DNA from: Chloroflexota bacterium
GTDB taxonomy: Bacteria > Chloroflexota > Limnocylindria > Limnocylindrales > CSP1-4
Direction of reading: 5' to 3'
DNA: 42,848 bases
Assembly (NCBI GenBank): GCA_021789435.1
Contig: JAJYJO010000010.1
Coordinates: 1 to 42,848 of the forward strand
A program made the position numbers and the translations under genes. The stretch's first letter is position 1. Each line of letters starts with the position of its first letter. The notes under the pieces are model-generated. The model had not been told where the DNA came from. It made no database searches and saw only the letters and a list, made by a program, of their open reading frames with translations. Shown piece after piece: positions 1 to 42,848 of the stretch.

Positions 1-367
1 GCCCCGGCGATCGCGAGGATCGGCCGCTGCCACGCTGGTCCGGTTCCTGCAGGCCCCGTTCCGATCACGAGGACCGGTCCGGGTGGCTCCTGGTTTCGAT
101 GCCCCTCCGGGCAAGAGGAACCATAGCCGCCGCACTCCCCTCCCCGCCAGCGCCTTATCCACGAGTTGGCGGCGGTCGTGCCGCCGGCGGGAGCACTTTT
201 CCACGGCTCGCCAACACGAATGGCGCGCTGCGGCACCCGGCGGGCCGCGCCCGCGGAGGATTCGAACAGGCGATCTATTGCTCGATCAGGAGCCAGCCTC
301 CGGCCCGGATCTCCCCGCGGCTGGGCCGCCGGCGACGGAGGCCCGGGACGGCCGGGCTGAGGCCGGC
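1..367. other. 367-base stretch with no supported gene
   Basis: Downstream of hflX (minus strand) I see no open frame with recognisable protein motifs and no clean intrinsic terminator. Open frames on the plus strand run through it only because the DNA is GC-rich. A short segment near 253-300 resembles the T-loop and D-arm of a tRNA on the minus strand, but it has no paired T-stem, anticodon arm or acceptor stem, so I do not call a tRNA. Confidence 0.6.
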
Positions 368-1693
368 CTACTCCGGGTCGGACGCGGTCTCGGCCCGCAG
401 CGTCTCGGCCCAGCGGCGACCGGCCGCCTCCAGCTCCCCGGCGAGCACGGGCGCCATGCGGCCCCGCACGCGGACGTCGCGGGCCCGGTAGTCGAGCCCC
501 ACGGTTCCCCGTTCGCGGACCCGGGCCAGCAGCTCCCCGGCGGCGTACGGGACCGCCACGTCGACATCGACCCAGAGCGAGGCGAGCAGCGCCGACAGCG
601 CGGCCCGCAGCGTCTCGAGGCCGTAGCCGCTGAGGGCGCTGATCAGGACGGCCCCCGCGACCGCCGGGCCGGGCAGATCCCCGTCCCGCGCCGCGCGCTC
701 CACCAGGTCTGCCTTGTTGTAGGCGACCAGGCGCGGCTTGTCGCCGGCCCCGAGCTCGTCGAGCACCGTCTGGACGGTGGCGCGGTGCTCGACCGCGTGG
801 GCGTCGAAGGCATCCACGACCTCGATCAGCGCGTCCGCCCGCGTCACCTCCTCGAGGGTCGCCCGGAACGCGTCCACCAGCTGGTGCGGCAGCTTGTGGA
901 TGAAGCCGACCGTGTCGGTCACGATGGCCACCTGGCCCTCGCCCAGGCGGACCTGGCGGCTCGTCGGGTCGAGGGTCGCGAAGAGCCGGTCCTCGGCCAG
1001 GGCGACGTCGCTGCCGACCAGGGCGTTGAGGAGGGTCGACTTGCCTGCGTTGGTGTAGCCGACGATGGCGACGGTCGGCAGGAGGCGCCGATCGCGCCCA
1101 CGGGCGGCCGTCTGGCGCTGCTGGCGGACCTGGTCCACTCGCTCCTTCATCCGCTTGATCCGCTCGCGGATGACCCGCCGGTCGGTCTCCAGCTGGGTCT
1201 CGCCCGGCCCCCGGGTGCCGATGCCGCCGCCCGTTCGCGAGAGGTGCGTCCAGAGCCGCGTCAGGCGGGGCAGCTGGTACTCGAGCTGGGCCAGCTCGAC
1301 CTGGAGTCGACCCTCGTGGGTCCGGGCGTGGAGGGCGAAGATGTCGAGGATCAGCCGGCTCCGGTCGATCACCTTGACGCCGACCAGCCCCTCGAGGGCC
1401 TTGAGCTGGGCCGGCGAGAGCTCGTCGTCCGCGATCAGGACGTCGTAGCCGGTCTCGGAGCGGGCGGCCAGCAACTCCTCGGCCTTGCCGTGCCCGACGT
1501 ACCAGTTCGGATCGACGTGGCGCCGGTTCTGCCACTCGGCGCCGACCACCTCGGCGCCCGCCGTGTCGGCCAGGCTGGTCAGCTCGGCCAGCGATTCCTC
1601 GGCCGTCCAGCCGGGATCCTCGCCGGTGTCGACGGCGACGAGAAAGGCCTTCTCGACGGGGCGCGACAGGTCCACCAGGTGGCTCGGGCACAT
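368..1693 (-). CDS. hflX: GTPase HflX
   Basis: This is the ribosome-associated GTPase HflX, which in other bacteria splits stalled or heat-damaged 70S ribosomes. The 441-residue length is normal. The N-terminal HflX domain comes first, then the glycine-rich family signature GGGIGTRGPGETQLE (about 155-169), a coiled linker, and the GTPase domain. That domain has the P-loop GYTNAGKST (212-220), DTVGF (260-264) and NKAD (326-329). The gene is last in the minus-strand block, 45 bases after miaA, in line with the common miaA-hflX pairing. The ATG has no Shine-Dalgarno sequence, but a TATGCT box ends six bases before it, suggesting a leaderless transcript from its own promoter. Confidence 0.97.
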   Translation of the reverse strand: MCPSHLVDLSRPVEKAFLVAVDTGEDPGWTAEESLAELTSLADTAGAEVVGAEWQNRRHVDPNWYVGHGKAEELLAARSETGYDVLIADDELSPAQLKALEGLVGVKVIDRSRLILDIFALHARTHEGRLQVELAQLEYQLPRLTRLWTHLSRTGGGIGTRGPGETQLETDRRVIRERIKRMKERVDQVRQQRQTAARGRDRRLLPTVAIVGYTNAGKSTLLNALVGSDVALAEDRLFATLDPTSRQVRLGEGQVAIVTDTVGFIHKLPHQLVDAFRATLEEVTRADALIEVVDAFDAHAVEHRATVQTVLDELGAGDKPRLVAYNKADLVERAARDGDLPGPAVAGAVLISALSGYGLETLRAALSALLASLWVDVDVAVPYAAGELLARVRERGTVGLDYRARDVRVRGRMAPVLAGELEAAGRRWAETLRAETASDPE

Positions 1694-1699
1694 GCGTGG

Positions 1700-1705
1700 A
1701 GCATA
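1700..1705 (-). promoter_or_regulatory. hflX: -10 box TATGCT of hflX, probable leaderless promoter
   Basis: On the minus strand TATGCT is followed by six bases and then the hflX ATG. A start point seven bases after the box would be the A of the ATG itself. No convincing -35 hexamer is seen. The box lies in the short gap between the miaA stop and hflX. Confidence 0.5.
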
Positions 1706-1738
1706 GCGAACGCCCGGGCCGGCGCCGGGCGGGGACCG

Positions 1739-2764
1739 TCAGGAACGGTCGACCGTCGAGCCGACGGGGATCGGGACCGCGGGGATCGCCTCGAGGAAGC
1801 CCCGCACCGACTCCATGGCGGCTGCGTCGGGCGCGGCGGCGTCGAGCCAGCGGGTCGCGGGCTCGGCCCGGAACCAGGTCCGCTGGCGGCGGGCGAAGAG
1901 GAGGTTCCGCCGGGCATCCTCCGCGATCGCCGCCTCCGGGTCCAACCGGCCGTCGAGGACGGCGAAGGCCTCTCGGTAGCCGATCGCCGAGAAGGCCGCC
2001 AGGTCCGTCGCATAGCGGGCCTGCAGGCCGGCCGCCTCGTCGAGCAGGCCGGCCGCGAACTGGGCCCTGGCCCGGGCAACGATCCACGCACGATGAACCG
2101 CTGGCTCGAGGCTCAGGCCGAGCCACAGGACCGGTCCTCCGTAGCCCCGCGGCCGGGGCGGCGGCCGGTCACCGGCCAGGAGGGCCACCTCCAGCGCGCG
2201 CAGGACCCGCCGCGGATTGCGCAGGTCGACCCGTGCCGCGGCACCCGGGGCGGCCTCCCGCAGCCGATCGACGAGCGGCGCGAGGCCCTCGCCGGCGAGC
2301 CGGGCCTGGAGCTCGGCGCGCAGTGCCGGGTCGGAGGGGAGGGCGTCGAAGGCGACCCCGCGGGCCACCGCCCGCAAATAGAGGCCGGTGCCGCCGACCA
2401 GGAGGGCGACCCGGCCACGCCCGGCGATCCCCGCCAAAGCGCCGGCGGCGTGGGCGGCGAAGTCGGCGACGCTGAAGGGCTGGTCGGGCTCCACCAGGTC
2501 GAGGCCGTGATGGGCAACCCGCGCCCGCTCGGCCGCGCCGACCTTGGCCGTGCCGATGTCGAGGCCCCGGTAGACCTGGCGGGAGTCTGCGGAGACGATC
2601 TCGGCCGGCCGGCCCTCCGCGGCCAGGCGCTCCGCCAGCCGCAGCGAGAGGCCCGTCTTGCCGGTGGCCGTGGCGCCGGCGATCACGACGAGAGGTGGCA
2701 GCCGCCAGTTTGCCGCGTCCCGGGCCGGCAGCCCGGTCCCCGGGAGCAGGGCGGCTTCGTTCAC
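1739..2764 (-). CDS. miaA: tRNA dimethylallyltransferase MiaA
   Basis: MiaA transfers a dimethylallyl group to N6 of A37 in tRNAs that read codons starting with U. The P-loop GATATGKT (30-37) and the family block SADSRQVYRGLDIGTAK (59-75) are intact, and a C-terminal FARRQRTWFR segment matches the family. The GTG start overlaps the miaB stop (GTGA), so the two are translationally coupled. About 20 residues precede the usual first strand, so a later start is possible but no better start codon is seen. MiaB adds the methylthio group to the product of MiaA, so the gene pair makes ms2i6A37. Confidence 0.96.
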   Translation of the reverse strand: MNEAALLPGTGLPARDAANWRLPPLVVIAGATATGKTGLSLRLAERLAAEGRPAEIVSADSRQVYRGLDIGTAKVGAAERARVAHHGLDLVEPDQPFSVADFAAHAAGALAGIAGRGRVALLVGGTGLYLRAVARGVAFDALPSDPALRAELQARLAGEGLAPLVDRLREAAPGAAARVDLRNPRRVLRALEVALLAGDRPPPRPRGYGGPVLWLGLSLEPAVHRAWIVARARAQFAAGLLDEAAGLQARYATDLAAFSAIGYREAFAVLDGRLDPEAAIAEDARRNLLFARRQRTWFRAEPATRWLDAAAPDAAAMESVRGFLEAIPAVPIPVGSTVDRS

Positions 2765-4404
2765 TCGGCGCCGATCAGCCGGCCGCGCAGGGCGAACGGC
2801 CCGGCGTGCACGATCTCGACGGTCGCCAGCTGGCCCACCAGGTCCGGCCGCCCCGCCAGGTGGACGAGCTTGTTGTGGCGGCTCCGGCCGACCAGCGCGA
2901 GGCTCCCCTCCCCCGCCGGGGCCGGGCGCGGCTCCTGGGGCTCGTCGTGGTCGTGGGCCCGCTGCGGCGCCGGGCCGTCGACGAGGACCTCCACGCGCCG
3001 CCCGAGCCAGGCACGGTTGAGCTCGTGGCCGATCGCCTCCTGGCGGCCCAGCAGCACGTTCAGCCGGCGCCGCTTCTCGGCCGGCGGCACGTCGTCGGCC
3101 AGGCGCTCCGCCGGCGTCCCGGGCCGCGGCGAGTAGGCGGCCGCGAAGACGGTGTCGAAGCGGACGGCCTCGAGCAGGCGGAGCGTCGCCTCGAACTGGG
3201 CCTCCGTCTCGCCGCAGAAGCCGACGATGACGTCGGTCGAGAGGGCGATGCCGGGCACCGCCGCCCGGATCCAGGCCAGGCGCTCGAGATAGTGCTCGAT
3301 CGTGTACTGGCGGCCCATCCGCCGCAGGACCGCGTCGTCACCCGACTGGACCGGCAGGTGGAGCGCCTCGCAGACCGAGGGGCGCTCGGCCATGGCGGTG
3401 ACCAGCCGGTCCGAGAGATCCCAGGGGTGCGAGGTGATGAAACGGAGGCGCGGGATCGCCGGCCGGCCGTCGGCGGTCCGGATCCCGTCGATGGCCCGCA
3501 AGAGCTCGGCCAGGTCCGGCCGCGAGCGCAGGTCCAGCCGGCGGCCGGCAGTCCGCTCGGAGATCACGTGTCCGAAGCGCTCCTCGGCGGGCAGGTCGTG
3601 GCCGTAGCTGTTGACGTTCTGGCCCAGGAGGGTGACCTCCCGGTAGCCGGCCGCGGCCAGGGCCCGCGCCTCGTCGACGATCTCGTCGAAGGGCCGGCTG
3701 CGCTCGGGTCCGCGGCTCAGGGGGACGATGCAGTAGGTGCAGCTCTTGTCGCAGCCGTAGACGATCGGCAGCCAGGCCGAGACGGCCGAATGCCGCTCCA
3801 CCCGGCCCGCCGCGACGGCGGTCGCGCGCGTCGCGGGGAGGTGGTCCGCGGCGCTGACGGCGCGGCCGCCGACGAGGGTGGTGGCGGCGCTCCGGACGGC
3901 GCCGCCGGGTGTCCCGGCCCCCGCCAAACCGAGGCGGGCCACGAGCTCCGGCTCCTCGTCCGGCCGCAGGAAGAGGTCGACGGCCGGGTAGCGACGCGCC
4001 AGGCGGGCCCGGTCCGTCTCGCGGACCGCGCAGCCCGTCAGCACCACGCGGGTCCCGGGCCGGGCGGCCTTGAGGGCGGCCAGCTGGCCCTGCCGCCCGA
4101 TCACCTTCGCCTCGGCGTGCTCGCGGATGGCGCAGGTGTTGATGACGATGAGATCGGCGCACTCCAGCGCCGGCGCCGGGGCGCAGCCGGCGGCGATCAG
4201 GGCGCCCGCCATCTCCTCGGAGTCGCTCCGGTTCATCTGGCAGCCCAGCGTCCAGACGAAGAAGCGGGGCAGGACCAGTTCCTCCGGCAGGAACTCCGCC
4301 AGGCGCGGGTCGGCGATGGCCCCGGCCACCACCGGGCGGCGAGGCGGCGGAGCCGGCGGCAGGTCGAGGACGGGCAGCTCGCGGCCGGACGGACGTTCGA
4401 TCAT
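2761..4404 (-). CDS. miaB: tRNA-2-methylthio-N6-dimethylallyladenosine synthase MiaB
   Basis: This radical-SAM methylthiotransferase converts i6A37 to ms2i6A37 in tRNA. The N-terminal MTTase domain carries three cluster cysteines, C55 (LGCQMNRS), C91 (INTC) and C125 (LTGC). The radical-SAM motif is GCDKSCTYC (C218, C222, C225). A C-terminal TRAM domain follows. At 547 residues it is longer than the usual 440-480. The extra length is an N-terminal Pro-rich leader of about 45 residues, a spacer before the radical-SAM motif and an insert inside the TRAM region. The ATG overlaps the stop of the PHP gene (ATGA). Confidence 0.97.
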   Translation of the reverse strand: MIERPSGRELPVLDLPPAPPPRRPVVAGAIADPRLAEFLPEELVLPRFFVWTLGCQMNRSDSEEMAGALIAAGCAPAPALECADLIVINTCAIREHAEAKVIGRQGQLAALKAARPGTRVVLTGCAVRETDRARLARRYPAVDLFLRPDEEPELVARLGLAGAGTPGGAVRSAATTLVGGRAVSAADHLPATRATAVAAGRVERHSAVSAWLPIVYGCDKSCTYCIVPLSRGPERSRPFDEIVDEARALAAAGYREVTLLGQNVNSYGHDLPAEERFGHVISERTAGRRLDLRSRPDLAELLRAIDGIRTADGRPAIPRLRFITSHPWDLSDRLVTAMAERPSVCEALHLPVQSGDDAVLRRMGRQYTIEHYLERLAWIRAAVPGIALSTDVIVGFCGETEAQFEATLRLLEAVRFDTVFAAAYSPRPGTPAERLADDVPPAEKRRRLNVLLGRQEAIGHELNRAWLGRRVEVLVDGPAPQRAHDHDEPQEPRPAPAGEGSLALVGRSRHNKLVHLAGRPDLVGQLATVEIVHAGPFALRGRLIGAE

Positions 4405-5354
4405 GGCTGGACGAGATTATCCCCGTCCGGCGCGGATGCGGCCGGCGACGGGCCGGATCCCCGCCGGGCCGCCAGCGCGGCGAGCACCGCCCGGCCGTCG
4501 GACTCGGGCACCCAGAGGCCGGCGTGCGCCTCCGCATAGGAGATGCCGTCACCGTGGTAGTCGCTGCCCCCGGTAGGGACCAGCCGCAGCTCGGCCGCCA
4601 CGGCCCCGAGACGATCGACTGTCAGCGCGTCGAAGTGGCGGTAGTGGACCTCGAGGCCGCCGAGTCCCCGCTCGGCGAGCTCGGCGACCAGGTGTCGCCG
4701 CTCGGCCGCGTCGGCGAAATGGGCGAGGACCGCCAGGCCCCCGGCGGCGCTGATCGCCGCGATCGCCTCCGCCGGCCCCAGCCCGGCCCGCGGCACGTAG
4801 GCCGGCCGGCCGCGGGCCAGGAGTCGCTGCATCGCGTCGTCGACGCTCGCGGCGTGACCGGCGGCCACCAGGCAGCGGGCGATGTGGGGGCGCCCGACGG
4901 CGGCCGCGTCGGGGGTCGGCAGGGCCGCGAACTCGGCGTCCACGGGCAGCCCGAGCTCGCGCAGCCGGCCGAGCATCGCCTCGACCCGCCGGCGCCGCTG
5001 GAGGCGCTGCGTCACGAGGGCCGCCTCGAAGGCCCCGTCCGCCGGATCGACCCCCAGCCCCAGGACGTGCAGCTCGCCCTCCCAGAGGCCGGGCACGCCG
5101 GCCGCGACCGCGTTGATCTCCACGCCGGCAAGGAGCTCCGGTGCGTCCGCCGGCGGTCCGGCCACGAGCTCGCGGACGCCGGCCAGCGTGTCGTGGTCGG
5201 TGAGGGCCATCAGGCGGACGCCGGCCGCGCCGGCGGCCGCGACCAGCTCGGCCGGCTCCAGCACGCCGTCCGAGCGCCGGCTGTGGGTGTGGAGATCGAC
5301 CCGCGACGGCCCGGGCGGGACGATCGGCGGCCCGTCCGTGGCCCGATAGGCCAT
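4401..5354 (-). CDS. PHP-domain phosphoesterase (TrpH / RNase AM type)
   Basis: A 317-residue PHP-domain metal-dependent phosphoesterase. Metal ligands are visible in HTHSRRSDG (22-30), TDHDTL (52-57), a central LAHF and a C-terminal GSDYHG. The HTHS-x3-DG form is typical of the YciV/TrpH group, which includes RNase AM and 3',5'-nucleoside bisphosphate phosphatase. It starts 12 bases after the ymdB-like gene with a G-rich ribosome binding site and overlaps miaB. Its neighbours (RNase Y, YmdB-type phosphodiesterase, tRNA modification genes) fit a role in RNA or nucleotide turnover. I considered histidinol phosphatase because the his locus lacks one, but the motif pattern and location favour the TrpH group. 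The substrate is not determined by the sequence. Confidence 0.85.
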   Translation of the reverse strand: MAYRATDGPPIVPPGPSRVDLHTHSRRSDGVLEPAELVAAAGAAGVRLMALTDHDTLAGVRELVAGPPADAPELLAGVEINAVAAGVPGLWEGELHVLGLGVDPADGAFEAALVTQRLQRRRRVEAMLGRLRELGLPVDAEFAALPTPDAAAVGRPHIARCLVAAGHAASVDDAMQRLLARGRPAYVPRAGLGPAEAIAAISAAGGLAVLAHFADAAERRHLVAELAERGLGGLEVHYRHFDALTVDRLGAVAAELRLVPTGGSDYHGDGISYAEAHAGLWVPESDGRAVLAALAARRGSGPSPAASAPDGDNLVQP

Positions 5355-5366
5355 CGCCGGCGCCCC

Positions 5367-6203
5367 CTAGAGCTCGACGACGCGCTGGATGCGCTCGATC
5401 GAGCGGGCTCGCCCGGTCGCGGGATCGACCTCGATCAGGGCGGCGTTGAAGACGACCGGCCCCGAGCCAACCTCGAAGCGCGTCGGCAGGCCGTTGATGA
5501 AGCGCGGCAGGACGGTCCGGGGCTCGAAGCCGATGATGCTGTGGAGCGGCCCCGTCATCCCCAGGTCGCTCTGGTAGGCCGTGCCCCGGGGCATGATCCG
5601 CTCGTCGCCGGTGACGACGTGGGTGTGGGTGCCGACCACCGCGCTGACCCGGCCGTCCAGGTGCACCCCGAAGGCGTTCTTCTCGCTCGTCAGCTCGCAG
5701 TGGAAGTCGACCAGCCGGATCGGCGGCAGCGACTCCGAGGCCTCGTCGAGCAGGCGGTCCGCCTCGGTGAAGGGGTTCTCGATCGGCATCATGTAGGTTC
5801 GGCCCTGGAAGTTGAGGACCGCCAGCTCGGTGCCGTCCGCCGCCTCGAAGACGCCCCAGCCCCGGCCCGGCACGCCGTCGGTGCCGTAGTTGTGCGGCCG
5901 CAGGATCCGCTCGTCGTGCTCCAGGTGCGGATAGATCTCGCGCTTGTCCCAGATGTGGTTGCCGGACGTGATGACATCGACGCCGGCCGCGAAGAGCGCG
6001 TCGGCCGTCGATGGCGTGAGGCCCATCCCGCCGGCCAGGTTCTCGCCGTTGGCGGTGACGAAGGCGAGCTCCAGCTCGCGGCGGAGGTCGGGCAGGAGAC
6101 GCTCGACCGCCTGGCGCCCGGGGCGGCCGATGACGTCGCCGATCATCAGCGCCCGCCAGGGGTGCCCGCTCGGGCGCTCCCGCGGCGCGGCGGGCTCGGC
6201 CAC
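5367..6203 (-). CDS. ymdB: YmdB-family metallophosphoesterase (TIGR00282 type)
   Basis: This belongs to the YmdB family; the Bacillus subtilis member hydrolyses 2',3'-cyclic nucleotides and affects RNA-dependent gene expression. The signature elements are all present: IGDVIGRPGR (21-30), NGEN (52-55), SGNHIWDK (80-87), DFHCELTSEK (166-175) and GTHTHV (191-196). The GTG start directly follows the rny stop with no gap. The protein carries about 16 residues before the first strand, so the ATG at residue 20 is an alternative start. Pairing with rny is widespread in Gram-positive-like bacteria, which supports the call. Confidence 0.95.
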   Translation of the reverse strand: MAEPAAPRERPSGHPWRALMIGDVIGRPGRQAVERLLPDLRRELELAFVTANGENLAGGMGLTPSTADALFAAGVDVITSGNHIWDKREIYPHLEHDERILRPHNYGTDGVPGRGWGVFEAADGTELAVLNFQGRTYMMPIENPFTEADRLLDEASESLPPIRLVDFHCELTSEKNAFGVHLDGRVSAVVGTHTHVVTGDERIMPRGTAYQSDLGMTGPLHSIIGFEPRTVLPRFINGLPTRFEVGSGPVVFNAALIEVDPATGRARSIERIQRVVEL

Positions 6204-7739
6204 CTACTTGGCGTACTCGACGGCCCGCGTCTCGCGGATGACCGTGACTTTGATCTGGCCGGGATAGGTCAGGGTCTGCTCGATCTTGCGGACCACGTCG
6301 CGCGCGAGGCGGCTGGCCGTCACGTCGTCGATCTGGTTGGGCCGGACCAGGATGCGGACCTCGCGGCCGGCCTGGACGGCGAAGCTCCGCTCGACCCCCT
6401 CGAAGCTCTCCGCGATCGCCTGGAGGTCCTCCAGGCGCCGCACGTAGGTCTCCATCGATTCGCCGCGCGCGCCGGGCCGCGACGCGCTGATCGCGTCGGC
6501 GACCTGGACGATCGGCGCCTCCAGGCAGGCGTACTCCACCTCCTGGTGATGGGCCGCGATCCCGTTGATCACCTTGAAGGGGAGGTTGTGCCGCTGGGCG
6601 ATCTGGGCGCCGATCGCCGCATGGGGCCCTTCCACCTCGTGGTCGACGGCCTTGCCGATGTCGTGGAGGAGGCCGCCCATCCGGGAAGCGGCCACGTCGC
6701 CGCCCAGCTCCGCGGCGATGATGGCGGCCAGGCGGCTCGTCTCGACCACGTGGTTGAGCACGTTCTGGCCGTAGCTCGTCCGGAACTTGAGCCGCCCGAG
6801 CAGCTTGATCACCTCCGGTGGCAGGCCCGGCACGCCGGCGTCGTAGACGGCCTGCTCACCGGCCTGGCGGATCACCAGGTCGACCTCGGCCCGGGCCTTG
6901 CCGACGACCTCCTCGATCCGGCCGGGATGGATGCGGCCGTCCTGGATGAGCTTGGTCAGGGCCACCCGGGCGACCTCGCGGCGAACGGGGTCGAAGCCGG
7001 ACAGGACGACCGTCTCGGGGGTGTCGTCGATGATCAGGTCCACGCCGGTCGCCTGCTCGAGGGCCCGGATGTTGCGGCCCTCGCGGCCGATGATCCGGCC
7101 CTTCATCTCGTCCGACGGCAGGTGGACTGTCGTCACGGTGTGCTCGGCGGTGTGGTCGGCCGCCACGCGCTGCATGGCGGTGACGATGATCTCGCTGGCC
7201 TTCTCGTTGGCCTCGTCGCGGGCCTGGCGCTCGATGGACCGGGCAAGCCGCACCGCGTCGTGTTCGGCGTCCTCGCGGACGGCCTCCAGCAGCAGCTCCT
7301 TGGCCTGGCCGGCGGAGAGCCCGCTGACCTGTTCCAGGGCGGCCGTCCGCTCCTGGCTGAGGCGGGCCAGCTCCTCGCGCTGGCGTTCCAGCTCGCGCTC
7401 GCGTTCGATCAGCTTGCGGTCGCGCTGCTCGAGCATGTCGGAGCGTTGGTCGAGCTGCTCGTCCCGCTGGAGGAGCCGGCTCTCCAGGGCGGCCAGCTCG
7501 GTCCGCCGGGCGCGCGCCTCGTCCTCCGCCTCGCGCTGCAGGCGGAGCTTCTCGTCCTTGGCCTCGAGGATCAGCTCCTTCTGCTGGGCCCGGGCCTCGG
7601 CGACGATCCGCGCGGACTTCTCCTGGGCGCCCCGGATCGACTGCGCGGCCAGGAGCCCGCGGCCGACGAATCCAAGGGCGAGCCCGCCGGCGGCGCCCAA
7701 TAGCAGGACGACCGCCAGCAGAGCGGCATTGTCGGGCAT
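6204..7739 (-). CDS. rny: Ribonuclease Y
   Basis: RNase Y is a membrane-anchored endoribonuclease that starts mRNA decay. The 511-residue protein has one N-terminal membrane segment (about 5-25), a long charged coiled coil (about 35-185), a KH domain with [10 protein letters not shown] (214-223), and an HD domain with the catalytic pair in [12 protein letters not shown] (HD at 359-360). The ATG has GGGAGG ten bases upstream. The 197-base gap before it (7740-7936) separates it from recX; a CATAAT near 7884-7889 on the minus strand could be part of a promoter, but no -35 partner is clear. It leads a run of tightly packed genes down to miaA. Confidence 0.97.
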
Positions 7740-7936
7740 CTGTACGTGCCTCCCATCCGGCCGTCGCGGGGCCGGAGGTACGGTGGAAGTTCGGGCGGCG
7801 GCGGCCCGGTGGGCCGGTCGGGGCGGAGCGATCGCCTCGCCCGCCCTCCGGCCGCTTCCGGATGGGACGCCGGCCGCATGTTCGATTATGGGCGCGCCAC
7901 TCGCGATCGCGGCGCTGGGAACGTCTGCGGCGTAGC

Positions 7937-8692
7937 CTACGGCCGGCCGGGCCGAGGGTCAACCGCACGATCCCGTCGGCCTCCTCGGCCGTGTCCCGCC
8001 GGACGGGCCGAGGGTCGGGACGCGGTCGGCCCGGGCTCACCCTCCGTCCCGTCCGGCGCGGGCGTCTCCGGCAGATCGCCCGCCGGCGCCTCCGGCAGGC
8101 GGCCGGCGACCGCCCGGCAGACGTCGGGGTCGAAGCCGTTGCGCGCGAGCAGCGCGTAGGCGCGCTGGCGCCGGACGCGCGGGTCGGTGATCCGGGCGAG
8201 GGCCGCCGAGCGCCGGGCGATGAGGCGCTCCGCGGCGAGCTCGTCGGGGTCCGCGGCGGGCGGTGCCGGGACGGGCGCGCCCGAGGCTTCCGCCCGGCCC
8301 TCGCCGGGAGACGTGGCGCCTTCCCGGCGCGCGGCGAGGACCGCGTCGACCACGTCGCGGTCCACGCCCCGGCGCTGCAGCTCGCGGCGCAGGGCCGCCT
8401 CCCCCCGCGGATGGGCCCGGTCCCGCGACTCCACCCAGGCGCGGGCGAAGGCCGCGTCATCCAGGTAGCCGGCGGCGATCAGCCGCGCCAGGACCTGCTC
8501 CACGAGGGAGGGCACGTAGCCCGCCCCCAGGAGGCGGCCGCGGACCTCGGTGACGGAGCGCGGGCGGGCCTCCAGCAGCCGCGCCGCCGCGTCGAGGGGG
8601 ACCGCCGGGTCCGTGACGCTCGCGCGCACGGCGCGGCGCTCGGCCCGCGTGGGCGGCGACCCGCGACGGCCTCGCCCGGTCCGCTCCGGCAC
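7937..8692 (-). CDS. recX: Regulatory protein RecX
   Basis: RecX binds RecA filaments and limits their activity. The 251-residue protein has the RecX three-helix repeats: a conserved first repeat ([17 protein letters not shown]), a second with [15 protein letters not shown], and a third with ELQRRGVD. A low-complexity Ala/Pro/Arg-rich stretch separates the second and third parts from the C-terminal repeat near residue 190. The tail (from about residue 215) is disordered and Arg/Pro-rich, making the protein longer than the typical 150-220. It begins with GTG six bases after the recA stop, the usual recA-recX arrangement. Confidence 0.92.
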
Positions 8693-8698
8693 CTCTGC

Positions 8699-9769
8699 CT
8701 ACTCGGCCTCTTCGATCCCCTCGACCGGTACCCGGGCATCGCTCATCTTGGCCCGGATCTGGCGTTCGATCTCCGCCTCGATATCGGGGTTCGCCTTGAG
8801 GAAGTCCTTGGCCGCTTCCCGGCCCTGGCCGAGGCGAGTCTCGCCGAAGGTGAACCAGGCACCGGTCTTGGTGACGGCGTCCATCGCCACACCGACGTCC
8901 AGGAGCCCGCCCGCCCGGCTGATCCCCTCGCCGTACATGATGTCGAACTCGGCGACCCGGAACGGCGGTGCCACCTTGTTCTTGACGACCTTGACCCGGA
9001 CCCGCGTGCCGATGGACTCTGTCCCGGACTTGATCGTCTCGATCCGCCGGATGTCCAGCCGGACTGTGGCGTAGAACTTGAGGGCCCGGCCGCCGGGGGT
9101 GGTCTCCGGGTTGCCGAACATCACCCCGATCTTCTCCCGCAGCTGGTTCGTGAAGACCAGGGCCGTGTTGGAACGGCTGACGGCGCCGGTCAGCTTGCGC
9201 AGGGCCTGGCTCATGAGGCGGGCCTGGATGCCGACGAAGGAGTCGCCCATCTCGCCCTCGATCTCCGCCCGCGGCACCAGGGCGGCCACCGAGTCGACGA
9301 CGACGCAATCCACGCCGCCGGAGCGGATGAGGGTCTCGGTGATCTCCAGGGCCTGCTCGCCGGTGTCCGGCTGGCTGACGAGGAGCTCGTCGACGTTGAC
9401 GCCGCAGGCTCGCGCGTAGCCGGGGTCCAGGGCGTGCTCGACGTCGATGAAGGCGGCGGTGCCTCCCCTGCGCTGGGCCTCGGCGAGGATGTGCTGGCAG
9501 AGCGTGGTCTTGCCCGACGACTCCGGGCCGAAGACCTCGGTGACCCGCCCGCGGGGAATCCCGCCGACGCCCAGCGCCAGGTCGAGGGCGATCGACCCGG
9601 AGGGGATGATGTCGACCTGCTGCCGCTCGGCCGAGCCGAGCCGCATGATGGAGCCGCGGCCGAACTGCTTCTCGATGGCCAGGATGGCGGCGTCGACGGC
9701 CTTCGTCCGCTCGCCGTTCGCCCGCTCGCCCGGGCGAGCGTCGGCTCCCCGGTCCCCGATGATCGCCAT
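8699..9769 (-). CDS. recA: Recombinase RecA
   Basis: RecA forms filaments on single-stranded DNA, drives strand exchange and activates LexA-type self-cleavage. At 356 residues it is standard length. Walker [10 protein letters not shown] is at 81-89, the VVVDSVAAL strand follows, and the L2 region and C-terminal acidic end (EGIEEAE) are present. The chosen ATG gives the normal N-terminus and has AGGAG seven bases upstream; the reading frame stays open further 5' but without family similarity. recX follows directly. I see no LexA box of the GAAC-N4-GTTC type in the 41 bases between recA and the small upstream gene. Confidence 0.98.
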
Positions 9770-9810
9770 CCGTCTGCTCCTGTCGGTGCTGCTGCCGCGG
9801 GGCGAGGGCG

Positions 9811-9972
9811 TCAGGATTCCTCCTCCTGCTCCGGCTCCACGGCGCGCGGCTTGCGCTTGGGCTTGATCAGCTCCACGGAGCTGGGCGGTTCCAGGAGTGG
9901 CTGGATCCTGGTCTTCTGCGCGTCCTTCGGCTTCTTCTTCTGTTCCCGGTGGGGGCGGTCCCGCGAACCCAT
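9811..9972 (-). CDS. Small basic protein upstream of recA (unknown function)
   Basis: A 53-residue protein starting [20 protein letters not shown]. It is very basic in the first half and ends in an acidic tail (EPEQEEES); I see no membrane segment or cysteine. I chose the third in-frame ATG because GGAGG lies eight bases before it, whereas the ATG two codons earlier is only two bases from the GGAGG and the first ATG has no ribosome binding site. Short Lys-rich proteins with an MGSRDR-like start occur in other GC-rich bacteria, as far as I recall, but no function is assigned. It sits between tgt and recA in the same direction, so recA is likely co-transcribed with it. Nucleic-acid binding is only an inference from charge. 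Confidence 0.7.
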
Positions 9973-9996
9973 CTCCATCGCCTCCACGTGCGACTG

Positions 9997-10002
9997 AGGG
10001 TA
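9997..10002 (-). promoter_or_regulatory. Possible -10 box (TACCCT) for the small gene and recA
   Basis: TACCCT on the minus strand would give a start point about 18 bases before the chosen start of the small gene, leaving room for its GGAGG. The matching -35 position is not a TTGACA-like hexamer; it is occupied by one of two direct repeats at 10020-10040. Confidence 0.35.
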
Positions 10003-10014
10003 GACCCGTCTCAT

Positions 10015-11172
10015 TCACGCCGACTGCACCCCGACTGCACGCGCGCTTGACGGCGCGGCGCGTGAACGGAGTTCGGGAAGACTGGCAGGGAACGTACCGG
10101 CTCGCAGCGCGGCGCGGATCCTGGCCATGAAGTCTAGGGTGAAGGTCAGGTTGTGACAAGTCGCCAGGCGGTAGGCCAGCAGCTCCTGGGCCCGGAACAG
10201 GTGGGCCAGGTAGGCCCGCGAGAAACGGCGGCAGAGCAGGCAGGGGCAGTCTTCCTGGACCGGAGCTGGATCATCCAGGAAGCGCTGGTTGCGGATATTC
10301 AGGCGGCCGCCGGGGACCCACAGCTGGCCGTTGCGGGCGACCCGGGCGGGCAGCACCGAGTCGAAGAGGTCCACACCGCGCTCGACCGCCGCCAGCAGGT
10401 CGGCCGGCGAGCCGAGCCCCATCAGGTAGCGCGGCCGCGGATCGCCGGCCAGCTCGTCGACCGCCAGGTCGATCGTCGTCGCCCGCTGCTCGGGGGTCTC
10501 GTCGCCGGCCAGGCCGCCCAGGCAGATCCCGTCGAAGGGGAGCCCGGCGATGAACCGGGTGGAGGCCGCCCGCAGGTCCGGCTCGAGGCCGCCCTGGACG
10601 ATGCCGAAGAGCGCCTGGTCCGGCCGCCGGTGGGCGGCCAGCGAGCGCTCGGCCCAGCGGTGCGTCCGCTCCGCCGCCTCGGCCACGACCGGTCGGGGCG
10701 ACGAGGGCGCGACCGGCTGGTCGAGGGCGACTGCGACGTCGGCGCCGAGCGCCTCCTGGACCGCGATCGCGTGCTCCGGCGAGAAGCGCTGGAGGGAGCC
10801 GTCGAGGTGGCTGCGGAACGTGACCGCCTCGTCGTCGACGACCCGTAGGTCGCCAAGCGAGACGACCTGGAAGCCGCCGGAGTCGGTCAGGATCGGCCGG
10901 TCCCAGGCCATGAAGCGGTGGAGCCCGCCGAGCCGGGCGATCCGCTCGTGGCCGGGCCGCAGCGCGAGGTGGTAGGTGTTGGCCAGGATGATGCTGGCGC
11001 CGACCGCGTGCAGGTCGTCCGGGTCGAGCGCCTTGACCGTCGCGTTCGTGCCGACCGGCATGAACTGGGGCGTCTCGACGACGCCGTGCGGCAGCTCGAG
11101 GCGGCCCAGGCGGGCCCGTGTCGGGCCCGAGGACGGCGGCGGGGCCAGGACCTCGAAGCGGGCCGCGCCCAA
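10015..11172 (-). CDS. tgt: tRNA-guanine transglycosylase (queuine tRNA-ribosyltransferase)
   Basis: Tgt swaps guanine 34 for the queuosine precursor in tRNAs with GUN anticodons. The 385-residue protein has LTDSGGFQV (catalytic-site Asp97), the GGL motif in [10 protein letters not shown], the second Asp in [15 protein letters not shown] and the zinc site CPCLLC with a downstream H. It begins with TTG, the first start giving the conserved N-terminus; its ribosome binding site is poor and it lies 60 bases after ruvB. The ruvAB-queA-tgt order is common in bacteria; here queA is missing between ruvB and tgt. Its last codons contain a 10-bp direct repeat that overlaps the possible recA-region promoter. 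Confidence 0.96.
10020..10040 (-). repeat. Two 10-bp direct repeats with an 11-bp period
   Basis: On the minus strand GTGCAGTCGG occurs twice, spaced one helical turn apart, in the last codons of tgt. They fall at about -35 and -46 relative to the start point predicted from the TACCCT box. This could be a regulator site for the recA-region promoter or a coding coincidence. Confidence 0.4.
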
Positions 11173-11232
11173 CCTAGCGGCGCCCGGGAGGCACGGGCCG
11201 CGGCCAGCTCCGGCCGAGCGGTGCGCGCACGC

Positions 11233-12330
11233 TCACTCCTCGGCCGGAGCCGTGGGAGCGGCGCCGGCAGGCGTCTCCCAGAGCGCGGGCTGCTCCGGCT
11301 CCGCGCGTCGCGGCGGCGGGATCTCGAAGCCGAGCCCGGCCAGGTGCTGGCGGGCGGCGTCGGTGGCGATGCGGCCCTGCGGCGTGCGGTCGAGGAAGCC
11401 GAGGCGCAGCAGGAACGGCTCGTAGACATCCTCGATCGTCTCGATCTCCTCCGACATGACCGCCGCCAGGGCGGCCACGCCGACCGGGCCCGAGCCGAAC
11501 TTCTGGATGATCGCGGCCAGCAGCTTGCGGTCCGTGCCGTCGAGGCCCGCACCGTCGATGTCGAGAGCGGCGAGGGCCGTATCCGCGGTCGCGGCGTCGA
11601 CCCGGCCGTCGCCGTGGACCTGGGCCCAGTCGCGCACGCGGCGCAGGAGGCGGTTGACCACCCGCGGGGTGCCGCGACCGCGACGCGCGATGGCCCGCGC
11701 CCCGTCACGGTCCAGCTCGACGTCGAGGAGGCGGGCCGAGCGCTCGACGATCGCGGTCAGGTCCCCGTCGTCGTAGAAGTCGAGCCGGTAGCTGGCCCCG
11801 AAGCGATCGCGCAGCGGTCCGCTGATCCGGCCCGCCCGGGTGGTCGCCCCGACGACGGTGAACGGCTTGAGGGTCAGCCGCAGCGACCGGGCGGAGGGAC
11901 CTTTGCCGATCATGACGTCGAGCGCGTAGTCCTCCATGGCCGGGTAGAGGATCTCCTCCACGGCCCGGTTGAGGCGGTGGATCTCGTCGATGAAGAGGAC
12001 GTCGCGCTCGTCCAGCGAGGTCAGGACGGCGGCCAGGTCCCCCGCCCGCTCGACCGCCGGGCCGGACGTGTAGCGGATGCTGACGCCGAGTTCGCGGGCG
12101 ATGATCGTGGCCAGGGTCGTCTTGCCGAGGCCCGGCGGTCCGTAGAGCAGGACGTGGTCGGCGGCCTCGGCCCGCCCGCGGGCGGCCGCCAGCAGCACCG
12201 AGAGGTTGGCCTTGACCTCGCGCTGGCCGACATACTCGTCGAGGGTCCGCGGTCGGAGGGTCCGCTCGGCGGCCATGTCCGCCTCGTCGAGGACGTCCGC
12301 CGCCAGGATCCGTTCGTGATCGTCGTTCAC
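11233..12330 (-). CDS. ruvB: Holliday junction branch-migration ATPase RuvB
   Basis: RuvB is the hexameric AAA+ motor that RuvA loads on Holliday junctions. Walker [10 protein letters not shown] is at 64-72, Walker [11 protein letters not shown] at 111-120, followed by sensor 1 (VGATTR), the arginine finger region GPLRDRFG and a winged-helix C-terminal domain. A 30-residue Pro/Ala-rich tail follows. The 365-residue length is slightly above normal because of that tail. It begins with GTG 43 bases after ruvA. A TAGACT box ends seven bases before the GTG and there is no Shine-Dalgarno sequence, so ruvB may also be made from a leaderless transcript. Confidence 0.97.
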
Positions 12331-12337
12331 GGCACGG

Positions 12338-12343
12338 AGTCTA
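12338..12343 (-). promoter_or_regulatory. ruvB: -10 box TAGACT of ruvB, probable leaderless promoter
   Basis: TAGACT on the minus strand ends seven bases before the ruvB GTG, so the predicted start point falls on the start codon. No clear -35 element is visible. The box lies in the gap between ruvA and ruvB. Confidence 0.45.
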
Positions 12344-12373
12344 TCACCGGGCCCGGCATTTCGTACGGATGTT

Positions 12374-13000
12374 CTACGTCGCGCGGCGGTCGACCGGTCC
12401 TCGCAGGAGCGTCCGCAGGGCCGACTTCACGCGCTCCTCGAGCGACCCCCCGGCCCCCGGCTCGGCCAGGGCGGCGCGGGCAGCCTGGCGGGCTTCCGCC
12501 AGGCTGTAGCCCAGGGCCTGCAGGGCGGCCACGACCTCGCCCTCGCCGCCTGTCCCCGCTGCCGCGGCGGCGCTGCCGGCGGTCGCGGCGGCCAGGCCGG
12601 CCGCGGCCACCTTCTCCTTGAGCTCCAGGACGATCCGGGCCGCCAGGCGCTTGCCCACGCCGGGGGTGGCGACGAGGACCGCCTGGTCCTCCTGGAGGAT
12701 CGCCAGCTGGAGATCGGCGACCGGTCGGGAACCGACGATCGCGAGAGCGACCTTCGGCCCGACCCCGGTGACGGTGAGCAGGAGGGTGAAGAAGCCCAGC
12801 TCCTCCGGGCTCCGGAAGCCGTACAGCGCCTGCAGGTCCTCGCGGACGAGATGGTGGGTGTGGAGCCGCAGTCGCTCGCCGGGGCGGGCGCCCGACAGGA
12901 CGGCCGGCGCCGCGAAGATCCGGTAGCCGATCCCCCCGACCTCGAGAACCAGCGAGTCGGCGGCCACCGCCCCGACAAGCCCGTCGACCGAGGCGATCAC
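12374..13000 (-). CDS. ruvA: Holliday junction DNA helicase subunit RuvA
   Basis: RuvA binds four-way junctions as a tetramer and recruits RuvB. The N-terminal OB fold begins [12 protein letters not shown] and includes [14 protein letters not shown]. Two helix-hairpin-helix motifs follow ([11 protein letters not shown] and [13 protein letters not shown]), then a low-complexity Ala/Gly linker and the C-terminal RuvB-binding domain ([15 protein letters not shown]). The 208-residue length is normal. It starts with GTG nine bases after the ruvC stop, with GAGG seven bases upstream. Confidence 0.96.
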
Positions 13001-13009
13001 CGCGCCGCC

Positions 13010-13651
13010 TCAGGAGGCGCTGCGGCGCTCGACGGAGCGGGTAGCCGATCCCTTCGGCGCGGCGTGCCCGGCGTTCTGCCGGCGGAGCGCGTCGCGGACG
13101 GCGCGTTCGAACGGGGTGACGCCGCGGACGACGGGCGCCGCGGCCGAGCGGTCCAGGAGGCCGACGGTGGTCCGGTCCACGGAGCGCTCCCGGTTGGCGA
13201 CGCAGATGGCGACCGCGAGGGCGTCGGCGGCGTCGTCCGGCGTGGGCAGCTCGACCGTGCCGAGGACCGCCTGGACCATCCGCTGGACCTGGTCCTTGGT
13301 CGCCCGGCCGTGGCCTGCCGTGGCGACCTTGACCTCGTTCGGTGTCGCCTCGCGGACGGGGATGCCGTGCTGGGCGGCAGCCAGCAGCACGACGCCGCGC
13401 GCCTGGCCGACGGCGAAGGCCGTCTGGGCGTTGCGGGTGAAGAAGAGCCGCTCCACCGCGACCAGGTCCGGGTGGTGCAGCTCGATCATGTCCGTCACCA
13501 GGTCGTGGACCGCTTCGAGCCGCTCGGCGAGCGGCAGCTCGGGGGCGGTCTCGAGACACCCGTAGTCGACCGACCGGAGGCGGCCGCCGGTCCGCTCGAT
13601 GATCCCGTAGCCGAGGGCGGCCGTCCCGGGGTCGATCCCGAGGACGATCAC
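13010..13651 (-). CDS. ruvC: Holliday junction resolvase RuvC
   Basis: RuvC cuts Holliday junctions symmetrically as a dimer. The acidic active-site residues are visible: D7 in GIDPGT, E67 in VAVERLFF and the Asp pair in PDDAADALA (about 139-144). The 213-residue protein has a C-terminal extension of about 40 residues rich in Arg and Ala compared with the usual 165-175. The GTG start overlaps the yebC stop (GTGA). Confidence 0.96.
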
Positions 13652-14397
13652 CCTGCGACCTCGGCAAGGAGCTCTTCGGGGATCTCGAAGTTGGCCGTCA
13701 CTCGCTGGACGTCGTCGAGGTCCTCGAGCACCTCGACCAGGCGCAGGGCCTGGCGCGCCTTTCCCGCATCGAGCTCGACGTGCTGTTTGGCGGTCATCGT
13801 CACTTCGGCGGAATCGACCTTGACGCCGGCCGCCTCGAGCTGGCGGCGGACCGACTCGAGGTCACCCGGGCCCGTGTAGACCTCCATCGGCTCGGTCCCG
13901 GTGTCCACGTCATCCGCGCCGGCATCGATCGCCAGCAGGCCGACCTCGTCCCGGTCCGCAGTCACGGCCGAGATCGTGATCACGCCGCGCGGCTCGAACT
14001 GCCAGGCGACGCTGCCCGCTCCGGCCAGCTGACCGCCGGCCTTGGAGAAGATCGAGCGCACGTCGGCCGCCGTGCGGTTCCGGTTGTCGGTGGCCGCCTC
14101 GACGAGCACGGCCACCCCGCCCGGACCGTACCCCTCGTAGGTGATCTCCTCGAACTGCTCGCCCTCGCCGCTTCCGGAGGCACGCTCGATGGCCCGCTTG
14201 ATCGTGTCGGCCGGCATGTTCACGGAGCGCGCCTTCTCGACCGCCAGCCGGAGCCGGAAGTTGCCGTCGGGATCGGGCCCACCCTGGCGCACGGCGACCG
14301 CGATCTCGCGACCGACCTTGGTGAAGAGAGCGCCGCGCTTGACGTCGTTGACGCCCTTCTGGCGCTTGATCTGCGCCCACTTGGAATGACCGGACAT
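13648..14397 (-). CDS. yebC: YebC/PmpR family protein
   Basis: YebC-family proteins were described as transcriptional regulators of resolvase and quorum genes and, more recently, as translation factors that relieve ribosome stalling. The 249-residue protein starts with the invariant [15 protein letters not shown] and contains [14 protein letters not shown], both diagnostic. The open frame extends far upstream but without similarity. yebC-ruvC-ruvA-ruvB is a common order. There is no Shine-Dalgarno sequence; a TATACT box ends eight bases before the ATG, which suggests a leaderless or nearly leaderless transcript. It is divergent from the EF-G-like gene. Confidence 0.97.
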
Positions 14398-14405
14398 CGG
14401 GCGTG

Positions 14406-14411
14406 AGTATA
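14406..14411 (-). promoter_or_regulatory. yebC: -10 box TATACT of yebC-ruvCA, probable leaderless promoter
   Basis: A near-consensus TATACT on the minus strand ends eight bases before the yebC ATG. The predicted start is at or one base before the start codon. I see no -35 hexamer at 16-19 bases. Confidence 0.55.
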
Positions 14412-14427
14412 GCGGCGGAGAGCGGTC

Positions 14428-14433
14428 TATGAT
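14428..14433 (+). promoter_or_regulatory. -10 box TATGAT for the EF-G-like gene
   Basis: TATGAT lies in the 105-base divergent gap, back to back with the yebC -10 box. A start near 14440 would give a 5' leader of about 60 bases before the GTG at 14503. The -35 region is not well conserved. Confidence 0.45.
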
Positions 14434-14502
14434 GGCCGAACGGCGGGTCGAGCGCCTCCTTCCGTCCTGCCCGAGCGCCGCTCCGGCGGCCCGTCTCACC
14501 CT

Positions 14503-16620
14503 GTGGCCGACCGTCAGACGAGGACCCACGAGCCGATGACCAGCAAGAGCGTCGACCTCCCCCACCTTCGCAGCGTCGTCCTGGCCTCCCATGCCGGGGT
14601 GGGCAAGACGACGCTGGCCGAGCACCTCCTGCACGCCGCCGGGGCGATCAGCCGCCTGGGCAGGGTCGACGACGGCACGGCAAGCCTGGACTTCGAGCCG
14701 GAGGAGCAGAAGCGCCACCAGTCGCTGTCCCTGGCGGTCGCCACGCTGGAGCACGACGGCACGCGGGTCACCCTGGTCGACACGCCCGGTTACGCGGAAT
14801 TCAGCGCCGAGGTCGTGGAGGGTTTCGCGGCGGCCGACGGGGCCCTGCTGCTGATGGACGCCTCCGGGGGCGTGGAGGCGGGCCTGGAGAACGCGGTCGC
14901 CGTCGCTCGGTCCAGCGGCACGGCGGCCTGCTTCTTCATCAACAAGGCCGACCGGGAGAACGCCAACCCGAGCGCCGCGCTCGACGCGCTGCGGGCCTCG
15001 TTCGGGACCAAGATCGCCCCGCTGCAGCTGGCCATCGGCGCGGCCGACACGTTCGCCGGCTACGTCGACCTGGTCCACCGCAGGGCCTACCGGCTGGAAG
15101 GCGGCAAGGAGGTCGAGGCCGCCGTACCGGCCGAGCTGGCGGCCGAGGTCGACCGCCGCCGCGACCAGCTGCTTGAGGCGGCGGTCGAGGCCGATGACGA
15201 CGTCATGACCAAATACCTCGAGGGCGAGGAGATCTCCGACGCGGAGCTGGAGGCCTGCCTGCGCAAGGGCGTCCGCGAGTCGCTCCTGGCGCCGGTCCTG
15301 GTCGGCAGCGCCGTCCGGGGGATCGGGCTCCGTGGCCTCCTGGACGCCATCGTCCGCTACCTGCCGTCCCCCACCGACCGGGGACCACTCACCGCCCTCG
15401 ACCCTGCCGGGTCGGCGGTGGCGGTGACCGCCAACCCGGAGGGCCCGCTCGTGGCCCGCGTCTTCAAGACCACGGCCGACCCCTTCGTCGGCCGCCTGAC
15501 GTACCTGCGGATCGTGTCCGGGACGCTGGCCGGCCAGGGCCATGCCTGGAATGCCAGCCGCTCCGAGGACGAGCGGATCGGCCAGCTCCTCCTGCTCCAC
15601 GGCAAGGACCAGGAGCCGGTCGGCCAACTCAGGGCCGGCGAGATCGGGGCCGTCGCCAAGCTCTCGGTGACGGGCACCGGTGACACGCTCTCGTCCCGGG
15701 AGCAGCCGCTCACCCTGCCGCCACTCCGCTTCCCCGACCCGACCCTGCAGGTCGCGATCGAGCCGCAGACCAAGGCGGACCTGGACAAGCTCGGCCAGGC
15801 CCTCCAGCGGATGCTGGAGGAAGAGCCCGCGGCGCGTGTCCAGCGGAGCGACACCGGCGAGCAGGTCCTGCTGGCGATGGGCGATGCGCACATCGCGGTC
15901 CTGGGCGAGCGGCTCAAGCGCAAGTTCGGGGCGGCGATCGTGACCCGGACGCCGCGGGTCCCCTACCGCGAGACGATCCGCGGCAGGACCCAGGTCCACG
16001 GCCGCTACAAGAAGCAGACCGGCGGCCACGGGATGTTCGCCGACGTCTGGCTGGAGCTGGAGCCCAACCCGGGCGGCGGCCTCGAGTTCGCGGAGCGGGT
16101 GGTCGGCGGAGTCGTCCCCCGCCAGTTCTTCCCCGGCGTGGAGAAGGGTGTCCGGGAGACAGCGGCCGAGGGGGTCCTGGCGGGCTACCCGCTGAGCGAC
16201 TTCAAGGCGACCCTCTACGACGGCTCGTTCCATCCGGTCGACTCCAACGAGCTCTCCTTCAAGATCGCCTCGTCGATGGCCCTCAAGCAGGGGGTCCTGG
16301 AGTCGAAGCCGGTCCTGATGGAGCCGATCATGGCGGTCGGGGTCCGGGTGCCCGAGCAGTACATGGGCGACGTCAACCGCGACCTCAACGGCCGGCGCGG
16401 GCGGGTCCTGGGCATGGATCCGGCGGACAACGGGATGCAGGTGATCACCGCCCATGTGCCGCAGGCCGAGCTCTTCAGCTACGCCACCGAGCTCCGTTCG
16501 CTGACGGGCGGCCGAGGCACCTTCACCGCGACCCTGGACCACTACGAGGACGTGCCGGCCCACCTCGCCGAGAAGATCGTCGAGGCGCACAAGAAGGAGG
16601 TCGCCGCCGAGGCGCACTGA
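14503..16620 (+). CDS. Elongation factor G-like GTPase (EF-G2 / FusA2 type)
   Basis: A 705-residue protein with the EF-G domain layout: a GTPase domain, domain II, domain III, domain IV (RYKKQTGGHGMFADVWLEL) and domain V ending in a C-terminal helix. The P-loop is SHAGVGKT (29-36) rather than AHIDAGKT. DTPG is at 93-96 and NKAD at 147-150. The switch I region reads EEQKRHQSLSL in place of the EQERGITI block of true EF-G. These changes mark the EF-G-like paralogue group, whose members are not the main translocase. The GTG start has no good ribosome binding site; the ATG at residue 12 (14536) is an alternative. The gene is divergent from yebC, itself linked to ribosome function. The exact role is unknown. 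Confidence 0.9.
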   Translation: MADRQTRTHEPMTSKSVDLPHLRSVVLASHAGVGKTTLAEHLLHAAGAISRLGRVDDGTASLDFEPEEQKRHQSLSLAVATLEHDGTRVTLVDTPGYAEFSAEVVEGFAAADGALLLMDASGGVEAGLENAVAVARSSGTAACFFINKADRENANPSAALDALRASFGTKIAPLQLAIGAADTFAGYVDLVHRRAYRLEGGKEVEAAVPAELAAEVDRRRDQLLEAAVEADDDVMTKYLEGEEISDAELEACLRKGVRESLLAPVLVGSAVRGIGLRGLLDAIVRYLPSPTDRGPLTALDPAGSAVAVTANPEGPLVARVFKTTADPFVGRLTYLRIVSGTLAGQGHAWNASRSEDERIGQLLLLHGKDQEPVGQLRAGEIGAVAKLSVTGTGDTLSSREQPLTLPPLRFPDPTLQVAIEPQTKADLDKLGQALQRMLEEEPAARVQRSDTGEQVLLAMGDAHIAVLGERLKRKFGAAIVTRTPRVPYRETIRGRTQVHGRYKKQTGGHGMFADVWLELEPNPGGGLEFAERVVGGVVPRQFFPGVEKGVRETAAEGVLAGYPLSDFKATLYDGSFHPVDSNELSFKIASSMALKQGVLESKPVLMEPIMAVGVRVPEQYMGDVNRDLNGRRGRVLGMDPADNGMQVITAHVPQAELFSYATELRSLTGGRGTFTATLDHYEDVPAHLAEKIVEAHKKEVAAEAH

Positions 16621-16621
16621 G

Positions 16622-16660
16622 CCGGCCACGGTCGTGGATGAACCCACCCGTCGTGACCGG
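16622..16660. terminator. Hairpin after the EF-G-like gene
   Basis: CCGGCCACG (16622-16630) pairs with CGTGACCGG (16652-16660) with one mismatch. An inner GTGG/CCAC stem closes a short loop. There is no T-tract, so termination is only suggested by its position between two convergent genes. Confidence 0.3.
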
Positions 16661-16764
16661 CGGCGCCGCAGTCACCTCCTCGACCTGGAGGCCGACGCAG
16701 CACTTCGCCGCCCGGCTCTCCTCGGTACTGCCGGAGGAACTGACCCTCACGCCGCGCAGCCCGC

Positions 16765-16790
16765 CGGCATCGGCGCCCGGCATCGGCGCC
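16765..16790. repeat. Perfect tandem duplication of a 13-mer
   Basis: CGGCATCGGCGCC occurs twice without a gap in the 210-base space between the convergent EF-G-like gene and hisA. Open frames on both strands cross this space, but they show no recognisable motif and no ribosome binding site. Nothing else is apparent in the gap besides the hairpin at its left end. Confidence 0.6.
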
Positions 16791-16830
16791 AAGTCGGCAC
16801 CACAACGGCCGGCACACCTGCGTTCGGCGC

Positions 16831-17562
16831 TCAGCTCGATTCGAGGGCAAGCGCCTCGGCGAGGTCGATCCTCCCCTCGTAGAGAGCGCGGCCGATGATG
16901 ACGCCGACGCAGCCGATCTCGCGGACCGCGCGCAGGTCGTCGAAGTCGCTCATCCCGCCGGAGGCGACGACCGCGCCGGCCCCGGTCCGGACCAGGCGCT
17001 CCAGGAGCCCGAGGTCCGGCCCCCTCAGCAGGCCGTCCTGTTCGACGGCCGTCACCACGAACCGCTCGACGCCGCGCCCGGCGAGGCCGATCAGCGCCGC
17101 CTCCGCGTCGATCCCCGGCGCGCCCTCGCGCCAGGCCTCACCCACGGCGCGGCCGGCGCGGACATCCAGCCCGACGGCGATCCGGTCCGCGCCGTGGCGC
17201 GCGACGAGTCCGGCGGCGAGGTTCGAGTCGTGCAGGGCCGCGGTCCCCAGGACCACTCGGCGAACGCCGCTCGCGAGGGCGGCGTCCACGTGCCAGCGGT
17301 CCCGCAGCCCGCCACCGAGCTCGCACGCGGCCGCGCCACCGAGCGCGGTCACGATCGCCGCCACGACCTCCGACTGCCGGGGTCTCCCCTCGCGCGCACC
17401 GTCCAGGTCCACCACGTGGATCCAGCGAGCACCCGCCGCGGCGAACCCGCGGGCCACCTCGTCGGGCCGGCCGTGGTAGATCGTCTCCCGCTGGAAGTCG
17501 CCCTGCGCCAGGCGGACCACCCGGCCGCGGCGCAGGTCGATGGCCGGGATCACATCGAACAC
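16831..17562 (-). CDS. hisA: ProFAR isomerase HisA
   Basis: HisA isomerises the aminoaldose ProFAR to the aminoketose PRFAR, step four of histidine synthesis. The 243-residue TIM barrel starts MFDVIPAIDLRRGRVV with the catalytic Asp9; the second Asp is in VGLDVRAG. Phosphate-binding glycines are in ELGGGLR and VASGGM. I chose the GTG at 17562 because GGAGG is five bases upstream and it gives the family N-terminus; the open frame continues upstream into intergenic DNA. hisA is alone on the minus strand, divergent from the rest of the his genes, while in many bacteria it lies between hisH and hisF. Confidence 0.97.
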   Translation of the reverse strand: MFDVIPAIDLRRGRVVRLAQGDFQRETIYHGRPDEVARGFAAAGARWIHVVDLDGAREGRPRQSEVVAAIVTALGGAAACELGGGLRDRWHVDAALASGVRRVVLGTAALHDSNLAAGLVARHGADRIAVGLDVRAGRAVGEAWREGAPGIDAEAALIGLAGRGVERFVVTAVEQDGLLRGPDLGLLERLVRTGAGAVVASGGMSDFDDLRAVREIGCVGVIIGRALYEGRIDLAEALALESS

Positions 17563-17595
17563 GATTGCCTCCGCCCTGCGGGCAACGTGGTACCC

Positions 17596-17627
17596 TGCTA
17601 GCGTATTAGCGCAGTAACACGTTAGCA
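17596..17627. promoter_or_regulatory. 32-bp palindrome, candidate YerC/HisR operator
   Basis: The left end TGCTAGCGT and the right end ACGTTAGCA pair with one mismatch, and the inner bases continue the symmetry: TTA near the left pairs with TAA near the right around a central GC. In all, 24 of 32 positions obey the dyad. The core contains repeated CTAGC/TTAGC units, reminiscent of the CTAG-rich half-sites of TrpR. It occupies most of the 79-base gap between divergent hisA and yerC-hisG and would overlap promoters of both. Binding by the adjacent TrpR-like protein is inferred, not shown. Confidence 0.65.
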
Positions 17628-17641
17628 CGAGTGAACGAGCA

Positions 17642-18037
17642 ATGAACGAGGAGACCGGCGGCTGGCGCACCGCCGACGTGGACGACCTGCTGCGAGCGTT
17701 GCTCCAACTCGAGACGGAGGGCGAGGCGGCCGCCTTCCTGCGGGACCTCTGCACGCTGGGTGAACTCCACGACCTCGCCCAGCGCTGGGCGGTGGTCCGG
17801 TTGCTAGACGCAGGGCTCCACTACGCGGCGATCGCCCGGCGGACCGGTGCCAGCACGGCCACGATCACCCGTATCGCCTCGTGGCTCCACCACGGCGAAG
17901 GCGGCTACCGCCTGGCGCTGGCCCGGGCGAGGGCCGCCGATGCGCGTGCCGCGCGGCCGGGCGAGCCGGGGCCCGACGCCGCATCCGGAGCGGTCACCAT
18001 CGGCCGGGCCACCCCGAGCGGGCGGGCGGCGCGGTGA
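17642..18037 (+). CDS. YerC/YecD family TrpR-related regulator
   Basis: A 131-residue protein of the TrpR superfamily. The TrpR-like fold spans about 11-100. The helix-turn-helix is seen in LDAGLHYAAIARRTGAS followed by TATITRIASWL, with a GYRLAL helix after it. A disordered Ala/Arg-rich tail of about 30 residues follows. YerC-type proteins have been proposed as histidine-responsive repressors (HisR) in Gram-positive bacteria. Here it is the first gene of the histidine operon, overlaps hisG by four bases, and sits beside a 32-bp palindrome. Together these support autoregulation and control of all his genes. The ribosome binding site is weak (ACGAG two bases before the ATG). Confidence 0.9.
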   Translation: MNEETGGWRTADVDDLLRALLQLETEGEAAAFLRDLCTLGELHDLAQRWAVVRLLDAGLHYAAIARRTGASTATITRIASWLHHGEGGYRLALARARAADARAARPGEPGPDAASGAVTIGRATPSGRAAR

Positions 18038-18894
18038 GGGGCCGCCTGCGACTGGCGGTCCCGAACAAGGGCCGCCTGGTTGAACCGACCCTCGAGCTGC
18101 TGCGGGATGCCGGCCTCGTCTTCGAGGCCCACGACCGGAGCCTCGTGGCGCGGGTCGAGAACCACGACCTCGACATCCTCTTCGTGCGGACGAACGACGT
18201 CATCGAGTTCGTCGGCGACGGCGTGGCCGATCTCGGAGTGACCGGCCTGGACCTGATCGCGGAGGCGGGCGCCGAGCTCCCGCAGCTGCGGCGTCTCGGC
18301 TTCGGGCGCTGCCGGCTGGCGGTCGCGGCCCCGGACGACTCGCCCTTTCGCGCCGTGGAGGACCTGGCCGGGCTCCGGGTCGCGACCGCCCACCCCGAGA
18401 CGACCCGGCGCTACTTCGCCGGCCGACAGATCGCCATCGATGTCGTTCCCCTCTCGGGCGCCGTGGAGGTCGCCCCGCGCCTGGGCCTCGCCGAGGCCAT
18501 CGTCGATCTCGTCTCGACCGGCTCCACCCTCGCCACCAACGGCCTCCGGCCCCTCGGCGACGTGCTGGCCTCCGAGGCGGTCCTCGTCGCCAACCCGGCG
18601 GCGCTCGGCGACCGGGCGGCGACGATCGAGGCTCTCGACACGATGGTCTCGAGCGTCCTCGCGGCGCGCGATCGGAAGTACCTGATGATGAATGCCCCGG
18701 CGGCCAGGCTCGGCGAGTTGACCGGCCTGCTGCCTGGCCTCTCCTCGCCGTCGGTCATCCCCCTCGCCGAGTCCGGCCTGGTCGCCATCCACGCCGTCGT
18801 CGAGGCAGCCGCCGTCTGGAGCCTGCTCCCCCGCCTGAGGGCCGCCGGCGGGTCGGGAATCCTGATCCTGCCGATCGAGAAGCTCGTCCCGTGA
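18034..18894 (+). CDS. hisG: ATP phosphoribosyltransferase HisG (long form)
   Basis: HisG joins ATP and PRPP in the first, feedback-regulated step. The 286-residue length and the C-terminal segment (about 210-286, ending SGILILPIEKLVP) mark the long form with its own ACT-like regulatory domain, so no HisZ is needed. PRPP binding is in DLVSTGSTLATNGL. The GTG at 18034 overlaps the yerC stop (GTGA) and gives the family N-terminus RLRLAVPNKGRL. Confidence 0.97.
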   Translation: MRGRLRLAVPNKGRLVEPTLELLRDAGLVFEAHDRSLVARVENHDLDILFVRTNDVIEFVGDGVADLGVTGLDLIAEAGAELPQLRRLGFGRCRLAVAAPDDSPFRAVEDLAGLRVATAHPETTRRYFAGRQIAIDVVPLSGAVEVAPRLGLAEAIVDLVSTGSTLATNGLRPLGDVLASEAVLVANPAALGDRAATIEALDTMVSSVLAARDRKYLMMNAPAARLGELTGLLPGLSSPSVIPLAESGLVAIHAVVEAAAVWSLLPRLRAAGGSGILILPIEKLVP

Positions 18895-20234
18895 GCGCCG
18901 CGGCCGTCCGCCTGCAGCGCCTGGACCTGGCCCGCTCCGACGACCCGGCCGTGGCGGCCGAGGTGCGTCGCCTCGTCCGGCGGGGCGCGGCCCCGGACCC
19001 AACGGTCCGCGAAGGAGCACGGACGATCCTGGCCGACGTCCGCGGCCACGGCGATGCCGCGGTCCGCGAGGCGAACCGCCGCTTCGGCGGCGGCCTCTCC
19101 GACGGGCGCCTGACCCTCACCGCGGACGAACTGGCCGCGGCTGCCCGGGACCTGCCGGGCGCCGTCCGGAGCGGCCTCGAGACCATGATCGCCAACGTCC
19201 GGCGGTTCGCCGAGGCGCAGCTCCCGGCCACGACGCGCACCCAGATCGTCCCCGGCATCGAGATCGAGCGCCGCTGGACGCCGCTGCGGCGGGTCGGGGT
19301 CTACGCCCCGGGCGGGACGGCCCCCTACCCGAGCTCGCTGGTCATGGGCGTCGTGCCCGCCCGCGTGGCCGGCGTCGACGAGGTGATCGTCGCCTCGCCG
19401 GCCGGCCCCGACGGGCGCTTCGACCCGGTCCTGGCGGGTGCGGCCGGGCTCCTGGCGGTCGATCGCGTGGTCGTCGCCGGCGGCGCGCAGGCCGTTGGCG
19501 CGCTGGCCTTCGGGCTGGCGGAGGCCGGTCTCGAGCCGGTCGACCGCATCGTCGGACCGGGCAACGCCTGGGTGACCGCGGCCAAGCTCGAGGTCTTCGG
19601 CGAGGTCGGCATCGACCTGCCGGCGGGCCCCTCGGAGGTGATGGTCCTGGCGGACGGCTCGGCCGACCCGGCCCACGTGGCCGCCGACCTGCTGAGCCAG
19701 GCGGAGCACGGCCCGGACTCCCCTGCCCTGCTCGTGACGACCGAGCCGCAGCTGGCCGAGGCCGTCGAGGTCGAGCTCGGACGCCAGCTCGTCTCGGCGT
19801 CTCGCCGCGCGATCCTGGAGCGGTCTCTCGCCGCGGGCGCGCTCGTCGTCCTGGCGCCGGACCGGGCGGCTGCCCTGGCCTTCGTCGACGCCTACGCGCC
19901 CGAGCACCTCTCCGTGGTGGTGGAGGAGACGGAGGGGGCCGTGGCCGCGCTCCACAACGCCGGGTCGCTCTTCGTGGGGCCGTACGCCCCGGAGTCGGCC
20001 GGCGACTACGCCTCCGGCGCGAACCACGTGCTGCCGACGGGCGGCCTGGCCCGCTCCTGCGGCGCGCTCTCCGTCGCCGACTTCGGGAAGTACGTCCAAG
20101 TCCAGCGGATTGACCGCGCCGGGCTGAGCGCCATCCGCGCCGCGGTCGATGCGGTGGCCACGGCCGAGGGGCTGCTGGCACACCGGGCGGCGGTCGAGAT
20201 CCGTTTCGCGGAGGCGGAGCCGTGGGAGCGGTGA
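18891..20234 (+). CDS. hisD: Histidinol dehydrogenase HisD
   Basis: HisD oxidises histidinol to histidine in two NAD-dependent steps. The 447-residue protein has the family blocks VGVYAPGGTAPYPSSLVMG, GPGNAWVTAAKLEVFG, DLPAGPSEVMVLAD, the zinc-site region SQAEHGPDSPALL, the YAPEHLSVV block and the C-terminal SGANHVLPTGG. Length and order are normal. The GTG overlaps the hisG stop (GTGA), consistent with translational coupling. Confidence 0.98.
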   Translation: MSAAAVRLQRLDLARSDDPAVAAEVRRLVRRGAAPDPTVREGARTILADVRGHGDAAVREANRRFGGGLSDGRLTLTADELAAAARDLPGAVRSGLETMIANVRRFAEAQLPATTRTQIVPGIEIERRWTPLRRVGVYAPGGTAPYPSSLVMGVVPARVAGVDEVIVASPAGPDGRFDPVLAGAAGLLAVDRVVVAGGAQAVGALAFGLAEAGLEPVDRIVGPGNAWVTAAKLEVFGEVGIDLPAGPSEVMVLADGSADPAHVAADLLSQAEHGPDSPALLVTTEPQLAEAVEVELGRQLVSASRRAILERSLAAGALVVLAPDRAAALAFVDAYAPEHLSVVVEETEGAVAALHNAGSLFVGPYAPESAGDYASGANHVLPTGGLARSCGALSVADFGKYVQVQRIDRAGLSAIRAAVDAVATAEGLLAHRAAVEIRFAEAEPWER

Positions 20235-21379
20235 GCCCCGCCGGCGCGCTCGGGTCGCTCCTCGGCACCGAGCCGGCCGCCTACGCCTGGGAGCCGTCGA
20301 GCGAGGAGATCGCCCGGCAGACCGGGCTGCCGATCACGGCCATCGTCCGCTTCGACACCAACACGCGACCGGCGCCGCCGGCGCTGGTCGCCCGAGTGCT
20401 CACGGCGGGCGCCTTCCGGCCGGGGCTCTCCGAGTACCCGCCGAACGACTACGGGCCGCTCGCCCGGGCCGCCGCGGCGGCCTACGGCGTCGAGCCCGAG
20501 GAGATCGTCGTCGGGGCCGGCGCGGACGAGATCCTGGACCTGGTCGCCCGGGCGTGGCTCCGCCCCGGCGAGGCGGCCATCGTGCCCACGCCCACCTACG
20601 CCATGTACCGGGTCGTGACCGAGCAGCGCGGAGCCCGGGTCCACGAGGTGCCCCGCCGCGGGCCGGGCGAGGCCTGGGCCCTGGACGTGGCCGCCATTCG
20701 GGCGGCGGCCCGGGAGGCGGCCCTGGTCTGGCTGTGTGACCCGAACAATCCGACCGGCCGCGCCGAGGCGCCCGGGACGCTGCCGGGGCTGCTGGCGAGC
20801 CTGGCCGGCGACGCGGCTCTCGACGGACGGCCGGCGCCGCTCGTGGCCGTCGACGAGGCCTACGCGGAGTTCGTCGACAGTTCCGCCCTGGCCCTGCTCG
20901 ACAGCTACGCCCGGCTGATCGTGGTCCGGACGGTGAGCAAGGCATACGGCCTGGCCGGCCTCCGAGTCGGCTTCGGAATCGCCAGGCGGCCGGTGCTCGA
21001 GCCGGTCGAGCACCACCGCCCCCCCGGGCCGGTCTCGACGGTCTCGGCGGCGATCGCGGCCGCCGCCCTGGCAGAGCCGGCGATCGCCCGCTCGTTCGTG
21101 GTCGAGACCGGCGTCGAGCGGGAGCGCCTGGCGGCTGGCCTGGCCGCCGTCGGCTGGCGCGTCGAGCCGTCGGTGGCGAACTTCCTGCTGGTCCGGTTCG
21201 GATCTCCGGCCGTGGCCGGCCGGGCCGCCGCCGCGCTGCTGCGACGTGGCCTCGTGGCGCGGACCTTCGGACCCGACCACCCGCTCGCCGCCGCGCTCCG
21301 CCTGACGGTGCGGACGCCGGCCGAGGACGACCGGCTGCTGGAGGCCGCCGCGGAGGCGGCCCGGGAGGAAGCGCCATGA
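20222..21379 (+). CDS. hisC: Histidinol-phosphate aminotransferase HisC
   Basis: HisC is the PLP-dependent aminotransferase that makes histidinol phosphate from imidazole acetol phosphate. CDPNNPTG (172-179), VDEAYAEF (210-217) and the PLP lysine K240 in RTVSKAYGLAGLRVGF are present in a 385-residue fold-type I enzyme. Two starts are possible. The GTG at 20222 has GAGG seven bases upstream and overlaps hisD by 13 bases. The GTG at 20231 makes the four-base GTGA overlap seen elsewhere in this operon. Either gives a full domain. Confidence 0.95.
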   Translation: MGAVSPAGALGSLLGTEPAAYAWEPSSEEIARQTGLPITAIVRFDTNTRPAPPALVARVLTAGAFRPGLSEYPPNDYGPLARAAAAAYGVEPEEIVVGAGADEILDLVARAWLRPGEAAIVPTPTYAMYRVVTEQRGARVHEVPRRGPGEAWALDVAAIRAAAREAALVWLCDPNNPTGRAEAPGTLPGLLASLAGDAALDGRPAPLVAVDEAYAEFVDSSALALLDSYARLIVVRTVSKAYGLAGLRVGFGIARRPVLEPVEHHRPPGPVSTVSAAIAAAALAEPAIARSFVVETGVERERLAAGLAAVGWRVEPSVANFLLVRFGSPAVAGRAAAALLRRGLVARTFGPDHPLAAALRLTVRTPAEDDRLLEAAAEAAREEAP

Positions 21380-22005
21380 CGCCGGCGTCCGCTGGCTACG
21401 AGGTGACGGTCGAGGGAGCGGGAGCGGCCAGTGTCGAGCGCCGGACGCGCGAGACGCAGGTCCGCGTCGCCCTCCGGCTCGCCGGCGAAGGGCTGGCGGA
21501 GATCGAGACCGGGATCGGCTTCTACGACCACCTGCTGGCCTCCCTCGCCCACCACGCCCTGTTCGACCTGGAGGTCCGGGCGAGCGGCGACCTCGCCGTG
21601 GACGAGCACCACACGGTCGAGGACGTCGCCCTGGTGCTCGGGACCGCTCTCGGCGCGGCGCTGGGCGAGCGCGCCGGCATCGCCCGCTTCGGCGATGCGG
21701 CGGTGCCGATGGACGAGGCCGTGGCCACGGCGGTCGTGGACGTCGGTGGCCGGCCCTACGCCGTCGTCGACCTGCCCTTCCGCGGTGAGCGTGCCGGGAC
21801 GCTGCCGCTCCAGCTGGTCGATCATGCTCTCGAGGCGCTGGCGCGGACCGCCGGCGTCACGCTCCACCTCCGCGGCACCGGCCGCAACGATCACCACTTG
21901 GCCGAAGCTGCCTTCAAGGCCCTCGGCCGCGCCCTGCGGGCCGCGTGCGAGCCCGATCCGCGGCGCGGCGGCGCGGTCGCCTCGACCAAGGGCCGGCTCG
22001 GGTGA
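21376..22005 (+). CDS. hisB: Imidazoleglycerol-phosphate dehydratase HisB (monofunctional)
   Basis: HisB dehydrates imidazole glycerol phosphate to imidazole acetol phosphate. The manganese-binding His/Glu motifs are visible: [24 protein letters not shown] and [17 protein letters not shown]. The 209-residue length covers only the dehydratase; there is no N-terminal phosphatase domain as in the E. coli bifunctional enzyme. The ATG overlaps the hisC stop (ATGA). Confidence 0.97.
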
Positions 22006-22721
22006 GCCCGGTAGCGCGGGCGTCCGGTGCCTCGTCGGCCGGTCGGCCGGTCGGCGGGGCGCCGCGGATCGGCGTCGTCGACTACGGGGCGGGGAACCTG
22101 GTCAGCATCGGCCAGGCCCTGGCCCGGGTCGGGGCCGAGGTGCGCCGGGTGCGCCGGAGCGACGACCTGCACGACGTGCAGGGCCTGGTGGTTCCCGGGG
22201 TCGGAGCCGCCGGGCCGGCCATGCGCCGCCTGGGCCGGACCGGCCTGGTGGAGCCGCTCCGCGACTGGGTTGCAGCCGACCGGCCCTTCCTGGGCATCTG
22301 CCTCGGCCTGCAGCTCCTCTTCGAGGGCAGCGACGAGGACGGGGCCGAGACGCTCGGTCTGCTGGCCGGGCGGACGGTCATGCTCGAAAGCGCTCCGCGC
22401 CTCCCGCACATCGGCTGGAACCAGGTGGAGCGGCGACGCGCGCACCCGCTCTTCGCCGGGATCGCGCCGGCGGCCGACTTCTACTTCGTGCACTCCTATG
22501 CCGGTCGCCCGGCCGGGACCGAGGGGGAGGCGGCGATCCTGGCCGAGACGGAGCACGGCCGCCGGTTCGTGAGCGCCGTCGCGCGCGGAGCGCTGCTCGG
22601 CGTGCAGTTCCATCCCGAGCGGAGTGCCGGGGACGGCCTCCGCCTGCTGGCCAACTTCGTCGCGATCGCGGCCGAGGGCGGTGGGCGGGCGAGAGTCCGG
22701 CCGGAAGCCGTCTCGTGCTGA
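22002..22721 (+). CDS. hisH: Imidazole glycerol phosphate synthase glutaminase subunit HisH
   Basis: HisH hydrolyses glutamine and channels ammonia to HisF. The class I glutaminase triad is visible: nucleophile C100 in [10 protein letters not shown], and H204 and E206 in VQFHPE. The GTG at 22002 overlaps the hisB stop (GTGA). It gives about 20 disordered Ser/Ala/Gly-rich residues before the usual start [12 protein letters not shown], so the 239-residue protein is a little long. I see no better start codon close to the domain. Confidence 0.96.
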
Positions 22722-23500
22722 CGCGCCGGGTCGTGCCCTGCCTGGACGTTGCCGACGGCCGGGTGGTGAAGGGCACGCGCTTCATCGACCTCCGCGACGA
22801 GGGCGATCCCGCGGAGCTCGCCGAACGCTACGTCCGCGAGGGCGCAGACGAGATCGTCTTCCTCGACATCGCGGCCGCTCCCGCCGGGCGGGCCACGCTC
22901 CTCGATGCGGTCCGGCGGACCGCCGGGCGGGCCTTCGTGCCGCTGACGGTGGGCGGCGGTGTCCACAGCGTGCCCGAGATGCGGGCCGTCCTGCGCTCCG
23001 GCGCCGACAAGGTGAGCCTCAACACGGCGGCGGTCGCGGACCCGGACCTGGTCCGTCGCTGCGCGCGGGCCTTCGGCCGGCAGGCGGTTGTGGTCGCGAT
23101 CGACACGCGCGCCCGCCCCAAAGGCGGCTGGGAGGTCGTCGTCCGCGGCGGGCGGCAGCCGACGGGGCGGGACGCCCTCGCCTGGGCGGAGCGCGCCGCA
23201 GAGCTCGGCGCCGGTGAGCTGCTGGTCACCTCGATGGACCGCGACGGAACCGGCGAGGGCTTCGACCTCGCCCTGCTGCGGGCCGTCGCCGAGCGGGTGT
23301 CGGTGCCGGTCATCGCCTCGGGGGGCGCAGCCGGGCCGGCCGACTTCGTCGCGGCCGTCCGCGCCGGGGCGGACGCGGTCCTCGCGGCCTCGATCTTCCA
23401 TCGCCGGATCCACGCCATCGCCGACGTGAAGGCCGCCATGGCGCGGGCCGGCATCCGGGTCCGGGCGGCCGGCGCAATCGGCGCGGGGGCCGTGGCGTGA
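22715..23500 (+). CDS. hisF: Imidazole glycerol phosphate synthase cyclase subunit HisF
   Basis: HisF uses ammonia from HisH to form the imidazole ring, giving imidazole glycerol phosphate and AICAR. The 261-residue TIM barrel starts [20 protein letters not shown] with catalytic Asp11; the second catalytic Asp is in VVAIDTRA. Phosphate-site motifs TVGGGV and IASGGA are intact. The GTG overlaps hisH by seven bases and has GGAAG nine bases upstream. The longer open frame upstream runs through hisB and hisH out of frame and is not coding. Confidence 0.97.
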
Positions 23501-24273
23501 AGACGCCCGACGACCTGCGTTTCGGGCCGGACGGGCTCCTGCCGGGGATCGTCCAGGACGGCAGCGACGGTCGCGTCCTGATGCTCGGCTACCTCGACGC
23601 GGAGGCGTTGGCGGCGACGCTGCGCAGCGGCGAGGTCCATTTCCACTCCCGCTCGCGCGCTCGCCTCTGGCGGAAGGGCGAGACGAGCGGCAACGTCCTG
23701 CGCCTGCTCGACCTGGCAGCGGACTGCGACGGAGACGCGCTGCTCCTGCAGGTCCGCCCGGCCGGGCCGACCTGCCATCGCGGCACGCGCAGCTGCTTCG
23801 ACCCGGCGCCGTCCGCCGCGACGCGGTCGTCCGCCGCGGCGCGGTCGTCCGCTGCTGAACGCGGCGTGGGTCCCGGCGAGTCGGCGGTGGAGTCTTCGGT
23901 CGATTCTCCCGGCGAGCCTGCCGCGCAACACGCCGCCGAGACCGCGGAGGGCTTCGCCTGGCTCGATCAGCTGTGGGCTACCATCGTCGCCCGTCGGACA
24001 GCCGCTGACCCGGCCTCGAGCTACACCGCCCGACTGCTCGCCGGCGGCGTGGACGCCGCGGCCCGCAAGGTGGCCGAGGAGGCCACCGAGGTGGTGCTGG
24101 CCGCCAAGGACGACGCGGCCGCGGAGGCGTCCGGCGCGGCGCGCTCCTCCACGCGGTCCGCCCTGGCCGGCGAGGCGGCGGACCTCGTCTACCACGCGCT
24201 CGTCCTGCTTGCCGAGCGCGGACTGAGGCCCGCCCAGGTGATCGACCGGCTGCGCGACCGCCACCGGCCGTAG
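23497..24273 (+). CDS. hisIE: Bifunctional HisI/HisE (PR-AMP cyclohydrolase / PR-ATP pyrophosphatase)
   Basis: This fusion performs steps two and three of the pathway. The HisI domain (about 1-108) has [14 protein letters not shown], the substrate motif RKGETSGN and the metal cysteines and Asp in [14 protein letters not shown] and [12 protein letters not shown]. The HisE domain (about 150-258) has [20 protein letters not shown] with EATEVV, plus an EAADLVYH helix. The domains are joined by about 45 residues of Ser/Ala/Glu-rich linker, longer than usual and partly built from a repeated RSSAA-type segment. The GTG overlaps the hisF stop. It is the last gene of the operon. Confidence 0.96.
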
Positions 24274-24302
24274 GCGAGGGCCGTTCCGGATCTCGACACG
24301 AC

Positions 24303-24329
24303 CCCGCGGCGCCTCCGGATCGCCGCGGG
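24303..24329 (+). terminator. Hairpin at the end of the his operon
   Basis: CCCGCGGCG (24303-24311) and CGCCGCGGG (24321-24329) form a perfect nine-base stem with a nine-base loop, 30 bases after the hisIE stop. No T-tract follows, so intrinsic termination is plausible but not certain. Confidence 0.5.
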
Positions 24330-24366
24330 TCCCAACCGGCGCCGACCGGCCGGAGCCACCCCGGTC

Positions 24367-24372
24367 TACACT
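24367..24372 (+). promoter_or_regulatory. Possible -10 box (TACACT) for the methyltransferase
   Basis: TACACT lies after the his-operon hairpin and about 70 bases before the methyltransferase GTG. The -35 position is not conserved. It would let the methyltransferase be transcribed separately from his. Confidence 0.35.
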
Positions 24373-24442
24373 CGGCCCGGCCCCGTCGCCCGTCGCCTGT
24401 CGGCCGGCGGCGCGACCGTCGGCTCCCGCCACCAGGTGTCGC

Positions 24443-25222
24443 GTGGATCCCACCGAGCGCTTCTCCGACCGCGCCGCCGCCTATGCCCGGGGCCGGCCCG
24501 GCTACCCGGCCCGAATGGCCCCGACCGTGCTCGCCGAGCTCGGCCTGGGCGAGGACGCGGTCGTGGCCGACCTCGGCAGTGGCACCGGGCTGTCGTCCGA
24601 GCCGTTCCTGCGGGCCGGACTGCGCGTCATCGGCGTCGAGCCGAACGCCGCGATGCGAGCCGGGAGCGAGCGTCATCTTGCCGCCGAGCCACGCTTTCGC
24701 ACCCTCCCTGGGACGGCCGAGGCGACGGGCCTGCCGCCGGGCTCGGTGGACCTGGTGATCGCCGCCCAGGCCTTCCACTGGTTCGACGTCGTGGCCGCCC
24801 GGGCCGAGGCCCTCCGGATCCTGCGCCGGCCGGCCCGCGCCGCCGTGATCTGGAACGAGCGGCTGGCGACCGGCTCGCCGTTCGCCGAGGGCTACGAGCG
24901 CCTGCTGCGGGAGTCCTGTCCCGACTACCCCGCGATCCACGGCCGCCAGGGCGACCCCGCCCGCCTGGCGGCCTTCTTCGGCGGGCAGGGCTGGCGTCGG
25001 CTGACCTTCGCCAACCCCTCCGAGCTCGACTTCGACCTGCTCGTCGACCGCCTGCAGTCGGCCTCCTACACGCCGGCCCCCGGCAGCGCCGGGCACGCCG
25101 CCCTGCTCGCCCGGCTGGAGCGCCTCTTCGCGCTCAACGAGCGGGGCGGGCACGTCACCATGGAGCACGAGACGCGCGTCCACCTCGGCAGCCTGGCCGA
25201 GCCGTCCGAGCCCTCGGAGTAG
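24443..25222 (+). CDS. Class I SAM-dependent methyltransferase
   Basis: A 259-residue Rossmann-fold methyltransferase. The N-terminal FSDRAAAYARGRPGYP block is typical of a broad group that includes trans-aconitate-methyltransferase-like and other small-molecule enzymes. Motif I is VVADLGSGTGLSS (about 45-57), the acidic residue after strand two is in VIGVEPN, and motif IV is DLVIAAQAFHWFD. The C-terminal half is a variable cap. The GTG start has a weak AGGTG upstream. It is 169 bases downstream of hisIE and separated from it by a hairpin, so a link to histidine synthesis is unlikely. The substrate cannot be read from the sequence. Confidence 0.88.
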   Translation: MDPTERFSDRAAAYARGRPGYPARMAPTVLAELGLGEDAVVADLGSGTGLSSEPFLRAGLRVIGVEPNAAMRAGSERHLAAEPRFRTLPGTAEATGLPPGSVDLVIAAQAFHWFDVVAARAEALRILRRPARAAVIWNERLATGSPFAEGYERLLRESCPDYPAIHGRQGDPARLAAFFGGQGWRRLTFANPSELDFDLLVDRLQSASYTPAPGSAGHAALLARLERLFALNERGGHVTMEHETRVHLGSLAEPSEPSE

Positions 25223-25267
25223 TCGGACTCGCCGCCCCGGCCTCGTCGACGCAGCCCGGCCGAACGG

Positions 25268-26569
25268 CTACGCTCGCCGGCGGCCTACCCGCAGGGTGCG
25301 CCGGCCCGAGCGCAGCACCAGGTAGCGCCCTGCGATGGGCGGCGGGACCGGCGCGTCGGGGGCGCTCACCCGCTGGTCGTTGACCGAGAAACCGCCCTGG
25401 GCGATCGCCCGCCGCGCCTCGCCGTTGGAGGCGTAGAGGCCGCTCGAGACACCGAGCGCCAGGGCCCCCGCCGCGACCTCGGCGTCGCCGAACTCGAAGT
25501 GGTCGACCGCTCCGAAGAGCACCTCAAGCACCGCCGGATCGCGCATCGGCTCCCGCCCGAAGGCGGACCGGCTGACACGGTCCTGGAGCTCCGCCTCCGC
25601 CTCGCCGTGGACCCGGGCGGTCACCTCGCGGGCCAGGGCACGCTGGGCGGCGCGCTCCTCCGGTCGCTCCGCCTGGGCGGCCTCCAGCGCCTCCACTTCG
25701 GTCCGCGGGAGGAGCGTGAAGAAGCGCAGGTAGCGGGCCACGTCCCGGTCGTCGGCATTGAGCCAGTACTGGAAGAAGTGGTAGGGCGAGGTCAGTCCGG
25801 CCGAGAGCCAGATGTTGTCGCCGGCCTCGCTCTTGCCGAACTTCGCCCCGCCCGGGCTGGTCAGGAGCGGGTAGGCCAGGCCGTGGGCCGGCTCCTCGCC
25901 GCCGCCGGCCCTCTCCACCCGTCGGATCAGCTCGAGCCCGGCCGTGATGTTGCCCCACTGGTCGGCTCCGCCGGCCTGCAGCTCCACGCCCATCGTCCGG
26001 TAGAGGTGAAGGAAGTCGTAGGCCTGGAGGAGCATGTAGCTGAACTCGGTGAAGCTGATGCCCCGGTCCAGGCGGAGCTGGACCGAATCCTTGCCCAGCA
26101 TGTACGGCACGGTGAAGTGCTTGCCGACGTCCCGCAGGAAATCGAGCAGGCCGACCGGCGCCAGCCATTCGGCGTTGTCGACCAGCAATGCCGCGTTCGC
26201 GGTCCCTGGCGAGAAGTCGAGGAAGCGGGCAAGCTGATCGCGGATGGCGGCCGCGTTGGCAGCCAGGGTCGTCCGGTCCAGGAGCGAGCGCTCGGTGGAG
26301 CGGCCGGACGGATCCCCGATCATGCCGGTGCCCCCGCCGACGACCGCGACCGGCGTCCCGCCGGCCCGCTGGAGGTGGACCAGGCCCATGATCGGCACCA
26401 GGCTGCCGATGTGGAGCGAGGCCGCGGTGGGGTCGAAGCCGTTGTAGGCGCGGATCGGCCGGCCGCTGGCGAGGCGGCGCGGCAGGCCGGGGGTCGCCTC
26501 GTGGAGCATGCCCCGCCAGCGCAGCTCGTCGAGCAGCCCTTCCAGGCGGGGAGCCTCCGCCACGCTCAC
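25268..26569 (-). CDS. tyrS: Tyrosyl-tRNA synthetase
   Basis: A class I synthetase charging tRNA-Tyr. HIGH is HIGS at 53-56 and the KMSKS loop is KFGKS at 243-247, as expected for bacterial TyrRS. Tyrosine-site residues lie in AYNGFDPTAASLHIG and GGADQWGN. A C-terminal S4-like RNA-binding domain (about 365-433) ends in a very basic tail. The 433-residue length is normal. The GTG start could also be the GTG two codons downstream. The gene is divergent from the penicillin-binding protein gene; the 110-base gap has no T-box motif. Confidence 0.96.
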   Translation of the reverse strand: MSVAEAPRLEGLLDELRWRGMLHEATPGLPRRLASGRPIRAYNGFDPTAASLHIGSLVPIMGLVHLQRAGGTPVAVVGGGTGMIGDPSGRSTERSLLDRTTLAANAAAIRDQLARFLDFSPGTANAALLVDNAEWLAPVGLLDFLRDVGKHFTVPYMLGKDSVQLRLDRGISFTEFSYMLLQAYDFLHLYRTMGVELQAGGADQWGNITAGLELIRRVERAGGGEEPAHGLAYPLLTSPGGAKFGKSEAGDNIWLSAGLTSPYHFFQYWLNADDRDVARYLRFFTLLPRTEVEALEAAQAERPEERAAQRALAREVTARVHGEAEAELQDRVSRSAFGREPMRDPAVLEVLFGAVDHFEFGDAEVAAGALALGVSSGLYASNGEARRAIAQGGFSVNDQRVSAPDAPVPPPIAGRYLVLRSGRRTLRVGRRRA

Positions 26570-26670
26570 CGGAGGCCGGCGGGAGCGCCGCCGGCCGGCC
26601 GGCGCGTCACAGGCCGCGACCGCGGCGCGTCCGGGGAAGGCCGACCTGGGGGGCAGTCCATACGGGAGAC

Positions 26671-26676
26671 TATGCT
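26671..26676 (+). promoter_or_regulatory. -10 box TATGCT of the penicillin-binding protein gene
   Basis: TATGCT ends three bases before an in-frame GTG (26680) and 15 bases before the ATG at 26692. A start point about seven bases after the box would exclude the GTG and give a leader of under ten bases to the ATG. No -35 hexamer is evident. Confidence 0.45.
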
Positions 26677-26679
26677 ATC

Positions 26680-29454
26680 GTGCCCCGAGCCATGCAGACC
26701 AGCCTCGCCCGCCGTGAGCGGCGCCGCCGCAACGGCAACGCCCACCGGCCCGGCGGGGGGCGGACCGGCCGTCGCCTGGCCGTCGCCCTCCCCCTCTTCC
26801 TGCTCGGCACCATCGTCTTCCTGGGCGTCGTGGGCATGGTCGCCGCGGTGGGCGCCTTCTCCTATTACAGCCAGGGCCTCCAGGATCCCAAGCAGCTGCT
26901 GGCGAACCTGACCTTCAGCCAGGAGACGGTCGTCGAGGACCGCACCGGCAAGGTCCAGCTGGCCCGCTTCGGCCAGGAGCAGCGCAAGGTCGTGACCTAC
27001 GCGGAGATCCCGCCGGTCGTGATCGACGCCACGGTCGCGACCGAGGATCACACCTTCTGGCAGAACGCGGGCTTCGACCCGGCCGGCATCGTCTCGGCCG
27101 GCCTCGACACGCTCAGCGGCAGCGAACGCGGCGCCTCGACGATCACCCAGCAGCTCGTCCGCGAACGGCTGCTGCCGGCGGACGTGCTGGCCGGCAACAA
27201 GTACGAGCGCAAGATCAAGGAGATCATCCAGTCGATCCGGCTCACCCAGGAGTACCCGGGCCGGGCCGGCAAAGAGACGATCATCACCGACTACCTCAAC
27301 CAGAACTACTACGGCAACCAGAGCTACGGCATCGCCGCGGCGGCCCGCAGCTACTTCGGCGTCAGCGACCTCTCCAAGCTGACCCTCGCCCAGGCGGCCA
27401 TCCTGGCCGCCATTCCGCAGGCGCCCACCGACTACGACCTGGTCAAGAACGCGGTCGTCCAGTCCGACGGCAAGCTCGTCGTGCCGGCCAGCAGCCCGAT
27501 CGTCGTCCGGCGCAACTACATCCTCGACCAGATGGAGCGCTACACCGCCAGCGAGCCCGGCGGCATGCTCACCGCCGGCCAGTTCAGCGCGGCCGACTTC
27601 TCGGCCGCCAAGGCGGAGCCGGTCGTCCTGGCCCCCCAGGTCCAGGCGAACTGGAAGGCCCCCCAGTTCGTCTGGCAGGTCCGCCACCAGCTCGGTTCGA
27701 TCCTCTGTGGCGCCGACCTCGCCGACCAGTGCGAGAAGGTCGACACCGGTGGCTACACGGTCGTCACGACCCTCGACTGGACGATGCAGCAGTCGCTTGA
27801 GAAGTGGCTCAAGGCAGCGGCGGTCGCTCCGAACCTCGCCAATCGCTCCGAGACGATCCAGTACCTCAAGGACCTGGGCGTCGGCACGCCGAGCTGGGTG
27901 ATGAACCTGCGGGGCAAGAACGTCCACAACGCCGCCATGGCCGCCCTCGACTACCGGACCGGCCAGATCTACGCCTATGCCGGCTCGGCCAACTACTACT
28001 CGACGACGAGCAGCAAGCAGTTCCAGCCCCAGTTCGACGTCCTCTCCGACGGCTGGCGCCAACCCGGGTCGTCGTTCAAGCCGGTCAACTACATCACCGG
28101 GGTCGACGACCACACGATCACCGCCTCGACGCTCTTCATGGACGTCGCCACCGACTTCGGCGGCGGGTACATCCCGATGGACGCCGACCACCTGGAGCGG
28201 GGGCCGGTCCGGATGCGCGAGGCGCTCGAGTTCTCCCTCAACATCCCGGCCATCAAGGCCGCCCTGATCAGCGGCGTCGGCCACGTCTACGCCGAGGCCC
28301 AGAAGTTCGGCATCCGCTTCGAGACACCGGCTTCCCAGGTCGGGGCCTCGATCGGGATCGGCACCCTGGAGGTCCACCCGATCGACCTGCTCAGCGCCTA
28401 CGGGGCGATCGCCGACGGGGGCACCCTGATGCCGCGGACGACGATCCTCGCCATCGAGGACGCCAGCGGCAAGCAGATCTGGCCGACGGCACCGGCGCAG
28501 GGGACCCAGGTCGCGAGCCCCCAGGCGGCCTACATCGTCACCAACGTCCTGGCCGGCAACACCAACCCCTCGCTCAACCCGATCTGGGCACAGTGGCGCC
28601 TGATCGACAACGGCAGGCGCCGCCCGGCGACCCTCAAGACCGGCACCTCCGACAACACGATCGACCTTTTCGCCGGCGGCTGGGTCGCCCCGCCGACCGA
28701 CCCGACCAAGCCCGCCCTCGTGGCGGTCGCCTGGGCCGGCAACAGTGACAACTCGCCGCCCGCCCCCGTCTTCTCGATCGACATGACGGCGCCGCTCTGG
28801 GAGTCGTTCATGGACGAGGCCACCAAGGGCACCCCGATCGTCGACTTCAAGCAGCCTCCGGGGATCGTGACGACCACGATCGACGCCTACAGCGGCCTGC
28901 TGCCCGGCCCATTCACCACCCGGACGGTCAACGAGGTCTACATCGCGGGCACCCAGCCGACCCAGGTCGACAACACCAAGGTCCCGGTCCAGATCGACCA
29001 GGCCTCGGGCAAGCTCTGGACCGACGGCTGCGCGGGGCCCTCGGTGACCAAGGGCTTCCTCGATCTCTCCAACGTCGAGTCCGGCTTCCCCCAGTGGCAG
29101 AAGTACGACCGGCTTTGGGTGGCCCGGGCCCAGCGGGGCACCGGCGTGGGGGGCAGCGCCGGCGCGGCCGGGCGAACGAGCTACTTCTTCAACGTCTACG
29201 TCGCCCCGTTCGGGCTGACTTGGGGCGCGCCGTTCGCGCCCACCGCCACCTGCACGCCGGCGCCGTCGCCCTCGCCCGTGTGCGACCCGACGCTCGCCTC
29301 CTGCCCGCCGATCCCGAGCTGCGATCCGACCCAGACGAGCTGCCCCTCGTTGCCGCCGGGAACGCCCCTCCCGTCGATCGTCCCCAGCCCGACCCCGGTG
29401 ACCACCCAGAGACCCGGGAAGTCGTCGGCGCCGCCGCAGGCACCCGCGCCGTGA
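26680..29454 (+). CDS. Class A penicillin-binding protein (PBP1a type)
   Basis: A bifunctional peptidoglycan synthase at the cell membrane. After a basic N-terminus there is one membrane segment (about 32-60). The GT51 glycosyltransferase domain has the catalytic Glu122 in TEDHTFW, RGASTITQQLVRERLL, and LNQNYYGN with YGIAAAARSYFG. The transpeptidase domain has SSFK (S464), SLN (519-521) and KTG (653-655). The C-terminus (about 850-924) is a Pro/Ser/Thr/Cys-rich tail with paired CDPT-x-SCP repeats, probably extracellular. The promoter position suggests the ATG at 26692 may be the true start, which would shorten the protein by four residues. It ends four bases from murJ on the other strand; both act in cell-wall synthesis. 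Confidence 0.96.
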   Translation: MPRAMQTSLARRERRRRNGNAHRPGGGRTGRRLAVALPLFLLGTIVFLGVVGMVAAVGAFSYYSQGLQDPKQLLANLTFSQETVVEDRTGKVQLARFGQEQRKVVTYAEIPPVVIDATVATEDHTFWQNAGFDPAGIVSAGLDTLSGSERGASTITQQLVRERLLPADVLAGNKYERKIKEIIQSIRLTQEYPGRAGKETIITDYLNQNYYGNQSYGIAAAARSYFGVSDLSKLTLAQAAILAAIPQAPTDYDLVKNAVVQSDGKLVVPASSPIVVRRNYILDQMERYTASEPGGMLTAGQFSAADFSAAKAEPVVLAPQVQANWKAPQFVWQVRHQLGSILCGADLADQCEKVDTGGYTVVTTLDWTMQQSLEKWLKAAAVAPNLANRSETIQYLKDLGVGTPSWVMNLRGKNVHNAAMAALDYRTGQIYAYAGSANYYSTTSSKQFQPQFDVLSDGWRQPGSSFKPVNYITGVDDHTITASTLFMDVATDFGGGYIPMDADHLERGPVRMREALEFSLNIPAIKAALISGVGHVYAEAQKFGIRFETPASQVGASIGIGTLEVHPIDLLSAYGAIADGGTLMPRTTILAIEDASGKQIWPTAPAQGTQVASPQAAYIVTNVLAGNTNPSLNPIWAQWRLIDNGRRRPATLKTGTSDNTIDLFAGGWVAPPTDPTKPALVAVAWAGNSDNSPPAPVFSIDMTAPLWESFMDEATKGTPIVDFKQPPGIVTTTIDAYSGLLPGPFTTRTVNEVYIAGTQPTQVDNTKVPVQIDQASGKLWTDGCAGPSVTKGFLDLSNVESGFPQWQKYDRLWVARAQRGTGVGGSAGAAGRTSYFFNVYVAPFGLTWGAPFAPTATCTPAPSPSPVCDPTLASCPPIPSCDPTQTSCPSLPPGTPLPSIVPSPTPVTTQRPGKSSAPPQAPAP

Positions 29455-29458
29455 TGCG

Positions 29459-31078
29459 CTAGCCGGCCCGTTCGCGGCCCAGAAGTCCGCGCCCCAGGCC
29501 GATCCACTCGCCGAGCTCCTCCACCTCGAAGACGACGCTCCAGGCGGCGTAGGCGAGGACCCCCAACCCACCGCCCAGGCCGACCTCGACGATCAGGCCG
29601 AGCGTGTTGAGGTGGCGGCCCAGGAGGGCCTCCACACCGAGGCCGGCGCCCAGGCCGACGGCCGAGGCCAGGGCGGCGCCGGCCACGAAGACGACGATCG
29701 AGCGGCCCAGGCCGAGCAGCTCGATCCCCGGCACCCGCCGGAGCAGCAGTCCGAACAGGATGGCCGCCTCCACCCACGCCCCCAGGCCGATCGCGAGAGC
29801 CAGGCCGTTCAGCCCGAGCGGGCCGATCAGCAGGATCGCCCCGGCGACGTCGACCGCCACGGCGGCCAGGGCGGCCGCCACCGGCGTGCGGGTGTCCTGG
29901 AAGGCGAAGAAGGCCGGCGCCAGGATCGCCACCAGGACGTGGCCGCCCAGGCCGACCAGGAACACGGAGAGCGTCGCGGCGGTCAGGTCCACGTCGTGCG
30001 GCGTGAAGTCGCCGTGGCCGAAGAGGATGGCGACGATCGGCCGCCCGAAGACGAACATCAGGCCGGTGGCCGGGGCGACGACGAAGAAGAGCTGGCGCAG
30101 GGCGCGTCCCACAACCCCCGCGAAACGGCCCATCTCACCGGCCACGACGGCCTGGGAGAGAGCCGGCAGCAGGACCACGCCGAGCGGCACGCCCAGGATG
30201 CCGACCGGGATGAGCAGCACGGTGAAGGCGACCGTGTAGACGGACAGCGCGCCCGTCCCCAGGCTCGTCGCGAACATGGTGTTGACCAGGAAGACGATCT
30301 GGGTGGCCCCGGTCCCGAGGGCGCGCGGCGCCAGCAGCAGCAGGATCCGGCGGGTGGCCGCGTCGCGCAGGTCCAGGACCGGCCGGTAGCGCAGGCCGCG
30401 CCCGAGGAGCGGCGGCAGCTGGACGCCCAGGTGGGCGACCGCGCCGAGGGCGACGCCGGCCGCGACGCCGGTGACGCCCATCGTGGGCGCGAGCAGGATC
30501 GCGGCGGCGATGATGGCCACGTTGTAGGCGATGGGGGCCAGGGTGGGCGCGCCGAAGGAGTTGAGCGCGTTCAGCAGCGCCCCGGCCGTCGCCCCGAGGG
30601 TCAGGAAGATCGGCGAGACGAGCATGACCCGGGTGAGCTGGACCACGAGCTCGGCCTGGGCCGGGGCGAACGTCGGGGTGATCAGGGGCATCAGGACCGG
30701 CGCCGCCACCGCCAGCACCAGGGCCAGCGGCACCAGGACGAGGACCGCCAGGTCGAAGATGGTCGAGACGACCCGCCAGGCCCGCTCCTCCTCGCCGGCC
30801 CCCAGGAGCTCCGTGACGACCGGGATCAGGGCGGATCCGACGGCGCCCGCCGCGACCAGCTGGAAGAGCGTGTCTGGAATGCGGAAGGCGGCCAGGAACG
30901 CGTCGAGGTCGCGACTGGCCCCGAACTGGTTGGTGATGACCGCCAGGCGCGCCCAGCCGAGGACGCGGGAGGCCAGGAAGCCGATGGTGACGATGAGGCC
31001 GGCCCGGGCGATGGAGCGGCCGCCCAGGGCGGGCGCGGGGCGGGCAGGATTGTCGGCGGCCAGGCGACGGCTCCTCAC
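29459..31078 (-). CDS. murJ: Lipid II flippase MurJ (MviN family)
   Basis: MurJ moves lipid II across the membrane for peptidoglycan synthesis. The 539-residue protein is almost wholly hydrophobic, consistent with about 14 membrane segments. It has the family opening ASRVLGWARLAVITNQFGAS and the later AVVAGEMGRF and FAFQDTRTPV blocks. The GTG at 31078 is the first reasonable start before the first membrane helix; a GAGG lies only two bases away, so the ribosome binding site is poor. It is the last gene after mutS2, 95 bases downstream. It converges with the penicillin-binding protein gene. Confidence 0.95.
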   Translation of the reverse strand: MRSRRLAADNPARPAPALGGRSIARAGLIVTIGFLASRVLGWARLAVITNQFGASRDLDAFLAAFRIPDTLFQLVAAGAVGSALIPVVTELLGAGEEERAWRVVSTIFDLAVLVLVPLALVLAVAAPVLMPLITPTFAPAQAELVVQLTRVMLVSPIFLTLGATAGALLNALNSFGAPTLAPIAYNVAIIAAAILLAPTMGVTGVAAGVALGAVAHLGVQLPPLLGRGLRYRPVLDLRDAATRRILLLLAPRALGTGATQIVFLVNTMFATSLGTGALSVYTVAFTVLLIPVGILGVPLGVVLLPALSQAVVAGEMGRFAGVVGRALRQLFFVVAPATGLMFVFGRPIVAILFGHGDFTPHDVDLTAATLSVFLVGLGGHVLVAILAPAFFAFQDTRTPVAAALAAVAVDVAGAILLIGPLGLNGLALAIGLGAWVEAAILFGLLLRRVPGIELLGLGRSIVVFVAGAALASAVGLGAGLGVEALLGRHLNTLGLIVEVGLGGGLGVLAYAAWSVVFEVEELGEWIGLGRGLLGRERAG

Positions 31079-31173
31079 TCCCTCGCCCGCGCGTTCCGGC
31101 AGCGCCGGGTTGTCGGGCGGGCCGATTGTCGCATCGCGCGCGGCGGCCGGTCCAACCGCGCGCGCCCCGGCGG

Positions 31174-33558
31174 CTACAGGTTGACGACCGTCGCCCCGTC
31201 GCCGCCCTCGCCGCGACCGCCGGGGCGCCAGCCGGTGACGAGAGGATGGCCGCCGGCACGCTCCCGCACCGCGTCCCGCAGCGCCCCGGTGCCCAGGCCG
31301 TGGACCACGGTCACCCGGTCCAGGCCGGCCAGGGCTGCGTCGTCGAGGTAGCGGTCGAGCAGATCCAGCGCCTCCGCCACCGTGGCGCCGCGGAGGTCCA
31401 GCGACGAGGCCACGGTCCGGGCCCGCTGCAGCCGGAGCTCGCTCGCCGGGCCGGCCACGCCCTCGAGCTCGGAGCCGCGCCTTCCCGAGCGGGGCTCCGC
31501 CCGCGTCGACGATCCCGGCGCCGCGCCGACGGCCGGCTCCAGGTCGTCGAGCCGCACCGTGACCCGCAGTCCGCCGGCCTCCAGCGTGGCGCGCCGGCCG
31601 CCGCGGTCGATGGCCGCGACGCGACCCTCCCAGCCCTGGCTGCGGCTCCGGGCCCGCGCCCCCACCTGCCAGTCGGCCGGTGCCGCGACCCGCGCGGGCG
31701 GCTCGGGCGCCGCCGGGGCCGGCAGCCGCTCCAGGCGGGCCTCGGCGCGGGCCATCGCCGCCTCCAGGCTCGGCGCGGTGACCGTCTCGCGTTCCAGCGC
31801 GCGGCGGGTGGCGCGGACCTCGCCCCGCAGCTCGTCCACCAGCCGCTCGGCCTCCTCCCGGGCGGCCCTGACCGCCTCGTCGCGCTCCCGCCGCGCCCGC
31901 CGCCGCTCCTCCTCCGCCGCCCGGCGATCCTCCGCCGCCCGCGTCTCGGCGAGCCTGGCCCGGGCCAGCGCATCCACCGTCTCGCCACGCTCCGCCTTGA
32001 TCGCGGCGAGGGTCGCCTCGAAGGCCTGCTGGGACTCCGTCAGGCGGGAGCGCGCTTCGGCGACGATCTCCGGCGGCAGGCCCAGCCGCTCGGCGATCGC
32101 GAAGGCCTGGCTCGTGCCCGGCAGGCCGATCGTCAGGCGGTAGGTCGGGCTGAGGGTCTCGAGGTCGAACTCGACCGAGGCGTTGCGGGCGGCCGGGGTC
32201 GTGTGGGCGTAGGCCTTGAGCTCGGCGTAGTGCGTCGTCGCCGCGACGAGCGCGCCGGCCCGGATGAAGCGGTCGAGGAGCGCCTGGGCCAGCGCCGAGC
32301 CCTCCGTCGGATCGGTCCCCGCGCCCAGCTCGTCGAGCAGGACCAGCGTCCCCGGCCGGGCCTGGTGGACGATCCGGACGATGGCCTGGAGGTGACCGGA
32401 GAACGTCGAGAGCGATTGGGCGATCGACTGCTCGTCGCCGATGTCGGCAAAGACATCCTCCAGGACCGGCAGGCTGCTGCCCCTGTCGGCCGGGATGTGG
32501 AGGCCGGCCTGGTGCATCAGGCAGAGGAGGCCGATCGTGCGCAGGGCGACGGTCTTGCCGCCGGTGTTGGGGCCGGTGATGAGGAGGGCCGTGTAGTCGC
32601 CGCCCAGGCGGACGTCGATCGGGACGACGCGGCCCGAGAGGCCGGGATGGCGGGCGCCGAGCAGGCTGAGCTCGGGCCGCCCGGCGATCTCGGCCCGGAC
32701 GGCGTCCATCTCCTCGGCCAGGCGCGCCTTGGCGGTCCACAGGTCGAAGCGGGCGAGCGCCTCGAGGGTCTCGCGCAGGGCCCGGGCGTTGACGGCCACC
32801 AGGCCCGAGAGCTCGTCGAGGATCCGCTCCACCTCCTCGCGCTCGGCCAGCTGCGCCTCGCGCCAGGCGTTGCCCAGCTCGACGACGACGAGCGGCTCCA
32901 CGAAGAGGGTCTGGCCGCTGCCGGAGGCGTCGTGGACGATCCCGCGGACGCGGCCGCGGGCCTCCGAGCGGACCGGCAGCACGTAGCGCCCGTTGCGGAG
33001 GGTGACGATCGGCTCCTGGAGTGCGCCCTGGAGTTCGCCCGAGTGGACGAGCGTGTCGAGCCGGCCCCGCAGGCGATCGTAGGCGACCCGCACGGCGCGG
33101 CGCAGGCCGCCGAGGCGCGGCGAGGCCGTGTCGAGCAGCTCGCCGACCGGATCGAAGCTGCGGGCGAGGACGCTCCGCAGGCCGGGCAGCGGGTGCAGCT
33201 CGCGCCCAAGGTCGCGCAGCAGCGGTCGCCGCTCGCCGGCCAGTGCGTCGGCCAGGCGCGAGGCGCTCTCGAGCGTGGCGGCGATCTCCAGGAAGTGCTC
33301 CGCGTCCAGGCGGCCGCCCCGGGCCGCCCGCTCCACCCAGGGGCCGATGTCGCGGGCACCGCCGATCCCCGCGCCCGGGTGCTCGGCGGTGAAGCCGCGG
33401 GCCTGCTCCGTCTCGTCGAGGCCGCGCGCCACGATCACCGGGTCCGGCGACGGCTCGAGCGCCTCGGCCAGGCGCCGTCCCGGCGCGAAGGCGGTGGCGG
33501 CCGCCAGGCGCGACCGGACGAGCGGGTACTCCAGCAGGGTGATCGAGCGCGAGTCCAT
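31174..33558 (-). CDS. mutS2: MutS2 family ATPase/endonuclease
   Basis: MutS2 is a MutS homologue without the mismatch-recognition domain; members suppress recombination or rescue collided ribosomes. The 794-residue protein has the core domain, Walker A GPNTGGKT (329-336), the signature and Walker B region with LLDELGAGTDPTEGSAL, a long charged coiled coil (about 480-600), and a complete C-terminal Smr nuclease domain (about 715-794) with LDLRG and VVHGLGTGALR. The ATG overlaps the mpg stop (ATGA). The open frame extends 63 codons further 5' but without similarity. Confidence 0.96.
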   Translation of the reverse strand: MDSRSITLLEYPLVRSRLAAATAFAPGRRLAEALEPSPDPVIVARGLDETEQARGFTAEHPGAGIGGARDIGPWVERAARGGRLDAEHFLEIAATLESASRLADALAGERRPLLRDLGRELHPLPGLRSVLARSFDPVGELLDTASPRLGGLRRAVRVAYDRLRGRLDTLVHSGELQGALQEPIVTLRNGRYVLPVRSEARGRVRGIVHDASGSGQTLFVEPLVVVELGNAWREAQLAEREEVERILDELSGLVAVNARALRETLEALARFDLWTAKARLAEEMDAVRAEIAGRPELSLLGARHPGLSGRVVPIDVRLGGDYTALLITGPNTGGKTVALRTIGLLCLMHQAGLHIPADRGSSLPVLEDVFADIGDEQSIAQSLSTFSGHLQAIVRIVHQARPGTLVLLDELGAGTDPTEGSALAQALLDRFIRAGALVAATTHYAELKAYAHTTPAARNASVEFDLETLSPTYRLTIGLPGTSQAFAIAERLGLPPEIVAEARSRLTESQQAFEATLAAIKAERGETVDALARARLAETRAAEDRRAAEEERRRARRERDEAVRAAREEAERLVDELRGEVRATRRALERETVTAPSLEAAMARAEARLERLPAPAAPEPPARVAAPADWQVGARARSRSQGWEGRVAAIDRGGRRATLEAGGLRVTVRLDDLEPAVGAAPGSSTRAEPRSGRRGSELEGVAGPASELRLQRARTVASSLDLRGATVAEALDLLDRYLDDAALAGLDRVTVVHGLGTGALRDAVRERAGGHPLVTGWRPGGRGEGGDGATVVNL

Positions 33559-34262
33559 CAGCCGGCGCCGGCCACCCGCCGGGCGTGGTCCCTGCCGGGC
33601 GCGCTGTCCGCGTCCAGCAGCCGCCACGGGAGCGCCGTCCAGGGCGGCCCCGCGTAGGCGACGCCGACCCGCGGCGTCGCCAGGACTCGGGGCGCCGCCT
33701 CGCCGGCCGGGGCGGCCTCCAGCCGGAGGAGCGAGGCCGGGTCGCACAGGTCGCGGCCATCGTCCGCCGCGCGGGCGATCGCGAAGGCCGCGCAGACGAG
33801 GCCAGGCCCGACCGCCAGCCGGACGTCGGGGAGACGCGCCAGGCGCCGCGCCTCGGCGGTCCGCCAGGCGGCGCCGGCGGCCCGGTGGACCCGGCTGCCG
33901 TGCTCCAGGCGGGCGGCCCGCATCCGGTCCGTTCCGGCGAGCGGCTCAACCGCGCGGACCAGGAGCGCCGCCGGTCGGCCCTCCGGCTCGGTCACCACGT
34001 TCAGGCAGTCGTACATCCCGTAGACAAGGTACACGTAGGCGAAGCCCGGCGGACCGAACATCGGGGCGCTGCGGCCGGTCCGGCCGAAGCGCGCGTGCGA
34101 GGCCCGATCCTCCTCGCCGATGTAAGCCTCGACCTCGACGATCCGGCCGACCCGCCGGCCACCGTCGGGATCCTCGCGGACGAGCCGGGCGCCCAGCAGG
34201 GCGCGCCCGGCGGCCAGGCTGTCGGTCGCGAGCAGGCGCCGCGGGAAGGCCTGCTCGCTCAG
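33558..34262 (-). CDS. mpg: DNA-3-methyladenine glycosylase (AAG/Mpg family), apparent CTG start
   Basis: This is an Aag-type glycosylase that removes alkylated purines. The conserved segments EVEAYIGEEDRASHARFG, then MFGPPGFAYVYLVYGMYDCLNVV, and a C-terminal RVGVAYAG run in one frame. The first ATG (34061) lies inside this conserved core, so translation must begin earlier. Upstream there is no ATG, GTG or TTG in frame. The frame begins at FPRRLLATDSLAAG, and a CTG at 34260-34262 forms CTGA with the cvpA stop. By analogy with the ATGA and GTGA overlaps nearby, I propose CTG as the start, giving 234 residues. A ribosomal frameshift from cvpA is the alternative. Confidence 0.85.
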   Translation of the reverse strand: MSEQAFPRRLLATDSLAAGRALLGARLVREDPDGGRRVGRIVEVEAYIGEEDRASHARFGRTGRSAPMFGPPGFAYVYLVYGMYDCLNVVTEPEGRPAALLVRAVEPLAGTDRMRAARLEHGSRVHRAAGAAWRTAEARRLARLPDVRLAVGPGLVCAAFAIARAADDGRDLCDPASLLRLEAAPAGEAAPRVLATPRVGVAYAGPPWTALPWRLLDADSAPGRDHARRVAGAG

Positions 34263-34837
34263 CGGCGGAAGGCCTGCGCGAGGTCGCCCGGGATCAGGCC
34301 GCCGAAGAGCAGCACGAAGCCAGGAATCAGCACGTCCCGGAAGAAGCCGTGGACCTGCGAGCCGTCGACCGCGTCGGCCAGGGTCCGCAGGAAGCCGAGC
34401 TCGCCGGCGAAGGGCGCAACCGTGCTCCAGGAGAAGGAATCGAGGATGACGATCCCGAAGCCGACCAGCATGAGCGCCTCCAGCACGCCGAGGAGGCCGC
34501 CCACGATCTCGTCCACGATCGGCGCCCGGGACCAGAGCGGAGTGCGCCGGTAGAAGCCCTGGATGGCGATCGAGAAGGTCACCGTGAAGGCCACGAAGAG
34601 CGTCCCGAAGCCGATCATGTAGCTGTAGTCGCGGGGGAACGTCCAGTTGCTGGCCAGGAAGGCTCCGAGCGGGTCGCGCAGGTTCGCCGCGACCAGGAAG
34701 GCGAAGAGCATGGACAGGATGCCGAGCAGGCGCCGGATCACGCCCTGGACGAAGCCCAGGATGAAGGCGGCCACGATGCCCAGGACGACGAGCAGGTCGA
34801 AGACGTTGCTCGATCGGATGATATCGGCCAGGTTCAC
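34259..34837 (-). CDS. cvpA: CvpA family membrane protein
   Basis: A 192-residue membrane protein of the CvpA family, whose members affect colicin V production, biofilm and envelope stress in other bacteria. Four hydrophobic segments are visible: about 14-32, 35-50, 72-92 and 113-133, and a further hydrophobic stretch near the C-terminus. The N-terminal FDLLVVLGIVAAFILGFVQG and the following RRLLGIL match the family. The GTG has GAGG about seven bases upstream. It is the first gene of a four-gene unit (cvpA-mpg-mutS2-murJ) and has a good promoter upstream. Confidence 0.9.
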   Translation of the reverse strand: MNLADIIRSSNVFDLLVVLGIVAAFILGFVQGVIRRLLGILSMLFAFLVAANLRDPLGAFLASNWTFPRDYSYMIGFGTLFVAFTVTFSIAIQGFYRRTPLWSRAPIVDEIVGGLLGVLEALMLVGFGIVILDSFSWSTVAPFAGELGFLRTLADAVDGSQVHGFFRDVLIPGFVLLFGGLIPGDLAQAFRR

Positions 34838-34896
34838 GCCCTCACCTCATGCGTGACGCGGCCGCGATGCCCTTCGAGCGCCCCCGCCGCGGGCGA

Positions 34897-34926
34897 AGCG
34901 TAGCAGCGTGTCTCGGGCAGTCGCAA
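34897..34926 (-). promoter_or_regulatory. Promoter of cvpA-mpg-mutS2-murJ
   Basis: On the minus strand TTGCGA (34921-34926) and TACGCT (34897-34902) are separated by 18 bases. They lie in the 148-base gap between pheT and cvpA, giving a leader of about 50 bases. This is one of the two best two-box promoters in the window. Confidence 0.6.
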
Positions 34927-34985
34927 CCGGTCGGCTTCGGAAGCGGTGCGGCGGTGAACCCGGCAGGGAGACGGCGGTCCTGGTG

Positions 34986-37493
34986 TCAGGTGCGCAGGCG
35001 GGCGCCCAGGCGCGTCGCCAGGGCGGCTCCGACGGCGCCGACCGTGGCCTCGATCTCCGCGTCGGTGAGGGTCCGCTCGCCGGCCTGGAGGAGGAGGCGG
35101 TAGGCCAGGCTCTTCTCGCCGCCCGCGAGCGGGGCGCCGCGGTAAATGTCGAAGAGGCGCACGCCGCGGAGGAGCTCCCCGCCGGCCTCGGAGACGACCG
35201 CGGCGACCTCCGCGGCCGGCCGATCCTCCGCCACCACGACGGCCAGGTCGCGCTCCACGGCCGGGACCCGTGGCAGCGGCAGGGCGCGCGGGGCCGCGAG
35301 CTGGCCGTCCGCCAGGCCCCGGATCGCCAGCTCCGCCAGGTAGACGCGCTCGCCGCGCAGCTCCCAGGCCGCCAGGACGTCCGGATGCAGCTCGGCGACG
35401 CGGCCGGCCAGCGCCCCGTCCCCCGCGACGGCGAGCAGCGCCCGGCCCGGGTGGAAGGGTCGACCGCGGCGGTCAGGGCGGTAGGCGGGGCCCGGAAGGC
35501 CCAGGCGGCGGCAGAGGAGCTCCACGATCCCCTTCGCGTCGCCCAAGTCCCAGGCTCGCGGCGGGCGGTCCCACGACCGCGGGGCGGCCTGCCCCGAGAG
35601 GAGGAAGCCCAGGCGCCACCACTCCCGCGTGCCGTCCCCGTCCCGCGCGTAGCCCTTGCCGGCCTCGAAGATCGCCACGTCCGGCGTGCCGTGGCGCTCG
35701 TTGGCCGCCAGGACGTCCAGGAGGCTGACCCCGAGGTGCCGACGCAGCACCGAGTGCTGCACGGCGAGGGCGTTGGTGACGCGGATCGGGTCCCCGCCCG
35801 CCGGCTCGTCGGCCGCCACGACGGGCTCGACCGCATCGTCCGGCCAGCCGAGCCGCGCCTCGTCGTCAGGACCGACCAGGGCGTGCGTGACCACCTCGGT
35901 CAGGCCTGCTCCGGCGAGCGTCGCCCGGACCATGTCGCGAAGCTCCAGCGGCGAAGGCCGGTAGGCCGGCATCAGGGTGTCGGGGAGCGTCGCCGGGACC
36001 CGCTCGTAGCCGTGGACCCGGGCGATCTCCTCGGCCACGTCGGCCTCGATCGCCAGGTCCCGCCGCCAGGTTGGCACCAGGGCGACGTAGACGTCTCCCG
36101 GGACGCCCTCGGCCAGGAGGGCCTGCGGGCCGAGGGCGACCGGTACCGGCTCAGCCGGCATGCCCGCCTCCGTCTCGATCCCGACCCGCTCCAGCAGGGA
36201 GCGCTGCTCGTCGACGGGCAGCGTCTCCCCGAGCAGGCGATTGACCTGCGAGGGCCGGAACGGCAGCCGCAGGCGATCCGGCTCCTCGGGCGCCGTGTCG
36301 ATCCGGCCGGCGGCCGCCCGGCCGCCGGCCCATTCGAGGACCAGCTGCGCGCAGCGGTCGGCCCCGATCCGGGCCAGGGCCACCTCCTGGCCCTTCTCGA
36401 AGCGGAGGCTGGCCTCCGAGCGCAGCCCGAAGCGCTGGCCCGTGCGGCGGATGCTGATCGGATCGAAGATGGCGGACTCGACCACCAGCTCGGTCGTGCC
36501 GTCCCAGACCTCGCTGGCGGCCCCGCCCATGACCCCGGCGATCCCCAGGGGCCCGCGGCGGTCGGCGATGAGCAGGGTGGCCGGGTCGAGCGTCCGGGCC
36601 ACGTGGTCGAGCGTCTCCAGCTGCTCGCCCGGCTCGGCCCGCCGGACGACGATCCGGGCGCGCCCGTCCGGGTCACGCGCGATCGTCGCCGCGTCGAAGA
36701 TGTGGATCGGCTTGCCGAGCTCCAGCATCACGTAGTTCGACGCGTCGACGACGTTGCTGACCGGCCGCATCCCGGCAGCCTGGAGGCGCATCTGGACGCG
36801 GTCCGGCGACGGCCCGACCTTCACGCCGCTCACCCAGCGACCGACGAACCGGCTGCAGAGGTCCCGGTCGTGGACCTCCACGGCCAGCCGCTCCGCCACC
36901 GGGCCGGCGGCCTCGGCGACCCAGATCTCCGGGAAGCGGACCGGGGCCCCCGTCACGGCCGAGATCTCGCGGGCCAGGCCGATGAGCGAGAGAGCGTCGC
37001 CGCGGTTCGGCTTGACGTCCACGTCCAGGACGACATCGCCGTACAGCTCGCTCAGGGTCGCGCCGACCGGCACGTCGGGCGGCAGGATCAGGATCCCCTC
37101 CGCGTCGGTCGTCAGCCGGAGCTCGTCCCCCGAGCAGAGCATCCCCTCGGAGACGACGCCCATCTTCTCGGTCCGCTCTATGGGCCGATCGCCCGGCAGC
37201 ACGGCTCCGGGCAGGGCCACCGGGACCCGCTGACCCGGCGCGATGTTGGTCGCCCCGCAGACGATCCGGAGCGGACTCCCCTCCCCGACCCGGACGGTCG
37301 TCAGCGAGAGCCGGTCGGCCCGCGGGTGCTTCTCCACGCTCAGCAGCTCGCCGACCACCACCGATCGCCAGTCGGCCCCCCAGCGCTCGATCCCCTCGAC
37401 CTCCATGCCCAGCAGGGTCAGGCGCTCCGCCAGCTCCTCCGGCTCGAGGTCGACCTCGATGTAGTCGCGCAGCCAGTTGAGGGGGACTCTCAT
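34986..37493 (-). CDS. pheT: Phenylalanyl-tRNA synthetase beta subunit
   Basis: PheT forms an alpha2-beta2 enzyme with PheS. The 835-residue protein begins MRVPLNWLRDYIEVDLEPEE. It has the tRNA-binding OB domain (about 40-150, VVVGELLSVEKHPRADRL), the B3/B4 editing domain (about 215-390, PSNVVDASNYVMLELG-like segment and RFEKGQE), the B5 domain, the core-like domain and the C-terminal FDX-ACB anticodon-binding domain (about 740-835). Length and order are normal. The ATG overlaps the pheS stop (ATGA). Confidence 0.97.
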   Translation of the reverse strand: MRVPLNWLRDYIEVDLEPEELAERLTLLGMEVEGIERWGADWRSVVVGELLSVEKHPRADRLSLTTVRVGEGSPLRIVCGATNIAPGQRVPVALPGAVLPGDRPIERTEKMGVVSEGMLCSGDELRLTTDAEGILILPPDVPVGATLSELYGDVVLDVDVKPNRGDALSLIGLAREISAVTGAPVRFPEIWVAEAAGPVAERLAVEVHDRDLCSRFVGRWVSGVKVGPSPDRVQMRLQAAGMRPVSNVVDASNYVMLELGKPIHIFDAATIARDPDGRARIVVRRAEPGEQLETLDHVARTLDPATLLIADRRGPLGIAGVMGGAASEVWDGTTELVVESAIFDPISIRRTGQRFGLRSEASLRFEKGQEVALARIGADRCAQLVLEWAGGRAAAGRIDTAPEEPDRLRLPFRPSQVNRLLGETLPVDEQRSLLERVGIETEAGMPAEPVPVALGPQALLAEGVPGDVYVALVPTWRRDLAIEADVAEEIARVHGYERVPATLPDTLMPAYRPSPLELRDMVRATLAGAGLTEVVTHALVGPDDEARLGWPDDAVEPVVAADEPAGGDPIRVTNALAVQHSVLRRHLGVSLLDVLAANERHGTPDVAIFEAGKGYARDGDGTREWWRLGFLLSGQAAPRSWDRPPRAWDLGDAKGIVELLCRRLGLPGPAYRPDRRGRPFHPGRALLAVAGDGALAGRVAELHPDVLAAWELRGERVYLAELAIRGLADGQLAAPRALPLPRVPAVERDLAVVVAEDRPAAEVAAVVSEAGGELLRGVRLFDIYRGAPLAGGEKSLAYRLLLQAGERTLTDAEIEATVGAVGAALATRLGARLRT

Positions 37494-38530
37494 CGGAACT
37501 GCTCCAGGAAGCGGAGGTCATCCTCCAGGTAGAGCCGCAGGTCGCCGACGGCGTGGCGGAGGTTGGCGATCCGCTCGACGCCCATGCCGAAGGCGAAGCC
37601 CTGGTAGCGCTCGGGATCGATGCCGCCGTACTGGAGGACGACCGGGTGGACCATCCCGGCGCCCAGGATCGTCATCCAGCCGGTCCGGCTGCAGGCGGGG
37701 CAGCCGGACCCGCCGCAGACCACGCACTGGACGTCGAAGGCCACGGAGGGCTCCGTGAACGGGTAGTAGCCCGGCCGGAAGCGCGTGGCCCGCTCCCGGC
37801 CGAAGAGGGCGTGGGCGAACTCGTCGAGGAGACCGCGAAGGTCGGCCATGGTCGTCCCCTCGTCGACCATCAGGCCCTCCACCTGGAAGAACTCGAAGCC
37901 ATGGCTGGCGTCGACCGCCTCGTAGCGGAAGCAGCGGCCCGGCAGAAGCGCCCGGATCGGCGGGCGCGCCTGTTCCATGACCCGGATCTGGCCCGGCGAG
38001 GTATGGGTCCGCAGCAGGCGGCCCTCGACGTCGACGTAGAGGGTGTCCCAGAGGTCGCGCGAGGGATGGTCCGGTGGGATGTTGAGCATCTGGAAGTTGG
38101 TCAGGTCGTCCTCGACCTCGGGGCCCTCGTAGACGACGAACCCGAACTGGCCGAAGACCTCCGCGATGGCCGCCACGGTCTCGGGGATCGGGTGCAGGCT
38201 CCCGCGGCCGATCGTCCGGCCGGGCGTGGTCACGTCGACGCCCTCGGCCGCCAGGCGGGCCGCCCGGGCCTCCGAGCGCAGCGCGGCGCCGCGCCCGGCC
38301 AGGGCCGTCTCCACGGCGACCCGGACCTCGTTGGCCACCGCCCCGACCCGCGGCCGGTCGTCCGCCGGCAGGGTGCCGATGCCGCGCAGGACGGCGGTCA
38401 GCTCGCCCTTCCTGCCCAGGAAGCGGATCGCCACCTGGTCGAGCGCGGCTTCGTCGGATGCTCCGGCGACCGCCGCCAGCGCGTCGTCGCGCAGGCGCCG
38501 CAGCTCACCGCTCAGGCTGTCGAAGTCCAC
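37490..38530 (-). CDS. pheS: Phenylalanyl-tRNA synthetase alpha subunit
   Basis: The catalytic subunit of PheRS, a class II enzyme. It has an N-terminal coiled coil, FLGRKGELT, motif 1 and HPSRDLWDTLYV, motif 2 near GRCFRYEAVDASHGFEF, a Cys-rich CVVCGGSGCPACSRTGW segment common in bacterial PheS, and motif 3 in FGMGVERIANL. The GTG at 38530 gives a normal 346-residue protein; the open frame upstream runs through the T-box leader. GAGG is about 11 bases upstream. Expression is likely controlled by the T-box in the leader. Confidence 0.96.
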   Translation of the reverse strand: MDFDSLSGELRRLRDDALAAVAGASDEAALDQVAIRFLGRKGELTAVLRGIGTLPADDRPRVGAVANEVRVAVETALAGRGAALRSEARAARLAAEGVDVTTPGRTIGRGSLHPIPETVAAIAEVFGQFGFVVYEGPEVEDDLTNFQMLNIPPDHPSRDLWDTLYVDVEGRLLRTHTSPGQIRVMEQARPPIRALLPGRCFRYEAVDASHGFEFFQVEGLMVDEGTTMADLRGLLDEFAHALFGRERATRFRPGYYPFTEPSVAFDVQCVVCGGSGCPACSRTGWMTILGAGMVHPVVLQYGGIDPERYQGFAFGMGVERIANLRHAVGDLRLYLEDDLRFLEQFR

Positions 38531-38584
38531 CGTGGTCTCGTCCTCGCACTGCTGCTCCGCTCCGGCCGGCCGGAGAACGGGAGA

Positions 38585-38834
38585 CCCTCGATCCGTCCGG
38601 GGACGAGTCGAGGGCTCGCGGTACCACCCCGCTTCCCGGGCCGCGGCGCACTCCGCCCCGGCCCGGACGCTCGGGCGGCCCGCTATCGGGGGCCGGCCGG
38701 CCCGCCTACCCACCCCCGCTCGGTGAAGGTTTCAGCGGACGGCTCGGGAGTGAACCGGCGGGAACCTGCCCGGACGGGCTTCCAGTCGCGGCCCATCCTC
38801 CCTGGGGGGAGGTCGGCCCCGCCGCCTCTCCGTC
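38585..38834 (-). ncRNA. T-box leader of pheST (Phe specifier)
   Basis: This RNA leader senses uncharged tRNA-Phe. Stem I can be drawn: GACGG (38830-38834) pairs with CCGTC (38738-38742), and CGGCGGG (38818-38824) pairs with CCCGCCG (38756-38762). Between the 3' strands is TTCACTCC, with TTC (38752-38754), a Phe codon, in the specifier position. A distal stem GGATGGGC/GCCCGTCC sits above. The T-box antiterminator motif GGGGTGGTACCGCG (38617-38630) follows. The competing hairpin CCCTCGA/TCGAGGG (38585-38614) comes last. There is no strong T-tract, so transcription termination or translational control are both possible. Confidence 0.88.
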
Positions 38835-38892
38835 GTCGCCGACGGTCTTCAGCTGTGGGGCGCCCGGCCCGGCCGGCCGCCCGATCCCCGGG

Positions 38893-39243
38893 TCAGGAGC
38901 CCCGGGCCACCTGGGTGATCTGCTCGAAGGTTGCTGTGTCGCGCACCGCGATGTCGGCCAGGATCTTGCGGTCCAGCGCGACGCCGGCCGTCTTGAGACC
39001 GGCCATCAGCTTGCCGTAGGTCAGCCCGTGCTGGCGGGCGGCGGCGTTGATCCGGAGGATCCAGAGGGCCCGGAACTGGCGCTTGCGCTGCTTCCGGTCG
39101 CGCGTGGCATAGGCCATCGCGTGGAGGAGAGCCTCGCGGGCGGGCTTGACGAGCCGGGAGCGGGTCCCCTTGCGGCCCTCGGCGGCATTGTGGAGGCGCT
39201 TGTGGCGGCGGTGGGCAGTGACGCCCCGCTTGACGCGCGGCAT
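38893..39243 (-). CDS. rplT: Ribosomal protein L20
   Basis: L20 of the large subunit, needed for early 50S assembly and an RNA-binding autoregulator of this operon in other bacteria. The 116-residue protein starts [20 protein letters not shown] and is highly basic, with the conserved [20 protein letters not shown] block. It follows rpmI by 15 bases in the standard infC-rpmI-rplT order. The pheS T-box leader begins about 60 bases downstream. Confidence 0.98.
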
Positions 39244-39258
39244 GGTCTCGGCAGGCTC

Positions 39259-39456
39259 CTACAGGTACGGCAGGAGGCGGCGCACCTTGGCCAGCGCCTC
39301 CGGGCCGATGATCGACTTGCCGGCGTAGCGCCGGGTGCGGCTCGACGACTTGAGCTCCAGGTGGTGGCCGCGCCACGACCGGACGCGGTAGAGCTTGCCG
39401 CTGCCGGTGACCCCGATGCTCTTCTGGGTCCGCTTGTGGGTCTTCAACTTCGGCAC
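39259..39456 (-). CDS. rpmI: Ribosomal protein L35
   Basis: L35 of the large subunit, 65 residues. The start MPKLKTHKRTQKSIGVTGSG and the later SSSRTRRYAGK and VRRLLPYL segments are typical. It begins seven bases after the infC stop and precedes rplT. Confidence 0.98.
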   Translation of the reverse strand: MPKLKTHKRTQKSIGVTGSGKLYRVRSWRGHHLELKSSSRTRRYAGKSIIGPEALAKVRRLLPYL

Positions 39457-39463
39457 GCTGGCC

Positions 39464-40099
39464 TCACTCTCCTGTCGTGGCTGCCGGCGAAGGCGGCTGG
39501 GCCTCCGGGCCGGCCGGCGGTGGAGCCGGGGGCGGGTTCTGCGGCTGGACCGCCGCGGCGGCGGGCGGCGGAGGCTCGTGGCTCCTGGGCTTGTGGGTGG
39601 AGGCGACGCTGATGTGCATCGACTTGCCCTCGAGCAACGGAGCCCGTTCGACGACGCCGTGCTCCTTGATCTGGTCGGCGAACTTGGCGAGCAGGTCGCG
39701 ACCGATCTGGGGATGGGTCAGCTCGCGGCCGCGGAACTGGACGGCGACCTTGATTCGATCCCCGTCCTCCAGGAACTCGATCGCCCGCCGGACCTTCGTC
39801 TCGAAGTCGCCCTGGCCGATCTTCGGCTTCAGGCGGACCTCCTTGAAGGAGACGGCGCGCTGCTTGCGCTTGGCTTCCTTCTCCCGCTTGGTCAGCTCGT
39901 ACTTGTACTGGCCGAAGTCGAGGAGCCGGGTCACGGGCGGCGAGGCCATCGGAGCGACCTCGACAAGGTCGTAGCCGCGCTCCTGCGCGAGTCTCAGGGC
40001 TTCCGGCGTGGGCATGACGCCCAGCTGGGCTCCTTCCTCATCGATGACCCGGACCTGGGGGACACGGATCATCTGGTTGACGCGCAGGTCTCGACTGAT
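39464..40099 (-). CDS. infC: Translation initiation factor IF-3, ATC start
   Basis: IF-3 keeps 30S subunits free and checks start codons. The N-terminal domain (IRVPQVRVIDEEGAQLGVM) and C-terminal domain (FKEVRLKPKIGQGDFETKV) are intact. The first ATG (40072) would remove the conserved RDLRVNQ segment. In frame upstream there is only GCC-ATC after a TGA stop, and the ATC (40097-40099) has AAGGGGTGA at a proper distance. IF-3 genes are known for rare AUU/AUC starts used for autoregulation, so I choose ATC, giving 211 residues. A Pro/Ala-rich tail of about 40 residues follows the normal C-terminus. Confidence 0.92.
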   Translation of the reverse strand: MSRDLRVNQMIRVPQVRVIDEEGAQLGVMPTPEALRLAQERGYDLVEVAPMASPPVTRLLDFGQYKYELTKREKEAKRKQRAVSFKEVRLKPKIGQGDFETKVRRAIEFLEDGDRIKVAVQFRGRELTHPQIGRDLLAKFADQIKEHGVVERAPLLEGKSMHISVASTHKPRSHEPPPPAAAAVQPQNPPPAPPPAGPEAQPPSPAATTGE

Positions 40100-40109
40100 G
40101 GCTCACCCC
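40100..40109 (-). promoter_or_regulatory. infC: Ribosome binding site that fixes the ATC start of infC
   Basis: On the minus strand AAGGGGTGA ends four bases before the ATC. It is too far from the in-frame ATG (over 30 bases), so it supports the rare start codon. Confidence 0.75.
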
Positions 40110-40176
40110 TTCGTGCGTGTTCCGGTTGCAGAAAGACGCGTCCCGGGCAGGCTGAACCCGGGCGCACGCCCGCGGG

Positions 40177-40206
40177 AATATAGCACAGGGCTTCCGCGCC
40201 GGGCAA
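40177..40206 (-). promoter_or_regulatory. Promoter of infC-rpmI-rplT
   Basis: TTGCCC (40201-40206) and TATATT (40177-40182) are 18 bases apart on the minus strand. The predicted start near 40170 leaves a leader of about 70 bases that contains a CCCGGG-loop-CCCGGG hairpin before the infC ribosome binding site. Confidence 0.65.
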
Positions 40207-40212
40207 CGAATG

Positions 40213-40266
40213 GGGCGGCCCGGCGGCACGCGGGCGCGGGTGCGCGGTGCGCGGTGCGGGCCGCCC
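40213..40266. repeat. 10-bp perfect inverted repeat between thrS and infC
   Basis: GGGCGGCCCG (40213-40222) and CGGGCCGCCC (40257-40266) flank 34 bases of GTGCGCG-rich sequence. It lies after the thrS stop and just before the infC -35 box. It could help terminate thrS transcription, but no T-tract is present. Confidence 0.45.
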
Positions 40267-40329
40267 GACACACGTGGCGGCCGGGCGGCGTGCACGGGGA
40301 CGGGCGAGCCGGGACGCCGCTCGCACCGG

Positions 40330-42210
40330 TCAGGCCTCCCGGCGGGCGGCCTCCGCCGCCAGCCGATCCCCCAGCTCCTCCCAGCCGACGACGGCCAGCT
40401 GTTCACCGCCGCGGGTCCGGGGCGCCGCGGTCCGGGCGGCGACCTCGCGGTCGCCCAGGACCAGCATGTACGGGACCTTCTGCTCCTGGGCCACCCGGAT
40501 CTTGTTCTGCATCCGCGAGTCGGTGTCGTCCACCTCGACTCGCAGGCGGCGCCCGGCGAGGAGCGCGGCCAGCTCCCGGCCCGCCTCCACGTGGCGGTCA
40601 GCGATGGGGATCACCACGGCCTGGACCGGCGCGACCCAAAACGGGAAGGCGCCGCCGAAGTGCTCGGTCAGGACGCCGATGAACCGCTCCAGCGAGCCGT
40701 AGATCGCGCGGTGGATGGCCACCGGCCGCCGCTGCTGGCCGCGCTCGTCCGTGTACCAGAGGTCGAAACGCTCCGGCAGCATGACCAGGTCGACCTGGAT
40801 CGTGGCCGTCTGCCACTCGCGGCCCAGGGCATCCTCGACCTGGATGTCGATCTTGGGAGCGTAGAAGGCGCCGTCCCCGGCCTTGATCCGGTAGGCCACC
40901 CCGGAGCGGTCGAGGACCTCCCGCATCATCGTCTCCGCCTGCTCCCAGAGCGCAGGGTTGCCCAGCGCGCCGTCCGGGCGCGTACCGAAGGTGAACCGCG
41001 GCTGGAGGCCGAACCAGCCGTAGGCCTCCCGGACTTCGCCCATCAGGGCCTCGATCTCCGAGCCGATCTGGTCCGGCCGGATGTAGATGTGGGCGTCGTC
41101 CGTGACGAACTGGCGGACCCGGGTGAGGCCGTGCAGGACGCCCGAGCGCTCGTTGCGGTGGAGCCGGCCGTACTCCGCCAGGCGGAGCGGGAGGTCGCGG
41201 TAGGAGCGGACCCGGCTGCGGTAGATGAACGTGCTCTCGGGGCAGTTCATCGGCTTGAGGCTGTACTCCTGGTCCTCCACGTCCAGCCGGAACATGCTGG
41301 CGTCATAGTGGTCCCAATGGCCGGACTGCTCCCAGAGCCGCTTGTGGACCAGGATCGGCGTGCTGATCTCCTGGTAGCCACGCCGCTCCTGGAGCTCACG
41401 GATCGCCGCCTCGAGGGTTCGGTAGAGCTGCCAGCCCTTCGGGTGCCAGAAGGCGGAGCCGGGGCTGACATCGTGGAAGCTGAAGAGATCGAGCTGGACG
41501 CCCAGCCGGCGGTGGTCGCGGCGCCTGGCCTCCTCTCGCCGCCAGAGGAAGGCGTCGAGCTCCGCCCGGCTCGGCCAGACCGTGCCGTAGATGCGCTGGA
41601 GCATCGGGCGCTTCTCGTCGCCGCGCCAGTAGGCGCCGGCGACCGAAAGGAGCTTGAGCGGACCGACTCGGCCGGTCGACGCGACGTGAGGCCCCTTGCA
41701 GAGGTCGACGAAGCTCCCGTGCCGATAGGCGGAGGTCGGCGGCATCGGCTCGCCGGCCGCCAGGGCACGCGCCGCGAGATCGTCCAGGATCTCGACCTTA
41801 AAGGGCTGGCCGCGCTCCTCGAAGAAGCGGCGACCCTCGGCCGGCGGGAACTCGCTGCGGACGAACGGGTGGTCGGCCGCGACGCTGGCCCGCATCCGCT
41901 CCTCGATCGCGCCCAGGTCGTCCGGGGTGAGCGGCCGCGGCAGCAGGAAGTCGTAGTAGAAGCCGTCCTCGATGGCCGGCCCGATCCCGAGCTTCGCCTC
42001 AGGGAAGAGCTCCAGGACCGCCTCCGCCATGACGTGCGCCGCGGAGTGGCGCATCGCGTCAAGCTCGCTCTGAGCGCCGGCGTCCAGCAGCTCCTCCGCC
42101 GAGCCCCGCTCGGGCGCAACCATCTCGTCGGCAGGTTCCGCCGGCGCGCCGGAGCCCGCTGCCTGGCCCTGCGCGGCCGGCGGCCGCTCCCCGTGGTTCT
42201 CGACGCTCAT
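40330..42210 (-). CDS. thrS: Threonyl-tRNA synthetase (no TGS domain)
   Basis: ThrRS charges tRNA-Thr and edits mischarged serine. The editing domain has the HSAAH motif (about 55-59) and CKGPH. The class II catalytic core has the zinc cysteine in MNCPES, motif 2 around LHGLTRVRQF, and the zinc histidine region AIHRAIYGSLERF. A C-terminal anticodon-binding domain ends the 626-residue protein. The first 50 residues are Ala/Pro/Glu-rich and disordered; the usual N-terminal TGS domain is absent. The ATG has GGGAGAGG just upstream. A T-box leader precedes the gene. Confidence 0.96.
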   Translation of the reverse strand: MSVENHGERPPAAQGQAAGSGAPAEPADEMVAPERGSAEELLDAGAQSELDAMRHSAAHVMAEAVLELFPEAKLGIGPAIEDGFYYDFLLPRPLTPDDLGAIEERMRASVAADHPFVRSEFPPAEGRRFFEERGQPFKVEILDDLAARALAAGEPMPPTSAYRHGSFVDLCKGPHVASTGRVGPLKLLSVAGAYWRGDEKRPMLQRIYGTVWPSRAELDAFLWRREEARRRDHRRLGVQLDLFSFHDVSPGSAFWHPKGWQLYRTLEAAIRELQERRGYQEISTPILVHKRLWEQSGHWDHYDASMFRLDVEDQEYSLKPMNCPESTFIYRSRVRSYRDLPLRLAEYGRLHRNERSGVLHGLTRVRQFVTDDAHIYIRPDQIGSEIEALMGEVREAYGWFGLQPRFTFGTRPDGALGNPALWEQAETMMREVLDRSGVAYRIKAGDGAFYAPKIDIQVEDALGREWQTATIQVDLVMLPERFDLWYTDERGQQRRPVAIHRAIYGSLERFIGVLTEHFGGAFPFWVAPVQAVVIPIADRHVEAGRELAALLAGRRLRVEVDDTDSRMQNKIRVAQEQKVPYMLVLGDREVAARTAAPRTRGGEQLAVVGWEELGDRLAAEAARREA

Positions 42211-42232
42211 TCTGCCTCTCCCGAATCAGAAC

Positions 42233-42475
42233 GCCTCTCGTCCTGCGACAGGACGAGAGGCTCGGCTCCCGCGGTTCCACCCGCCTTCGCGGCCCGGACC
42301 CTCTCCGGGGACCGGCGCCGCGCGCTCGTGCCGCGCTCACGGGCGGATCCCGGGCCGGTTCGCCGGCCGCTCACGGGCGGTGCCGCGCCGGTGGTCTGCC
42401 GCCGCGACTCCCAGCCTCAGGCCGCGGCTCTCTGGGGCGCCTGCCGGCGGGGCGTGTCCCGCTCGACGCTTTCTG
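42233..42475 (-). ncRNA. T-box leader of thrS (Thr specifier)
   Basis: This leader begins right after tRNA-Val. The distal part of stem I shows AGAGA followed by GCCGCGGC pairing with GTCGCGGC around a CTGAGGCTGGGA loop. ACC (42393-42395), a Thr codon, lies on the 3' side of stem I in the expected place. The T-box motif GGGTGGAACCGCGGG spans about 42269-42283. A 13-bp stem (GCCTCTCGTCCTG with CAGGACGAGAGGC, loop CGA on the plus strand) at 42233-42261 forms the competing hairpin. The sequence after the hairpin (CGTTCTGATTC) is only weakly T-rich. The lower part of stem I is less certain. Confidence 0.88.
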
Positions 42476-42478
42476 CGA

Positions 42479-42555
42479 TGGTGGGCGGTAGAGGACTTGA
42501 ACCTCTGGCCTCATGCATGTCAAGCATGCGCTCTAACCAACTGAGCTAACCGCCC
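42479..42555 (-). tRNA. tRNA-Val (GAC anticodon)
   Basis: A complete cloverleaf with encoded CCA. Acceptor GGGCGGT pairs with ACCGCCC; the D stem is GCTC/GAGC. The anticodon stem CATGC/GCATG encloses TTGACAT, giving anticodon GAC. The T arm is AGAGG-TTCAAGT-CCTCT. The 3' end reads A-CCA. The thrS T-box leader starts immediately downstream on the same strand. Confidence 0.97.
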
Positions 42556-42575
42556 GATGTTTCGCGCTCGACCAG

Positions 42576-42581
42576 AGCATA
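42576..42581 (-). promoter_or_regulatory. -10 box TATGCT upstream of tRNA-Val
   Basis: TATGCT on the minus strand lies 20 bases before the tRNA, giving a start near 42568. The -35 position does not match TTGACA. This promoter may serve both tRNA-Val and thrS. Confidence 0.45.
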
Positions 42582-42774
42582 TAACGGGATGCCGCTGCAG
42601 GCTTGTCGTTTGGAGCACAATCCCCGCTCGAGAAGGTCCAGGAGCGCGTGGCAGGCGGGATTTGGAGGTTGTCCCCCGATTTGTTGAAGTAGGGCGGTGG
42701 TCCGCCATCTGAGGCCTTGCGTCTGGCAAGGTTCGGGGTGTCCTGCAAGACGCCCGCAGAGAAGGAGGACCACC

Positions 42775-42848
42775 GTGGGAAAGAAGATACCCGTGATGAC
42801 AGTCGCCGAGCCGGCGGCCGCGGCCCGCCTCGCCGGCCTGCCACTGGA
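42775..42848 (+). CDS. 5' end of a gene cut by the window edge, possible transposase
   Basis: A GTG with AAGGAGG seven bases upstream opens a frame of 24 codons that runs off the window, starting MGKKIPVMTVAEPAAAARLA. This start resembles, as far as I recall, some IS256-type transposases of GC-rich bacteria, but the visible part is too short to prove it. The 5' region (about 42660-42774) is less GC-rich in places and carries a GGCGG-TGGT-CCGCC hairpin, which would fit the end of an insertion sequence. No second copy or inverted end is visible here. Confidence 0.45.
   Translation, partial: MGKKIPVMTVAEPAAAARLAGLPL

Follow-up and report, generated by a model that had tools for sequence, protein, structure and literature searches.

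The question raised by this locus is how a histidine pathway that is divided between two divergent transcription units might be governed as a whole. In the 42,848-nucleotide stretch of Chloroflexota DNA analysed here (the window), hisA is read away from yerC (hisR), a TrpR-superfamily gene which leads the remaining his genes, and between the two lies a 32-bp palindrome that the initial annotation took for an operator from which all of the his genes could be silenced. The genes concerned are as follows.

16831..17562, minus strand: hisA (ProFAR isomerase), PF00977 6.9e-61 and TIGR00007 4.6e-63, likely GTG start with GGAGG upstream
17642..18037, plus strand: yerC/hisR, TrpR superfamily, 131 aa, TIGR02531 77.8 bits and PF01371 2.1e-22
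18034..18894, plus strand: hisG (long form), TIGR00070 and HisG_C
18891..20234, plus strand: hisD, TIGR00069
20222..21379, plus strand: hisC, TIGR01141 as best match, below its cut-off
21376..22005, plus strand: hisB (dehydratase), NCBIfam HisB models
22065..22721, plus strand: hisH (start approximate), TIGR01855
22718..23500, plus strand: hisF, TIGR00735
23497..24273, plus strand: hisIE, NF002747

Most genes of the his operon overlap by a few bases, and profile matches to TIGR00007, TIGR02531 and TIGR00070 agree with the neighbours first named for the palindrome, i.e. hisA on the minus strand, the TrpR-superfamily yerC and hisG. Models of defence systems gave zero matches.

The dyad and the phased array

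The dyad itself is readily reproduced, in that positions 17596–17627 read TGCTAGCGTATTAGCGCAGTAACACGTTAGCA, with 24 of 32 positions symmetric and the ends as originally quoted. It lies between hisA and yerC as described but, rather than filling the gap, it sits in the middle of the 79 bp which separate the GTG start of hisA (17562) from the ATG of yerC (17642). Symmetry of at least 24/32 in any 32-mer arises in 0.36% of shuffles of the gap, and 26 of the about 42,800 32-mers of the whole window attain it, such that the symmetry of the dyad is on its own weak, and not decisive, evidence. Indeed, the presence of about two dozen other 32-mers that are just as symmetric is what would favour a chance dyad without function, a reading of practically negligible probability, refuted by conservation in 86 other gaps and by near-uniqueness in genomes.

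A direct reading of the gap reveals a larger regularity. TA half-sites stand exactly 8 bp apart at 17591, 17599, 17607, 17615 and 17623, the units of the array in this window being TACCCTGC TAGCGTAT TAGCGCAG TAACACGT TAGCACGA, of which those on the left retain their outer letters poorly. The identity of the array with itself is 0.62 at a shift of 8 bp and 0.10–0.31 at other shifts except 16. In other words, the 32-bp dyad is one reading of a larger array of half-sites phased at 8 bp.

17596..17627, no strand: 32-bp dyad, 24/32 symmetric
17591..17630, no strand: candidate phased operator array, from direct reading, the family profile and an in-phase run of five TAs

Conservation of the array

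The sample comprised 107 genomes of the same family, from which 87 hisA–yerC gaps, including the present one, were drawn across 22 genera. The yerC gene is present in 90 of the 107 genomes, and the gene order EF-G-like (plus), hisA (minus), yerC (plus), hisG, hisD is kept almost throughout. The EF-G-like gene (NF009381 subfamily), which in the window occupies 14503–16620 on the plus strand and is convergent to hisA, holds its place in nearly all relatives.

Within the 87 gaps, the two commonest distances between TA pairs are 8 bp (257 pairs) and 16 bp (157 pairs), secondary peaks at 3, 5, 11 and 19 being due to the frequent TACTA unit. At least three TAs in 8-bp phase occur in 81 of the 87 gaps, against 0.48 expected from shuffles, and four do so in 45 of the 87, against 0.08; in a count of in-phase runs, 80 of the 87 loci have at least three TAs, and the runs usually contain three to five. 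With weighting by genus (22 genera), conservation is 96–100% at the central TAs and 81–96% at the outer ones, and the consensus, CRTnnTAnCRTnnTASCAYGCTAnnAYGnTAnCAnG, is a 36-bp palindrome centred between the central TAs. This centre is also that of the 32-bp dyad (17611/17612), and across the family no other centre of symmetry is as well conserved; symmetry is likewise raised 4 and 8 bp off centre, since each 8-bp unit is nearly self-complementary. A family profile built without this locus and then scored on the window gives the array 31.9 bits (plus strand) and 40.1 bits (minus strand), the best score elsewhere in the window being −6.4 bits.

Conservation of the dyad in relatives with the same divergent arrangement had been proposed as the check on an operator, and an element in the same register is found in essentially all of the 86 other gaps. 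The element is therefore conserved, but not as a 32-bp dyad, in that only 18 of the 86 gaps reach 24/32. The dyad as a one-off palindrome is accordingly ruled out, the conserved feature being the 8-bp array, and its resemblance to CTAG-containing sites, to which attention had been drawn, is not the diagnostic feature.

The same data bear on whether the dyad could instead act after transcription has started, as an RNA hairpin (leader, attenuator or terminator). The 32-bp dyad can be folded as a stem on either strand. The fold energies are, however, ordinary (z of −1.2 and −1.0), a search of Rfam up to E = 1 returned no match, half-sites often overlap a −10 element, and the constraint in the family is on the 8-bp phase of the TAs and not, given the 18 gaps above, on the complementarity of the arms. 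On the grounds of the Rfam result and the ordinary fold an RNA element was rejected, and we consider it highly improbable.

Two genomes each carry two yerC–hisA–hisG loci (G019, L003 and L031; G023, L006 and L032), every locus with its own array, which reflects either duplication or a mixed MAG.

Beyond the family, phased TAs accompany a divergent hisA/yerC–hisG arrangement in Actinomycetota (Thermoleophilia, Gaiellaceae and others), Dormibacterota and other Chloroflexota families, and the yerC–hisG loci of Gammaproteobacteria, which are without a divergent hisA, mostly have at least three phased TAs. Firmicutes arrays were surveyed at one locus, upstream of yerC in the MAG of Clostridiales bacterium DTU064 (L234:2900-2960). 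There, eight TAs run in unbroken 8-bp phase as TATCATAG TAAAGTGA TAAAATGT TAAAGCGA TAAAACGA TAAAGCGT TAAAATAA TA, the Firmicutes HisR half-site TAAAgtg being repeated in tandem to an extreme degree. A few loci outside the family have fewer phased TAs (e.g. L216 and L239), and L250, in which yerC has no detected his neighbours, has zero.

The regulator and its 20-bp frame

Judged by its sequence, the product of yerC is HisR, of a known TrpR-type repressor family. It scores 77.8 bits against TIGR02531 (cut-off 42.2), and so passes the HisR model, and 21.7 bits against the TrpR equivalog TIGR01321 (cut-off 67.25), which it fails. Its solved relatives are 3frw (1e-16), 3kor and 3g1c, with which it shares the invariant residues D35, T38, E41, R48, Y61, T74 and R77. 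Moreover, 13 residues, among them the recognition-helix residues T74 and R77, are invariant across proteins of Chloroflexota, Actinomycetota and Gammaproteobacteria and the solved Firmicutes-type proteins, and the residues listed for this helix in PMC9413887 (Ala80, Thr81 and Arg84, TrpR numbering) are found in the window protein, which reads GASTATITR.

The HisR (YerC) regulon was described by Ashniev et al. 2022 (PMC9413887) in Firmicutes, Actinobacteria, Proteobacteria and Synergistetes, Chloroflexota not being among the phyla described. Its sites are 20-bp palindromes, cacTTTAnnnnnnTAAAgtg in most lineages and TGTAnTArnnnnyTnTTACA in Proteobacteria; the Ruminococcus gnavus HisR binds its DNA site with histidine as co-repressor, and HisR is autoregulated in nearly half of the genomes (PMC9413887). 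The first of these motifs was abstracted for the present analysis as the frame CRYnnTAn6TAnnRYG, of which the 42.8-kb window contains exactly two perfect examples, listed here with a weaker third site.

17602..17621, no strand: candidate core 20-bp HisR site 1, CGTATTAGCGCAGTAACACG, perfect frame match
17610..17629, no strand: candidate overlapping 20-bp HisR site 2, CGCAGTAACACGTTAGCACG, perfect frame match, 8 bp from site 1
17594..17613, no strand: candidate weaker third overlapping site, TA pair 17599/17607, from direct reading

The third site, which is by symmetry the counterpart of site 2, keeps the TA spacing with imperfect outer CRY/RYG letters. The gaps of the family contain 114 perfect frames against 0.055 expected and, where a gap has several, the offsets between them are always 8, 16 or 24 bp, which argues for an operator made of overlapping HisR sites rather than of one. 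The features of a HisR operator (a 20-bp palindrome, TA pairs 8 bp apart, CRY/RYG ends and a position upstream of his or hisR genes) are all present, as is the run of at least three half-sites in 8-bp phase expected of a tandem TrpR-type operator, there being five TAs here. The exact Firmicutes/Actinobacteria letters cacTTTA-n6-TAAAgtg are not those of the family consensus, which is TAnCRT/TAnnAYG; since the HisR consensus is described as lineage-specific (PMC9413887), these letters do not define a HisR site.

The identity of the ligand is a separate matter, as the array could be a YerC operator that responds not to histidine but to, e.g., tryptophan, tyrosine or an intermediate of the his pathway; alternatively, YerC could be mainly an autoregulator. 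The ligand is known for the R. gnavus HisR alone, paralogs are linked to tyrosine genes (PMC9413887), and several acidic residues in helix 2 of the Firmicutes HisR are not retained here. However, the predicted target genes are his genes only, the score against the TrpR equivalog is far below its cut-off, and yerC and hisG are lost together, hisG also being missing in 16 of the 18 genomes that have no, or only a trace of, yerC. A ligand other than histidine, or a mainly autoregulatory YerC, is thus unlikely. The two remaining genomes (G070 and G105) keep hisG at a contig end, and G020, G075, G091, G095, G100 and others are among the yerC-less genomes, usually without hisG. The joint absence suggests either loss of the whole his locus, in possible histidine auxotrophs, or missing contigs, and incompleteness of the MAGs may explain part of it.

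Candidate promoters within the array

In the yerC direction, the pattern TTGnnn-16/18-nAnnnT is found in 62 of the 86 gaps, its −10 element falling at the outer TA half-site in 34 and at the centre of the array in 16. Towards hisA, only 12 of the 86 gaps contain such an element, and the hisA promoter could not be identified by consensus. The candidate in the window is the following.

17596..17604, plus strand: candidate extended −10 of the yerC–his operon promoter, TGCTAGCGT, inside the array, position as in relatives

Relative to the array, TGCTAGCGT has the position of the −10 in those 34 relatives, which have TTGnnn 16–18 bp upstream. A convincing −35 for it was not found in this window. 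By symmetry, the outer half-sites resemble extended −10 elements in either direction, and operator and promoters would therefore probably interlock.

This leads to the reading that the array is not a repressor site but two overlapping, face-to-face promoters, with TGnTAnCGT as the extended −10 on each strand. In its favour, TGnTAnCGT can be read from the outer half-sites in the direction of yerC and, given the symmetry, in that of hisA as well, and at many loci the array and the yerC-direction promoter share a register. Yet conservation is higher at the central TAs than at the outer ones, and three to six in-phase TAs are more than a promoter needs. Moreover, a general promoter element would precede many genes, whereas the array has hardly a second copy in any one genome, fits the 20-bp HisR frame and tracks yerC and the his genes when these are apart. 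Promoters without an operator are thus very unlikely; promoter and operator roles can coexist.

Specificity across genomes

Across the 107 whole genomes, every match but one (G085:C118) to a strict four-unit pattern is at the yerC promoter, and the 17 genomes that lack a yerC match contain none. A three-unit pattern likewise falls mostly at the yerC promoter, the exceptions being five palindromes in G063 and isolated matches in G003, G017 and G085; in the present genome, the sole other match to a relaxed three-unit pattern is inside a carB-like coding region. The array is found between hisA and yerC–hisG here and in nearly all relatives, and a global regulon was rejected, as neither pattern yields a consistent second target.

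The G063 palindromes, GTGnTAGCACGsTAGCGTGCTAnCAC (L154:1564-1589, L155:1986-2011, L156:1974-1999, L157:2010-2035 and L158:1971-1996), are near-perfect, dispersed and outside the his locus, one being upstream of a polA-like ORF. They probably belong to another regulator or form a dispersed element.

One genome (G103) provides a natural experiment, in which the array tracks yerC and the his genes when they are separated. Its yerC adjoins the EF-G-like gene at a distance of about 3 kb from hisA–hisG, and in-phase half-sites occur both in the hisA–hisG gap (TATCATAGTACTACGCTA) and in the region upstream of yerC (TATCGTAGTAACACGCTG). In another (G079), where hisA forms part of the operon, only two phased TAs lie upstream of yerC.

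Proposed mechanism and significance

From the conserved array, its near-uniqueness in genomes and its fit to the HisR frame, the original operator reading is largely right. The array is very probably the operator of the neighbouring HisR (YerC), dimers of which, together with histidine, would repress both hisA and yerC–hisGDCBHF-IE. In this mechanism HisR dimers, probably loaded with histidine, would bind the central TA pair first, and further dimers would line up next to it at 8-bp intervals, to a total of two or three, in the manner of TrpR on tandem sites; the bound state could also be one central dimer, two outer dimers or three. In this regard, a tandem crystal complex attributed to Lawson and Carey in 1993 reportedly has TrpR dimers side by side on the operator. 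By covering the promoter elements inside the array, the HisR dimers would switch off hisA, yerC and the rest of the pathway. As the operon begins with yerC, HisR would also repress itself, such that we propose a self-limiting feedback on the whole pathway from one site.

A broader possibility, which we put forward tentatively and with somewhat less than even confidence, is that HisR generally acts as cooperative chains of dimers on 8-bp-phased arrays of three to eight half-sites, eight being the number at the Clostridiales locus L234. The 20-bp motif in the literature would then represent no more than the operator's core, and how strongly the histidine pathway is fed back upon would depend on how many half-sites there are. 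The phased, overlapping half-sites offer a clear, testable architecture, which HisR operators of other phyla may share, and with some 86 aligned natural variants the half-site rules and the number of dimers are directly testable.

Comparison with known systems

T-box and attenuator control of his genes place the same pathway under the control of histidine supply. These are, however, RNA mechanisms, whereas the present element has no Rfam match and an ordinary fold.

With E. coli TrpR, for whose tandem operators Lawson and Carey 1993 is cited in PMC7248756, the system shares a TrpR-superfamily helix-turn-helix, the 8-bp spacing of half-sites and the possibility of overlapping tandem sites. It differs in that the protein is below the TrpR equivalog cut-off, the pathway is that of histidine, not tryptophan, and the operator is without the full GTACTAGT core of the TrpR consensus, which is given in PMC9413887.

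The closest likeness is to the HisR regulon, in the TIGR02531 regulator, the 20-bp frame, the TA pairs 8 bp apart, the CRY/RYG ends and, as predicted here, the his pathway as target and autoregulation. The HisR regulator and its control of his genes are already known. The published site is, however, a single 20-bp palindrome, whereas here there are usually three to five phased half-sites in a 36-bp palindromic consensus; the half-site letters are TAnCAYG against the TAAAgtg of the Firmicutes consensus; and, unlike published HisR sites, the candidate operator is common to divergent hisA and the yerC–his operon. What would be new, as read from the DNA, is the predicted extension of HisR control of histidine synthesis to Chloroflexota, the replacement of a single 20-bp palindrome by a phased multi-site operator, and the sharing of that one operator by divergent hisA and yerC–hisGDCBHF-IE, a single site so positioned as to govern the whole of a split pathway.
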